The notes beneath the pieces are model-generated. The model saw only the letters and a program-made list of their open reading frames with translations, was not told the DNA's origin and did no database searches. The translations under genes were made by a program, and so were the position numbers. From positions 1-46,205 of IMG/VR virus record IMGVR_UViG_3300044712_000351: DNA of 46,205 bases; one strand, 5' to 3'. This stretch comes from a virus. This document shows, piece by piece, positions 1 through 46,205 of the stretch (position 1 is its first letter; each line of letters opens with the position of its first letter).

Positions 1-1
1 T

Positions 2-658
2 TCAAGTGGCAACTCTGCCCAGATCGGTTCAAGCGGCGACTATGCCAAGATCGGTTCAAGTGGCAACTCTGCCCAGATCGGTTCAAGTGGCAACTATGCC
101 AAGATCGGTTCAAGCGGCAACTATGCCAAGATCGGTTCAAGTGGCAACTCTGCCCAGATCGGTTCAAGCGGCAACTCTGCCCAGATCGGTTCAAGCGGCA
201 ACTATGCCAAGATCGGTTCAAGTGGCAACTATGCCAAGATCGGTTCAAGTGGCAACTCTGCCCAGATCGGTTCAAGCGGCGACTATGCCAAGATCGGTTC
301 AAGTGGCAACTCTGCCCAGATCGGTTCAAGTGGCAACTATGCCAAGATCGGTTCAAGCGGCGACTATGCCCAGATCGGTTCAAGCGGCAACTATGCCAAG
401 ATCGGTTCAAGTGGCAACTATGCCAAGATCGACATTACAGGCCAATACTCCGTAGGTATGTGCGCCGGTCATAATAGCAAGATTAAAGCGCAACTTGGCT
501 GCTGGATTACGTTGGCCGAATGGAAATATGATGAAAAATTAGATAAAGCTATCCCGGTATGTGTCAAGTCAGCGCAAATTGACGGAGTAACGCTAAAAGA
601 GGATACGTGGTACATGTTAGCATGTGGTGAATTTGTCGAGGTGGGCGAAAATGAGTAG
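2..658 (+). CDS. C-terminal part of nonapeptide-repeat phage protein (DUF7666-like), continues from window end
   Basis: This is the 3' part of the gene that starts at 45568; no start lies here because the gene crosses the contig break. About 15 in-frame copies of the 9-residue unit IGSSG-[ND]-[SY]-A-[KQ] are followed by a unique C-terminal domain of about 75 residues (from about 431) rich in Trp and Cys. It ends ...VEVGENE and the stop overlaps the next start. The unit varies at only four codon positions. DUF7666-like proteins with such repeats are common in phages of gut and anaerobic Firmicutes; their function is unknown. A regular 9-residue period with Gly-Ser-Ser-Gly turns suggests a beta-solenoid-like rod. 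Copy number is not reliable because the assembly broke here. Confidence 0.8.
   Translation, partial: SSGNSAQIGSSGDYAKIGSSGNSAQIGSSGNYAKIGSSGNYAKIGSSGNSAQIGSSGNSAQIGSSGNYAKIGSSGNYAKIGSSGNSAQIGSSGDYAKIGSSGNSAQIGSSGNYAKIGSSGDYAQIGSSGNYAKIGSSGNYAKIDITGQYSVGMCAGHNSKIKAQLGCWITLAEWKYDEKLDKAIPVCVKSAQIDGVTLKEDTWYMLACGEFVEVGENE
6..455 (+). repeat. 27-bp tandem repeat array, left part
   Basis: About 15 head-to-tail 27-bp units (ATCGGTTCAAGYGGC followed by RAC-TMT-GCC-MAG) lie inside the coding frame of the wrapped repeat protein. Unit differences are combinations of a few single-base variants (AGT/AGC, AAC/GAC, TCT/TAT, CAG/AAG), as expected from repeated unequal exchange or slippage. The right part of the same array is at 45942-46205. 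Confidence 0.95.
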
Positions 659-872
659 ATTCACCGATTTAACCCTTCCCCTTGACCGCTTTAGCCATCC
701 TCTCTCGCAGGAGATGTTTCAGCCGGAAAGCCATACTACCGACGAATATTGTCCGTGGTGTGGGAGCACAATGATTGAGGTTAAATACCCGGATACGGCT
801 ATAGATTACAACGAACAGACATATTACACGGGCGGCGGGTATGATATTTACTGCCCGAGGGGGTGCTGCTGA
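651..872 (+). CDS. Small zinc-ribbon-like protein
   Basis: 73 aa, start ATG at 651 inside the stop of the previous gene (ATGAGTAG overlap), implying translational coupling. A CPWCG knuckle near residue 34 and a C-terminal CPRGCC could bind one zinc ion. Small proteins of this kind are frequent in early regions of Firmicutes phages and have no assigned role. The stop overlaps the next start (TGATG). It sits first in a run of overlapping early genes leading to the recombination genes. Confidence 0.75.
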   Translation: MSRFTDLTLPLDRFSHPLSQEMFQPESHTTDEYCPWCGSTMIEVKYPDTAIDYNEQTYYTGGGYDIYCPRGCC

Positions 873-1141
873 TGAAAAAACTTCGCGTATGTCACTTCCC
901 ACAAATTCCATGTAAGCCATTTATAGTCTCTGTTAAGGATTTAGAAGAAGCCAAGAAAATCTTTGATGTCCTTGCTGATTATGACCTGTTCCAATTTAAA
1001 AACAAGATCAAGCCTGATTACGCCAATGCAACTGTATTAGAAGAATGGGACGAAGAAGAACAAGATTGGCTTTCATGGTACGACGAAGAAACGGGATTGG
1101 ATTTTGACCAATATTGGGACGAAAAGGAGGCCACAATATGA
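872..1141 (+). CDS. Conserved small acidic phage protein
   Basis: 89 aa. The ATG at 872 is chosen because GAGGGGG lies 8 nt upstream; the GTG at 863 would overlap that site. The N-terminal half has the pattern KLRVCHFPQIPCKPFIV followed by a Leu/Ala-rich helix, and the C-terminal half is very acidic (EEWDEEEQDW). I recognise the pattern as a recurrent early-phage hypothetical protein, but no function is known to me. The acidic tail could be a protein-binding or DNA-mimic surface; this is speculation. Confidence 0.75.
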   Translation: MKKLRVCHFPQIPCKPFIVSVKDLEEAKKIFDVLADYDLFQFKNKIKPDYANATVLEEWDEEEQDWLSWYDEETGLDFDQYWDEKEATI

Positions 1142-1332
1142 AAATCTTCGACGTTACAGTCCTTGACCAAAAGCACGGCATAACCGCCGTTATCCGCAAT
1201 GTTCCCGCAGAGACGAAAGCGGCGGCATTTATAAAGGCGCGGCGGCTGATGGAGATTGAGGGAGTGCCGAGGCAGTATGTGAAGCGGAAGAAAGAGGAGG
1301 AGGTAAAACAAGATGTTGCCAAAGCTGTATGA
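1138..1332 (+). CDS. Small basic hypothetical protein
   Basis: 64 aa. Starts at the ATG overlapping the upstream stop (ATGA) with AAGGAGG upstream. The N-terminus is a beta-strand-like stretch (MKIFDVTVLDQKHG) followed by an Ala/Lys/Arg-rich helix (ETKAAAFIKARRLM) and a charged tail. It overlaps the next gene by 20 nt. No family recognised. Confidence 0.65.
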   Translation: MKIFDVTVLDQKHGITAVIRNVPAETKAAAFIKARRLMEIEGVPRQYVKRKKEEEVKQDVAKAV

Positions 1333-1798
1333 TCTTAGCGCGGCATACGCTGAATTGATGGGGAGGGATGACCTTTCCCCACAAGCGTTAAGCGATACAT
1401 TAGACAGTATAAACGATGCAATAGAGGTAAAAGCACGAAATAGCATTGCCGTGTTTATGGAGTTGGAAGATTATATCGAATCTTGCAAAAAGCGGGAAGA
1501 ACAGTTTAAAGCGTGGCGCAGGACCGCAGAAAATCGTTTGGAATGGCTGAAAGGTTACTGGGAAAAGAACATGGAGGCAATGGGTAAAACGAAGATTCAA
1601 ACGGAACTTGGGCCTATTAGTTTACGAAATAGCAAGGGAATGGTTCACATTATCGACAGTAACCAAATCCCGGCCTGTTACAAGAAAACCACTATAACCG
1701 AAACGATAGATAAGACCCTCATATATGAGGCTATCAAGGATGATGTTAAAGTCCCCGGTGCTGAGTTAGTACCAGGGAAATACATTAAGGTGGGGTGA
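1313..1798 (+). CDS. Siphovirus Gp157-like protein
   Basis: 161 aa, ATG preceded by GAGGAGG. It has a long N-terminal amphipathic helical region (residues about 5-90), then a beta-rich part with the motif TELGPISLRNSKG and the tail VPGAELVPGKYIKVG. This architecture is that of the Gp157 family (described from a streptococcal phage linked to resistance phenotypes), which usually sits directly upstream of Sak4/AAA-ATPase recombination genes, as here. The molecular role is unproven; likely a partner of the recombination module. Stop overlaps the next gene. Confidence 0.8.
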   Translation: MLPKLYDLSAAYAELMGRDDLSPQALSDTLDSINDAIEVKARNSIAVFMELEDYIESCKKREEQFKAWRRTAENRLEWLKGYWEKNMEAMGKTKIQTELGPISLRNSKGMVHIIDSNQIPACYKKTTITETIDKTLIYEAIKDDVKVPGAELVPGKYIKVG

Positions 1799-1800
1799 GT

Positions 1801-2451
1801 ATGAGCAGGGTTATAGCAATTGCCGGGGAGTCTGGCTCTGGAAAGACGACAAGTCTCCGCAATCTTGACCCCAAAACGACATATATCATTGACGCAGATC
1901 GTAAGGGGTTAAGCTGGAAAGGTTGGAAGAAGCAATACAATACCGAAGCAAAAAACTATGTTCAAACTAGCGATGTAAACAAAATTGCTGCTATTATTTC
2001 CGGTATTAGTGAAAAGGCCGCACACATAAAAGTCATTGTTGTAGATACCATTAACACAATCATGGTCGATGATGAAATGAAACGCATGAAAGAAAAAGGA
2101 TACGACAAATGGCAAGATATGGCGCAGAGTGTATGGGATTTAATAAGCAACGCTCACCTTTACCGGGATGACTTGACTATAGTGTTTTTAGCACACACAC
2201 AGACAGAAAGAGACGATAGCGGTTTTACTTTCACAAGAATTAAAACAAGTGGCAAAAAGCTGGATAAGATCGTCCTTGAAAGCAAATTTACTACCGTTTT
2301 GATTGCTAAATGTTTAGACGGTAAGCACATTTTTGAAACCAAAGCAAAAGGAAGTACAGCTAAAAGCCCTTTTGGATGCTTTGAGGAATTTGAAATCGAA
2401 AACGATTTGAACGAAGTTATTAAACGATTGGAGGAATATGAAAATGAATAA
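1801..2451 (+). CDS. Sak4-like RecA-fold ATPase (phage recombinase)
   Basis: 216 aa from the ATG at 1801; an in-frame GTG at 1795 would overlap the ribosome-binding site. It has Walker A GESGSGKT at residues 9-16, a Walker B-like strand VIVVDTIN near residue 80, and LAHTQTE near 130. Length and layout match Sak4-type core RecA-fold proteins, which promote single-strand annealing or exchange together with a phage SSB. The next gene encodes a protein with an SSB-like tail, supporting this. Likely role: phage recombination and replication restart in the cytoplasm. Confidence 0.78.
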   Translation: MSRVIAIAGESGSGKTTSLRNLDPKTTYIIDADRKGLSWKGWKKQYNTEAKNYVQTSDVNKIAAIISGISEKAAHIKVIVVDTINTIMVDDEMKRMKEKGYDKWQDMAQSVWDLISNAHLYRDDLTIVFLAHTQTERDDSGFTFTRIKTSGKKLDKIVLESKFTTVLIAKCLDGKHIFETKAKGSTAKSPFGCFEEFEIENDLNEVIKRLEEYENE

Positions 2452-2995
2452 ACCGGCTGAATGGGACAATACAGAGGCTTTCACGGGAGAATTTAAGATT
2501 CTCCCCCCTGGTGGACATATTTGCAAAATTAAACAGGCTACTATTGACACTACACAAACAGGCAAAGAGGTTTTAATAATCCTCTTCGATATTGCCGAAG
2601 GCGAATTTGCTAATTATTACGGTGAGCAATTTACCAAGAAAACCGAAAATAACCCGGACGCAAAATGGCAGGGCGTATACCGCCAACTAACGGAGGGCAA
2701 CAGCCTTAAATTCTTTAAAGGCATGATTCAAGCCATAGAAAACAGCAACAACGGCTACAAATGGAATTGGGACGAAAAAACATTGAAAGGCAAGTTATTT
2801 GGCGGCGTATTTGGGCAGGAAGAGTACATTAACAACAACAACGAATTGAAACTTTCCACCAAATGCCGCTTTATCCGCAGCGTTGAACAGATCAGAAAAG
2901 GAGTGGATGCGCCGGAGGTTAAGAAATTGAACGGCACATCCAGCAACAGCCAATATAGTTCTGATGTATTCCCGGACGAGGATATTCCTTTTTAA
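2444..2995 (+). CDS. DUF669-like single-stranded DNA-binding protein
   Basis: 183 aa from the ATG at 2444, which has the better spacing (9 nt) to GGAGG; the ATG at 2438 is only 3 nt away. It contains an N-terminal FTGEFKILPPGGH segment, a middle beta-rich domain with aromatic residues, and an acidic C-terminal tail ending DEDIPF, exactly like the interaction tip of bacterial SSB. DUF669-type proteins often pair with Sak4 or Erf genes. Expected role: coat single-stranded DNA and recruit the ATPase. Overlaps the Sak4-like gene by 8 nt. Confidence 0.75.
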   Translation: MNKPAEWDNTEAFTGEFKILPPGGHICKIKQATIDTTQTGKEVLIILFDIAEGEFANYYGEQFTKKTENNPDAKWQGVYRQLTEGNSLKFFKGMIQAIENSNNGYKWNWDEKTLKGKLFGGVFGQEEYINNNNELKLSTKCRFIRSVEQIRKGVDAPEVKKLNGTSSNSQYSSDVFPDEDIPF

Positions 2996-3016
2996 ATAAC
3001 GAGAGGAGAAAATTAC

Positions 3017-3541
3017 ATGTCTGATTTTAACACTCTTAAAAATATGGCTGGCTTTTATATTGATTCAGAAGATATTCAGAACCTTGTTGAATCATTTTTA
3101 ACTGAAAAGGTTCCCGAATACTTTCAAAAAATACCCGCTAGTTCTTCCGGCAAATATCACCCTTCTTACACGTTGGGCGAAGGTGGGTTATTACGGCACA
3201 CAATAGCCGCTGTGAAGATTCTTCGGCACACGTTAAACCTTGATTTTATGAAGAACACTTTTAGCGATATAGAACGGGACAAAATGACTGCCGCCATGAT
3301 CTTGCATGACACCTTTAAATATGGTGTTAAATACGATTTGAGCGACTACAAAGACCACGAAATGAAGGCAGCAGAGCAAGTCAAGGAATATTTTGGCGAA
3401 CATGGCGAGGATATAGCGCGGTTAATTGCTTGCCATATGGGTCAATGGGGCATACAGCAACCGCAAAAATTAGACGAGTTCATTGTCCATCAAGCGGATT
3501 ATTTGGCAAGCCGGAAAAATATTACCGTTGACGTGATGTAA
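3017..3541 (+). CDS. HD-domain phosphohydrolase
   Basis: 174 aa with RBS GAGAGGAG. The metal-binding pattern is complete: H61 (LLRHT), H97-D98 (ILHDT), H114 (KDHEM), H140 (ACHMGQWG) and D161 (HQADYLAS). Such proteins hydrolyse phosphate esters of nucleotides; in phages they may adjust nucleotide pools or degrade signalling nucleotides. Its place between SSB and replication genes suits a nucleotide role, but the substrate cannot be read from sequence. Confidence 0.82.
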   Translation: MSDFNTLKNMAGFYIDSEDIQNLVESFLTEKVPEYFQKIPASSSGKYHPSYTLGEGGLLRHTIAAVKILRHTLNLDFMKNTFSDIERDKMTAAMILHDTFKYGVKYDLSDYKDHEMKAAEQVKEYFGEHGEDIARLIACHMGQWGIQQPQKLDEFIVHQADYLASRKNITVDVM

Positions 3542-3558
3542 CACCACAGCAACAACAG

Positions 3559-3582
3559 GGGCAAGGTTGCGGCTTTGCCCCG
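3559..3582 (+). other. Hairpin between HD gene and TM gene
   Basis: GGGGCAA and TTGCCCC form a 7-bp stem with a 10-nt loop immediately upstream of the GGAGGAGG site of the next gene. There is no T run, so it is unlikely to terminate transcription; it may set mRNA stability or processing between the two genes. Confidence 0.45.
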
Positions 3583-3595
3583 GAGGAGGCCATAC

Positions 3596-3817
3596 ATGCG
3601 CTACATAACCATAATTACCGCCATCCTCTATCTTGCCTTACCCGCCATACTGTGGTGGCATGAACAGCAAGAAACCCAGGTATTGCGGCTATTAGCAAGC
3701 GATATTCAACAGCTACAGCAAGAAAACGCCACACTACGGCAGGAGATTGAACGGAGGACGAGCGGGGAGTATATCATGAACGCGAGCTTTGCTTATATAA
3801 CGGGGGAGGGGGAGTAG
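3596..3817 (+). CDS. Single-pass membrane coiled-coil protein
   Basis: 73 aa from the ATG at 3596 (GGAGGAGG upstream); an upstream in-frame TTG lies before that site. Residues 3-22 form one hydrophobic segment (YITIITAILYLALPAILWW), followed by a coiled coil rich in Gln/Glu/Leu (about 25-60). Probably anchored in the inner membrane with a soluble helix. Function unknown. Confidence 0.7.
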   Translation: MRYITIITAILYLALPAILWWHEQQETQVLRLLASDIQQLQQENATLRQEIERRTSGEYIMNASFAYITGEGE

Positions 3818-3821
3818 CAGG

Positions 3822-3962
3822 ATGCCTCAACCGGTAAACGACAATGTATATAAATGCAATTTTTGTGATAAGAAATTCTTTACATTTCGTGGGGCCGTGA
3901 TTCACGAAAACAGATATTGCAAGAAGAACAGAAAACGCAAAGAGAAGATTAAAGAAGATTAA
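3822..3962 (+). CDS. Mini zinc-finger protein (C2HC)
   Basis: 46 aa. The spacing C12-x2-C15-x12-H28-x4-C33 is that of a classical C2H2-type finger with a terminal Cys, followed by a very basic tail (CKKNRKRKEKIK). Single-finger mini-proteins are unusual in bacteria but recur in phages. DNA or RNA binding is plausible from the basic tail. Starts 5 nt after the previous stop. Confidence 0.7.
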   Translation: MPQPVNDNVYKCNFCDKKFFTFRGAVIHENRYCKKNRKRKEKIKED

Positions 3963-4049
3963 AGAGGATGACCCGCGTTTAGGGATGGACTTATTTGAGG
4001 GTGTGAGTTAGGCCGCGTTAAGGCTGTTTAATTGATGGGTGGGTGGGGG

Positions 4050-4718
4050 ATGAATTATCTTGCCGAAATATTGGCCTTTAACCGGTGGAGGGAAGTGAAC
4101 CCGTTACCTGCCAGCGCAATTGCATTATGGCATGAATTAATGGCTGTTTGTAATAAGGCTGGATGGCAACAGGTATTTACTACCCCGAATGGGACGTTAC
4201 AGGCCGCATGTGGTTTGAGCCGCAGAGAATTTGACAGGGCAAGGCAAATATTAATAGAAAATGACCGCATTAAATACAAGAAGTCCGAGAGGGTAAACCA
4301 AGCAGGACGATATGAGATTATCCCCTTCCCGATTGTTCAAAACGTACAACAAAACGTACAACAGAACGTACAACAAAAGGTGCACAGAACGTACAACAAA
4401 ACGAGCAACAAAAAGGACACATTATTTAAACAAGAAACAGAAACAGAAATAAAAGAAAATATGATAAAAGAATTTACCGCCAACCCTGTTTTGATTGATG
4501 CCCTGCAAAAATTTAATAAAATGCGGAACAAAATCAAAAAACCATTAACGGATGATGCGGTTATTTTATTATTCCGTGAATTAAATAAATTAGCCACTAC
4601 CGATGACGAAAAAATTGCCATATTGAACCGCAGTATTATGAATTGCTGGCAAGGTGTATTTGCAATAAAAGATCAACAGCAACAGCCTAAATCAGACTAT
4701 TCGCGGGTAAAGGTATAG
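4050..4718 (+). CDS. Phage replication initiator, DnaD-like N-terminus, with embedded origin
   Basis: 222 aa from the ATG at 4050 (MNYLAEILAFNRW...), the usual N-terminus of Firmicutes phage replisome organizers; starts further upstream are less typical. Residues 1-90 form a winged-helix-like domain (ALWHELM, LSRREFDRARQILIEN). The middle is low-complexity (NVQQ repeats) and is encoded by 12-bp iterons. The C-terminal helical domain is DnaD-like or helicase-loader-like. As with lambda O, the origin lies inside the initiator gene, and the product probably binds these repeats and loads the helicase encoded next. Confidence 0.75.
   Translation: MNYLAEILAFNRWREVNPLPASAIALWHELMAVCNKAGWQQVFTTPNGTLQAACGLSRREFDRARQILIENDRIKYKKSERVNQAGRYEIIPFPIVQNVQQNVQQNVQQKVHRTYNKTSNKKDTLFKQETETEIKENMIKEFTANPVLIDALQKFNKMRNKIKKPLTDDAVILLFRELNKLATTDDEKIAILNRSIMNCWQGVFAIKDQQQQPKSDYSRVKV
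4341..4411 (+). other. Probable replication origin: 12-bp iterons plus AT-rich flank
   Basis: AACGTACAACAR occurs at 4341, 4353, 4365 and 4388, with degenerate copies at 4377 and 4400, giving about six near-contiguous 12-bp units (just over one helical turn each). A strongly A/T-rich stretch follows (about 4405-4475), suitable as an unwinding element. The position inside the initiator gene matches lambda-type origins. The repeats are in frame and translate to NVQQ, so selection on the protein is the alternative explanation. Confidence 0.65.
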
Positions 4719-4733
4719 CGGGGAGGTGATTAT

Positions 4734-6527
4734 TTGAACCCCTTTGATTTTGCGCGGAAATACTTCGGACACTACCAGCAGAAAGGCGACGAGATAAAGC
4801 CAATGTATTGCCCTTTCTGTAATGGCGGCGAACATCATGATAAATACACTTTCGCCTTAAACGCTAAAAATATGACCTATAACTGCAAGCGCGGGACATG
4901 CGGCAAACAAGGGCATTTTACTCAACTATGTAAAGAGTTTGGGGAACAGGCAGACCGTGATAATACATACGAAATACATACAAGGCAACGGATATATAAA
5001 AAGCCGCAGACTAAAATAGCCACACCACAGCAAAAGGTAGAAGCGTATTTGAAGTTACGCGGCTTTAGTTCTGATACATGGAAGCGGCGTAATGTCGGGG
5101 AGTATGGCGGCAATATAGCAATGCCCTACTACGAAAACGGTGAACTGGTTATGGTTAAATTCCGCAAGCCTGAGAAATACAACGGTAAAGGGCAGAAAGC
5201 TTGGCGGGAAGAGGGCGGGAAGGCTGTTCTGTGGGGTATGGACTTATGCGACTGCGTTAATCCTCTTGTGATCGTAGAAGGGGAAATGGATGCGCTGGCA
5301 CTGGATGAGTGCGGTATAAAAAACGTGGTTAGCGTACCAAGCGGAGCCGAGGACTTAACATGGATTGAACTTTGCTGGGATTGGCTGGAACGGTTTAAAC
5401 AGATCATCATATGGGGCGATAACGATGAGCCAGGGCAAGCAATGGTGCGGAATCTTATTACGCGGCTTGGCGATTGGCGATGCTATGTAGTAGATAGCCA
5501 GTATAAAGACGCGAACGAATGCCTTGTCAAAGAAGGAGCCGCTGAAACAGCAGGATATGTATTAGGCGCAAAGCCTGTACCGATTCACGGACTCATAGAC
5601 CTTGCCAGTGTAACGCCGTATGATGTGGCGAAAGTCCAGCGTGTAGCGTCGAAGATCAGAGGGCTTGACGAAGAGACAGGCGGCTTTCTGATGGGTGAAT
5701 TATCCATCTGGACAGGTAGGAGTGGACAGGGCAAGTCAACCATATTAGGACAGCAAATGATTGAAGCTATTGACGCCGGGGAGAGCGTATGCGCCTATAG
5801 CGGAGAGTTAAGGGCAGACCGTTTCCAATACTGGATTAACCTGCAAGCGGCTGGGAGAAAGCACATTGCAAAGTATTTCGATAAGGTGAAAGGTAAAGAC
5901 GTTGCATATGTGCCGAAGGAGACAGCCGAACAGATCAAAGAGTGGTATCAAGGCAGGTTTTGGCTGTATGACAACAATGTGAGCGGCAACAACGAGGAAA
6001 CGGGTATTCTAAGGCTGTTTAGTTATGCGGCAAGGAAATACGGCTGTAAGGTGTTCTTGGTTGATAACCTTATGACGAGCCGCTTTGATTGTGGGAAGTC
6101 GGATAGCGATTATTACAGGGCACAATCAAATTTCGTCGGTGAACTGATACATTTTGCCAAGGCTTATAATGTGCATGTTCACTTGGTAGCACACCCGCGA
6201 AAGACACAAGGAAAGATTGAGAAAGAAAACGTGTCTGGAAGCGGAGATATAACGAATCGCGCCGACAATGTGTTTTCTATAGACCGCATGACCGACGAAG
6301 AGAAGATGAAAGCCGGATTTGATACCAAGCTAACTATATTAAAAAACCGTTCCGAAGGTGTCCAAAATGTAGAAATAGGGCTAATGTTTGACCAGGAGTC
6401 GAAACGGTTTTATCAGCGTTCGGACACGGTAGGCGCATATAAGATGTACGGATGGGAGACGTTGCCGTCTCCATGGGACGAAGAAGGGGAGAAAAATGAA
6501 AGTATACCGCTTGCTGGAGTGGTGTAG
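4734..6527 (+). CDS. Bifunctional primase-helicase (T7 gp4 / Twinkle type)
   Basis: 597 aa, TTG start with GGGAGGTGAT 3-5 nt upstream. Order of domains: zinc-binding (C26, C29, C51, C56); TOPRIM primase with VIVEGEMDALAL near 178-189 and a GDNDEPG motif; RecA-like DnaB helicase with Walker A GRSGQGKST near 328-336 and VFLVDNLM as Walker B. Length matches the family. It makes RNA primers and unwinds the fork at the origin just upstream. No phage DNA polymerase gene was seen in the window, so host polymerase is presumably recruited. Confidence 0.9.
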   Translation: MNPFDFARKYFGHYQQKGDEIKPMYCPFCNGGEHHDKYTFALNAKNMTYNCKRGTCGKQGHFTQLCKEFGEQADRDNTYEIHTRQRIYKKPQTKIATPQQKVEAYLKLRGFSSDTWKRRNVGEYGGNIAMPYYENGELVMVKFRKPEKYNGKGQKAWREEGGKAVLWGMDLCDCVNPLVIVEGEMDALALDECGIKNVVSVPSGAEDLTWIELCWDWLERFKQIIIWGDNDEPGQAMVRNLITRLGDWRCYVVDSQYKDANECLVKEGAAETAGYVLGAKPVPIHGLIDLASVTPYDVAKVQRVASKIRGLDEETGGFLMGELSIWTGRSGQGKSTILGQQMIEAIDAGESVCAYSGELRADRFQYWINLQAAGRKHIAKYFDKVKGKDVAYVPKETAEQIKEWYQGRFWLYDNNVSGNNEETGILRLFSYAARKYGCKVFLVDNLMTSRFDCGKSDSDYYRAQSNFVGELIHFAKAYNVHVHLVAHPRKTQGKIEKENVSGSGDITNRADNVFSIDRMTDEEKMKAGFDTKLTILKNRSEGVQNVEIGLMFDQESKRFYQRSDTVGAYKMYGWETLPSPWDEEGEKNESIPLAGVV

Positions 6528-6648
6528 AAAATACTGTAGATGGATTCATCCTAGTATTTGTGGATTAGTTACAGAATATGCAATTAAGCGAAATCTGCAC
6601 AGGGTAGTAGATCAAGTGATATTGAGCATGGACAACAAAGGCGCATAG
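6496..6648 (+). CDS. Small basic Cys/Trp-containing protein
   Basis: 50 aa, overlapping the primase-helicase 3' end by 32 nt in another frame, with AAGGGGAG upstream. The N-terminus MKVYRLLEWCRKYCRW is amphipathic and basic. Function unknown; the good RBS and the lack of any other coding sequence in 6528-6648 are the main support. Confidence 0.5.
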   Translation: MKVYRLLEWCRKYCRWIHPSICGLVTEYAIKRNLHRVVDQVILSMDNKGA

Positions 6649-6662
6649 CTAGGAGGGGGATT

Positions 6663-6869
6663 ATGCGATACACAAAGGAGCAACTAAAAACAGCAATGTT
6701 TCTCCTGCTTGACGTAGCGTTGCCGCATATATTCTGCGAGAAGATTGAAAAAGAGGGTAATTGGCGGTGTAAACGATGTGATTCGTGCATGTTTGAACAA
6801 TTAATAAAAAGGGCAAAGGCTGGCGAACAGCCGAAAATACTTAGGACGTTAGGTAAATTTGAGAAATAG
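6663..6869 (+). CDS. Small Cys-rich protein
   Basis: 68 aa, RBS AGGAGGGGG. A helix (residues 5-20) is followed by CEKIEKEGNWRCKRCDSC, with four Cys that could form a zinc knuckle. Unknown function. It belongs to a series of small early genes, each preceded by nearly the same AGGAGGGGNNTATG leader. Confidence 0.65.
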   Translation: MRYTKEQLKTAMFLLLDVALPHIFCEKIEKEGNWRCKRCDSCMFEQLIKRAKAGEQPKILRTLGKFEK

Positions 6870-6884
6870 CATAGGAGGGGGATT

Positions 6885-7082
6885 ATGGACTGGGTTTTAG
6901 TGATAGGCGATAGTAATGGAAGAAGCTGGACAGAGAAATATGATTGGCCTGTTAAAACGGTTAACGGAGCCAAGAATCGCGCAAAGCGAATGATAGCAGA
7001 ATTCAATCATACTGAAATGTTCAGGTATGGCGCAAATGCGATAACTAGATCGCTAATAAATGTGTTGCCGCCAAAAGAATAG
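6885..7082 (+). CDS. Small hypothetical protein
   Basis: 65 aa, RBS AGGAGGGGG. It begins with a beta-strand (MDWVLVIGDSNG), then a basic helix (GAKNRAKRMIAEF). No family recognised. The leader is almost identical to that of the preceding gene, suggesting shared translation control or duplication of the start region. Confidence 0.6.
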   Translation: MDWVLVIGDSNGRSWTEKYDWPVKTVNGAKNRAKRMIAEFNHTEMFRYGANAITRSLINVLPPKE

Positions 7083-7096
7083 GAGGGGATGAGGGA

Positions 7097-7516
7097 ATGT
7101 ATGAGGGAGCCGATAAATACATGGATTCGCTAGTGGGTAAAATTGAGGAATTACAGCAACAACTCCAAGCCGCCGAAGCAAGGGCGGCAGAGTTGGAGGC
7201 GCGGGAGGCGCAGTATAGGGCGGCGTTGGAGGAAAGTAAGTATTTATATCAAGTCAATACAGATATAAATTGCGCTGGCAGTTATCAAGCCGCAAAATCA
7301 GCAGACGATAGAGCAAAAAAAATTTTTAATATGATCGACAAAGCCCTCTCCACTCCACCCGGCCCGGTGGCTGCGCTTATTGAGGCGGTGGGGAAAGCTA
7401 TTATCGTAAAAGATGGCGGGATTAGTATTAGCACAGTTGGAGTAATGAAACTGTATGATGCCTACACCAAACTAACCAGCCCAACCTACAAAAACGAGTG
7501 GGGGGAGGGCTACTGA
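7097..7516 (+). CDS. Coiled-coil hypothetical protein
   Basis: 139 aa. Residues 15-55 are a clear coiled coil (VGKIEELQQQLQAAEARAAELE), followed by a mixed region. Coiled-coil proteins of this type (Ead/Ea22-like early proteins) are common in phages and have unassigned roles. The RBS is GGAGGGGATGAGGG upstream of the ATG. Confidence 0.6.
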   Translation: MYEGADKYMDSLVGKIEELQQQLQAAEARAAELEAREAQYRAALEESKYLYQVNTDINCAGSYQAAKSADDRAKKIFNMIDKALSTPPGPVAALIEAVGKAIIVKDGGISISTVGVMKLYDAYTKLTSPTYKNEWGEGY

Positions 7517-7517
7517 A

Positions 7518-7934
7518 ATGAAATTGGACGAAATGATTGAAATAACAGAGAATTATCGGTATACAATTTGTTGCGGTGAACACGTTGAGGATGATATACG
7601 GGAATTATTGCTTGAACTAAAAGACCGCCGTGAGACCGAACTTAAACCGGCTACGAAGTTTTTGGGGAATACGACAGATAAGCAATTTGCCCACATACGA
7701 AGCGAACTGATAGAGGCGTGGGAAATCATAGAACTGCTTTGTATTTTTCCTAAAACGGCTGATAATTACGGGGAAAGGGTGCAGGAAGCCGCAGAAGAAC
7801 TTATTGACCTCCAAATGACCTGCTGTACAATGCTTGCAATACTCGGCCTTGACGAAAGCCAGCGCAGGGAAGCAAGACGCAAGGTTATCGAAAAGAACCG
7901 TAGCCGAGGTTATTACGAGGAGGAGGGTTGCTGA
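7518..7934 (+). CDS. MazG-like all-alpha NTP pyrophosphohydrolase (probable)
   Basis: 138 aa. The second half carries RSELIEAWEII and then EAAEELIDLQMTCCTML, resembling the paired E-rich helices and ExxD metal site of MazG-like enzymes, and ends VIEKNRSRGYY, a frequent C-terminal signature. Expected reaction: NTP to NMP plus pyrophosphate, possibly removing unwanted nucleotides or dampening the host alarmone response. Assignment is by motif only; an unrelated helical protein remains possible. Confidence 0.55.
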   Translation: MKLDEMIEITENYRYTICCGEHVEDDIRELLLELKDRRETELKPATKFLGNTTDKQFAHIRSELIEAWEIIELLCIFPKTADNYGERVQEAAEELIDLQMTCCTMLAILGLDESQRREARRKVIEKNRSRGYYEEEGC

Positions 7935-7935
7935 G

Positions 7936-8244
7936 ATGGGCAGTTCTCTTCCCGATGAAGAACGCCAAAGAAGAGTAACGATATTCGCAAACAGTAAAAA
8001 TGACCGCGAAGCCGCAGAGAAGATAGGCATAACAAAGAGGGCTTTCAACTATTGGCGCAGGTTAGCGGGTATACCACGGCACAAGGCGGAAAGGGAGCAA
8101 ACTAAAACGGATTACCCTTCGCCGGATGCCCACATTTACAAGCGGATGTTGCGGCAAATGTTTATGCCGACACCGGACAGCGCGATAGGCTTGCCGGGGG
8201 TTAATGTGAGGACAAAGATTAGGTATGTGGATAGGGCGATATAA
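7936..8244 (+). CDS. Small helix-turn-helix protein
   Basis: 102 aa from the ATG at 7936, right after the previous stop. NSKNDREAAEKIGITKRAFNYWRRLAGIP (residues about 19-47) is a typical helix-turn-helix in the style of transposase or resolvase DNA-binding domains; the rest is basic and unstructured-looking. Probably a DNA-binding regulator of early genes. Confidence 0.65.
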   Translation: MGSSLPDEERQRRVTIFANSKNDREAAEKIGITKRAFNYWRRLAGIPRHKAEREQTKTDYPSPDAHIYKRMLRQMFMPTPDSAIGLPGVNVRTKIRYVDRAI

Positions 8245-8294
8245 TCCGCGGAAAGGGCATTATACGCCCCTAGGACGAGAGAAGGGGGAGGGGT

Positions 8295-8699
8295 ATGGTA
8301 AATAGTAAGCAAAAGGGGGCCAGAGGCGAAAGGGAACTTGCAAAAGTTCTCCGCGATTACGGCTATAAGGATGTAGTTCGCAGTCAGCAGTATAGCGGGA
8401 AAGGGCAGGATTCCTCCGACTTAGTAAACCTGCCGGGGATTCACCCGGAATGTAAGCGGCAGGAGAGGTTGAATATACTCGATGCCGTTGCCCAGGCTGT
8501 TAATGATTGCGATAACGGAAAATTGCCTACCGTATTCCACCGCAAGAACAGGGGCGAATGGTTGGTGACTTTAAGGCTCCAAGACTTTATTATACTATAC
8601 CGGGAGTATGAAAGCGGGTTGAGGTTAGCGGGGATAGGAGGGGATTATGTTGACAAGAGAAGAGATATTGGAAATAGAGCCGGGGATGATGCTAAATAA
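8295..8699 (+). CDS. Hjc-like Holliday junction resolvase (PD-(D/E)XK nuclease)
   Basis: 134 aa. GARGERELAKVLRDYGY gives the first catalytic Glu, DSSDLVNLPG the catalytic Asp, and ECKRQE the E-x-K core; this order is that of archaeal-type Hjc and related phage resolvases. It would resolve branched DNA before packaging and fits beside the Sak4-like recombinase. The C-terminal 17 codons overlap the next gene. Confidence 0.75.
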   Translation: MVNSKQKGARGERELAKVLRDYGYKDVVRSQQYSGKGQDSSDLVNLPGIHPECKRQERLNILDAVAQAVNDCDNGKLPTVFHRKNRGEWLVTLRLQDFIILYREYESGLRLAGIGGDYVDKRRDIGNRAGDDAK

Positions 8700-8997
8700 A
8701 CTTGTAGCAAAATTCGTTATGGGTTTAAAAATAGATCATCATTACAATATGATTTTTGACGGAAAATTATTTCACGAAATCGAACCTTATAGCGAATCAA
8801 TTGAGGCGGCATGGGAAGTTGTTGAAAAAGGTAAAGAATACGGGCTATATATATCATTGCATAACAGCGAGGTAGGCACACATAGAGCGGAGATATTTTC
8901 TACCGAAATAATGAATGATGTGACTTTTGTCGTGCGAGATACGGCCCCGGAAGCAATTTGTCTAGGCTACCTTTTAGCAGTATTAGGAGGCGAGTAA
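8647..8997 (+). CDS. Phage ABA-sandwich domain protein
   Basis: 116 aa; it starts inside the resolvase gene (53-nt overlap) at an ATG preceded by GGAGGGG. The layout (LTREEILEIEPGMMLNKLVA, then SESIEAAWEVVEK, strands, then DTAPEAICLGYLLAVL) is that of the phage ABA sandwich family. This fold is widespread in phages and structurally known but has no established function. Confidence 0.75.
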   Translation: MLTREEILEIEPGMMLNKLVAKFVMGLKIDHHYNMIFDGKLFHEIEPYSESIEAAWEVVEKGKEYGLYISLHNSEVGTHRAEIFSTEIMNDVTFVVRDTAPEAICLGYLLAVLGGE

Positions 8998-8998
8998 C

Positions 8999-9490
8999 AT
9001 GCCACTAGCACCGAAAATAAGAATCCCCTTAGGAAGAAAGCGAGATAAATTTACAATCGTAGATGCAGATATGGCGGATTACTTGAACCAATGGGATTGG
9101 TCTATTAGCAAGGATGGATACGCCATTAGAATGGCAACCGTAAATGAAAAACGTGTAACAATTTATATGCATCGAGAAATAAACAAAACGCCCGCAGGGA
9201 TGGAAACAGATCATATAAATGGTGATAGATTATATAATCTTAGGTCTAATTTAAGAACCTGTAGCCCCCGGGAAAATAGATGCAACAGACAAAAGATGAA
9301 CGGAACATCGTCTAGGTATAAAGGCGTATCGTGGAATAAAGGTGTACAAAAATGGATTGCCAAGATTAAAGTAAATCAGAAAGGTATACATTTAGGTGTG
9401 TTTGATAGTGAAATAGAAGCTGCAAAAGCATATAACAAAGTAGCAAAACAAGTATTCGGAGAATTTGCGCGGTTAAATGATGTTTGTTAG
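8999..9490 (+). CDS. HNH homing endonuclease with AP2 DNA-binding domain
   Basis: 163 aa. The HNH core is YMHREINK...METDHINGDRLYNLRSNLR (residues about 57-88), followed by an AP2-type domain SRYKGVSWNKGVQKWIAKI (about 105-160). HNH-AP2 proteins are free-standing homing enzymes that nick phage DNA and spread into cognate genomes. It lies between unrelated small genes with no intron signs. Its higher A+T content than its neighbours fits recent insertion. Confidence 0.85.
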   Translation: MPLAPKIRIPLGRKRDKFTIVDADMADYLNQWDWSISKDGYAIRMATVNEKRVTIYMHREINKTPAGMETDHINGDRLYNLRSNLRTCSPRENRCNRQKMNGTSSRYKGVSWNKGVQKWIAKIKVNQKGIHLGVFDSEIEAAKAYNKVAKQVFGEFARLNDVC

Positions 9491-9504
9491 GGGGGATATT
9501 TAGA

Positions 9505-9753
9505 ATGAAAAACAAGCAAGTGCCCCCCAATCCTTGCACAAATTGTCATAAAGCCTGGGTATCCGGCAGGGCTTGCGATTGCGGCGACTTCTGCAACGAC
9601 ATCAAGGCATATGTTAAGTATAGGGAAATGATCGCGGCAGAGGTCGAGGGAGGGATGAAGATGGAGGAGGCTATTGCGAAGATTAATAAGATGATGGGGG
9701 AGGTAGGTCAGGATGGAGAACCATTTAAGAATAGCAATAAGAACACCTTTTAA
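9505..9753 (+). CDS. Small Cys-rich protein
   Basis: 82 aa from the ATG at 9505 (GGGGGGA upstream). CTNCHKAWVSGRACDCGDFC carries five Cys within 20 residues, probably a zinc site, followed by a helical acidic tail. Overlaps the next gene by 41 nt. Unknown function. Confidence 0.65.
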   Translation: MKNKQVPPNPCTNCHKAWVSGRACDCGDFCNDIKAYVKYREMIAAEVEGGMKMEEAIAKINKMMGEVGQDGEPFKNSNKNTF

Positions 9754-10300
9754 TGATCGGCTTTTTATTGAAGATGAATATGTGGTTAAGCTTCAAGGCG
9801 GCGGAGTAAAGAAATCTGCACAAAAGGCTGCTTTAAAAGGAACAGAAATACTTGGCGCAGAGGTTAGAAAACGAGATGAGGAATTAATAAGTTTTAAAGA
9901 CGTCGTCATAGACCTTGAAGATATAGGGCATAAAATATTCGATTGTATGATGCGGACAAGGCGTTTTTACTACGGTAGAGAAATACGATTTATTGTTTTA
10001 GGGCTTGACGTTTTGCGCGGGATACAGCAAGAAGCATTTAGATTTGGTTGGCCCAGTAATTATTTTGTTCCTTGGCGTGATGGATACGGTAATAGGGATG
10101 GAACTTTTGGCGGGGTTGAAGTAATTGTTTTACCACACTTTGAGGGAATTTTAATAGTCCCTGACATTTATCAACGTGATAGGGATGAAGAAGTTAGAAG
10201 ACTTCGCAGGGAAAACCAACAACACAAGGAAAAGGTTAGGCAGCTATACCGCGAATATGGACGTGAGGAAGATATGCCTAATGAGTATAAAGGTGCTTAA
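9713..10300 (+). CDS. Hypothetical protein with C-terminal coiled coil
   Basis: 195 aa. The middle contains a strand-helix block (REIRFIVLGLDVLRGIQ...) and the motif GGVEVIVLPHFEGILIVPD, and the last 50 residues are a charged coiled coil (REENQQHKEKVRQLYREYG-like). I do not recognise the family. It is the largest unknown of the early region; a terminator follows it, so it ends an operon segment. Confidence 0.6.
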   Translation: MENHLRIAIRTPFNDRLFIEDEYVVKLQGGGVKKSAQKAALKGTEILGAEVRKRDEELISFKDVVIDLEDIGHKIFDCMMRTRRFYYGREIRFIVLGLDVLRGIQQEAFRFGWPSNYFVPWRDGYGNRDGTFGGVEVIVLPHFEGILIVPDIYQRDRDEEVRRLRRENQQHKEKVRQLYREYGREEDMPNEYKGA

Positions 10301-10308
10301 TTAAATAA

Positions 10309-10331
10309 GCAGGGGATTTCCTGCCCTTTTT
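10309..10331 (+). terminator. Intrinsic terminator
   Basis: GCAGG/CCTGC stem with a 6-nt loop, then CC and TTTTT. It separates the early operon from the small gene at 10361. Confidence 0.65.
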
Positions 10332-10360
10332 GTGATTATGGGGGAGGGGTATGTTTGAAT

Positions 10361-10549
10361 ATGTTTATCCTCTATTATGACGGCGAACCCTTAAAAACAA
10401 GCCGCTTTTATGCTTTTGATACTCTTAGTAGCGCGAAAAGAGTAATGACTCAATTATCCGATATACACGGGCCAAAAGGGTATAAGCATCGAGTTGACCC
10501 ATTAAATCCAAAGAAATTTTCTATAGTAGAATATAAGCCATGTGATTAA
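10361..10549 (+). CDS. Small hypothetical protein
   Basis: 62 aa from the ATG at 10361, about 10 nt after GGGGGAGGGG; a TTG two codons upstream (10355) is an alternative start. It begins MFILYYDGEPLK and has the look of a small alpha-beta protein. No family recognised. Confidence 0.55.
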   Translation: MFILYYDGEPLKTSRFYAFDTLSSAKRVMTQLSDIHGPKGYKHRVDPLNPKKFSIVEYKPCD

Positions 10550-10576
10550 TGCTGTGATGACGTGGGGAGGGGTTAT

Positions 10577-10858
10577 ATGCAGGAACTATTCAAAGGCTAC
10601 GAGGACAGGCAGTGTAATGATTGTGTGTTCTGTCAAAAACATAAGGATAAAATGCGTTGTGATCTGTTTATTATCCCGTATTTCGTATGGGGCGAATATG
10701 TGTACAGGGAAAGCCGCTCCGGGTGGTCTAAGCAAGGAATGAAGCTATCTCCTGCGGAGTGCTGGGGGTATTGCGGAGATATGCAGGTAGTGCGTGAAAG
10801 GATGCAGGATATAAAGGCTTATGCAAGCTTAAAGAAACCCAAGAAGGAGGCCGTATAA
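10577..10858 (+). CDS. Small Cys-rich protein
   Basis: 93 aa from the ATG at 10577, with GGGGAGGGG upstream. CNDCVFCQKHKDKMRCDL (residues about 13-30) provides four Cys in a zinc-ribbon or iron-sulfur-like spacing; another CWGYCG follows near residue 65. Unknown function. Overlaps the next start (TAATG). Confidence 0.65.
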   Translation: MQELFKGYEDRQCNDCVFCQKHKDKMRCDLFIIPYFVWGEYVYRESRSGWSKQGMKLSPAECWGYCGDMQVVRERMQDIKAYASLKKPKKEAV

Positions 10859-11109
10859 TGCTGCTAACATATTGCTATGTGTGCCAGGGGAATCTTATTC
10901 CGCAAGAGCAGATAGGGCTTTATGTATGTGCAGTATGTGGCAAAGAGTGGCGGCAGGTGATAATACAGCCTACGCCGGGGATGCAGGTATTTATTCCGGG
11001 GGCTAAACATCAAATGGGAGGGAAGAGCGTTAAGCAGAAGAAAGGGACTGAATGGAGAAAGAAACCTTCTGTAAATGAAGTATTCAAGCGTTTGTTTGTG
11101 GAAGTCTAG
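10858..11109 (+). CDS. Zinc-ribbon protein
   Basis: 83 aa. CYVCQGNLIPQEQIGLYVCAVCG (residues 6-28) is a clear two-knuckle zinc ribbon, followed by a basic tail. Translationally coupled to the gene before it. Possibly nucleic acid-binding; a role is not assignable. Confidence 0.65.
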   Translation: MLLTYCYVCQGNLIPQEQIGLYVCAVCGKEWRQVIIQPTPGMQVFIPGAKHQMGGKSVKQKKGTEWRKKPSVNEVFKRLFVEV

Positions 11110-11156
11110 ATATGGTATAATATAAGTTTGACAAGTTGAGAAAAGTATGATAGACT
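11092..11156 (+). promoter_or_regulatory. Tandem promoters for the 11.2-kb RNA
   Basis: Two sigma70/sigmaA-type promoters overlap in series. P1 is TTGTTT (11092) - 18 nt - TATAAT (11116) with extended TGG. P2 is TTGACA (11128) - 17 nt - TAGACT (11151) with extended TGA. They point into a region without a credible open reading frame, implying a dedicated RNA transcript. Confidence 0.7.
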
Positions 11157-11157
11157 T

Positions 11158-11403
11158 TTATCGAGAGGTGTAACCCTCCGAAATAAGGCTTTTGCGGCGA
11201 AGCCTTTAAGCCGTTATAGCAACCCTGTTATATTGGCATCCGTGGACAGAGTTTGTTGGTATCTGATAAAAACCAACCGGATACACGGGCACTCCGCCAA
11301 TCGCGACACTGGGAACAAAAAGCCCGCCTTGGCTATCGTAATGGATAGCCGCAAAAAAGATGCCAGAGAAATGAGGGCTATCCTCGTTAACTCTGGCTTT
11401 TTT
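11158..11403 (+). ncRNA. Structured small RNA candidate (about 240 nt)
   Basis: Bounded by promoters (11092-11156) and a terminator (11362-11403), without a credible ORF. Visible helices: GAGG/CCTC (11165/11175), AAGGCTT/AAGCCTT (11185/11200), CCGTG/CACGG (11240/11284) enclosing GTTGG/CCAAC (11255/11273) whose loop TATC (11260) can pair with GATA (11280) as a pseudoknot, and GGCTATC/GATAGCC (11331/11344). CGGGC/GCCCG (11286/11322) is an alternative. It does not match tRNA, tmRNA, RNase P or a riboswitch I recognise. Possibly a trans-acting phage RNA. Confidence 0.6.
11362..11403 (+). terminator. Branched intrinsic terminator of the RNA
   Basis: GCCAGAG pairs with CTCTGGC, with an inner GAGG/CCTC hairpin in the loop, followed by six T. 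Good strength. Confidence 0.8.
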
Positions 11404-11459
11404 CTATGCCATCCCCTCCAGGCCGTGGCTACCTCCTGGCTGCGGCCTATTTCCTTAAA

Positions 11460-11485
11460 AAGATAAAAGCCCCGGTTAAGGGGCT
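11460..11485 (-). terminator. Terminator of the minus-strand cassette
   Basis: On the minus strand AGCCCC-TTAACC-GGGGCT is followed by a T-rich tract (TTTATCTTTTT). The stem overlaps the stop codon of the last minus-strand gene. It isolates the cassette from the RNA gene transcribed toward it. Confidence 0.7.
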
Positions 11486-11738
11486 ATTTGCGAAGAGCGT
11501 CAAGCATTTGTTGTTTTTCTTGTTCGAGTTTGGTTAAATCAATTTCAAAAAAATCTGCTAGTAAATCTTGCGTATTAAGGTTGACCGGAGAATGTAAGCC
11601 GTAAGTATCTGCATATTCGTCGCCACGTACTTTGCATAATATAACTTCTTTTTCATCATAAAGCCATTCGAGAAATTCGCCAATTACTTGCGATTCATCC
11701 CTAATTTTACTTAGTTTGTCGTGTTCCGGGAAATTCAT
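11484..11738 (-). CDS. Minus-cassette small acidic protein
   Basis: 84 aa from MNFPEHDKLSK, preceded by GAAGGAGGAAG; an upstream in-frame ATG would lie before this site. Predominantly helical, with an acidic C-terminal helix (LTKLEQEKQQMLDALRK). Last gene of the four-gene minus cassette. No family recognised. Confidence 0.6.
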   Translation of the reverse strand: MNFPEHDKLSKIRDESQVIGEFLEWLYDEKEVILCKVRGDEYADTYGLHSPVNLNTQDLLADFFEIDLTKLEQEKQQMLDALRK

Positions 11739-11773
11739 CTCTCTTCCTCCTTCTCTACTTCGCGAGATTGCGC

Positions 11774-11992
11774 TCAATCGATTAAGGTTCCATTAAGATA
11801 ACGATTTCTTTCATTTTCCCATGTTAGGGGTTCGTCAATTTCTTTTTTCCTAATATATGCTGTTGCATCTTCACGGTTTTTACTATCCCAATATTCACGA
11901 TGTTTTACGGCTTCTTCTCTTGTGGAAAATACTTCGCAACCTGCGATACTCCCAGTATCTGTAACCCATAATGCCACATATACTTCATTCAT
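11774..11992 (-). CDS. Minus-cassette small protein
   Basis: 72 aa, MNEVYVALWVTDTGSIAGCEVFSTREEAVKHREYW..., a short beta-beta-alpha-looking domain typical of small phage early proteins that begin with VYVALW-like strands. RBS AGGAGAGAAGAAGGATG on the minus strand. Function unknown. Confidence 0.6.
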   Translation of the reverse strand: MNEVYVALWVTDTGSIAGCEVFSTREEAVKHREYWDSKNREDATAYIRKKEIDEPLTWENERNRYLNGTLID

Positions 11993-12028
11993 CCTTCTTC
12001 TCTCCTCTCAATCGTTTGATGTAGGACT

Positions 12029-12478
12029 TTACTTATATACCCAGAATAGTTGAGCGTCCCATAGGTTTTCCAGGATTTCTTGGACTTCTTCATCGAGTCC
12101 GTCATCAGTTTCGTGGGAATAACGCGGGTTATTATAAGTAAAGGCTATTTCGGTTTTTTCGCCAATGCGGTCATGATATTTACGTAACCGTTGTTCGGCT
12201 AATTCCTCATATCTTACTAGGGTTGCGTCCTTGTCGACAGTGGCAATATCTTCGCTACTGCTCCCCTCGATCATACTAGACCAGTCAATGTTTACAGTTA
12301 CCTTTTCATACATTTTTGTCATTTTACATTCTCCTCTCAATTGTTTAAGATGTGCCTCTAATTCCGTTTTTTCCTCTTTGGTGAGTCGCTTACCCAATTG
12401 CTCCGTTCTGTCTGAAAATGGTGTTTTTTTGAGGGAGCCGGGTTTTCGTCCGGCCCCTTCGCGTGGTCCGCCTCTCAT
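12029..12478 (-). CDS. Minus-cassette protein with AGRKPG N-terminus and an internal start
   Basis: 149 aa. The N-terminus GGPREGAGRKPGS is a basic motif seen in many small phage and plasmid proteins, followed by a helix (TKEEKTELEAHLKQL). At codon 53 an internal ATG (12322) is preceded by GAGAGGAG, so a 97-aa product (MTKMYEKVTVNIDW...) is probably also made; the two parts look like separate domains. Both forms are unknown. The start overlaps the stop of the previous gene. Confidence 0.6.
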   Translation of the reverse strand: MRGGPREGAGRKPGSLKKTPFSDRTEQLGKRLTKEEKTELEAHLKQLRGECKMTKMYEKVTVNIDWSSMIEGSSSEDIATVDKDATLVRYEELAEQRLRKYHDRIGEKTEIAFTYNNPRYSHETDDGLDEEVQEILENLWDAQLFWVYK

Positions 12479-12993
12479 TAATTATCTACCTTGTTTACAG
12501 AGTCTTCAATAAGTGCGGTTATACAGTAATGTCCGCCGTCGTTTCCGTGTGGGTAATGATCAATTCTTGAAATGGATACGCAACCCCATTTGATATTATT
12601 ATAATTACACCACGCTACCACAAAATCACTAGCTGCCATGCTAGCATCAAACTTATCACCGCTGAGTTTGGCATACAGTCGCTTGTCAGCTTCATTTGAC
12701 CAGCTATAGCCGTCGACCGCAAATGTTAGACATTGTACTTGTTTTGCAATAATAGGTTGAGAATAACTTGCAACCGTATCTTCGTCGCTCTTGGGTTCAA
12801 TCCAAATGTTTATGGTTTCGCCGTTTTCCTTATTGACTTCTAACCTATTCCCAAGATCAATAACTGTTGCATTTGTGTTTGGTTTGCTCCAGGTCTTTCC
12901 GCATCCGCGCTCTGTTCGTAACTCATCAAATTCTAAGCCGTCAATCATTGTATGTGCTATTTCCCACGCCCTTACCATTGTTGTCTCTGTCAT
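12478..12993 (-). CDS. First gene of the minus-strand cassette, unknown
   Basis: 171 aa, TETTMVRAWEIAHTMIDGLEFDELR..., with a central DGYSWSNEADKRLYAKLSG and a C-terminal HYPHGNDGGHYCITALIED. It looks globular, mixed alpha-beta. No family recognised. Being promoter-proximal in an isolated, oppositely oriented cassette, it may be a prophage-expressed accessory protein (defence, exclusion or anti-defence), which is inference only. Confidence 0.6.
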   Translation of the reverse strand: MTETTMVRAWEIAHTMIDGLEFDELRTERGCGKTWSKPNTNATVIDLGNRLEVNKENGETINIWIEPKSDEDTVASYSQPIIAKQVQCLTFAVDGYSWSNEADKRLYAKLSGDKFDASMAASDFVVAWCNYNNIKWGCVSISRIDHYPHGNDGGHYCITALIEDSVNKVDN

Positions 12994-13026
12994 TTTAATT
13001 TCCTCCCTGTTTTTATCTTATGCCTT

Positions 13027-13056
13027 ATTCTACCATAGGTATAGAATATTTGTCAA
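13027..13056 (-). promoter_or_regulatory. Promoter of the minus-strand cassette
   Basis: On the minus strand TTGACA (complement of 13051-13056) - 18 nt - TAGAAT (13027-13032), with an extended TGG before the -10. Near-consensus and no overlapping operator seen, suggesting strong or constitutive expression, unlike the divergent late genes. Confidence 0.75.
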
Positions 13057-13112
13057 TCAAAATAATCAAATATATCTAAATTATTTTTCTGCTGGCGGGA
13101 GTGTGGTGCTGC

Positions 13113-13640
13113 TTGTCTGATAAAACCATAGTATTCCAAGAGTATCAAAAGACGGTGAACAGATTAAAGGAACGTGGTGTGGATATTAGCCGCGTTTCTT
13201 TTTCTTATACGGAAGGTATAGAGGAAAAGGATTTAATTAGATGGGGCGATGATCGGCCATTTGTAAAAGTGTTCCTTGATTATATGCCACAATTAGCTTT
13301 AAAGCTGACAGGTGGCGCATTAGCAACGGCCTTGCGGCTTGCGGAGTACATTAATTATGATAGTGGGATGTTAAGCAAGCGCGGCGGTAATCCGTTAAGC
13401 AATGATGATATACAAGAGATAATGGGATACAGTAAAAAGACAACTATTAGGGTACTGGATGAGTTAGTGTGTAGAAAGGTACTTTGCCGCACACGCGCCG
13501 GGCATAGTTATAGATACTTTGCCAATCCTTATTTGTTCACGAGAGGAAAGGCAATAAATAAGACTTTAGATGCAATGTTCAAGAACTATCCAGAAGAATT
13601 TAAGTCCCTCTTTATATATATAGAGGGAGTTGAAGCATAA
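13113..13640 (+). CDS. RepL-like winged-helix protein (late regulator or plasmid-type initiator)
   Basis: 175 aa from a TTG at 13113 (GGCGGGAG 11 nt upstream); a GTG at 13101 is an alternative. The core PFVKVFLDYMPQLALKLTGGALATALRLAEYI...LSNDDIQEIMGYSKKTTIRVLDELV...YFANPYLFTRGKA follows the RepL/winged-helix pattern of Firmicutes plasmid replication proteins. Its position directly before the terminase genes is also where late-gene activators sit. Two 22-bp repeats just downstream could be its binding sites. Which role applies cannot be decided from sequence. Confidence 0.6.
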   Translation: MSDKTIVFQEYQKTVNRLKERGVDISRVSFSYTEGIEEKDLIRWGDDRPFVKVFLDYMPQLALKLTGGALATALRLAEYINYDSGMLSKRGGNPLSNDDIQEIMGYSKKTTIRVLDELVCRKVLCRTRAGHSYRYFANPYLFTRGKAINKTLDAMFKNYPEEFKSLFIYIEGVEA

Positions 13641-13644
13641 AAAC

Positions 13645-13686
13645 AGCCTTCTAAGCCAGACGGTGCAAGGCTTGAAGGGCATTTTA
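13645..13686 (+). terminator. Possible terminator after the RepL-like gene
   Basis: AGCCTTC-T-AAGCC pairs with GGCTT-GAAGG around a loop of about 11 nt (bulged stem of about 10 bp), then GCATTTTAC. The T tract is short, so strength is uncertain. Confidence 0.45.
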
Positions 13687-13687
13687 C

Positions 13688-13741
13688 AAAGGTGAAGCAA
13701 ACTACACCTATTTTAATGGAAAGGTGAAGGAAACTACACCT
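13688..13741 (+). repeat. Twin 22-bp repeats (AAAGGTGAAGSAAACTACACCT)
   Basis: Two copies at 13688-13709 and 13720-13741, differing at one base, 32 bp apart (about three helical turns). Each contains an inverted AGGTG...CACCT, so each can be a DNA operator/iteron or an RNA hairpin with a GAAGSAAACTA loop. They precede the late operon and follow the RepL-like gene. The rest of 13641-13828 shows nothing else coding. Confidence 0.75.
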
Positions 13742-13828
13742 TTGTTTTCACCAATGCAAATATAAAAAATCTTATTGTGATATTGATGGATAAAAACACA
13801 ATATAAAACGAGAGGGAGGGGAGTAGGT

Positions 13829-13978
13829 GTGATTCGGTTGATAAAAAGAATTTATGAAAATGGAGTAGATTGGTATATTTGTCCTAAATGTGGAGTACAA
13901 GCATATTCAATAAAAAATGCTGAACATGAACCGCATTTTTGCTATAAATGTATGGTGCATTTAGTATTGAAGGACTAA
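13829..13978 (+). CDS. Mini zinc-ribbon protein
   Basis: 49 aa, GTG start with GAGGGAGGGGAG upstream. CPKC (residues 18-21) and CYKC (38-41) form a zinc ribbon with 16 residues between knuckles. No function assignable. First gene after the twin repeats. Confidence 0.55.
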   Translation: MIRLIKRIYENGVDWYICPKCGVQAYSIKNAEHEPHFCYKCMVHLVLKD

Positions 13979-13999
13979 AACCGAAGGAGGCGGGGGTAT

Positions 14000-14182
14000 A
14001 TGATCTCAGGAGCAAAGCTTTTCTTAGCAGAGAAAAATTATTTGGCTATGTGCGAATGTGGCGCAATGATAGGGTTATATCATTTGCCAACGATGGGCGA
14101 CAGGTTGTATTGCTATTGTCCTTATAATACAGTTGCTGTATTTGATAGATGGGGGAATATTGTTAAGATTTATGATGATTAG
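14000..14182 (+). CDS. Small Cys-containing protein
   Basis: 60 aa, RBS GGAGGCGGGGG. CECG near residue 18 and CYCP near 38 may form another zinc site; the tail is beta-rich (TVAVFDRWGNIVKIYDD). Unknown. Ends just before the terminase small subunit. Confidence 0.55.
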   Translation: MISGAKLFLAEKNYLAMCECGAMIGLYHLPTMGDRLYCYCPYNTVAVFDRWGNIVKIYDD

Positions 14183-14196
14183 GAGGAATAAATATT

Positions 14197-14523
14197 ATGG
14201 CCGCTGATAATCAACAGAAGCAGAATAAAAACAGGACGATGAATCCTAACAGCCTTGCTAATTTGCGGCCTAATGCTAATCCTGGCGGTAGGCCAAAGAA
14301 GAATAAAGATCTTGTCACACGTTGCCAGGATTTGACAGAAAAAGTATTAGATAATCTAGAAGAGATAGTCGAACAAGGCAAACCACTCGAACGCATAAAA
14401 GCCGGAGAAATTATCCTTGCTTACGGTCATGGCAAACCTACGCAAAGGACAGAGTTGACCGGACAGAATGGGGACGAGTTAAGAATAGTAGTGAGGGAGA
14501 TAAATGCCAACGATCTACCTTGA
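14197..14523 (+). CDS. Terminase small subunit (probable)
   Basis: 108 aa, RBS AGGAGG. The N-terminus contains the NPGGRPKKNKD motif typical of phage DNA-binding packaging proteins, then helices (LVTRCQDLTEKVLDNLEEIVEQG). Its position, overlapping the large terminase start by 20 nt, supports the packaging role: recognition of phage DNA and delivery to the large subunit. Confidence 0.7.
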   Translation: MAADNQQKQNKNRTMNPNSLANLRPNANPGGRPKKNKDLVTRCQDLTEKVLDNLEEIVEQGKPLERIKAGEIILAYGHGKPTQRTELTGQNGDELRIVVREINANDLP

Positions 14524-15799
14524 TTATGACCCTGCGGTATTCAATGATATATATTACCCATACCTTGACGATGAAACCAGGATGCAAATATATTTCGGCG
14601 GCAGTAGTAGCGGTAAAAGCTATTTCTTGGCACAAAGGTGCATCCTTGACATGGTTAAGGGAGGGCATAACTACCTTATTGTCCGTAAGGTGGCAAATAC
14701 GGTTAGAAGATCAGTATACAACGAGATAACAAAGGCTATCTCGTTTTTTAAATTGGATAAATACTTTGAGTCCAATAAGTCTGACATGGTTATTACCTGC
14801 TATAACGGCTATCAGATACTATTCTGTGGCCTTGACGATCCTGAAAAGGTTAAATCTATCACTCCAGGCAAGGGAGTAATTACTGATGTCTGGTATGAAG
14901 AGGCGACAGAAGCCGATTATGACGACATAAAACAGTTAGAGAAACGGCTTAGAGGTCAATCACAGGTTAAAAAGCGTATAATCCTCTCATTTAACCCAGT
15001 GTATAAAACGCACTGGCTTTTTAATGAGTATTTCGCCAGCAGATGGCGCGATGACAAGCAAATTTACCATGACAATGATCTGCTGATACTTAAAACTACC
15101 TACCGAGACAACAAATTCCTGACCATTGACGACATAAACGCTCTTATTAATGAGCGTGACCCATATTATAAGGCGGTTTACTCAGAGGGAGCCTGGGGCG
15201 TATTAGGCAAGGTTATCTTTACTAACTGGACTACGGCTGATTTAAGCGAGACAGGCAAGCATTTCAGCACATTTCAGAATGGTTGCGATTTTGGTTATGC
15301 AGATGACCCGGCTGCTATTGTGCATTTGCATTATGACCGGGCAAAGATGACGCTGTATGTCCTGGATGCTCGGTACTGTTACGGCTGTACGAATGACTTA
15401 TTAGCGGCTGAGATACACAATGTATGCGGGAATCAGGTCATAGTATGCGATAGCTCTGAGCCTAAATCTATTGCCGAATTACGCAGGTACAAGGCAAGTG
15501 CAACACCTGCCATAAAAGGCAAGGATAGCGTTAATTTCGGTATTCAATGGCTACAGCAGATACAGATAATCGTTGACTACAGGCTAAAGGATGCTATAAA
15601 CGAGTTTACAGTCTATAAATGGCGCGAGGATAAGGACGGTAATGTCCTTCCTGAGCCTGTCGACAAAAACAACCATATTATCGACGCCATTCGGTACGCT
15701 CTTGAACATGAAATGGGCAGACACGGGCGCAACGATGGCGAAAGCGTAAAAGTCACCACCACCTACAACCCCTACCAGAGAGTACAAAGGAGGCGATAG
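14504..15799 (+). CDS. Terminase large subunit (TerL)
   Basis: 431 aa. Walker A GGSSSGKS at residues 32-39, Walker B-like ITDVWYEEATEA near 125-137, then the nuclease domain beginning near FQNGCDFGYADDPAA, with HIIDAIRYALE near the C-terminus. It belongs to the PBSX-type TerL family by pattern. It drives ATP-dependent DNA packaging and cuts the concatemer. Length is normal. Confidence 0.93.
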   Translation: MPTIYLDYDPAVFNDIYYPYLDDETRMQIYFGGSSSGKSYFLAQRCILDMVKGGHNYLIVRKVANTVRRSVYNEITKAISFFKLDKYFESNKSDMVITCYNGYQILFCGLDDPEKVKSITPGKGVITDVWYEEATEADYDDIKQLEKRLRGQSQVKKRIILSFNPVYKTHWLFNEYFASRWRDDKQIYHDNDLLILKTTYRDNKFLTIDDINALINERDPYYKAVYSEGAWGVLGKVIFTNWTTADLSETGKHFSTFQNGCDFGYADDPAAIVHLHYDRAKMTLYVLDARYCYGCTNDLLAAEIHNVCGNQVIVCDSSEPKSIAELRRYKASATPAIKGKDSVNFGIQWLQQIQIIVDYRLKDAINEFTVYKWREDKDGNVLPEPVDKNNHIIDAIRYALEHEMGRHGRNDGESVKVTTTYNPYQRVQRRR

Positions 15800-15802
15800 A
15801 TC

Positions 15803-16108
15803 ATGTGCGGATTTATAATAATGAAAACTCCTGATATCCCAATTTATACAAAGAAGGCATACCAATCTACGTTAAATATGAAAGAGAGCGAGTATAAAAA
15901 GCCCGTTTATTCTGATGACGGCACATTGCAATACTACGAAATTATTAATAACTCGTCTTATGATATGCCAAACAGCAGCGCAAGTGGAGATAGTGGGTTT
16001 GGTGGTTCTGGCGGCGGGGCTGGAAGCAGTAGATCATGGGACGATAATTCAACGAGCGGTTTTTCATCTTTTATTGACTGTTCTAGTGATAGTACAAGTT
16101 TTGATTGA
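15803..16108 (+). CDS. Ser/Gly-rich hypothetical protein
   Basis: 101 aa, RBS AAGGAGG. The first 50 residues are of ordinary composition (MKTPDIPIYTKKAYQ), and the rest is low-complexity (SGFGGSGGGAGSSRSW, FIDCSSDSTSFD). Located between terminase and portal; may be a minor structural or assembly protein. No family recognised. Confidence 0.55.
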   Translation: MCGFIIMKTPDIPIYTKKAYQSTLNMKESEYKKPVYSDDGTLQYYEIINNSSYDMPNSSASGDSGFGGSGGGAGSSRSWDDNSTSGFSSFIDCSSDSTSFD

Positions 16109-16123
16109 AGGAGGCGTTAATAC

Positions 16124-16318
16124 ATGTGTTTTTTTAAGCCTAAAGCACCTAAAGTCCCTGACATGCCCAAAACTGAGACTATAGACACCACAAGCACAGC
16201 TATTACAGCAGAAGCAGAGAAAGCCAAGCGGCGCAAGGGGTTTACATCAACCATAGCAACATCCGGCCTTGGTGTGGCAGATCAGGCCAATATACGCAAG
16301 AAATATACGGGTGAGTAA
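16124..16318 (+). CDS. Small conserved podovirus protein next to portal
   Basis: 64 aa beginning MCFFKPKAPKVPDMPK, with an Ala/Lys helix and the end GFTSTIATSGLGVAD. Short Pro/Lys-rich proteins with this start and a S/T-I-x-x-SGLG motif recur upstream of portals in BPP-1/T7-like podoviruses. The role is unknown; a minor virion component is likely. Confidence 0.65.
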   Translation: MCFFKPKAPKVPDMPKTETIDTTSTAITAEAEKAKRRKGFTSTIATSGLGVADQANIRKKYTGE

Positions 16319-16320
16319 GC

Positions 16321-17991
16321 ATGGATTATAGAGATAAGATTAAATATTTAGAGGCAGAATTAGCCTCGCTCAAAACCATACGGCAGACTTATGAGCCTGG
16401 ATGGGCGGACATCCTTGACCATGAAGCTCCTGACCTTAAAGGTTATCTTGTTACAGACCAGAAGGACGATGGCAGTAAAAAAGATGAACTGATATACGAC
16501 GATCATCCGAAAGAATGTGCCATTAAATGTGCATCCGGCATATGGGCAAGCAACTCGTCCCCGTCCCGGCCTTGGATGATGCGAAAAATGAAGTCTAGGA
16601 GATTTACAGAGGTACAGTCTGCTAAGGCATGGACTGATGATGTGACGGCTGAGGACATGGATAATCTGCAGGACAGCGACACATCATTCTATGCCAGTAT
16701 GTATAATGCCTACCTGCAATTTGTGACCATAGGCACTACAGTAATAATTGTCGACAAGGATTATGATTCCATATACAACTTTATCACGCTGAACGTAGGT
16801 GAATATTGGCTAGGGATTAACGGTAAAAACAAATACGATAAGCTATACCGTGAGTTTAAAATGAGCGTTCAGCAGATGGTAGAGGTATTCGGTGAGGAAA
16901 ATGTACCGAAGAAACTGCTCCTGCTAATGACCGACAATAACCCCACGGGCGGGGAGCATACCATTGTCCATGTAATTAGGCCGGATGATGATCTGAGGAT
17001 TGCACCATTCAAAAAGAAATGGGTATCAGCTTATTGGTTGAGCGGACAGCACGAAGGACAATTCCTGGAGATGAAAGGCTATTTCCGCAAACCATTCGCG
17101 GCAGCACCTTATTTCAGACTACACGGCGAGACATACGGCAAGCTTAATCCTGGGCGCAATATGCTATCTAACTGTAAACAGCTACAGGCTATGGTCTATG
17201 ACTATAACAAGGCTGTGCAGATGGTCATTGACCCACCTACACAATCCAGTGCAGAGCTATTGGCAAATAACCAGGTTAACAGCATACCGGGCGGTCATAC
17301 GATCATATCACCACAACAGCTAGGCGAAAAGATTGAGGCATTACACGCCATTCGGCCTGATATAGCCGCCATGTGGCAAGCCATACAGGATAAAAAAGAT
17401 CAGATAAGTTCAGGCTTTTTGATTGATCTGTTTATGGCTATGGGTGCACGTATGTCAAAGGATATGACAGCGGAAGAGGTACGGGAGATTGTAAGAGAAC
17501 AGACATTGGCCCTTGCTCCTGCACTGGACAATCTGCAACAGCTGCTAAATGAGCTATTAGACATAGTATTTGACTACTCCATAGAGGCTGGCGTATATCC
17601 AGAGCCTCCCGAAGAGATACAGGGCGAAGAAATCAAGGTGGATTATGTGTCTATGCTTGCTCAGACGCAGAAGATGACCGATATTAGCCGCATAGACCAA
17701 GTGCTGTTCTACGTTGAGCGCATTGTCCAATACTATCCCGAGATACTGCATAAGGTTAACCTTGACCAGATCATAGACGAAATATCAGATATGTTAGGCG
17801 CACCTGCAAGCATTATAAACGACGACGAGCGAGTACAGCAGATACGGGATACCGTCGCACAGCAACAGCAAGCGGCTCAATTAGCCCAAACCGCCACAGT
17901 AGCGGCAGACGTAGGCAGCAAGATGTCTGGTATGGACATGAGCGGCGACAATGCCCTAACAAGGACTATGGACGCAATGGGGGTGGCGTAG
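16321..17991 (+). CDS. Portal / head-to-tail connector protein
   Basis: 556 aa, matching the podoviral head-tail connector family in length and in segments such as WADILDHEAPD near the N-terminus, NPGRNMLSNCKQLQAM near 277-292, and a Gln/Ala-rich C-terminal helix (AQQQQAAQLAQ). It forms the dodecameric ring at the packaging vertex that binds TerL and later the tail. The stop touches the next start. Confidence 0.9.
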   Translation: MDYRDKIKYLEAELASLKTIRQTYEPGWADILDHEAPDLKGYLVTDQKDDGSKKDELIYDDHPKECAIKCASGIWASNSSPSRPWMMRKMKSRRFTEVQSAKAWTDDVTAEDMDNLQDSDTSFYASMYNAYLQFVTIGTTVIIVDKDYDSIYNFITLNVGEYWLGINGKNKYDKLYREFKMSVQQMVEVFGEENVPKKLLLLMTDNNPTGGEHTIVHVIRPDDDLRIAPFKKKWVSAYWLSGQHEGQFLEMKGYFRKPFAAAPYFRLHGETYGKLNPGRNMLSNCKQLQAMVYDYNKAVQMVIDPPTQSSAELLANNQVNSIPGGHTIISPQQLGEKIEALHAIRPDIAAMWQAIQDKKDQISSGFLIDLFMAMGARMSKDMTAEEVREIVREQTLALAPALDNLQQLLNELLDIVFDYSIEAGVYPEPPEEIQGEEIKVDYVSMLAQTQKMTDISRIDQVLFYVERIVQYYPEILHKVNLDQIIDEISDMLGAPASIINDDERVQQIRDTVAQQQQAAQLAQTATVAADVGSKMSGMDMSGDNALTRTMDAMGVA

Positions 17992-18291
17992 ATGACTAAT
18001 CCATATGTACAGATAGGCAAGGCACAGCAGGACAAGCAAGCAGAGCAGGACGAGATGAAGCGGCTGAACAACGAGAACATGATACGCAAGCAGATGTCTA
18101 CGCCGGTTAGTAGGTCATTCGTCTGGCATGTGCTGACTAAGCTTGGCTATATGCAGAATATCCTAGAGACAAACGCCACTGTATACGGTAAAACGGCTAG
18201 GCAAGCCGTAGCAAACGACATATGCCGGGAGATCAAGAAGATCTGCCCTTCGGAGTTTATGCTTATGGAGCAAGAAAGTGAGGGAAGCTAA
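17992..18291 (+). CDS. Bbp19-like phage protein
   Basis: 99 aa. N-terminal charged coiled coil, then VSRSFVWHVLTKLGYMQ...YGKTARQAVANDICREIKKI, matching the small helical protein that follows the portal in BPP-1-like phages (Bbp19). A structural or assembly role is likely; not shown biochemically as far as I know. Confidence 0.65.
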   Translation: MTNPYVQIGKAQQDKQAEQDEMKRLNNENMIRKQMSTPVSRSFVWHVLTKLGYMQNILETNATVYGKTARQAVANDICREIKKICPSEFMLMEQESEGS

Positions 18292-19005
18292 ATGAAAAAC
18301 TATGTTGATATAAGGGGACTAAATTCATTTGAGATAGCTCTGCAAATGACAAGGCCAGCCAATACAACCACATACACGGCCAAGGATATAATCAACTCCG
18401 GGCCTGTCGTGAACTGCGCTATAACAGATACTAGTACCACTGTAACTCCGTCTAATATGCGGGGTATTTTTGTTGGCATGACCGTGACAGGGACAGGTAT
18501 CCCGGCAAATACGACAGTTGCCACTGTAGGGGATACGACCATAACCTTGAATAATGCGGCTACGGCTACCAACGCAACGGCCTCTCTGACGTTTACGTCC
18601 GTTACATTGCAAACGCTTGATTTTACCACGGTAGGAGGCGTGCCTAATCAATATGTGCAGATAGCCGCGGCTATATTAAAATCTTCCAACGGTGGAGCAA
18701 GCACGCTCTTAACCGCGCAGGTATTGTTTTACACTCTGGCCGCGATAGTGCCCGACTGCTCTGACCATACCGCCTTTGCGCCTTCGTTTGCTAATCACGA
18801 CACATATTCAGCGGGTAGGGTGGATGATATTTCAAATGCTATAACCGTGGGTTCAAATGCCTATGACATTATGCAGACGGAAATACAGCGGATTGTCCAG
18901 CTTGATTCAAACGGGCATATATTCCCGGCAATCCTGGCTACTAATGCGTATGTTCCGGCCAACGGAGAACAGTTAACGCTTGTATTAAAAGGCTATCTGT
19001 TGTAG
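18292..19005 (+). CDS. Capsid decoration-like protein with inserted accretion domain
   Basis: 237 aa. The outer parts (FEIALQMTRPANTTTYTAKDII; then GGVPNQYVQIAAAILKSSNGG..., DSNGHIFPAILATNAYVP...LVLKGYLL) resemble small head-decoration or structural proteins. Between about residues 43 and 104 lies an inserted module with the core GMTVTGTGIPANTTVATVG and a ...ATATNATASLTF end. The same module occurs twice in the tailspike. Likely exposed on the virion surface. Confidence 0.6.
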   Translation: MKNYVDIRGLNSFEIALQMTRPANTTTYTAKDIINSGPVVNCAITDTSTTVTPSNMRGIFVGMTVTGTGIPANTTVATVGDTTITLNNAATATNATASLTFTSVTLQTLDFTTVGGVPNQYVQIAAAILKSSNGGASTLLTAQVLFYTLAAIVPDCSDHTAFAPSFANHDTYSAGRVDDISNAITVGSNAYDIMQTEIQRIVQLDSNGHIFPAILATNAYVPANGEQLTLVLKGYLL

Positions 19006-19013
19006 GTGATGCC

Positions 19014-19697
19014 ATGCTACAGATAATAACACCACCTAAAAGAGGGATAATCAAGCGTGGATTAATCGCATGGTATGACCCTGGATGGCAGATATTGACC
19101 GGGCAGACAGGGCAGACATTGATTGACCGCACAGGAAAGGGTAATAATGGGCAGTTAGGAAGTACTACGGGAGTGGACGCCAATGACCCGACATGGACAA
19201 CAAATTGTTTATCTTACGGAGCGTCCGCCTATTGCCGAACTCCGATAACCATAACGCAAGAGGCTACTATTATTGTCGTCGTTAATCCTCCAGACTTATC
19301 GGTAACACGCGGTTTTATTGGCAACCGTGGTGGGACGAATTACAGGTCATATATTTACTGCACTACGACAGGATATGTGAGGTTTGGCGTCGCGTCGTCG
19401 TCGGATATATTGGCCGGGCCACAATTGGCTGCGGGTGAATACGCTTGCTTGATGATGCGGTATAAAGACGGTTCTGTGCAAGGATTCAAAGGCGCAACCA
19501 AAGGAGATGTTAAGGCGTATACAAATACATGGGGCGTTGCCTCACAATGGGACATCGGGAATGTAGCGGGTCTTTATTACAACGGCGGCAATATCTTCCC
19601 AACGCTTATCTATAACCGTTTATTATCTGATGCCGAATATCTCCACAATTATAACGTCCTTCGCCGCACTATGGCTGGAAAGGGGATAGCCATATGA
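19014..19697 (+). CDS. LamG/concanavalin-like structural protein
   Basis: 227 aa. The pattern RGLIAWYDPGWQ...LIDRTGKGNNGQLG..., YCRTPITITQEATIIVVV, GGNIFPTLIYNRLLSDAEYLHNYN is that of LamG-type jelly rolls, where the final NRxLSxAE motif is characteristic. Such domains bind carbohydrates or stabilise virion surfaces. Follows the decoration-like protein with an 8-nt gap, so both may sit on the head. Confidence 0.7.
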   Translation: MLQIITPPKRGIIKRGLIAWYDPGWQILTGQTGQTLIDRTGKGNNGQLGSTTGVDANDPTWTTNCLSYGASAYCRTPITITQEATIIVVVNPPDLSVTRGFIGNRGGTNYRSYIYCTTTGYVRFGVASSSDILAGPQLAAGEYACLMMRYKDGSVQGFKGATKGDVKAYTNTWGVASQWDIGNVAGLYYNGGNIFPTLIYNRLLSDAEYLHNYNVLRRTMAGKGIAI

Positions 19698-19831
19698 GCA
19701 ATAAGCGGCCCAAAACTAAAGCCGAGCAAGACGCTAAACGTAAAGAGCGCATAACTTCCGCGATAGGTAAATGGGAGGAGGAACGCGAGAAAAATGGTCA
19801 TAGTGTTCAAAAACCCCACGATAGCAAATAG
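19694..19831 (+). CDS. Small basic protein
   Basis: 45 aa, start overlapping the previous stop (ATGA). Almost entirely charged helix (KRPKTKAEQDAKRKERITSAIGKWEEE). It overlaps the next gene by 38 nt. Unknown; a head-associated peptide or linker is possible. Confidence 0.55.
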   Translation: MSNKRPKTKAEQDAKRKERITSAIGKWEEEREKNGHSVQKPHDSK

Positions 19832-20120
19832 CTGGATGCAGGAAATTGGCGTTACTCCCTCCGGTGTGTGGTTATGGATGGAAGGATATAAGCCCAATGG
19901 CTCAGACTTTGAGAGACTTGTCGGTGACCCTAGCGGGACGCCTAATGTTGTTACTTATGCCCAGGACGCAAATGGGTTATGTGCTATAGAGCATCCATTT
20001 AGCCCGGAGGATGTTGCTTTTTTTACTGAATACATGGCAGAGGCCATTTCTTCCAGGGATGTGCGGCTGATAACCGACAGCAAACTCCCGCTAGACTGGG
20101 TATGGAGGGATGATATATGA
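19794..20120 (+). CDS. Hypothetical virion-region protein
   Basis: 108 aa, GGAGGAGG upstream. The sequence MVIVFKNPTIANSWMQEIG...VWLWMEGYKP, HPFSPEDVAFFTEYMAEAISSRD suggests a compact alpha-beta fold. Family not recognised. It lies among head genes and is probably late-expressed. Confidence 0.6.
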   Translation: MVIVFKNPTIANSWMQEIGVTPSGVWLWMEGYKPNGSDFERLVGDPSGTPNVVTYAQDANGLCAIEHPFSPEDVAFFTEYMAEAISSRDVRLITDSKLPLDWVWRDDI

Positions 20121-20188
20121 TCTGCACAGCACAATCCTGTATAGCTGACGGCACGCTCTGTCAGTTTTATTTCATCTGCCATAGGTGA
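20117..20188 (+). CDS. Possible micro-ORF (23 aa)
   Basis: ATG overlaps the previous stop (ATGA); the product has three Cys and a C-terminal hydrophobic run (FYFICHR). Only the coupling to the previous gene supports it. A G/C-rich hairpin (TTGGGG/CCCCCAA, about 20213-20231) follows before the next gene. Confidence 0.25.
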   Translation: MICTAQSCIADGTLCQFYFICHR

Positions 20189-20253
20189 GTGAAAGGGGGC
20201 GGTCTGCCGAATCTTGGGGCTGATTCCCCCAATCAAGGGAGGGAGGTGTATGT

Positions 20254-20412
20254 ATGATAGTTCAAGTCCGTTGGAACGATAATGAAGGAGAACAATTTAG
20301 TGAAGTTACAGATGTTATAGAAGATACTGATTATTATTATATAAAACAAGGAGATAAGGGTGAAGTAATCCTACCAAAGCAAAACATCAGATATATTTCA
20401 AAACATAACTAG
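20254..20412 (+). CDS. Small acidic protein
   Basis: 52 aa, RBS GGGAGGGAGGTG. MIVQVRWNDNEGEQFSEVTDVIEDTDYYYIKQGD... reads as a short beta-barrel-like, acidic protein. Ends directly at a terminator. Function unknown. Confidence 0.6.
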   Translation: MIVQVRWNDNEGEQFSEVTDVIEDTDYYYIKQGDKGEVILPKQNIRYISKHN

Positions 20413-20436
20413 CGACTGTCTAACAGTCGTTTTTTT
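20413..20436 (+). terminator. Intrinsic terminator
   Basis: CGACTGT-CTA-ACAGTCG stem followed by seven T. Very clear; placed inside the head operon before the zinc-ribbon cluster, so it may attenuate rather than end late transcription. Confidence 0.8.
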
Positions 20437-20456
20437 ATGCAAAGGAGAGGTGTTAA

Positions 20457-20600
20457 ATGCCCAATAATGAAATTAGATGTGAAAAGTGTCAACGAAAAAT
20501 AAAAATGACTTTTTGGACTAATAACCCTGTCACTATCCATTGCCCATGCGGCAATAAATATGTATTCTATGGGAAAACACTCACGTGGGAGGTGATCTAA
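20457..20600 (+). CDS. Com-like zinc-ribbon protein 1
   Basis: 47 aa with leader AAAGGAGAGGTG. IRCEKCQRK...IHCPCGNKYVF carries two C-x-x-C knuckles with the layout of Mu Com-like zinc fingers, which bind RNA in Mu. Com-like here is a resemblance only. The stop overlaps the next start (TAATG). Confidence 0.6.
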   Translation: MPNNEIRCEKCQRKIKMTFWTNNPVTIHCPCGNKYVFYGKTLTWEVI

Positions 20601-20836
20601 TGCCTGACCTACGCTGTAAATGCGGCACTAAGATTGCCGAGTATGACGACGTTGAAGTGAGGATTAAGCATAGGCGGTGCGGAGGCATAACCATATTAAG
20701 AGTTGTTAACGGTAAATTACGGGAGATAAAATGTTGCTCTGAAGATTGGATGCATTGCTCGTGTTATAGAATGTGCATTATGCTTTATGGAAAATGTAAA
20801 TGGGAAAATAAAGGAGAGGTGCAAGATGCCCAATAA
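20600..20836 (+). CDS. Com-like zinc-ribbon protein 2
   Basis: 78 aa from the ATG at 20600. DLRCKCGTKIAEYDDVEVRIKHRRCGG resembles Com-type fingers, followed by a second Cys-rich segment (CCSEDWMHCSCYRMCIMLYGKC) with seven Cys. Could bind two zinc ions. Coupled to the previous gene. Unknown role in the late operon. Confidence 0.6.
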   Translation: MPDLRCKCGTKIAEYDDVEVRIKHRRCGGITILRVVNGKLREIKCCSEDWMHCSCYRMCIMLYGKCKWENKGEVQDAQ

Positions 20837-20969
20837 TTTCACAGGATTAGGCAAGATGGTTTTAGCCCCTTGCGGGCATACACGTTCAACACAGGAGCAA
20901 TATGGCATGTGTAAATTATGTGCTAAAGATAAGAAATGCAAGGAACTGTGGGATAAGCTAACTAAATAA
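20826..20969 (+). CDS. Small Cys-containing protein 3
   Basis: 47 aa, with the same leader (AAAGGAGAGGTG) and the same first codons (ATGCCCAATAAT) as the 20457 gene, but a different body: APCGHTRSTQEQYGMCKLCAKDKKC. Possible zinc site. Overlaps the previous gene by 11 nt. Confidence 0.6.
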   Translation: MPNNFTGLGKMVLAPCGHTRSTQEQYGMCKLCAKDKKCKELWDKLTK

Positions 20970-20989
20970 AGAGAGGTGCTAGATGCCCA

Positions 20990-21220
20990 ATGAGTGAATT
21001 TATCAGCGTGCTTCAATGTCCTAAATGTGGTTTTATTGGAGACGAAAAGAAAGATTTTGATTTTTATGGGATGCCATATTACCATGATGAAAATGATACA
21101 CCAGAAATAGAATACGGATGCAGAAAGTGTTGGGGCTATTTTATGATAAAAGTAGACCCAACAACATACACAGTAAGAAAAACAATGCCAAATATCAGTT
21201 TTAGAAAGCTAACCAAATAA
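20990..21220 (+). CDS. Zinc-ribbon protein 4
   Basis: 76 aa, MSEFISVLQCPKCGFIGD...YGCRKCWGYFMIK: CPKC and CRKC knuckles about 36 residues apart. The repeated leader AAAGAGAGGTG...ATGCCCAAT lies just upstream, but there its ATG runs into a stop after four codons and the real start is the overlapping ATG at 20990. Unknown role. Confidence 0.65.
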   Translation: MSEFISVLQCPKCGFIGDEKKDFDFYGMPYYHDENDTPEIEYGCRKCWGYFMIKVDPTTYTVRKTMPNISFRKLTK

Positions 21221-21231
21221 CAGGCCCTTCG

Positions 21232-21276
21232 AGGCCCATTATTATCGCTTAATGCGGTAGTAGTGGGCCTTTTTTA
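21232..21276 (+). terminator. Intrinsic terminator before scaffold gene
   Basis: AGGCCCA pairs with TGGGCCT across a loop of about 25 nt with internal pairing, followed by TTTTTTT. A second AGGCCC upstream (21222) could compete. It separates the zinc-ribbon cluster from the capsid genes. Confidence 0.65.
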
Positions 21277-21306
21277 TTTTACCCAAATTTAAGGAGGTAT
21301 TTACTT

Positions 21307-22071
21307 ATGTTAAATATGCCACAGGGTTACACCAACGGCGTATGGACAGACCTGCAACTGTTTGCCGAAGGGGGCGAAGGCGATGTCGTCGATACTGGCG
21401 ATACTGGCGGCGATTTTGGCACTGGCGGTACTGGCGAGAGTGGCAATGACGGCAAAGACCAAGGCGGAAACGTGGGCGAATCGAAGGATAGCGACGGCGT
21501 TAAGCCTGACGATGCCAAGGACACAGCCGGTAAGGAAGGTGAGGGTGATTCCAAGGAGAAAAATGCCGACCTTTTAGCCGACTGGAAGCCTAAACTGCCT
21601 GACGGCGTGGAGATTGACCAGCAAGCCTTTGATATGGTTATGCCCGTGTTCAAGGAATTAGGGCTAAACGCTGAACAGGCCGACAAGCTCACCGACGTAT
21701 ACCAGACATTGACTAAGGATTTAGGCACTCGAATTCAGGAAGACATCAACAATGTGTGTCAGACCGGCTACGACGACGCCATAAAAGACCTAAAAGCCGA
21801 TAAAAAGTTCGGCGGCAAGGCTTTTGAGGAGAACGTCGGCCATGTAAACGCCATGTTAGAGAAATACGGCGGCGAAGAAGCCCCAAAACAACTACAGACG
21901 GCTTTTACTGCCCTTGCGGGATACGACAAGGACGCGGTTAAGCCGCTTTTTACTGCCCTAATGAAGATTTCCCAGGACTGGGCAGACCCCAAAACCAAGA
22001 TGGGCAGTACGGTCAAAGAAGAAAAGACCGTTGCCCAAAAACATTTCCCAAACAGTAACCACAACGCATAA
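21307..22071 (+). CDS. Capsid scaffolding protein
   Basis: 254 aa, RBS AAGGAGG. The N-terminus ends in WTDLQLFAEGG, a common scaffold opening, followed by an acidic Gly/Asp/Lys-rich linker (residues 25-90) and helical C-terminal domains with a basic end. Its position directly before the major capsid gene is canonical. It guides procapsid assembly and is absent from mature heads. Confidence 0.85.
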   Translation: MLNMPQGYTNGVWTDLQLFAEGGEGDVVDTGDTGGDFGTGGTGESGNDGKDQGGNVGESKDSDGVKPDDAKDTAGKEGEGDSKEKNADLLADWKPKLPDGVEIDQQAFDMVMPVFKELGLNAEQADKLTDVYQTLTKDLGTRIQEDINNVCQTGYDDAIKDLKADKKFGGKAFEENVGHVNAMLEKYGGEEAPKQLQTAFTALAGYDKDAVKPLFTALMKISQDWADPKTKMGSTVKEEKTVAQKHFPNSNHNA

Positions 22072-22091
22072 AAAAGGAGTGATAAAACAAT

Positions 22092-23081
22092 ATGGGAGCA
22101 ATAGGAAATACCTACCCGACCATGATTGACGTAGCCCGGAGGCTTGACCCGGATGGCTCAATCGCTGATATTATCGAGTATTTAAACGCAGTAAACCCGA
22201 TGGTGGCAGACGCACCAAGCACAGAGGGCAACTTGCCCACAGGACACCGCTTCACGCGGCGTACCGGGCTCCCTACCGTGGGATGGCGGCGCATTAACCA
22301 AGGCGTAGTACCCGGCAAGTCCCAAACCGCGCAATACGACGAAGGTTGCGGCATTTTGGAAGCATACGCCGATGTTGACAAGAAACTGGCTGACCTTAAC
22401 GGAAATTCAGCCGCATGGAGATTATCCGAGAACTCCGCATATATCGAATCAATGGGCCAGGAGGCGGCATCTACCTTGCTCTACGGCAATGTGGACGATG
22501 ACCCGGAAGAGTTTGACGGCTTTATGAACCGCGATACTCTGAACGCTCTTGGAACTTACTGTTTAGGCGCAGGTGGCACGACCAACCTAGCGTCTATTTT
22601 ATTGGTGGGCTGGGACCCGAAGAGAGTTACCATGCTCTACCCGAAAGGCTCCAAGGCTGGACTTGATTCCGAGGATAAGGGACAAGTGACCATTGGTGAT
22701 GCTACCAACGGCTATTATGAGGGCTATCGCACTCACTACGTTTGGGAATTGGGCCTTGTTATTCCCGACCCGCGCTATGTTGTGCGTATCCCCAATATTG
22801 ACACCGTTGCCTTGGCTACCTTTGACTCTACGTCAGACACGTCGGCAAATCTTATGCAGTTGATGATTCGCGCCTATAACGCTATTCACAACATCGACGC
22901 CTGCCGTCCTGTGTTCTACATGAACCAAACCGTCAAAACTTGGCTTGACATTATGGCTAATACCGGCTCCAACCGGAACGTGTCTATTAACTACATCGAC
23001 GGAAAGCCTGTAACCACGTTCTGGGGTGTTCCCGTTAAAAAATGTGACGCTATGCTTTCTAGCGAAACGCAAGTGTCGTAA
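22092..23081 (+). CDS. Major capsid protein
   Basis: 329 aa, RBS AAAAGGAGTG. Segments such as YPTMIDVARRLDPDGSIADIIEYLNAVNPM, WRRINQGVVPGKSQTAQYDEGCGILEAYADVDKKLADL and the C-terminal KPVTTFWGVPVKKCDAML are those of the BPP-1-type (HK97-fold) podovirus capsid family. It forms the icosahedral shell with the cement protein encoded next. Confidence 0.92.
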   Translation: MGAIGNTYPTMIDVARRLDPDGSIADIIEYLNAVNPMVADAPSTEGNLPTGHRFTRRTGLPTVGWRRINQGVVPGKSQTAQYDEGCGILEAYADVDKKLADLNGNSAAWRLSENSAYIESMGQEAASTLLYGNVDDDPEEFDGFMNRDTLNALGTYCLGAGGTTNLASILLVGWDPKRVTMLYPKGSKAGLDSEDKGQVTIGDATNGYYEGYRTHYVWELGLVIPDPRYVVRIPNIDTVALATFDSTSDTSANLMQLMIRAYNAIHNIDACRPVFYMNQTVKTWLDIMANTGSNRNVSINYIDGKPVTTFWGVPVKKCDAMLSSETQVS

Positions 23082-23099
23082 GAAGGAGGTAGAAAATAA

Positions 23100-23501
23100 A
23101 TGTTTATTGATAACCAATTATATATGTCCGATGCTCAAACCTTTGCATCTGTTACCGGGGCCACTCCGTCAACCAGTTATATTGATATGACTGTAGCTGG
23201 CAATGCTGGACAGCCCTTGTGGGTTATAATCCGCGTTGAAACCGTCTTTGTCACTGCTGGGAGCAATCCCACATTGACTGTCGCCTTGCAATGTGACAGT
23301 GATTCAGCGTTCGGTAGTGCTACTACTCTTTGGACTGAGGCAACTATAGCCGAGGCAACTTTGGTCGATGAATACACCATTTACAAAGCACCTTTGCCGG
23401 ACGGTTGCGAGCGTTATCTTCGTGTGCTGTATACCCCATCCGCCGCGTATGATTCCGGCAAAATCGACGCTTTCCTGACCATGAATCCCGACAGGCTATA
23501 G
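23100..23501 (+). CDS. Capsid cement protein (Bbp16-like)
   Basis: 133 aa, RBS AAGGAGG. MFIDNQLYMSDAQTFA...SYIDMTVAGNAGQPLWVIIRV...LTVALQCDSDSAFGSATTLW follows the Bbp16 family that clamps the capsid of BPP-1-like phages. Encoded right after the capsid gene, as in that group. Confidence 0.82.
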   Translation: MFIDNQLYMSDAQTFASVTGATPSTSYIDMTVAGNAGQPLWVIIRVETVFVTAGSNPTLTVALQCDSDSAFGSATTLWTEATIAEATLVDEYTIYKAPLPDGCERYLRVLYTPSAAYDSGKIDAFLTMNPDRL

Positions 23502-23513
23502 GGGGTAATTTAA

Positions 23514-23846
23514 ATGTTCCTTTGTATTAAGGAGTGCTTTGTTAACGGCAGGAGATATGTACCTAATAACCCCAAAAAGAATATCGGTGAATTTGCGGGG
23601 GTGGAAAGCCATCCCTGCTTTAAAGAGGTTGCCGATGTTCCCAAAATTCCTATCATTGACGATAAAACCACATTAAGAGAACTTGCCCCGCCGCTTGGCT
23701 TTCAAAAGAAAGTCACTCCCGAGATTGAGCAAGAAATGAGAGATTTAAGGGCGGGTGGTGTCTCTGTTCAGGACGTGGCGCATAAGTTCAATGTTTCCGT
23801 GTCTACTGTTCTAAAGTATACGAAATCTGTCGAAAAGGAGGAATAA
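23514..23846 (+). CDS. Head protein with C-terminal helix-turn-helix
   Basis: 110 aa. The N-terminal half is a compact domain with Cys and Pro (FLCIKECFVNGRRYVPNNPKK). The C-terminal half MRDLRAGGVSVQDVAHKFNVSVSTVLKYTK is a clear helix-turn-helix. A DNA-binding motif in a capsid-region protein is unusual; it might contact packaged DNA or regulate. Confidence 0.6.
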   Translation: MFLCIKECFVNGRRYVPNNPKKNIGEFAGVESHPCFKEVADVPKIPIIDDKTTLRELAPPLGFQKKVTPEIEQEMRDLRAGGVSVQDVAHKFNVSVSTVLKYTKSVEKEE

Positions 23847-23849
23847 ACG

Positions 23850-24899
23850 TTGGCTTTTAATATTAAGAAAAGTGCCGGGATAATGGCGGTTAACGCTTTT
23901 CTGCAAAGTCTTATTGGCGGCGTAACTGCCGGGACGATAACAGCCAGCAAAGGGGTTACTGTTGACGCAAACAAAGATTGTGGCGACTTCCGCAACCTTG
24001 ACTGTACCAATCTGGATGCGGGGGCTTCCGGTACTGCCGGAACCGTCGACATATTCCCTTCCACCGCATCAAGGGGTAAGATTATTATCCAATGCGCTGA
24101 CAATACGACAGCCCACAATCTTACTATTACTAACGCGGCATTAAACGGCGCAAGCAAAACATTCACAATCCCCGCGCTGACTGGCTATGCCGCAGTATCC
24201 ACGGCGGCACTGACATTAGCCGAGGTTGATGTGCTTGATGATGCAGTAGCCGGTACAGTAGTGGCAAGTAAGGCGGTTGTCGTCGATGCGTCGAGCAGGA
24301 TAAATGTCTGGAATGTGTCGGGACTTACAACCATGGGAACGCAAACTTCCACCGCTCTTTATTTGGGCGCAGGGAATAGCACTACGGCTTTGTCCACGTC
24401 CACGGCTGACAAGAATTTCGTCGGGCTGTTTACTAAGTCCACAGCGACAAGCGGCGACAGTCGGGGGATTTACGCCAAACACTATGTTGAAGGTGCTGGC
24501 GGCGGCGGTGAAGCCCTACGGGCCTATACAATGGTCACGGCGGCGGCGGCACAGGCGCATGGAGCGCACATTACCGGGCAGCTTGACACAGGCGGTCAGG
24601 TCACAGGCCAATTATGCGGCGCAAGGGTGACGGCGGCAACCAAGACAGGGCTTACTCTGGCTGGCGGCTCCATCTGTGCGTTGCGTATCGACACCGATCT
24701 AAATAGTGCGGTATCCGGCATGACCGAATCTGCATTGATTGACATTCGGGAACTGCAAACCAACAAGATGGGCTACTTCCTGACCACAACGGACGTTACA
24801 GGGTGTCTAAAGGGTTCTGCTCCGGGCGCAATTAATAACGCTCTCAAATGCCGCATAAACGGGACAGATTTGTACATTCCGCTTTGCCCGGTATCGTAG
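23850..24899 (+). CDS. Virion surface/appendage protein
   Basis: 349 aa, TTG start with AAAAGGAGGAATAAACG upstream. Rich in Ala/Thr/Gly/Ser, with repetitive strands (GTITASKGVTVDANKDCGDFRNLDCTNLDAG, TSTALYLGAGNSTTALS) typical of beta-helical or trimeric fibre shafts. The C-terminus KCRINGTDLYIPLCPVS resembles the end of short virion-surface proteins. A head fibre or decoration trimer is likely. Confidence 0.6.
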   Translation: MAFNIKKSAGIMAVNAFLQSLIGGVTAGTITASKGVTVDANKDCGDFRNLDCTNLDAGASGTAGTVDIFPSTASRGKIIIQCADNTTAHNLTITNAALNGASKTFTIPALTGYAAVSTAALTLAEVDVLDDAVAGTVVASKAVVVDASSRINVWNVSGLTTMGTQTSTALYLGAGNSTTALSTSTADKNFVGLFTKSTATSGDSRGIYAKHYVEGAGGGGEALRAYTMVTAAAAQAHGAHITGQLDTGGQVTGQLCGARVTAATKTGLTLAGGSICALRIDTDLNSAVSGMTESALIDIRELQTNKMGYFLTTTDVTGCLKGSAPGAINNALKCRINGTDLYIPLCPVS

Positions 24900-24907
24900 G
24901 AGGTTAA

Positions 24908-25081
24908 ATGAGAACTTCAATTGAAAAACGGCGCAACGAACTATGTTTTGGCCTGTTAAAGTTGCACAGCCAGGAGAAGGATTTACAGGCCCAGCTTGCA
25001 CGAGTGCAGGAAAGCATTGAAGCGAACATCACGGCGATTGCCGAAATGGAAAAATTACTAACCGAAGGAGAGGGGCAATAG
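24908..25081 (+). CDS. Short coiled-coil protein
   Basis: 57 aa, RBS AGGAGG. Nearly all helix (EKDLQAQLARVQESIEANITAIAEMEKLL). It sits between the appendage gene and the tail tubular A gene; possibly an assembly or chaperone peptide. Unknown. Confidence 0.55.
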   Translation: MRTSIEKRRNELCFGLLKLHSQEKDLQAQLARVQESIEANITAIAEMEKLLTEGEGQ

Positions 25082-25098
25082 CCTCTCTCCCCCTTTAT
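25067..25098 (+). terminator. Weak terminator-like hairpin
   Basis: GAGAGG/CCTCTC stem around the stop codon, followed by C-rich sequence and TTTATTAT. The T tract is poor; possibly a partial terminator or mRNA 3' end stabiliser. Confidence 0.4.
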
Positions 25099-25115
25099 TA
25101 TAGGAGGGTTTTAAA

Positions 25116-25715
25116 ATGACTACCTTACAAATATGCAACTATGCTCTTGTCCTGATAGGGCAAAGCAAGAAAATAACTAGCTTAGACGACAACACGGCCC
25201 ATGCTACTGTGTGCGCTAGTGTTTATGATATAGCGCGGCAAACGGTTTTAGCCGAACATCCCTGGAATTTCGCCGTTAAACAGGCGGCACTCACAGAGGT
25301 GACGGACGAAACGAGCGCAGAAGATTATTCCTTTGTCTATGAGTACCCGAGCGACTGTCTCCGGGTACTTCGCATTTTCTACGGCGCAACAACAGCCGGA
25401 ACGGTAAACAAATACAAAGTCATCTACACCAAGGACGGAACAGTATTTGTCAAGCGTATTGTGTGCGATCTTGACGATGCTTATGCAGAATACATCCTGG
25501 ATTTGCAGGAAGAAGCATTGTTCACTCCTGCCTTTTGCGAGGCTTTAGCGGCAAAAATAGCCTCTCTAGCCGCCATGCCATTGACCCAGGACGCAAAGAT
25601 AGTCCAGGCTATGCAACAGACTTACGCAGGGATGCTTGCCCATGCGAAATATATGAGCGCCATTGAGCAACTACAGGACGTAAACAAACCTAACCGTTAT
25701 TTGGACGCGAGGTGA
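25116..25715 (+). CDS. Tail tubular protein A (T7 gp11-like)
   Basis: 199 aa, RBS AGGAGGG. LQICNYALVLIGQSKKITSLDDNTAHATVCASVYDIARQTVLAEHPWNFAVKQAAL is the family's typical opening; length is standard. It forms the ring joining portal and nozzle and is adjacent to the tail tubular B gene. Confidence 0.9.
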   Translation: MTTLQICNYALVLIGQSKKITSLDDNTAHATVCASVYDIARQTVLAEHPWNFAVKQAALTEVTDETSAEDYSFVYEYPSDCLRVLRIFYGATTAGTVNKYKVIYTKDGTVFVKRIVCDLDDAYAEYILDLQEEALFTPAFCEALAAKIASLAAMPLTQDAKIVQAMQQTYAGMLAHAKYMSAIEQLQDVNKPNRYLDAR

Positions 25716-25720
25716 TATAA

Positions 25721-28174
25721 ATGCCTTATTCCGCTTTACAGCCAAGCTTTGCGGCTGGCGAGATAGCCCCTGGATACTATCAGCGGTCAGACCTAGCTAA
25801 ATACAGCGTAGGCGCAAAAAAGATTCAGAATATGTATGTTCTCCCTAGTGGCGGCATACAGTCCCGCACTGGTACATTTCTAGTCAATGAGGTTAAAACA
25901 TCGGCACACCGTACCAGGATGCTTAGTTTCGTGTTCAATAATGAACAGGCATACATTATTGAAGCTGGAGCGCATTATAAAAGGTTTTATACCGAGGGCG
26001 GCGTTATCGTTAAAACAGTCGCTGATACCCTGCCGTGGGCTATAGGGACGACATATGGAGTAGCTTCTTTTGTTAAATATAACAATGTCATATATAGGAG
26101 TTTACAAAGTACCAACGTCGGTCATCAGCCGGATTCGTCTCCTACATGGTGGGTGGCTGATGCTACTTATGAGATATATTCGCCGTACACTATTGATGAT
26201 ACCTGGACACTGGCTACGGAACAGTCCGGGGATACGCTTTATGTTACGCACAAAGATTACATGACGCGCAAACTTACTCGGACAGGTCATGCCGCGTGGA
26301 CTATCAGCGAGTGTGCCTTTACAAATGGGCCTTTAGCGGCTGAAAATACTACGGCAACAACCATAACCCTATCACTTGCCGCGCCTAGTGTATGGATTCT
26401 AAACGGTGACACTACCGTTACCGCCACGGCAAGTACGGGCATATTCGACGCTGATTATATCGGCTCTACATGGGGCATACGCTATGTTTCCCATGCGGCA
26501 AGCTATACCGACACTATCCCGGCATTGACCGACTATACAAGTGCATCATACAGGGCGTATGGTGACTGGGAGATTATCATAAACCCGGAGGCCGGAGGGA
26601 TAGACGAGGGAGACATATATATTGACAAATCCCTTGATGGCGGTACAACTTGGTTTTCAATTAAAATCATTGCAAAAACTACGGACACTAGCAATATCAC
26701 AATAACGGGTTCAGACAGCGACGCTTGTCTATTGAGGATTAGACGGCCTGACCCTACGGCGGCATTTAACGACAGCGCGGTCATCGTAGTAAACGTCAAG
26801 GGCAAGCAATCCTGGGCGACATTTAAGATGACGGCATTTACCTCCACCACAGTAATGACCGCCACAATGATGTGCGACTTCTCACAGGGCGGGACGGCCT
26901 TTAAAACATGGGCAAAACCCGCTTGGTCGGATGTGGACGGCTGGCCTTCAACCGCTTCTTTCTATCAAAACAGGCTCGTCTTTGGCAATAGTCCTAGCGA
27001 ACCTTACGGATATTGGGCAAGTGTGACGGATGATTATGAAAATATGCTTGTCAGTATCCCGCAGGTGTCGGACGATGCCATAAAAGACCGCTTAGTAGGC
27101 AGGAAAGTAAACGAGATCAAATATTTCGTGCCTATGCAGGAACTCCTAGCCTTTACAACGGACAGCGAATGGACGATAGGGCCGGGAACGGACGGCATAC
27201 TGGCTTATAACAGCCGCAGGAACAAACAGCAGACATATTGGGGTTGTGCAAGCGTCCCGCCTCTTGTGGCCGGGAATACGGTTCTCTTTATCCAAAGGGG
27301 CGCAACAAAGGTTATAGGCTATACCTTCGACACGGACGGATACAGGACGGCAGAGTCGGATTTATCCATACTGGCAAGCCATTTACTTGACGGCTACACT
27401 ATTATTGATTGGGCATATCAGCAGATTCCCTACCCCATTGTGTGGGTTGTGCGATCTGACGGTATGCTTCTTTCTTTTACCTTCCACCGGGAGCATGACG
27501 TATGGGCATGGTGCAGACACGACACGGACGGCAGTTTTGAGGCTGTATGCGTGTTGCCCGGTACGACAACCGATTCCGTCTATTTCCTTGTTAACCGTAC
27601 CATAGGCGGCGTTACAAGGCGATTTATTGAAATGCTGGCAGACAGGGATGTTTCGGATAGGGACAACTTCCACGGCGTAGATTGTGGTGTTTATCACTCT
27701 GGAACTTCAATTACAGCATTAACGGGCCTAGACCATTTAGAAGGAGAAACGGTCACTGTATTGGCTGATGGCTCACTGTATACGAAGGTAGTCTCTGGCG
27801 GCAGGGTAATTCTCAATGCGGCGGCTACGGAAGTTCATGCCGGATTGCCTTTTACATGGGAATTAAACACTCTTCCACCAGATGTTAGTTCTAAGCAATC
27901 TGGGAACAGTATCGACAAAAAGAAAAACATACCCAGAGTCACGATTTGCGTAAAGGACAGTTACGGTGGGCAGATAGGCACGTTGAACAAGGACGGCGAC
28001 ATTGAGCAGCCTTCTAGAATTGAGTATGGCAACGAAACCGCGTTGAATACCCAGGAGATAGATGTCCCCATATTGGCCGAGTGGGATGCTGGCGGCTCTT
28101 TTGCCGTAACCGGGAACGGGGCATATCCTATGCACATTACGGCTGTAATCCCGCGCATTACGGTGGGCGGCTAA
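25721..28174 (+). CDS. Tail tubular protein B / nozzle (T7 gp12-like) with carbohydrate-binding insertion
   Basis: 817 aa. The opening ALQPSFAAGEIAPGYYQRSDLAKYSVGAKKIQNM and the block WPSTASFYQNRLVFGNSPSEP...WASVTDDYENM are diagnostic. Near residues 108-146 there is a chitin-binding-like module (TYGVASFVKYNNVIYRSL, PDSSPTWW), a common insertion in nozzle proteins. It builds the tail nozzle through which DNA exits and may touch the cell surface. Confidence 0.9.
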   Translation: MPYSALQPSFAAGEIAPGYYQRSDLAKYSVGAKKIQNMYVLPSGGIQSRTGTFLVNEVKTSAHRTRMLSFVFNNEQAYIIEAGAHYKRFYTEGGVIVKTVADTLPWAIGTTYGVASFVKYNNVIYRSLQSTNVGHQPDSSPTWWVADATYEIYSPYTIDDTWTLATEQSGDTLYVTHKDYMTRKLTRTGHAAWTISECAFTNGPLAAENTTATTITLSLAAPSVWILNGDTTVTATASTGIFDADYIGSTWGIRYVSHAASYTDTIPALTDYTSASYRAYGDWEIIINPEAGGIDEGDIYIDKSLDGGTTWFSIKIIAKTTDTSNITITGSDSDACLLRIRRPDPTAAFNDSAVIVVNVKGKQSWATFKMTAFTSTTVMTATMMCDFSQGGTAFKTWAKPAWSDVDGWPSTASFYQNRLVFGNSPSEPYGYWASVTDDYENMLVSIPQVSDDAIKDRLVGRKVNEIKYFVPMQELLAFTTDSEWTIGPGTDGILAYNSRRNKQQTYWGCASVPPLVAGNTVLFIQRGATKVIGYTFDTDGYRTAESDLSILASHLLDGYTIIDWAYQQIPYPIVWVVRSDGMLLSFTFHREHDVWAWCRHDTDGSFEAVCVLPGTTTDSVYFLVNRTIGGVTRRFIEMLADRDVSDRDNFHGVDCGVYHSGTSITALTGLDHLEGETVTVLADGSLYTKVVSGGRVILNAAATEVHAGLPFTWELNTLPPDVSSKQSGNSIDKKKNIPRVTICVKDSYGGQIGTLNKDGDIEQPSRIEYGNETALNTQEIDVPILAEWDAGGSFAVTGNGAYPMHITAVIPRITVGG

Positions 28175-28175
28175 T

Positions 28176-28604
28176 ATGATTGCCTATATTGATAAGGCGA
28201 CAGATGCGGACATTGACCATATATGTGAGCATATGCGCGACATTGACAAAAGGGAGTTATGGGCCGCTTTCCAGATGTCGCCAACGGAAGTATTAAGCCA
28301 TGCGGGGGAGTGCCATATCGGGCATGTAGACGGCTCCCCTGCCGTGGTATTCGGATGCCAGGACGGTATTGTCTGGATGCTGGCTACTGACGACATTAAG
28401 AAGGTCGGAGTGCGGTTTATATTGCGCTCACAGGATATTATCAGCGAGTGGCTCGAGCAGTACAGGCACATATACAACTATGTCCATATTGATAATCATA
28501 TTTCTATTCGTTGGCTTAAATGGCTAGGGTTTACCATTCATCCTCCTGCGCCGTATGGGGCTTTAGGTGAGTTATTCCATTTGTTTGAAAAGAGGTGGTC
28601 ATAA
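28176..28604 (+). CDS. gp13-like protein (GNAT-like fold)
   Basis: 142 aa. MIAYIDKATDADIDHICEHMRDIDKRELWAAF...SHAGECHIGHVDGSPAVVFGCQDG...WLKWLGFTIHPPAPYG follows the T7 gp13 family, an acetyltransferase-like fold needed for internal core assembly. The order gp13, gp14, gp15, gp16 is kept here. Confidence 0.8.
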   Translation: MIAYIDKATDADIDHICEHMRDIDKRELWAAFQMSPTEVLSHAGECHIGHVDGSPAVVFGCQDGIVWMLATDDIKKVGVRFILRSQDIISEWLEQYRHIYNYVHIDNHISIRWLKWLGFTIHPPAPYGALGELFHLFEKRWS

Positions 28605-29170
28605 TGTGTTCGCCAATGGCATTAGCGGTAGTATCCACCGTAGGCAGTACGGTTTCCGCTATGAACCAAGCAAGCTATGAGGCTGATGTAGCGCAGAGAA
28701 ACGCAGAAATAGAGGAGCAAAAGCGGCAATTAGCGCAGAAAAAGGGCATGGAGGAGCAGGGCAAGATAGAGCGTGAAAAGCAGGAATTGCAGGGCTATCA
28801 ACGGGCCGCAATGGGTTCATCCGGCATTGACAGCGGCTATGGAAGCGGCTTGGCTATTCTCTCTGACACGGCTTACCTTTCCGAGGAAGATAAGAAGGCG
28901 GCGCGGTTTAATGCCGATTTGGAAGCGTGGGGATACGGTGCTAATGCCGCACAGTATAGGGCTGATGCGGCTAATGCAAAGAGTGCCAGGACTGCGGCCT
29001 TATTCTCCGGCATTACCGAGCTAGGCGGAGAAGTGGCTAGTTACAGATCAACGAAAAAGGGTATGGTTGATTCAGGCTATACCTATGATTCAAAGAGTAA
29101 CATACCTAAATATAAGCGCAAAATGAAAACGGGTGACATACAGTCTTATGGCAATGGCAGGTGGGGGTGA
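28604..29170 (+). CDS. Internal virion protein B-like (gp14 analogue)
   Basis: 188 aa from the ATG at 28604, overlapping the previous stop (TAATG). N-terminal hydrophobic helix (MALAVVSTVGSTVSAM), then a long coiled coil rich in Glu/Gln/Lys/Ala (residues 25-60) and GSSGIDSGYGSGLAIL. Matches the pattern of podovirus ejection proteins that form a pore in the outer or inner membrane during DNA entry. Confidence 0.75.
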   Translation: MCSPMALAVVSTVGSTVSAMNQASYEADVAQRNAEIEEQKRQLAQKKGMEEQGKIEREKQELQGYQRAAMGSSGIDSGYGSGLAILSDTAYLSEEDKKAARFNADLEAWGYGANAAQYRADAANAKSARTAALFSGITELGGEVASYRSTKKGMVDSGYTYDSKSNIPKYKRKMKTGDIQSYGNGRWG

Positions 29171-29174
29171 TTAA

Positions 29175-30692
29175 GTGGCAGGTACTATACCGATAACGCA
29201 GCGCAAGGTATATACGGAGGGTGCGCCTAATGTGCATGTGCAAAGCAATGCGCCGAATTTGGGCGGGCAAGTGTTTGGGGCAATAGGGCAACTTGGAGAG
29301 AAGCTAGGCAAGATAGAGGAGCAGAACGATCACGACGCGGTTATTGAGGCAAAGGCCAATTTGGATGCCTGGATAAACGACTATTCCTACGGCGAAAATG
29401 GGGCATTGATGAAGCAAGGAAAGGATGCACTTGGTACGCCGGGGCTATTTAACCAAGACTTTGATACAAAGATCAAAGAAATAAGCGGAAACATGAAAAA
29501 TGGGCGGCAACAGGCTCTTTTCCAGCAATACGTCCTTACACAAAAACCCACATATATGGGAACATATACCCGGCATGAAGCAAAAGAAAAGGAAGTATAC
29601 CGGGAAGCAAATGCCAAGGTAGCGATTGACAACGCAAAGAAAAATGCTATCTTAAACCCTTTTGATGACGGCGCAAACAGTATTGCCGTTGATACCATCC
29701 ACAAAACGACAAAGCTTTCCTCCGGGCATCTTGGGGGTGAATACACAGGCAAGGTAGCGGCTGATGAAATAAGCGACTTGCGTGTTAAGCAAATAGAATA
29801 CCTCATAGGCCAAAAGAAAGGCGGGGACGCTCAGAAGTTCTTTGATGCCCATAAGGGCGAGATTGACCCTGCTCTACATGATAATGTTAATAACGCGATC
29901 AATAAGACAGTTGTGCCGCTTAAAGCCAGAACCATAACTGACGAACTGTTTAAAAAATATGGCGTTACCGGGGAACGGGCCGCGACAGCCGAACTAAAAG
30001 AAAAGCACGGCAACGACCCGAATTATGAATACTATTCCCGTGACTTACAAGGAAAGTATGTCGATGAACGGCGATTCAAGAAAGAGGATGACGAAAAAGA
30101 GGAAGAAAGCGTTGTTATGAGGGCTATCGCCGCAGGCTCTTCAAGTGAAGCGGATGAGATCATTAATAATTCAAAATTGCCGTACGGTAAAAAATATTGG
30201 ATTCGCAACCAAGTAAAGACAAGGGACAAGTTGCTTGGCTCTGGTAAAGCGTCGGAAGAACAGAAGATGTGGGCCAGATATGAAAGAAACGGGAATTTAT
30301 TCAAGGATGTTCAAGGATTGCGCGAACTAAACGAAATAGCCTTGAAGAATGATAATGAATTAACTCCGCAACAAAAAACACGGAAAGCTATTATTATGGA
30401 TAGGATGACAAGGTACAATACTTTCCTTTACGGCGGTGGTTTTGCACAAAGACAAACTGAAATGCTTAATCCGACATTAGGCGCACCACAGCAACAATCC
30501 GGTAACCCCGGAAAGTTGCAGGATACTTTCGGTAAGCCGCAAGGAGCGGAAGAGGAAGATGCGGATGATGCAAGCAACGGCGTTGGTGGTGGTTCAGACT
30601 ATGACGATACATTCCAAGCAATAAAGGCAGAACATCCTGGAGCAACAGACGAAGAAATATATTACTTTTTAACCAAGCGATACGGGGGCTAG
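29175..30692 (+). CDS. Internal virion protein C-like (gp15 analogue)
   Basis: 505 aa, GTG start. Mostly helical and charged; the N-terminal NAPNLGGQVFGAIGQLGEKLGKIEEQNDHDAVIEAKANLDAWIND is typical of gp15-like ejection proteins, and the C-terminus is acidic, ending near EAIYYFLTKRYGG-like residues. Probably ejected with DNA and forms part of the trans-envelope channel with the 30696 protein. Confidence 0.75.
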   Translation: MAGTIPITQRKVYTEGAPNVHVQSNAPNLGGQVFGAIGQLGEKLGKIEEQNDHDAVIEAKANLDAWINDYSYGENGALMKQGKDALGTPGLFNQDFDTKIKEISGNMKNGRQQALFQQYVLTQKPTYMGTYTRHEAKEKEVYREANAKVAIDNAKKNAILNPFDDGANSIAVDTIHKTTKLSSGHLGGEYTGKVAADEISDLRVKQIEYLIGQKKGGDAQKFFDAHKGEIDPALHDNVNNAINKTVVPLKARTITDELFKKYGVTGERAATAELKEKHGNDPNYEYYSRDLQGKYVDERRFKKEDDEKEEESVVMRAIAAGSSSEADEIINNSKLPYGKKYWIRNQVKTRDKLLGSGKASEEQKMWARYERNGNLFKDVQGLRELNEIALKNDNELTPQQKTRKAIIMDRMTRYNTFLYGGGFAQRQTEMLNPTLGAPQQQSGNPGKLQDTFGKPQGAEEEDADDASNGVGGGSDYDDTFQAIKAEHPGATDEEIYYFLTKRYGG

Positions 30693-30695
30693 ATT

Positions 30696-33600
30696 ATGGC
30701 TATAGACACGGGCGCAGTAAATGACTTTGGCGCATGGCGCGAAGAAAAACAGCGACAGGCTATTATTATGGGTACTCCCGAACAATCCAACGAACCTACG
30801 CAAGAATACAACAAAAGCGAATTAGCGGGAGACTGGGGCGGTCCTGGCACAAGCCCTATGGAATCCGTTATGAGGCTGGCTGGATTCGGTTCTTCCATAT
30901 GGAACTACGGCAAGGGCGCATATCAGGGCGGCGCGGAAGTGTACAAACAGCGCGAGGCGTTGGGCAATGTAGCCTATATTGATGACTGGGGCGGTATTAC
31001 TCCCAAGGAAGGTTATACCGAGGAAGATATTGCACCGCAAAAGGAAGAATTTGAAACGGCGCAAAAGAGGTTTTCCGAAGAAACCGTGTCCCCCACGGCA
31101 ATGATTGTCGGTTCTGTCCTTGCGCCTAAACTTGTTATCCCCGGCATTATTGCATCCCAGATAACAGAGGGCTATAAGAAGACCGAGGGGGCAACAGGCC
31201 AAAAAGTAGCAGGTGGACTTAAACAGGCCACATACGGCCCATTGGAAGAAATGATTACCGACCCGGAGGCCAAGGAAAAGTTTGAACAGAATCCGGCAGG
31301 GCAGACCGCAAATGCACTCTTAGCGGCAGGGCAGGTTATGCTCCCCTTTGAGATAGGCCGTCGCATTATTGACCATAAGCTAGGCAAGGTTAAGCCGCAG
31401 GAACAGGTACAGCAGCAGGGCGTACCTGCCGAAGAAGGCGCGGACATTATCGCTATCGGAGAGAAACAGTTGGGGAAGCCCTATAAATTAGAATCTAACG
31501 GCATAGATGCCACTGATTGCGGAAAATTTACGCAGGATGTCTTTGCTGAAAAAGGCATTGAGTTTGAAAAGCGGACTGCTGACGGCCAATACTACCAATT
31601 AGAGCAGGAAGGTAAAACTTTCACCGACGAAGGGCAACTACAGGAAGGGGATTTGGTATTCTGGGATGTGCCAAGCAATAGGGAAAGATGGGAGCCAAGC
31701 GGCGATCCTGCTGCCGTTAATGTTGACAATCAGGCATATAAAGGAATTACCCATGTCGGCATTTATGCCGGAAACGGGAAAGTGCTACAAGCCGGTGGGA
31801 AGGGTGTAGGGTATATTAATTTAGACACATACCCGATTGTTTCTTTTGGCAGGGCGTTGGAAGGTGCAGGAGAATACAGGTTTGCGGGAGCAGGAAGAAA
31901 AACTTCTTTAGATATAGCGGACGAGTTTGGACAATGGAAAGAGATCAGAGAAGAAGAAACAATATCCCGCAAAAATACCGAAATTCAAGAAAGGGAGCGG
32001 GTAATTGAGGAGCTGCCCACGAACAAAATAGCAGATATTGAGTTCGTAGACAAAAGCGGAGATAAAATAAATGTTTCTTGGACAGGGAGACAACTAAAAG
32101 AAAATACCGTTATCGGGGCTGATGGCATTAGAATGTCAACAGATCATGACTATATGGTGTCAAAGGTTACTCCCGAAACGGTTCAGCCATTATTCGGCAA
32201 TAAACCAAAGGAAAAACAAAGCGTCCCTGTTAACGGAACAATAACCCGCGATGATATTTTAAAAACATTGCGTGATGTTGTGGCTACCAGGACAGGCAAG
32301 ATTATCAAAAGAAACGCTCTTGGGATATTTAAAACAGACGCAGAAGTGATTAGGTCTAGAGAATATGGGGATTTTTCAACTTTAGCGCATGAATTAGGAC
32401 ACTATGTTGACAAGAAACTAAACTTAGTCGATCCTCAATATGAGACTGAATTAGTTTCCTGGGTAGAAAAAAAGTGGCCTAATGGCGAATATTCTCAAGA
32501 AGTACGACCAAAAGAAGGTGTTGCTGAGTTCGTTCAGCAGTATTTATTCAATCCAGAGGAAGCGCGGAAGAACTTCCCAACATTCTATGACCATTTTGAA
32601 AAAGCTATTTCTGCCGATAAAGAGATAAGTTCAACTGTTAAAATAGTTCAAGAGCAAATGAAAAAATGGTTTGGTCAATCTCCCGAAGCAAGGGGCCGCG
32701 CAGGAGTATCTTTCGGATATGAAAGAAAAGCCGAAGATATTGTAAAAAAGGCAAAAGATACTTGGTATGATGTTTACGAAAAACTGTTTGATGACAAAAT
32801 AGGATTGGCAAAGGCTGTTAAAGATGCGGAAAAGTCACTAGGTATCAAATTAGAAGCGGAAGAAAACCCCTATGTATTATCCCGGCTGGCTCAATCTTCC
32901 GCAACGGCAAGAGCGCAAATGCTTGTAGAGGATGTTAACCCGTCACTGGCAATAAATACACTGAACAAAATGTACAACGGTAATTTGATACATGATGTTA
33001 CTATCAAGTCCATACTTGCCAAACTAGACGCAAATACATTTGACAACGCATACCCTGATTATTTAAAAAATGGCAATTTTAAAGATTGGCGAGAGGCGTT
33101 TGATACTTACCTAGTGGCAAAAAGGCAAGCAGAATTGCAAGCTATTAACCCTGATTATACAGGGCCTATAAGCAAGGCTGATGTCGATGCGATAATAAAA
33201 AACGCACCTGCTAAATTTAGCGAAATAGCGAAAGATTTTTACCAATACAATGATAATCTTATGCGTATAGGCGTAGGCGAAGGGTTAATTAAGCGTGAAG
33301 TCTACGCAGAGCTGAAGAAAAAGTATCCTAACTATGCGCCAATGGCAAGGGATTTTGCTGACGAGGCGGCATTTATTGATAGTTTTGGTACAGGCAAAGG
33401 CTTTGGCAACGTGAAAAACCCTCTCAAAAAGATAACGGAAGAAGGTTCGGCAAGGGCGGTAATAAGCCCACTGGAAAGCACAATAAGAAACACTTATGTA
33501 ATGCTGAATTTAGCCGAAAGAAACAGGGTGGGGCTATCTTTCGTGAAACTGTCTGGCGTCGAAGGGTCCGGCAAGTTTGTCGAAGAGGTGACCGGCAATG

Positions 33601-35105
33601 CCGATGCGAAACAAAGCATTTTTACTGTTTGGGTAGCGGGTGAGAAGCAAGCATATCAAACCACTCCCGACATATACCGAGCTATCATGTCGGTTAACCA
33701 GGAAGGGGCAAATTTCCTCACTTCTCTTCTCTCTGCTCCTGCTGGATGGTTAAGGGCCGGGGCTACTTTGAACCCGGATTTTATTGTAAAGAATGCTTTG
33801 CGGGATGCTAGTTCGGCGGCTGTTTACTCTAAAGTGGGCTTTATCCCCGGATATGACAGTATTAAAGGACTGGCCGCACTATTTAAAAATCAGGAATTGT
33901 ACTATGAATACAAAGCTAGTGGGGCATTAATGTCAACACTGACAGGGCTGGACAGGGACTATATGCAGAAATCCATTAAGGATTTACTCAAAAAAGGCAT
34001 GCCGGTCAATCCTGTTGAGGGGTTGCGAAATTTAACCGAATACGGAGAAACGGCAACTCGTCTAGCAGAGTACAAAAACGTAAAAGAAAAGGGCGGCACG
34101 ATGACCGAGGCGGCTTTAGCTGCAAGGGACGTGACGATTGATTTCGGCAGATCCGGCACATGGTCTAAACCATACAACAGGGTTACGGCCTTTTTTAACG
34201 CTTTCATGCAGGGCCAAGACAGAATGGTAAGGGCATTTCGTGAAGATAAGCTAGGAACATCCCAGAGAATCGCCATGTATATCATTGCTCCGTCTGTAGT
34301 GTTGTGGTTTATAAATAAGGACGAAGAATGGTATCATAATATGCCGCGTTATCAGCGGGATTTGTTTTGGATGTTTAAAGTAGGTGATACGATTGTCCGC
34401 ATTCCAAAGCCTTTTGAACCAGGGTTGATATTTGGCTCCGGCGCGGAAAGGTTTCTTGATTGGGCGTATAATAAAGATCCTAAAGCATTGGAAGAATGGT
34501 GGAAGTCGGCCAAGTCGGGGTTATTGCCTAATGTAATTCCTACTGTGGCAAGTCCTTTATTGGAGTGGGCAACAAATTACTCATTTTTTAGAGACAGGCC
34601 AATAGTCCCGCAAAGATTGCAGAAACTCCCTCCCGAAAAACAAATTGGGCCGTACACTTCCGAGGCGGCAAAACTTATAGGAGGGACATTCGGCATTTCT
34701 CCCATGAAGGTAGATAACACAATCTATGGATATGGGGCCGGATTAGCGCGGTTATTCAATGACTTCTTAGACATAACACTTGATAAGAATAAGCCGGAGA
34801 AAAAGATTTCTGAATATCCTGTTATTCGATCATTTACCGTCAATCCTAACGCAAGCAACCGGAACACTCAAGAGTTCTATGATAAGCTGGAAAAACTTGA
34901 ACAGCAACATACTACAGAGCAAAAGGGCAAGGTAAGTAAAGAGTTAAGGGATTTTAGAAAGTCAAGCAAGGATTTGCAGGAGATAAACAAAAAACAGCGC
35001 ACAATCATAGAAGATAAGAACATGGACCCTGCCGTAAAGCGGAGAAAAATAGACGAGCTAGATGTCAAGGAAAACAACATAATAAAAAAAGCGTTAAAAA
35101 AATAG
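30696..35105 (+). CDS. Giant ejection protein (gp16-like) with NlpC/P60 and HExxH peptidase motifs
   Basis: 1469 aa. NlpC/P60 domain at about 245-395, with catalytic Cys275 (ATDCGKF) and His353 (THVGIYAG). A zinc-peptidase motif HELGH at 565-569 with a candidate third ligand Glu611 (KEGVAEF). The C-terminal third is helical and resembles large polyvalent/ejection proteins (RLFNDFLDITLDK, ASNRNTQEFYDKL). It would cut peptidoglycan and possibly another envelope protein during DNA entry. In T7 the equivalent lysin is a transglycosylase, so the peptidase set differs. Largest gene of the window. Confidence 0.85.
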   Translation: MAIDTGAVNDFGAWREEKQRQAIIMGTPEQSNEPTQEYNKSELAGDWGGPGTSPMESVMRLAGFGSSIWNYGKGAYQGGAEVYKQREALGNVAYIDDWGGITPKEGYTEEDIAPQKEEFETAQKRFSEETVSPTAMIVGSVLAPKLVIPGIIASQITEGYKKTEGATGQKVAGGLKQATYGPLEEMITDPEAKEKFEQNPAGQTANALLAAGQVMLPFEIGRRIIDHKLGKVKPQEQVQQQGVPAEEGADIIAIGEKQLGKPYKLESNGIDATDCGKFTQDVFAEKGIEFEKRTADGQYYQLEQEGKTFTDEGQLQEGDLVFWDVPSNRERWEPSGDPAAVNVDNQAYKGITHVGIYAGNGKVLQAGGKGVGYINLDTYPIVSFGRALEGAGEYRFAGAGRKTSLDIADEFGQWKEIREEETISRKNTEIQERERVIEELPTNKIADIEFVDKSGDKINVSWTGRQLKENTVIGADGIRMSTDHDYMVSKVTPETVQPLFGNKPKEKQSVPVNGTITRDDILKTLRDVVATRTGKIIKRNALGIFKTDAEVIRSREYGDFSTLAHELGHYVDKKLNLVDPQYETELVSWVEKKWPNGEYSQEVRPKEGVAEFVQQYLFNPEEARKNFPTFYDHFEKAISADKEISSTVKIVQEQMKKWFGQSPEARGRAGVSFGYERKAEDIVKKAKDTWYDVYEKLFDDKIGLAKAVKDAEKSLGIKLEAEENPYVLSRLAQSSATARAQMLVEDVNPSLAINTLNKMYNGNLIHDVTIKSILAKLDANTFDNAYPDYLKNGNFKDWREAFDTYLVAKRQAELQAINPDYTGPISKADVDAIIKNAPAKFSEIAKDFYQYNDNLMRIGVGEGLIKREVYAELKKKYPNYAPMARDFADEAAFIDSFGTGKGFGNVKNPLKKITEEGSARAVISPLESTIRNTYVMLNLAERNRVGLSFVKLSGVEGSGKFVEEVTGNADAKQSIFTVWVAGEKQAYQTTPDIYRAIMSVNQEGANFLTSLLSAPAGWLRAGATLNPDFIVKNALRDASSAAVYSKVGFIPGYDSIKGLAALFKNQELYYEYKASGALMSTLTGLDRDYMQKSIKDLLKKGMPVNPVEGLRNLTEYGETATRLAEYKNVKEKGGTMTEAALAARDVTIDFGRSGTWSKPYNRVTAFFNAFMQGQDRMVRAFREDKLGTSQRIAMYIIAPSVVLWFINKDEEWYHNMPRYQRDLFWMFKVGDTIVRIPKPFEPGLIFGSGAERFLDWAYNKDPKALEEWWKSAKSGLLPNVIPTVASPLLEWATNYSFFRDRPIVPQRLQKLPPEKQIGPYTSEAAKLIGGTFGISPMKVDNTIYGYGAGLARLFNDFLDITLDKNKPEKKISEYPVIRSFTVNPNASNRNTQEFYDKLEKLEQQHTTEQKGKVSKELRDFRKSSKDLQEINKKQRTIIEDKNMDPAVKRRKIDELDVKENNIIKKALKK

Positions 35106-35127
35106 AACGGGATTAACCTCCCGTTCT
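35100..35127. terminator. Bidirectional terminator between convergent genes
   Basis: AGAACGGG/CCCGTTCT 8-bp stem. On the minus strand it is followed by CTATTTTTTT, a strong terminator for the small membrane gene; on the + strand a weaker T/C-rich tract follows, ending the ejection operon. Confidence 0.75.
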
Positions 35128-35289
35128 TCTCCATTTCTTATACAGCGTTATTGGAATGCACAGCAGCCATGCCGCCAAAAGAAGTACAAACCATAGACTT
35201 GCAAATTCTGAAAAAACCCCAAACATAACCGTTAAAAGAATCATTCCCGACCATACAAGGACGGTCTTACCAACATTGGTAAGTATCAC
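35113..35289 (-). CDS. Minus-strand small membrane protein
   Basis: 58 aa if started at the GTG. Two hydrophobic segments (TVLVWSGMILLTVMFGVF and LWFVLLLAAWLLCIPITLY) are followed by KKWRRTGG, so the C-terminus is probably cytoplasmic. The frame stays open eight codons further upstream, toward AAAGGGGG, with only ATA/ATT available there, so the true start is unsure. A lone oppositely oriented gene between ejection and spike genes looks like a moron (exclusion or host-modifying). Confidence 0.55.
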   Translation of the reverse strand: MILTNVGKTVLVWSGMILLTVMFGVFSEFASLWFVLLLAAWLLCIPITLYKKWRRTGG

Positions 35290-35323
35290 TTTAAAAATGT
35301 TTATTTTATATATCCCCCTTTCT

Positions 35324-35346
35324 AAAAGGCTTCGGCCTTTTTTTAT
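35324..35346 (+). terminator. Intrinsic terminator with TTCG tetraloop
   Basis: AAAAGGC-TTCG-GCCTTTT with a further T run. Placed 20 nt before the next + strand gene, so it likely tunes or separates expression of ejection and receptor-binding genes. Confidence 0.75.
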
Positions 35347-35366
35347 TATGCCTTGGAGGTGATTAC

Positions 35367-35696
35367 ATGCTTATCCCCGCCAATATTGAACTTTGGCCGA
35401 TGACCAGGGGCGCGGATTATGAGTCTCAGTGGTTAGAGATCAAGGTAAACGACGTTGTAAAAAACCTTACCGGCTGCACCGTGGCAATGCACATCTATCA
35501 CGATGGCGCATTGTACGCCACACTGACGGACGGCGCGGGGCTGGTTATGGGTTATACGACCGGGAGAGTGCAGATGACCCGCACACCTGCTTTTACATCA
35601 GTTTACCCTAAAGGCTTGTGTTCATACAGGCTGTTTATTACGGAGATTGACGGCACGATTAACAACTACGCGCAAGGCATTTTGCCTGTGGGTTAG
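35367..35696 (+). CDS. Small receptor-binding-region structural protein
   Basis: 109 aa, RBS TTGGAGGTGATTAC. MLIPANIELWPMTRGADYESQWLEIKV...LTGCTVAMHIYHDGALYATLTDGAGL is the beta-rich layout of small baseplate/fibre-attachment modules. Located just before the tailspike, it may connect the spike to the tail. Confidence 0.6.
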   Translation: MLIPANIELWPMTRGADYESQWLEIKVNDVVKNLTGCTVAMHIYHDGALYATLTDGAGLVMGYTTGRVQMTRTPAFTSVYPKGLCSYRLFITEIDGTINNYAQGILPVG

Positions 35697-35707
35697 GAGG
35701 ATAAAAA

Positions 35708-38062
35708 ATGAGTGACGATATCCAAACTATTTATGTGTATCAAGGTTTGCCGGGGACACAGGCATATGACGACTATGCCGACATACCTTGCACACTTGAT
35801 GTAAAAACTAAAGGGCCTTGGGCCGATGTCCGGGCTCCATATTCCGGCGCGGCAGGGGCAACGGGAGACGGCACAGACGACACGGCGGCAATTCAAGCTT
35901 GCTTTACTGCTAGTCCTGGCAAGAAAATCAAATTCCCCATACCTGCGGCTATCCCTTCCGGGGATGGCTATTATTATGTGACAACCACTTTAACGCCTCC
36001 CACGACAGGCAAAGGTTTGGTGTTGGAGTTCTCCGGGGCGAATAAGTTCTCTTCCTCTGCACTTATCCAAATAGACGACACTTTCCCTACAGGCTACCCG
36101 GTATTTCAACTATCGAACGCTACTACAATATGGGGGCTCAACATTTACCACAGAGGGACGGCAAAGTATAGCGGCACTGGCATTAGGTTTGGCGATTCCA
36201 CAGCGGGAAGTCCGCAGAATATCTATATCAACGACAGCAACTTCTATAAGCTGGATACGGCCATTGTTTACGGCGGCAGGTCATACTACAATGCGATTAA
36301 CAACGTCACGGCCTATATGTGCCAGAACGGCATTGTACTTGACAGGACAACCTCGACGCATACCATCGGCACGTTAAAGGCTAAAAGGTTTCGTGCGTGG
36401 CGTTGTTCTGCGGTCAGTGTGACGGCGGCTATTACGTCAGGCAGTGCGGTAGTTACGCCAACGTCAATGCAGCATATTTATGTGGGCAATGTTATTTACG
36501 GCACTGGTATCCCTTCCGGGGCAACTATATTGAGCGTAGGCGCAAGCACGTTTACAATAAGCAGGAATGCTACTGCGACAAATAGCGCAGCCTCATTAAC
36601 TACTTATACCTCTGGCTGTTCCGGGAAAGGCTTATGGATAAAGGCATCGTTAGCCGGGGTGACTCCGACAGGAAACCAGATTGAGTTTGACAATCCCACC
36701 TTCGAGCAAAACCCCTACCATATTTATGCGGAGGCCGGAACGGTTTCCCTCAATAAAGCCTATCTTGGCGATGGGGCTATTGTTCCCGTATACGTCAACG
36801 GCGGCACTGTTATAATTGATGGGCAGGAGACCGAGACAATCCACGGCGGGGGCTCCTCAGACTTTTTGTCCTTTAACCCTTGCGTACCGACTCATGGCGT
36901 GGAAATAGCTTCGGGAGAAGTGCGGCTGAAAAACCTTACCTTGGAACGCAATGCCCACGGGTCAGACGGAACAGTTACATTGACCTCCTTTGATATTGCG
37001 GCGGCTATCACTTCCGGCAGCACCACGGTTACGCCTGTGACTACGTCCAATATTGCTAATGCTCAAACGATCACGGGGACAGGCATACCGGCAGGAACAA
37101 CGGTGTCAAGCGTCGATCACGATGCAGGGACGTTTGTCATCAGCCAAGCGGCTACCGAAACAAACGCGGCGGCTACGCTGATAATCACGAAAAGCTCATC
37201 CACTACCCGCTTCTATGGCTCTGATATTTACTGCACAGGCGGGAAGGTCTACAGTAAAAACGTCAAATACACAACTCAATATATGCCCCGCTTTGCATCA
37301 TCTGACTATAACTACTGCGAAGAGATACCGAACTATATAGTAAATGGCACATTCAGCAGACTTGATGGCGCGGCAGTAGGCGCACAATCCGGTCATTTAA
37401 ACGACATCACCGTACAGAGCAACGTCACCTTGACAAACCGGGGAGACAACGGCATAGGCGGCAACATTATCCGAGTAACGGCGGTAGGCGCGGCGGCGGC
37501 TTATTTTGATATTCCTTATTATGCCCCGCATTTGGTTGGCAAAATCGCACGAATAATTGCTTTTGTGGGAGACACCTTCCAAAATGGCGCAACATATGCC
37601 CCGGCAGTATATTGCACTAACAGCGAGTATACATTAGCCTCTACCACGACATACGGCTCCTATGGTGTCGCAACGGTTAGTGGTCAGGAGTTACGCTCCG
37701 GTTTCGGCAAGATGGGCTATTATATCCGGTTTGACTATCCTGTACTGATTAATAAGCCAATGGGATATATCCGGTTTAGATCATGTTCTTCTGCTACAGC
37801 CACATCATACGTTGACTTGGCAGGGCTGATAATGACCGACCAGGAACACGCCGGGAAGCTGGCAAAGTACAGAAACAGCGATAGGATATATGCGGCGGCG
37901 GCTCCTACTGCGGGAACGTATGTTGCTGGGGAGACAGCCGAGAACATTACACGGGCAGAAGCAGGGGGCGTGGGGAGCAAGTATGTAGTTAACGGATGGG
38001 ATTGCTTAGTTGGCGGCACTCCCGGAACGTGGGTTGACAGACGTACACTAACAGGCAATTAG
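35708..38062 (+). CDS. Tailspike, beta-helix depolymerase-like, with two accretion modules
   Basis: 784 aa, RBS AGGAGGATAAAA. The segment GAAGATGDGTDDTAAIQACFTAS (about residues 55-77) is the usual beginning of a right-handed beta-helix (pectate-lyase-like) spike, which binds and often cleaves surface polysaccharide. Two copies of a module of about 65 residues (about 239-302 and 428-495) interrupt the helix; both share a GTGIP core and a T-rich ATAT/ATET end. The C-terminus carries a jelly-roll-like part. Host range determinant. Confidence 0.8.
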   Translation: MSDDIQTIYVYQGLPGTQAYDDYADIPCTLDVKTKGPWADVRAPYSGAAGATGDGTDDTAAIQACFTASPGKKIKFPIPAAIPSGDGYYYVTTTLTPPTTGKGLVLEFSGANKFSSSALIQIDDTFPTGYPVFQLSNATTIWGLNIYHRGTAKYSGTGIRFGDSTAGSPQNIYINDSNFYKLDTAIVYGGRSYYNAINNVTAYMCQNGIVLDRTTSTHTIGTLKAKRFRAWRCSAVSVTAAITSGSAVVTPTSMQHIYVGNVIYGTGIPSGATILSVGASTFTISRNATATNSAASLTTYTSGCSGKGLWIKASLAGVTPTGNQIEFDNPTFEQNPYHIYAEAGTVSLNKAYLGDGAIVPVYVNGGTVIIDGQETETIHGGGSSDFLSFNPCVPTHGVEIASGEVRLKNLTLERNAHGSDGTVTLTSFDIAAAITSGSTTVTPVTTSNIANAQTITGTGIPAGTTVSSVDHDAGTFVISQAATETNAAATLIITKSSSTTRFYGSDIYCTGGKVYSKNVKYTTQYMPRFASSDYNYCEEIPNYIVNGTFSRLDGAAVGAQSGHLNDITVQSNVTLTNRGDNGIGGNIIRVTAVGAAAAYFDIPYYAPHLVGKIARIIAFVGDTFQNGATYAPAVYCTNSEYTLASTTTYGSYGVATVSGQELRSGFGKMGYYIRFDYPVLINKPMGYIRFRSCSSATATSYVDLAGLIMTDQEHAGKLAKYRNSDRIYAAAAPTAGTYVAGETAENITRAEAGGVGSKYVVNGWDCLVGGTPGTWVDRRTLTGN

Positions 38063-38089
38063 GGGAAAAGGCTATATTATGGTTTTACG

Positions 38090-38190
38090 GCAAGGGGTAT
38101 GTATACCTCAAACCCTTGCCGGAATATGAGAACGCGATAGACTACTAATTTAATAATATGAGGGGCCTACTAAAAAGTAAGTCCCTCATA
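38090..38190 (+). other. Two hairpins after the tailspike gene
   Basis: GGCAAGGG/CCCTTGCC (38090-38121) with an inner GGTAT/ATACC, then ATGAGGG/CCCTCAT (38157-38190). The second lies beyond the stop of the last minus-strand gene and may end that minus transcript; neither has a strong T run on the + strand. No convincing gene lies in 38063-38195. Confidence 0.45.
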
Positions 38191-38195
38191 CCTCG

Positions 38196-38300
38196 CTAAA
38201 CCTTGTGCATGTCTTCTGTTGCAAAATCGCTTGCCTTGAGTGCTAACCAAACAGTCCCTGCAATAATAATCGCACCTGCAATTAGCAATGCTATAACCAT
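38196..38300 (-). CDS. Minus-strand TM peptide
   Basis: 34 aa, GGGAGGTGA upstream. MVIALLIAGAIIIAGTVWLALKAS is one transmembrane helix, followed by a short acidic tail. It overlaps the upstream gene by 10 nt. Third gene of a minus-strand membrane cassette. Confidence 0.6.
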   Translation of the reverse strand: MVIALLIAGAIIIAGTVWLALKASDFATEDMHKV

Positions 38301-38458
38301 GTTATTTTCTTCACCTCCCTAACTTCATCCCCATACGTGAGCGTTTCCACGCCGGTGCCGTAGTCTCTCAGCAATAGTTTTGGTTTACATCCGCACATCT
38401 TGCATAAGTATGGCGCAAGGGATACAGACACTGCAAGCAGACCATAAACTAAATACAT
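38291..38458 (-). CDS. Minus-strand small membrane protein
   Basis: 55 aa, GGCGGTGAT upstream. Short N-terminal hydrophobic segment (MYLVYGLLAVSVSLAPYL) followed by CKMCGCKP, a Cys cluster that could be lipidated or bind metal, and a soluble tail (RDYGTGVETLTYGDE). The Cys cluster right after a hydrophobic segment is notable. Unknown. Confidence 0.6.
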   Translation of the reverse strand: MYLVYGLLAVSVSLAPYLCKMCGCKPKLLLRDYGTGVETLTYGDEVREVKKITWL

Positions 38459-38462
38459 AGTA

Positions 38463-38645
38463 TCACCGCCTAACCTTTATTGATTCAAACAACATCGCTA
38501 ATGCCACAATGGGATAGGCAATCAAATAAGTAAGACATGCAATATGTATAGGCTCATTAATAATTAATCTATATGTTCCTAACGTATCAAACAGCAGTAG
38601 AAACAAGATCAGCCAAAGAACTCCACAAAACATCAACGCTAACAT
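38463..38645 (-). CDS. Minus-strand two-TM protein
   Basis: 60 aa from the ATG at 38645 with AAAAAAGGGGTG upstream. Two transmembrane segments (LALMFCGVLWLILFLLLF and IACLTYLIAYPIVALAMLF) and a basic end (ESIKVRR). First gene of the cassette. Candidates: superinfection exclusion or a lysis modulator, by size and topology only. Confidence 0.6.
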   Translation of the reverse strand: MLALMFCGVLWLILFLLLFDTLGTYRLIINEPIHIACLTYLIAYPIVALAMLFESIKVRR

Positions 38646-38666
38646 TTTTGCACCCCTTTTTTGTAA

Positions 38667-38696
38667 AGTATACCAAATATTAGGAGGTGAGCGCAA
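38667..38696 (-). promoter_or_regulatory. Promoter of the minus-strand membrane cassette
   Basis: On the minus strand TTGCGC - 18 nt - TATACT with an extended TGG before the -10. The -35 is weak, but the extended -10 compensates, as in the other cassette promoters of this genome. It faces away from the 38.7-kb RNA promoter. Confidence 0.6.
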
Positions 38697-38704
38697 GAGG
38701 GATA

Positions 38705-38733
38705 TTGTTAATTACCTTCACTAGTGGTAAAAT
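38705..38733 (+). promoter_or_regulatory. Promoter of the 38.8-kb RNA / lysis region
   Basis: TTGTTA (38705-38710) - 17 nt - TAAAAT (38728-38733) with extended TGG. The predicted start, near 38740, falls exactly at the first base of a 10-bp stem, supporting an RNA that begins with that helix. Confidence 0.7.
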
Positions 38734-38739
38734 ATTACC

Positions 38740-38861
38740 GCTAGGCACAACAGCGGAGTAATTAACCGTTGTATGGCCCACCCGGTGGTCTTGTGCCTAG
38801 CAACCAAACCGGGAAACTAAATAACCGGGAAGGGGTTGACCTTGTATGAGGTCTATTTTTT
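38740..38861 (+). ncRNA. Three-way-junction small RNA candidate (about 120 nt)
   Basis: CTAGGCACAA (38741) pairs perfectly with TTGTGCCTAG (38791); inside are hairpins CAGCGG/CCGTTG and CCAC/GTGG, giving a three-way junction. A CAACC/GGTTG helix with two ACCGGGA repeats follows, then the terminator at 38838-38861. There is no ORF with a normal start. It may be a trans-acting RNA or a leader that attenuates the lysis operon just downstream. Confidence 0.6.
38838..38861 (+). terminator. Intrinsic terminator upstream of lysis genes
   Basis: GACCT-TGTATG-AGGTC, then TATTTTTT. Situated between the RNA and the XhlA-like gene, so transcripts must read through or start elsewhere to express lysis genes. 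Confidence 0.7.
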
Positions 38862-38885
38862 ATGCATTAAAGAGGGGGCGAAGAT

Positions 38886-39137
38886 GTGAGTGAAGAGTAT
38901 AAAATACTACTCAATGAAATAAAACACTTGCGAAATGACTTCGCTGACCTAAAGGGAGATTTTTCGGAACTAAAAGGAGATTTGAAAGATACTATCATTG
39001 AAATCAAAGACGACATGAAAAATAAATGCGCGAATTGCTCTGTTGCAAAGATAGCTAAAGACAGGTTGTATTATATATGGTTGGCTATTGTTGCAATGGG
39101 CGGAGCGATATGGAAACATATAACAAGTGGGAATTAA
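38886..39137 (+). CDS. XhlA-like haemolysin/holin-associated protein
   Basis: 83 aa, GTG start with AGAGGGGGCG upstream. Coiled coil with repeated DLKGD/ELKGD segments (residues 10-45), a CANC pair, and one C-terminal transmembrane segment (YYIWLAIVAMGGAIWKHI). This is the XhlA layout: a cytoplasmic coiled coil and a C-terminal membrane anchor that cooperates with holin. Confidence 0.72.
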   Translation: MSEEYKILLNEIKHLRNDFADLKGDFSELKGDLKDTIIEIKDDMKNKCANCSVAKIAKDRLYYIWLAIVAMGGAIWKHITSGN

Positions 39138-39138
39138 T

Positions 39139-39381
39139 ATGTGGAAATGGATAAAGTGGTTTTTGCGGCAGTTAGCCCTAACCCTATACGATGACTTTGA
39201 TTTTCAATATATATCTGCCCCGCGAGTTTGGGCGTGGGTGTCTATTATTGTGTTCTGTACTGCTTGGATAGCCGAGCAGTTTTTTAATTGCAAGTTTTCT
39301 GCATGGACACAATTAGCCGCGTTTGTCAGTACTTGTGTGGCGGCATATGGGGTTAAGAAATACACGGAAGGGGGTAAATAG
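39139..39381 (+). CDS. Holin-like membrane protein
   Basis: 80 aa from the ATG at 39139. Two hydrophobic segments (VWAWVSIIVFCTAWIAEQFF and WTQLAAFVSTCVAAYGV) and a charged C-terminus. Placed between XhlA-like and amidase genes, so most likely the holin that times lysis; family not certain. Confidence 0.65.
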   Translation: MWKWIKWFLRQLALTLYDDFDFQYISAPRVWAWVSIIVFCTAWIAEQFFNCKFSAWTQLAAFVSTCVAAYGVKKYTEGGK

Positions 39382-39382
39382 A

Positions 39383-39904
39383 ATGAAAGTATCGGTAAAT
39401 GCAGGGCATATGATAGGGGTTGACCCCGGCGCAGTAGGCCCAAACGGTACGCGCGAATCTGATGTTACAAAATCGGTAGCGGAAAGGCTATGCGCTTTAT
39501 TGCAGTATTTTGGACATGAAACGCAGTTTATACAGTCTAATAGCCTAGAGGACATCTGTAATGAGGCTAACCAATTTGGCGCGGAGATATTCATTTCAAT
39601 TCACTGTAACGCCGCCGAGAACCCCGCCGCACATGGTACGGAAACATATTACTGCGAAGGGAGCGGCATTGGTTCACGTCTGGCACAGTATGTTAATTCC
39701 AGTCTATCCGGTATGGGGTTGACAAACAGAGGGACTAAAACGGCTGATTATTACGTTTTAAAATATACCGATATGCCAGCCATTTTGACAGAGTTGGCAT
39801 TTATATCAAATCCTGACGAAGAGGCCCTGCTTGCAGACGAAAATTCGCAACAGACATTTGCAGAGGTTATTTGTCGTGCTATTAATGCTTTTGCGGGGGT
39901 GTAG
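39383..39904 (+). CDS. N-acetylmuramoyl-L-alanine amidase (endolysin, Amidase_3)
   Basis: 173 aa from MKVSVNAGHM, preceded by GGGGG. Zinc ligands and catalytic Glu of the AmiC/CwlV family are visible: H9 (NAGHM), E25 (GTRESD), H in SIHCNAA, and E in LTELAFISN. It cleaves the bond between MurNAc and L-Ala of the stem peptide. There is no cell-wall-binding domain, the usual case for phages of outer-membrane hosts. Confidence 0.9.
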   Translation: MKVSVNAGHMIGVDPGAVGPNGTRESDVTKSVAERLCALLQYFGHETQFIQSNSLEDICNEANQFGAEIFISIHCNAAENPAAHGTETYYCEGSGIGSRLAQYVNSSLSGMGLTNRGTKTADYYVLKYTDMPAILTELAFISNPDEEALLADENSQQTFAEVICRAINAFAGV

Positions 39905-39906
39905 TT

Positions 39907-40086
39907 ATGGTTGTGCGTAGGGTTGATAAGGTGGACATCGGCGCGGCAGTTCAAGCTATAAAAGACGGGAAGGATGTCAGCCGTTGCAAATGGATTAACG
40001 ACAGGATTATTAACCTGCAAAACGTGGACAGATGGACGCCAACGTTTGAGGACATCATGGCCGAGGATTGGGAGATTTTAGATTAG
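39907..40086 (+). CDS. Short DUF2829/Tad2-like protein
   Basis: 59 aa. DIGAAVQAIKDGKDVSRCKWIND, followed after a strand by WTPTFEDIMAEDWEIL, matches the start and the characteristic (D)MLAEDWEI end of DUF2829. Full-length members are about 80-100 aa and include Tad2, which sequesters the cyclic ADP-ribose signals of Thoeris defence. Here the middle is shortened, so signal binding is uncertain. Confidence 0.65.
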   Translation: MVVRRVDKVDIGAAVQAIKDGKDVSRCKWINDRIINLQNVDRWTPTFEDIMAEDWEILD

Positions 40087-40100
40087 AAAGGAGAATGAAA

Positions 40101-40271
40101 ATGATTAAAACATTGCGGAATATCGCCAATTGGTTTATTTCTGAAGCTGACAAATTAGAAAAACTTGATGCAAAAATTGATGCCGTTATTAATAAACAGT
40201 CCGGCTATATCTTTGGGTTTGGTGTTGTCATTGGTTTAATTGCTGGGGTGTCAATTAAAGGAGGTTTTTAG
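40101..40271 (+). CDS. Small membrane protein
   Basis: 56 aa from the ATG at 40101 (AAAGGAG at 7 nt; the ATG at 40095 is too close). N-terminal helix, then one C-terminal transmembrane segment (YIFGFGVVIGLIAGVSIKGGF). The end of this gene contains the AAAGGAGG used by the next two overlapping genes. Possibly a second holin/antiholin. Confidence 0.6.
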   Translation: MIKTLRNIANWFISEADKLEKLDAKIDAVINKQSGYIFGFGVVIGLIAGVSIKGGF

Positions 40272-40273
40272 CC

Positions 40274-40645
40274 ATTGACGCGACTACCAAAAAGTATATT
40301 ATCGTTGCTATTGTGTTGCTTATTGCTAGTTACATCGTTTGGGACGTGCTCAGCGTATACGATCACGGAGGAACAGCTACAGACATTAGAAACCAACTCG
40401 GCGACGCGCGATCAGATAATCGAGAGATTGGAAACATCGTTGGCGAAGTCAGAGAAGGACTTGGCGAGTGCGCAGCAGAAAGTGGAAGAATATCAAACGG
40501 CCTCAGCGAAACAGCAAGAGAGATTAATAGCACTAGAAATCAAATTAGCGATTGCCGAAGAGAAATCGAAGAACTTAGACAACTCTCTGAATCAGATAAA
40601 CGAATCTTTCAAGATATACGAAAAGGAAACCAAGGGCAAAATTAG
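40274..40645 (+). CDS. Inner-membrane spanin-like protein (frame A, ATT start)
   Basis: 123 aa if translation starts at the ATT at 40274, the only codon placed correctly after AAAGGAGG. That gives TTKKYIIVAIVLLIASYIVW as a complete transmembrane helix. The alternative GTG at 40313 would cut the helix. The rest is a periplasmic-looking coiled coil with three Cys. It overlaps the next gene almost completely in another frame. Pattern of an Rz-type spanin; family membership not proven. Confidence 0.6.
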   Translation: MDATTKKYIIVAIVLLIASYIVWDVLSVYDHGGTATDIRNQLGDARSDNREIGNIVGEVREGLGECAAESGRISNGLSETAREINSTRNQISDCRREIEELRQLSESDKRIFQDIRKGNQGQN

Positions 40646-40709
40646 AAAACTGACATTTGAGAAAGATTTGGCAATATTGGTTGCAATATGCTTTGCGGCA
40701 AAGGGGTAG
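40275..40709 (+). CDS. Secreted coiled-coil spanin-partner-like protein (frame B, TTG start)
   Basis: 144 aa from the TTG at 40275, one base after the frame A start. It has a clear signal peptide (KSILSLLLCCLLLVTSF, cleavage near CSA-YT; a Cys nearby gives a poor lipobox), then a coiled coil (EEQLQTLETNSATRDQIIERLE...) and a short hydrophobic C-terminus (KDLAILVAICFAAKG). Both frames are open over 370 nt. Could be the outer partner of the frame A protein. Confidence 0.65.
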   Translation: MTRLPKSILSLLLCCLLLVTSFGTCSAYTITEEQLQTLETNSATRDQIIERLETSLAKSEKDLASAQQKVEEYQTASAKQQERLIALEIKLAIAEEKSKNLDNSLNQINESFKIYEKETKGKIRKLTFEKDLAILVAICFAAKG

Positions 40710-40730
40710 GCTTCGGCTTGCCCCTTTTTT
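40700..40730 (+). terminator. Terminator ending the lysis operon
   Basis: AAAGGGG-TA-GGCTTCGGCT-TG-CCCCTTT with T6: a strong two-part stem overlapping the stop of frame B. Confidence 0.85.
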
Positions 40731-40968
40731 GTTTTATCTTACTATCTTTAGCAGAGGGTTTTACTGTAAAAAGTAGTGCGTACAGTGGACATTTTACCTA
40801 TTTATCGATATATGTAAACTGACAAAGTTATAGCAAGTCCACAACAACAGTATTTATGCGGGTTTAAGCCGTTTTGCCTTGTTAACACAATGGATATTAT
40901 CGGACGTTGTTTGGATTATGGCCTAAATCATTAATTTAATAGGGTATGCAATATATTGAAAAATATTC
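40731..40968. other. Non-coding stretch between lysis operon and RNA region
   Basis: No credible ORF. AT-rich, with an inverted ACTGT...ACAGT (about 40763-40786) and the dif-like site. It would suit an attachment or regulatory region; nothing else was identified. Confidence 0.5.
40793..40820 (+). other. dif-like candidate site (possible Xer attachment site)
   Basis: A 28-bp segment aligns with the Bacillus-type dif site without gaps: its right arm ends TATGTAAACT, identical over 10 bases to the XerD half-site; the left arm matches at 5 of 11 positions, including CCTA. The genome has a CI-like switch but no integrase, so use of host XerC/XerD is a reasonable idea. The weak left arm makes it tentative. 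Confidence 0.35.
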
Positions 40969-40997
40969 TTTCATTAATATGGTAATTGTGCTATAAT
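40969..40997 (+). promoter_or_regulatory. Extended -10 promoter of the 41.1-kb RNA
   Basis: TTTCAT - 17 nt - TATAAT (40992-40997) with TGC directly before the -10. The -35 is weak; the extended -10 is perfect. Confidence 0.6.
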
Positions 40998-41002
40998 AAA
41001 GA

Positions 41003-41213
41003 AGATAAAAAAAATAAATGCCTCCACGGTGTTTCCAGCACCTTAGAGGCTCCCGTTAACTGTCAACCCCAGATAACGAGATTTACTTGTATTATAACGT
41101 ATACACGGTATAAAATCAAGTATTTCTAAGGATTTTTTTACATAGTGTACGTACCAGTACATTTTTAGGGGCAGTTAATGGGACAACCATCGAAAGGTGG
41201 ATTGTCCTTTTTT
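41003..41213 (+). ncRNA. Structured RNA candidate ending at a strong terminator
   Basis: Bounded by the promoter at 40969-40997 and the terminator at 41181-41213. Helices: GCCTC/GAGGC (41020/41046) and a long-range TTAACTG-(TCAA)-CCCC with GGGG-CAGTTAA (41056-41070 / 41168-41178). GTTAACTG occurs again at 41261 and could compete for the same partner, a switch-like arrangement. No ORF. Might be the leader of the gene at 41547 or a separate RNA. Confidence 0.5.
41181..41213 (+). terminator. Intrinsic terminator
   Basis: GGACAACCA pairs with TGG-A-TTGTCC around TCGAAAGG, followed by six T. Textbook form. Confidence 0.85.
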
Positions 41214-41510
41214 AGTACAGGATATGAGGCCGGAAACGGGAGGGCCTCTTATATCCATCCGTTAACTGTGTTATGCAGCAGCTACACCGCGTACAGCACC
41301 GATGGAGCGATCCAGCGTAACAAGGCAAAGCGTAAAGCTAGGATATATTGGTCGGTAACGGAGTCCTTCGAGCCTTGTTCAAAAACCCATACTGCGAAAG
41401 TTTATACTGCCTATATGGGCAAACCGTCCCCGTATAGGGGCGGTCTATGCCCTCCTGTTTCTGATTACCTGCCTATCATCTACAAAAGAAGGTGTCAAGC
41501 GTAAAAATGT
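41214..41510 (+). ncRNA. Second structured non-coding segment before the DUF3967 gene
   Basis: Nested helices: GATAT-GAGGCC/GGCCTC-TT-ATATC (41221/41243), AACAAGGC/GCCTTGTT (41329/41372), CCCATA/TATGGG (41386/41414) and CCGTCCC/GGGGCGG (41424/41437). A 108-codon frame (41178-41504) also spans it, but begins inside the terminator stem and resembles no family. I favour RNA; a protein cannot be excluded. Confidence 0.4.
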
Positions 41511-41546
41511 ATAACTAATACCTAAAACGCAAAGGGAGTTATCCAC

Positions 41547-42071
41547 ATGCTAACAATAAAAGAGATCTCCAAGCGGCTCCAGATACCAGAATCAACCATC
41601 CGTTGGTATGCTAATCACGGTAAACTGATCGAGTTTTTCCCTACTGTTGGAGAAGGTCGAAAGCGGAGATTCAAGCCGGAAGCATTAAACGTATTCCGGT
41701 TTATTGTCGCTACCATAAAAGAAGCCGCTAGTGTTGATGATGTTGCGGAACGGTTAGCCCAGGAATTTCCTAGTTTTGTTGATGTTAGCAATGAAAACAA
41801 CGTAGTTAGTGTAACAACAACGCAAGAGCCGACAATGCCCGTAAATCCTATTGCGGATAACTTTATTGCCTTATATGCACAACAAGAGCAACGAATAACG
41901 CAACTAGAGCGCATGGTTATAAATGCAGGTGAGCAGGCTATAGCGGCCAGAGAAGAAACATTAGCCGCTAGGGAGTACATAGACCAACGACTAAATGAGC
42001 GAGATCGGGTGTTGCTAGGACATATCAGAAAGCTACAGGAAAAACGTCCTTGGTGGAAATTTTGGGGATAA
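41547..42071 (+). CDS. MerR-type DNA-binding protein with coiled coil (DUF3967-like)
   Basis: 174 aa, AAAGGGAG upstream. MerR-like helix-turn-helix (LTIKEISKRLQIPESTIRWYANHG, residues 2-25), a second DNA-binding half (KRRFKPEALNVFRFI), then a coiled coil (about 110-165) and the end KRPWWKFWG. This is the layout of DUF3967/RacA-like proteins, frequent on Firmicutes plasmids and plasmid-like phages, proposed to act in segregation or transcription. Confidence 0.75.
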   Translation: MLTIKEISKRLQIPESTIRWYANHGKLIEFFPTVGEGRKRRFKPEALNVFRFIVATIKEAASVDDVAERLAQEFPSFVDVSNENNVVSVTTTQEPTMPVNPIADNFIALYAQQEQRITQLERMVINAGEQAIAAREETLAAREYIDQRLNERDRVLLGHIRKLQEKRPWWKFWG

Positions 42072-42083
42072 GAGGTTTGTAAC

Positions 42084-42109
42084 AAAAAAACCAGGACGCA
42101 TGTCCCAGT
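42084..42109 (-). terminator. Terminator of the repressor transcript
   Basis: On the minus strand ACTGGGAC-ATGC-GTCCTGGT followed by a T run of six to seven. It lies downstream of the repressor stop and blocks minus-strand transcription toward the DUF3967 gene. Confidence 0.7.
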
Positions 42110-42258
42110 TCTGTAAATATACATTTTATTGAAAAGATTCAAGAAGGATTACAGGATTCGTCACAGAACTTAGATAAGTTACTAAATAAAATTCTATAAA
42201 GAGGTGGTTTATACGGAGGCATTTTTTTTGAAAATCGTATGTCCTAATGGCAGGGTAA

Positions 42259-42630
42259 TTATTTACGATTCCGGATTAAAAGTTCTAACATCTGTTGTAA
42301 CACCTCAGGCGGGATTCCTTCCCTTTTTGCTCGTTCGGAAATGATTAGATAGGGGATATTGTCGCCTGACATTATAAATCGTTTTGTTTCGTCCGGCATA
42401 TCAGGAAGCAAATCGGTCGGCAACGTAGCATCCTCTAAGTAAAAAAATTCATCGTTAACTTTAAGTCCCCGACAGAGCTTTTCAACAGTCTCTGGTCGGG
42501 GATTTTTTGTTTGCCCGTTTTCTAATCCTGAAATAATTGATTGTCTTAACCCTGTCATACGTTCCACATCAATTGTTGACCATCCCATAGCATCACGAAG
42601 TTTGCGAAGTTTCGCTCCTAGAAAAATCAT
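42259..42630 (-). CDS. CI-like repressor (XRE family)
   Basis: 123 aa, GGAGGTGAG upstream. XRE helix-turn-helix LRKLRDAMGWSTIDVERMTGLRQSIISGLENGQ (residues 8-40), then a short helical C-terminus without a LexA-type peptidase domain, so induction would need another signal than RecA self-cleavage. Divergent to the early promoter, with operator-like boxes in between. The prime candidate for maintenance of lysogeny. Confidence 0.8.
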   Translation of the reverse strand: MIFLGAKLRKLRDAMGWSTIDVERMTGLRQSIISGLENGQTKNPRPETVEKLCRGLKVNDEFFYLEDATLPTDLLPDMPDETKRFIMSGDNIPYLIISERAKREGIPPEVLQQMLELLIRNRK

Positions 42631-42687
42631 ATTCTCACCTCCGTTTCATTAGTATTTGTGAGGATTGTGTGAGGCTATTCATGTAGT

Positions 42688-42833
42688 ATTATATGTTTTT
42701 CCGTTTAACCCTTTTCATAATTTACGATAAAAAAATAATAAACAAGGGATAATTATATAAATTTAAACGAAAAATATGTTGACACACTTTACAGATAGTG
42801 CTATTATAATGGTAGGCAAACGAAAAACACGTT
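42688..42833. promoter_or_regulatory. Lysogeny switch: divergent promoters and three operator-like boxes
   Basis: Early promoter on +: TTGACA (42779) - 17 nt - TATTAT (42802) with TGC; TATAAT also follows at 42805. Minus strand: TATAAT at 42688-42693 toward the repressor. Boxes close to AAACGAAAAAYAYGTT lie at 42765-42780 (touching the -35), 42818-42833 (downstream of the -10) and, inverted and degenerate, 42691-42708 (over the repressor promoter). Positions fit repression of early genes and autoregulation. Confidence 0.75.
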
Positions 42834-42887
42834 AAAAATCCAAACCATCCCTTGTTAAAAACATTCTATACGATTGGTGGTGATTGA

Positions 42888-43055
42888 ATGAAAGTAAAGC
42901 AGCAAGGAATTAGCGCAAGCAAGGCAAGTAAGATTCTCGGCCTGTCTCGGACTACCGTAATGAACTACATTAATAGTAACAAGATCAAAGCAACACGGAT
43001 AGGCAAACGCTGGATTGTACCTATTACTGAGATTGACCGACTACTGAGCAAGTAA
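42888..43055 (+). CDS. Excisionase-like helix-turn-helix protein
   Basis: 55 aa, RBS GGTGGTGA. ISASKASKILGLSRTTVMNYINSNKIKATRIGKRWIVPITEIDRLLSK is the complete small HTH of the excisionase/MerR-like family. First gene under the early promoter, the position of Cro or Xis. With no integrase present it may act as the anti-repressor/Cro or as a Xer-directionality factor. Confidence 0.8.
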   Translation: MKVKQQGISASKASKILGLSRTTVMNYINSNKIKATRIGKRWIVPITEIDRLLSK

Positions 43056-43082
43056 ATATGAAGCGTAGGGAGGTATGAACCA

Positions 43083-43172
43083 TGTACGAAGCATTATTGC
43101 TGTTTGTCGGGGGCATTATCGCATTATGGATTGCGGGGCTGATCGTGTTTAACGTGAGAAGGGAGGCGTAAT
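43083..43172 (+). CDS. 29-aa membrane peptide
   Basis: MYEALLLFVGGIIALWIAGLIVFN followed by RREA: one transmembrane helix with a basic end. RBS AGGGAGGTATGAACC upstream. Micro-peptides like this are common in early phage operons; function unknown. Confidence 0.5.
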
Positions 43173-43173
43173 T

Positions 43174-43320
43174 ATGCCGTGGTTAATGTGTGCGGGTGCA
43201 ATGTTTGTTATACGGGACATCGTTGACCGCAAAAAGCTTTTAGGCTGGCACATTGTAGGATTGACGGCGGCGGGGGTTTATTATCTGCCCGAAATACTAA
43301 AACTGGCGAGGTGGGCTTAA
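43174..43320 (+). CDS. 48-aa membrane protein
   Basis: Starts 2 nt after the preceding stop with GGGAGG upstream. Contains two short hydrophobic stretches around a RDIVDRKKLLG loop (MPWLMCAGAMFVI; WHIVGLTAAGVYYL). Stop overlaps the next ATG (TAATG). Unknown. Confidence 0.5.
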   Translation: MPWLMCAGAMFVIRDIVDRKKLLGWHIVGLTAAGVYYLPEILKLARWA

Positions 43321-43553
43321 TGACAGGCAGAAACTACGGCTACAGACGCATGCAACGGATTATAAACGGTAGCCAGTACACTGCTACTCAACTAAACGGA
43401 CTAGCCGAAATACTACGCGACAATCTGCGCGGGGATGTGGCACAAGGTATGCTGGCTTGCGTGGAGCAGATGGCACAGTATAGGGCAAAAACCGAGGTTT
43501 TACACAATCGCATTTTCGGGAGTGATGAGCATGTGTCATTGCAACTACTGTAA
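43320..43553 (+). CDS. Small basic hypothetical protein
   Basis: 77 aa from the ATG at 43320 (overlap with previous stop); a GTG three codons upstream is less likely. RNYGYRRMQRIINGSQYTATQLNGLAEILRDNL suggests a helical, basic protein. Overlaps the next gene by 29 nt. No family recognised. Confidence 0.6.
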   Translation: MTGRNYGYRRMQRIINGSQYTATQLNGLAEILRDNLRGDVAQGMLACVEQMAQYRAKTEVLHNRIFGSDEHVSLQLL

Positions 43554-43704
43554 TAATCAAGGCATTGCGCTCACCTGCAAAGGCGGCTTTACCTGCCGTA
43601 TGAACTGTAGCAATTGCCCTAGGACGCGAGGCAGGTGTGCAAATTTTGTCCTTGATAAGGCGCATGATGCTTTGCGGAGACTAAAGTATGGTGATGTGCA
43701 TTGA
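43525..43704 (+). CDS. Cys-rich mini-protein
   Basis: 59 aa. Nine Cys: MCHCNYCNNQGIALTCKGG, then CRMNCSNCPRTRGRC. Likely binds one or two zinc ions. Starts inside the previous gene. Role unknown; part of a tightly overlapping run of micro-genes. Confidence 0.55.
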   Translation: MSMCHCNYCNNQGIALTCKGGFTCRMNCSNCPRTRGRCANFVLDKAHDALRRLKYGDVH

Positions 43705-43775
43705 GTAACGGAGTGATTGCCGGGGCCGCTATATGGGGGATTCTGGCGGCGATATGGTTCATTTTGTGGGGGTGA
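43701..43775 (+). CDS. 24-aa membrane peptide
   Basis: TTG start overlapping the previous stop (TTGA). SNGVIAGAAIWGILAAIWFILWG is a single transmembrane helix. The stop overlaps the next ATG (TGATG). Support comes from tight coupling on both sides. Confidence 0.4.
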   Translation: MSNGVIAGAAIWGILAAIWFILWG

Positions 43776-43918
43776 TGGAGTTGAGCCGCAACCGTTGTGC
43801 CTACTGTGGTAAATGGCGTTGCCGCCGTGATCTCTGCCGCGTCATAGATGGGCAGGGGAGGATGAGGCGAGTGTGTAGGGACGTATATCTATGTAAGCCT
43901 AAGAAGGCCGTTTCTTAA
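43775..43918 (+). CDS. Zinc-finger-like mini-protein
   Basis: 47 aa, ELSRNRCAYCGKWRCRRDLCRVIDG...RRVCRDVYLCKPKK: six Cys and many Arg. Likely zinc-stabilised and nucleic acid-binding. Followed by a GCCGC/GCGGC hairpin (43927-43941) without a T run. Confidence 0.55.
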   Translation: MELSRNRCAYCGKWRCRRDLCRVIDGQGRMRRVCRDVYLCKPKKAVS

Positions 43919-44000
43919 AAAGGATGCCGCACGAAGCGGCTAAGGTGGGGGGTGGTTGGTTTATCCACTTTTAGTCTACTAGAGAAAGTGAGGTGATTCA

Positions 44001-44453
44001 ATGTATAGCGAATTTGCAAATGCGCTGATTACGGCAAACAGCATGTCACAAGAAAAGCTTGCAGAAATGGTCGGAGTTAGCAGAGAGATGATTTCCAAAT
44101 ACTACTGTGGCACATCATTACCAAGTGCTGATAAGGTGCAACGGATGGCAGAAGTGCTAAACTCTCCCATGCTAATGTGGGAATGGCTTCGCGCTAATCC
44201 CATAGGCCGGGAACTGCTGCCGAAACTGCCTAACATGCCACTATCGCAAGCGTTCTCATATCTCTACAGCGCAATAAATAAAGTCGCAGATATGCACCGC
44301 GACTTAGTGGAGATAACCAAGGATAACCGCATAGAACCGCATGAGTACGACACGTATCAGGCAGGGAGGGAGATAGTTAGGGAATTGGTTGCATGTTGTG
44401 TGCTGTATAAGATGGCAGTACATGAGAAAAGCACTCCTGCCAGAGTGCTCTAA
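44001..44453 (+). CDS. XRE-family regulator
   Basis: 150 aa, RBS GTGAGGTGATTC. N-terminal helix-turn-helix MSQEKLAEMVGVSREMISKYYCGTSLPSADKVQRMAEVL (residues 14-52), then a mostly helical domain with a hydrophobic, Cys-rich C-terminus (LVACCVLYKMAVH). A common early regulator of Firmicutes phages. Its 3' end folds as AGCACTC/GAGTGCT, a possible weak terminator before the RAMP-like gene. Confidence 0.72.
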   Translation: MYSEFANALITANSMSQEKLAEMVGVSREMISKYYCGTSLPSADKVQRMAEVLNSPMLMWEWLRANPIGRELLPKLPNMPLSQAFSYLYSAINKVADMHRDLVEITKDNRIEPHEYDTYQAGREIVRELVACCVLYKMAVHEKSTPARVL

Positions 44454-44521
44454 GGAAAACTTTCATTTAATTAGATTTTACCACAGAATTACTGATTTAT
44501 CAAGAAATAGGAGGGTATTAT

Positions 44522-45136
44522 ATGCAAGCAAAAAGTAGCGTTTCAAATGATGCTGATTATTTAATTGTTGCTCCGTTTAGCGTAAATATAACAATTTGTG
44601 GCACAGCAGATTTACTTTTTCATCGTTGGTCTGATGATGAAGTGGAAGCAAGGGCGAAAGCAGCCAAAGGAAGCAAGGCAAAAAAAACGGATAACCCGGA
44701 AGTATACGTTTATCGCGACCAAAACAACTATATTTGTATGCCTGGACGGTATATCCAACGGGCTATAGTAGAGGCGGCAAGGTTTCACCAAGACCCAAGA
44801 AGCCCGCGTAAAATGGCAAAAGATTTAGTTCAAGCGGCGGTAGTTGCTTCTCCTGTATTATCTCCGATTTTGGTTGATGGTAAACCTGTCGAAGAATGGG
44901 ATTATTTAGATCGTCAACGTGTGGTAATTCAGAGAGCGGCCATCACAAGAACAAGACCAGCATTTTATGCAGGTTGGCAAGTTGAATTTTCAATTACATC
45001 CCTACTACCTGAATATGTGACGCCTGAGTTTTTGCGGCGGCTTGTGTCTGACGCCGGAAGGTTTGTAGGGTTAGCCGATTTTCGACCGACATATGGCCGT
45101 TATGATCTTGTAATTTGGGAAGAAGTCAAGGAATAG
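44522..45136 (+). CDS. RAMP/Cas7-like phage protein of unknown function
   Basis: 204 aa, RBS AGGAGGG. Residues 20-36 are a first strand ending VNITICGTADLLFHRW; 71-88 contain ICMPGRYIQRAIVEAAR, like the P-G-x-x-h-x-x-A helix of RAMP proteins; 132-160 form paired strands; 181-195 FVGLADFRPTYGRY has the place and Gly/Arg pattern of the RAMP glycine-rich loop. Similar proteins occur in many phages and are unassigned to my knowledge. The fold is inferred, not proven. It is followed directly by the GG-periodic non-coding tract, its likely partner. Confidence 0.6.
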   Translation: MQAKSSVSNDADYLIVAPFSVNITICGTADLLFHRWSDDEVEARAKAAKGSKAKKTDNPEVYVYRDQNNYICMPGRYIQRAIVEAARFHQDPRSPRKMAKDLVQAAVVASPVLSPILVDGKPVEEWDYLDRQRVVIQRAAITRTRPAFYAGWQVEFSITSLLPEYVTPEFLRRLVSDAGRFVGLADFRPTYGRYDLVIWEEVKE

Positions 45137-45421
45137 GGCGAGCACCGTGGATTGGAGAGGCACGGCTTTGTAAGTTGATGCGCGGTGGTGTTGGGTGTTG
45201 GGTTAGGTTGTGTTGGACTTGGTAAGCACCGAGGTGTTGCTTGTGCTGGAATGGAGAGGTTCGGCATGGTAATCAGAGGTAAGTTATTGCGAGGCATGAT
45301 CTGGTGAGTTTAGATAAGGCTAGCACCGAGGACCGGAGTGGAAAGGTATTCTTCGGTATGGTGCGGTTGGATCTGGTTTGATATGGAGAGGTTTGCACCG
45401 TGGTTTAAGGAGAGTGATTAA
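45137..45421 (+). ncRNA. Period-5 GG-rich non-coding tract with four GCACCGWGG boxes
   Basis: No usable ORF; GG recurs every 5 nt over long runs (for example 45247-45270 and 45327-45392). GCACCGWGG occurs at 45142, 45226, 45323 and 45395, cutting the tract into blocks of 84, 97 and 72 nt; TGGAGAGG recurs in three blocks. It lies on the sense strand right after the RAMP-like gene and so is likely transcribed with it. Not a CRISPR array: units are degenerate and phase-shifting. Confidence 0.6.
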
Positions 45422-45571
45422 ATGGATCAATGGGAACTTGGTATATTAACCGGCATATTCTACGCCATAGCCTGTGCCGTCATTATCTACGGTTTGCGCG
45501 ACTTCCCGCGTACTATGCGGGAGATATTCGCGGAGGATGAGAGGGGAGAGAAGGGGAGGAAAGCGGCATGA
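45422..45571 (+). CDS. Small membrane protein
   Basis: 49 aa, RBS AAGGAGAG. One transmembrane segment (WELGILTGIFYAIACAVIIYGL) then a charged tail (PRTMREIFAEDERGEKGRK). Coupled to the next gene (ATGA overlap). Unknown. Confidence 0.6.
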   Translation: MDQWELGILTGIFYAIACAVIIYGLRDFPRTMREIFAEDERGEKGRKAA

Positions 45572-46205
45572 GTGAGGTTATTGTGACTTATAAGGGGCTA
45601 GATAAGGATTTTAAATGCCGGGGTATGCAATACGAAGAGGGCGGCAGTTATGAATCTGATGACGCTATTAGATGCGGAAGCAAAGGGTTCCATTCTTGTA
45701 TAAATCCTTTTGACGTATGGAACTATTACCCGGCGCATAATAGCCGGTATGCAAAAACAGAAGCAAGCGGGAAGATTGACAAATGTAACGATGATACCAA
45801 AATTGCTTCTAGTAAATTACATGTTGTTGCGGAGATAGGGTTGCCGGGATTTATTAAAGCGGCCATAGACTTTATTTGGGAGCAATGTAAGCCGGGGGAA
45901 GTTAATACGGAAACCATTTTAACAAATGATGAGCATAATGCCCAGATCGGTTCAAGCGGCAACTATGCCAAGATCGGTTCAAGTGGCAACTCTGCCCAGA
46001 TCGGTTCAAGCGGCGACTATGCCAAGATCGGTTCAAGTGGCAACTCTGCCAAGATCGGTTCAAGCGGCGACTATGCCCAGATCGGTTCAAGCGGCAACTA
46101 TGCCAAGATCGGTTCAAGTGGCAACTCTGCCCAGATCGGTTCAAGCGGCAACTCTGCCCAGATCGGTTCAAGCGGCAACTATGCCAAGATCGGTTCAAGT
46201 GGCAA
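45568..46205 (+). CDS. N-terminal part of the nonapeptide-repeat protein (DUF7666-like), runs off the window
   Basis: 212 codons to the window end, no stop; it continues in frame at base 2. The N-terminal 125 residues form a domain of their own (VTYKGLDKDFKCRGMQYEEGGSYESDDAIRCGSKGFHSCINPFDVWNYY) seen in DUF7666 proteins, then about ten 9-residue repeats begin near 45942. Overlaps the previous stop. Function unknown; last gene of the early-control operon and first of the wrapped early region. Confidence 0.8.
   Translation, partial: MSEVIVTYKGLDKDFKCRGMQYEEGGSYESDDAIRCGSKGFHSCINPFDVWNYYPAHNSRYAKTEASGKIDKCNDDTKIASSKLHVVAEIGLPGFIKAAIDFIWEQCKPGEVNTETILTNDEHNAQIGSSGNYAKIGSSGNSAQIGSSGDYAKIGSSGNSAKIGSSGDYAQIGSSGNYAKIGSSGNSAQIGSSGNSAQIGSSGNYAKIGSSG
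45942..46205 (+). repeat. 27-bp tandem repeat array, right part
   Basis: About 10 units of the same 27-bp repeat as at 6-455. The final 12 bases are identical to bases 1-12 and collapse onto them in the correct frame, supporting a circular map with undetermined copy number. Confidence 0.95.

Follow-up and report, generated by a model that had tools for sequence, protein, structure and literature searches.

VIPR (Viral Interference Programmable Repeat), the closest described system to the locus considered here, was presented in a preprint posted on 27 April 2026 as an RNA-guided weapon of phage against phage, with phage SUSP1 as the type II model (PMC13142463). According to that preprint, VIPR consists of a phage-encoded RAMP protein, Vipr, and guide RNAs (vrRNAs) of 9–16 YNNGG repeats, in which GGY is constant, the variable NN pairs with double-stranded DNA, and one target base is skipped (PMC13142463). 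Transcription of vrRNAs and their binding by Vipr were demonstrated in SUSP1 and P. fulva, and each type II vrRNA carries an invariable structured 3' tail (PMC13142463). The preprint places VIPR mainly in phages or proviruses, with an accessory gene, vap, beside vipr (PMC13142463). A literature search under the name VIPR returned nothing beyond this preprint. VIPR represents a newly described form of RNA recognition of DNA through a noncontiguous code, and Vipr has been put forward as an ancestor of the CRISPR RAMPs.

The window analysed here, the whole 46,205-nt stretch of DNA, carries a locus that we identify with high confidence as a VIPR system. As in SUSP1, a small phage RAMP protein lies beside intergenic GG-centred pentanucleotide repeats on the same strand. 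SUSP1 Vipr is a distant homologue of the window protein (26% identity over 68% of the protein), and phylogenetic analysis places the latter in a separate clade of 19 rows (support 99/99) that does not include SUSP1, where it groups with the protein of a Synergistaceae MAG contig (support 100/99; JAISFV010000140.1, hereafter L241). The locus is thus a further VIPR member outside the SUSP1 branch. The initial annotation had called it a candidate undescribed system, a claim overtaken by the preprint in which this kind of system was already published (PMC13142463), but it reached the central idea of VIPR independently, from sequence alone.

The Vipr protein and its genomic setting

The gene and its upstream neighbour are as follows.
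44001–44453, + strand: HTH (Cro/CI-like) regulator directly upstream of vipr (PF01381, E 7e-10; phrog_6499, E 2.7e-22).
44522–45136, + strand: vipr gene, encoding a 204-aa protein predicted to be a Cas7-type RAMP protein (PHROG 4652, unknown function).

The vipr open reading frame has a good ribosome-binding site, and its 204-aa product matched phrog_4652 (E 1.5e-18), with no match to a Pfam family or a PADLOC model. An AlphaFold2 model built from nine aligned homologues had a mean pLDDT of 78.6 and a pTM of 0.75. When this model was used in a fold search, all 50 of the 50 PDB matches listed were CRISPR complexes, with type VII Cas7 first and many type III Csm chains among them (E from 5.3e-6, probability 0.98–1.00). 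TM-scores to these complexes were moderate (0.37–0.54), indicating a likeness to Cas7-type RAMPs at the level of the fold and not a close kinship. Among viral structures, one of the three strong matches was annotated 'Cas system-associated RAMP superfamily protein'. The C-terminal glycine-rich Gly/Arg loop, AGRFVGLADFRPTYGR, is nearly invariant across 10 homologues, and G179, G183 and G192 are, with other residues, invariant in the 10 homologues compared. The predicted structure thus supports a Cas7-type RAMP fold, and the RAMP/Cas7-like protein with a Gly/Arg loop recognised by the initial annotation is borne out by both the PDB matches listed and the conservation of the loop.

The window protein resembles the Cas7 subunits of class 1 CRISPR systems (type VII Cas7, Csm3) in its fold, and VIPR resembles them in having subunits that step along RNA. 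The systems differ in that the step is 5 nt as opposed to 6 nt, the VIPR guide is noncontiguous, and the window has neither a CRISPR array nor other recognised cas genes. The Cas7-type fold would also be expected of a CRISPR-Cas fragment, comprising a stray Cas7 and a degenerate array, but we regard this origin as exceedingly improbable. The window proteins scanned revealed no further Cas gene, there were no CRISPR-like direct repeats, no Rfam match and, for the RAMP protein, no PADLOC match, and in many phages the homologue likewise stands as a single gene accompanied by a GG tract.

The window, which encodes terminase, portal-type connector, capsid, tail, primase/helicase and Sak4, represents the genome of a tailed phage. 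Its nearest terminases, at about 60% identity, belong to three genomes of one Bacillota class, and a terminase search in Synergistota returned none at the cutoff. Both contig ends (45938–46205 and 1–431) fall within one 27-nt repeat array, that of a DUF7666 gene (SSGNYAKIG-like repeat), indicating that the genome is probably circular and was cut at the repeat, or else that the contig broke there. If the genome is circular, the VIPR locus would precede Gp157 and Sak4 by a few kb; recombination genes are found near vipr in many relatives too, with neighbour identities read by eye. Of the genes that neighbour vipr, neither the HTH regulator nor a 49-aa ORF had homologues beside the other vipr genes compared. 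None of the vipr neighbours in the window was recognised as a vap accessory gene, which is another difference from published VIPR.

The GG-period-5 array and its constant element

The vipr stop codon is followed directly by a 285-nt region that we interpret as an array of guides, with the following parts.
45137–45421, + strand: putative vrRNA (guide RNA) array with GG every 5 nt, from lag excess over shuffles and reciprocal association with vipr homologues.
45137–45150, + strand: constant element 1, GGCGAGCACCGTGG, starting directly after the vipr stop codon and matching the element that precedes both L241 tracts.
45151–45225, + strand: repeat tract 1, about 15 five-base steps, with GG frequently degenerate in its latter half (from sequence and GG positions).
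45226–45234, + strand: constant element 2, GCACCGAGG.
45235–45322, + strand: repeat tract 2, about 18 five-base steps (from sequence and GG positions).
45323–45331, + strand: constant element 3, GCACCGAGG.
45332–45394, + strand: repeat tract 3, about 13 five-base steps and a single phase slip (from sequence and GG positions).
45395–45403, + strand: constant element 4, GCACCGTGG, with no tract behind it.

G accounts for 111 of the 285 nt. The region had been described as lacking an ORF, and indeed no + strand ORF of at least 60 aa was found; the sole ORF overlapping it is antisense (45100–45297). Autocorrelation recovered the proposed 5-nt GG signal. There were 14 GG–GG pairs at each of lags 5, 10 and 15, against means of 4.4–4.6 in 2,000 dinucleotide-preserving shuffles of 45137–45421 (z = 4.6–5.0), and the observed value was reached in none of the 2,000 shuffles. 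Lags 20, 25 and 30 were raised too; the remaining lags were not. A sliding GG-period score computed over the whole 46-kb window on both strands placed all of its best windows inside this tract, where it reached 26.3 compared with at most 4.8 on the - strand. The earlier suggestion that each GG step corresponds to one protein subunit fits the published VIPR model, with GGY constant and NN variable (PMC13142463).

The region holds 37 GGs in a broken run, with GT, TG or GA in place of GG in several units, and the phase shifts coincide with copies of the element GCACCG(A/T)GG. Four copies of this element occur in the array, at 45142, 45226, 45323 and 45395. Between them lie about 15, 18 and 13 steps, many without GG, compared with the 9–16 repeats per vrRNA of VIPR. 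The GGY rule also appears partly relaxed relative to VIPR; a pyrimidine follows 18 of 26 phased GGs, and A follows 8 of 26 compared with 8% in the clade. Read under the 1-nt-skip rule, tract 2 would spell an in-frame-like code without forced stops.

These ragged tracts reflect either a relaxed code or a decaying array. A decaying VIPR locus, with the protein intact and the guides partly eroded and perhaps non-functional, would account for the many units with GT, TG or GA for GG, the phase slips, and the over-representation of GGA at the expense of GGY (8/26 as opposed to 8%). We consider decay unlikely, if far from negligible, because the protein retains its invariant residues, the period signal remains strong, and a relative whose protein is about 62% identical shares the constant element. 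That relative, L241, has the closest protein to that of the window, but it carries two clean tracts upstream of the gene where the window has three ragged tracts downstream.

An extended form of the element, GGCGAGCACCG(A/T)GG, precedes the first window tract and both tracts of L241, where the version of element 1 is GGCGAGCACCGAGG. Nothing resembling the element was found 3' of the L241 tracts, and its placement ahead of them suggests a 5' handle. We propose that each guide probably carries GCACCG(A/T)GG on its 5' side as a constant handle. The 3' tail known from type II guides was not recognised in the window array. In other vipr loci, constant pieces are found on either side of the tracts. 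It is possible but doubtful that the window and its Synergistaceae relative form a VIPR sub-lineage defined by a 5' GGCGAGCACCG(A/T)GG handle and a code that tolerates GG-less or GGA units. Such a sub-lineage would have a variant guide architecture, unlike the 3'-tailed type II guides, although the preprint's supplement may already describe a 5' handle.

Long constant pieces also lie between repeat tracts in two other vipr loci, L087 and L007, including the stem GGCGGCTAAAAACCGCC in L007. They may act in the processing of guide arrays or as their terminators.

Conserved pairing of gene and tract across phages

The association between vipr and the period-5 tract was recovered from both directions. 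A protein-free scan of IMG/VR for ten consecutive GGs at 5-nt steps yielded at least 120 loci; 82 of the 120 listed encode a member of the vipr family, as opposed to none of the 120 listed for a control with 7-nt steps. All 763 tract matches in those 82 loci share the gene's coding strand and lie no more than 2 kb from it, at a median distance of 138 nt. In the reverse test, 112 loci were found by the protein profile alone (alignment query). A strong sense-strand tract was present within 1.2 kb in 99 of these, compared with 3 of 112 for the antisense strand; at a distance of 2.4–3.6 kb, strong tracts were found in 0 of 104 protein-found loci. That a reading of raw sequence and blind pattern scans arrive at the same gene–tract pair lends strong support to published VIPR.

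Individual homologues at differing distances show the same arrangement. GG-period-5 tracts adjoin the gene in both phage DSL-LC04 (OR003939.1), whose protein is 48% identical to that of the window, and SUSP1 (26%). DSL-LC04 differs from the window in that its tracts lie upstream of the gene and that a 147-aa lysine-rich protein, absent from the window, follows it. The DSL-LC04 Vipr (22429–23046) carries the annotation 'helix-turn-helix transcriptional regulator', apparently in error.

In the remaining 38 of the 120 listed period-5 loci (e.g., L004, L102 and L116), no vipr was recognised. These tracts could represent truncated contigs, loci with more divergent proteins, guide-only satellites, or chance occurrences in GC-rich coding DNA.

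The skip rule and guide targets

The window's protein clade obeys the 1-nt-skip rule of VIPR. Across 4,076 units of clade tracts, a pyrimidine follows GG in 90% and the next two positions are near-uniform. We decoded 233 clade tracts and, after masking GG tracts, sought their targets in the fetched loci; counts made without masking and a complexity filter were uninformative and were set aside. At a segment score of at least 18, there were 28 matches at skip 1 compared with 1, 2, 1 and 0 at skips 0, 2, 3 and 4, and 0–4 matches across five runs that used guides of shuffled NN order. At a score of at least 20, there were 11 matches at skip 1 and none in the controls, save one self match at skip 3. 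The skip-1 matches are not independent, because many targets are homologous to each other, but they outnumber the control matches by a wide margin. Since this clade is well separated from SUSP1, its adherence to the skip rule suggests that the code is general.

A G-rich tract on one strand that, in a circular genome, would precede the recombination genes Gp157 and Sak4, as in many relatives, might alternatively be a structural or packaging element to which a DNA-binding protein binds, such as a single-stranded-DNA binding site or a G-rich recombination signal, and not a guide. This we judge very improbable, given that the NN positions are near-uniform while GG is fixed, that the decoded NN match genes of other phages at one specific skip length, and that the vrRNAs of SUSP1 are transcribed and bound, according to the preprint (PMC13142463).

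The initial annotation inferred that the protein coats or processes the RNA; going by the preprint, the RNA would be more than a coated or processed molecule, namely a guide for double-stranded DNA (PMC13142463). By the same analogy, transcription of the array, assembly of an RNA–protein complex, DNA binding and repression would be expected in this phage (PMC13142463). Several copies of the Vipr RAMP protein would assemble along short RNAs from 45137–45421 and grip the conserved GG steps. Within each five-base unit, the two variable bases would read double-stranded DNA, with one target base skipped between pairs, and the Vipr–RNA complex would probably repress genes of competing phages or prophages in a shared host.

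The best clade targets lie in protein-coding sequence, and the skipped base falls on the wobble position. They include the helicase motif VVIPTGGGKTPVMA and vipr genes, both sense (RTRPAMKAGWQA) and antisense (KKTDNVESYV). One such clade guide matches the vipr gene of the window itself at 21/24. Clade guides with clear targets match homologues, in related phages, of the carrier's core genes, including a helicase and vipr. In five of the five cases checked, the carrier's own allele was a poorer match than the best foreign target (16 vs 21 of 22; 20 vs 25 of 28; 18 vs 22 of 24; 22 vs 28 of 30; 15 vs 18 of 20). Because foreign alleles match better, competition between phages that carry VIPR can be tested directly.

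For the window's own guides, no convincing target was found within its own genome at skips 0–3, the fetched loci, the exact-pattern IMG/VR scans, or a small set of host-like genomes. An exact 12-unit pattern had no match in IMG/VR. A 9-unit pattern had 35, the best at 27/36 in an SbcC-like coiled coil, which we judged to be chance. Among 23 genomes of a possible host family there was one match with 3 mismatches, and the reversed-pattern control also gave one. The tract 1 pattern gave 29 matches, including tape-measure-like proteins at 18/20, which we judged unproven, and its in-frame match to the phage's own Gp157 gene (1400), at 14/20, was at chance level for the window. A search of 53 Synergistaceae genomes with the L241 guide likewise returned no target.

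Two sets of guides from other loci illustrate individual targets. The tract near 3750 in L344 is antisense to the conserved KK(T/S)D(N/D)VESYV of vipr in L349, L336, L315 and others; this guide matches up to 21/22 bases in foreign vipr genes and 16/22 in its own vipr. The tracts near 4998 in L248 and L250 match the helicase Walker A region near the vipr locus of L310, L288 and others, and the helicase of L248 itself is a poorer match to its guide than the foreign helicases.
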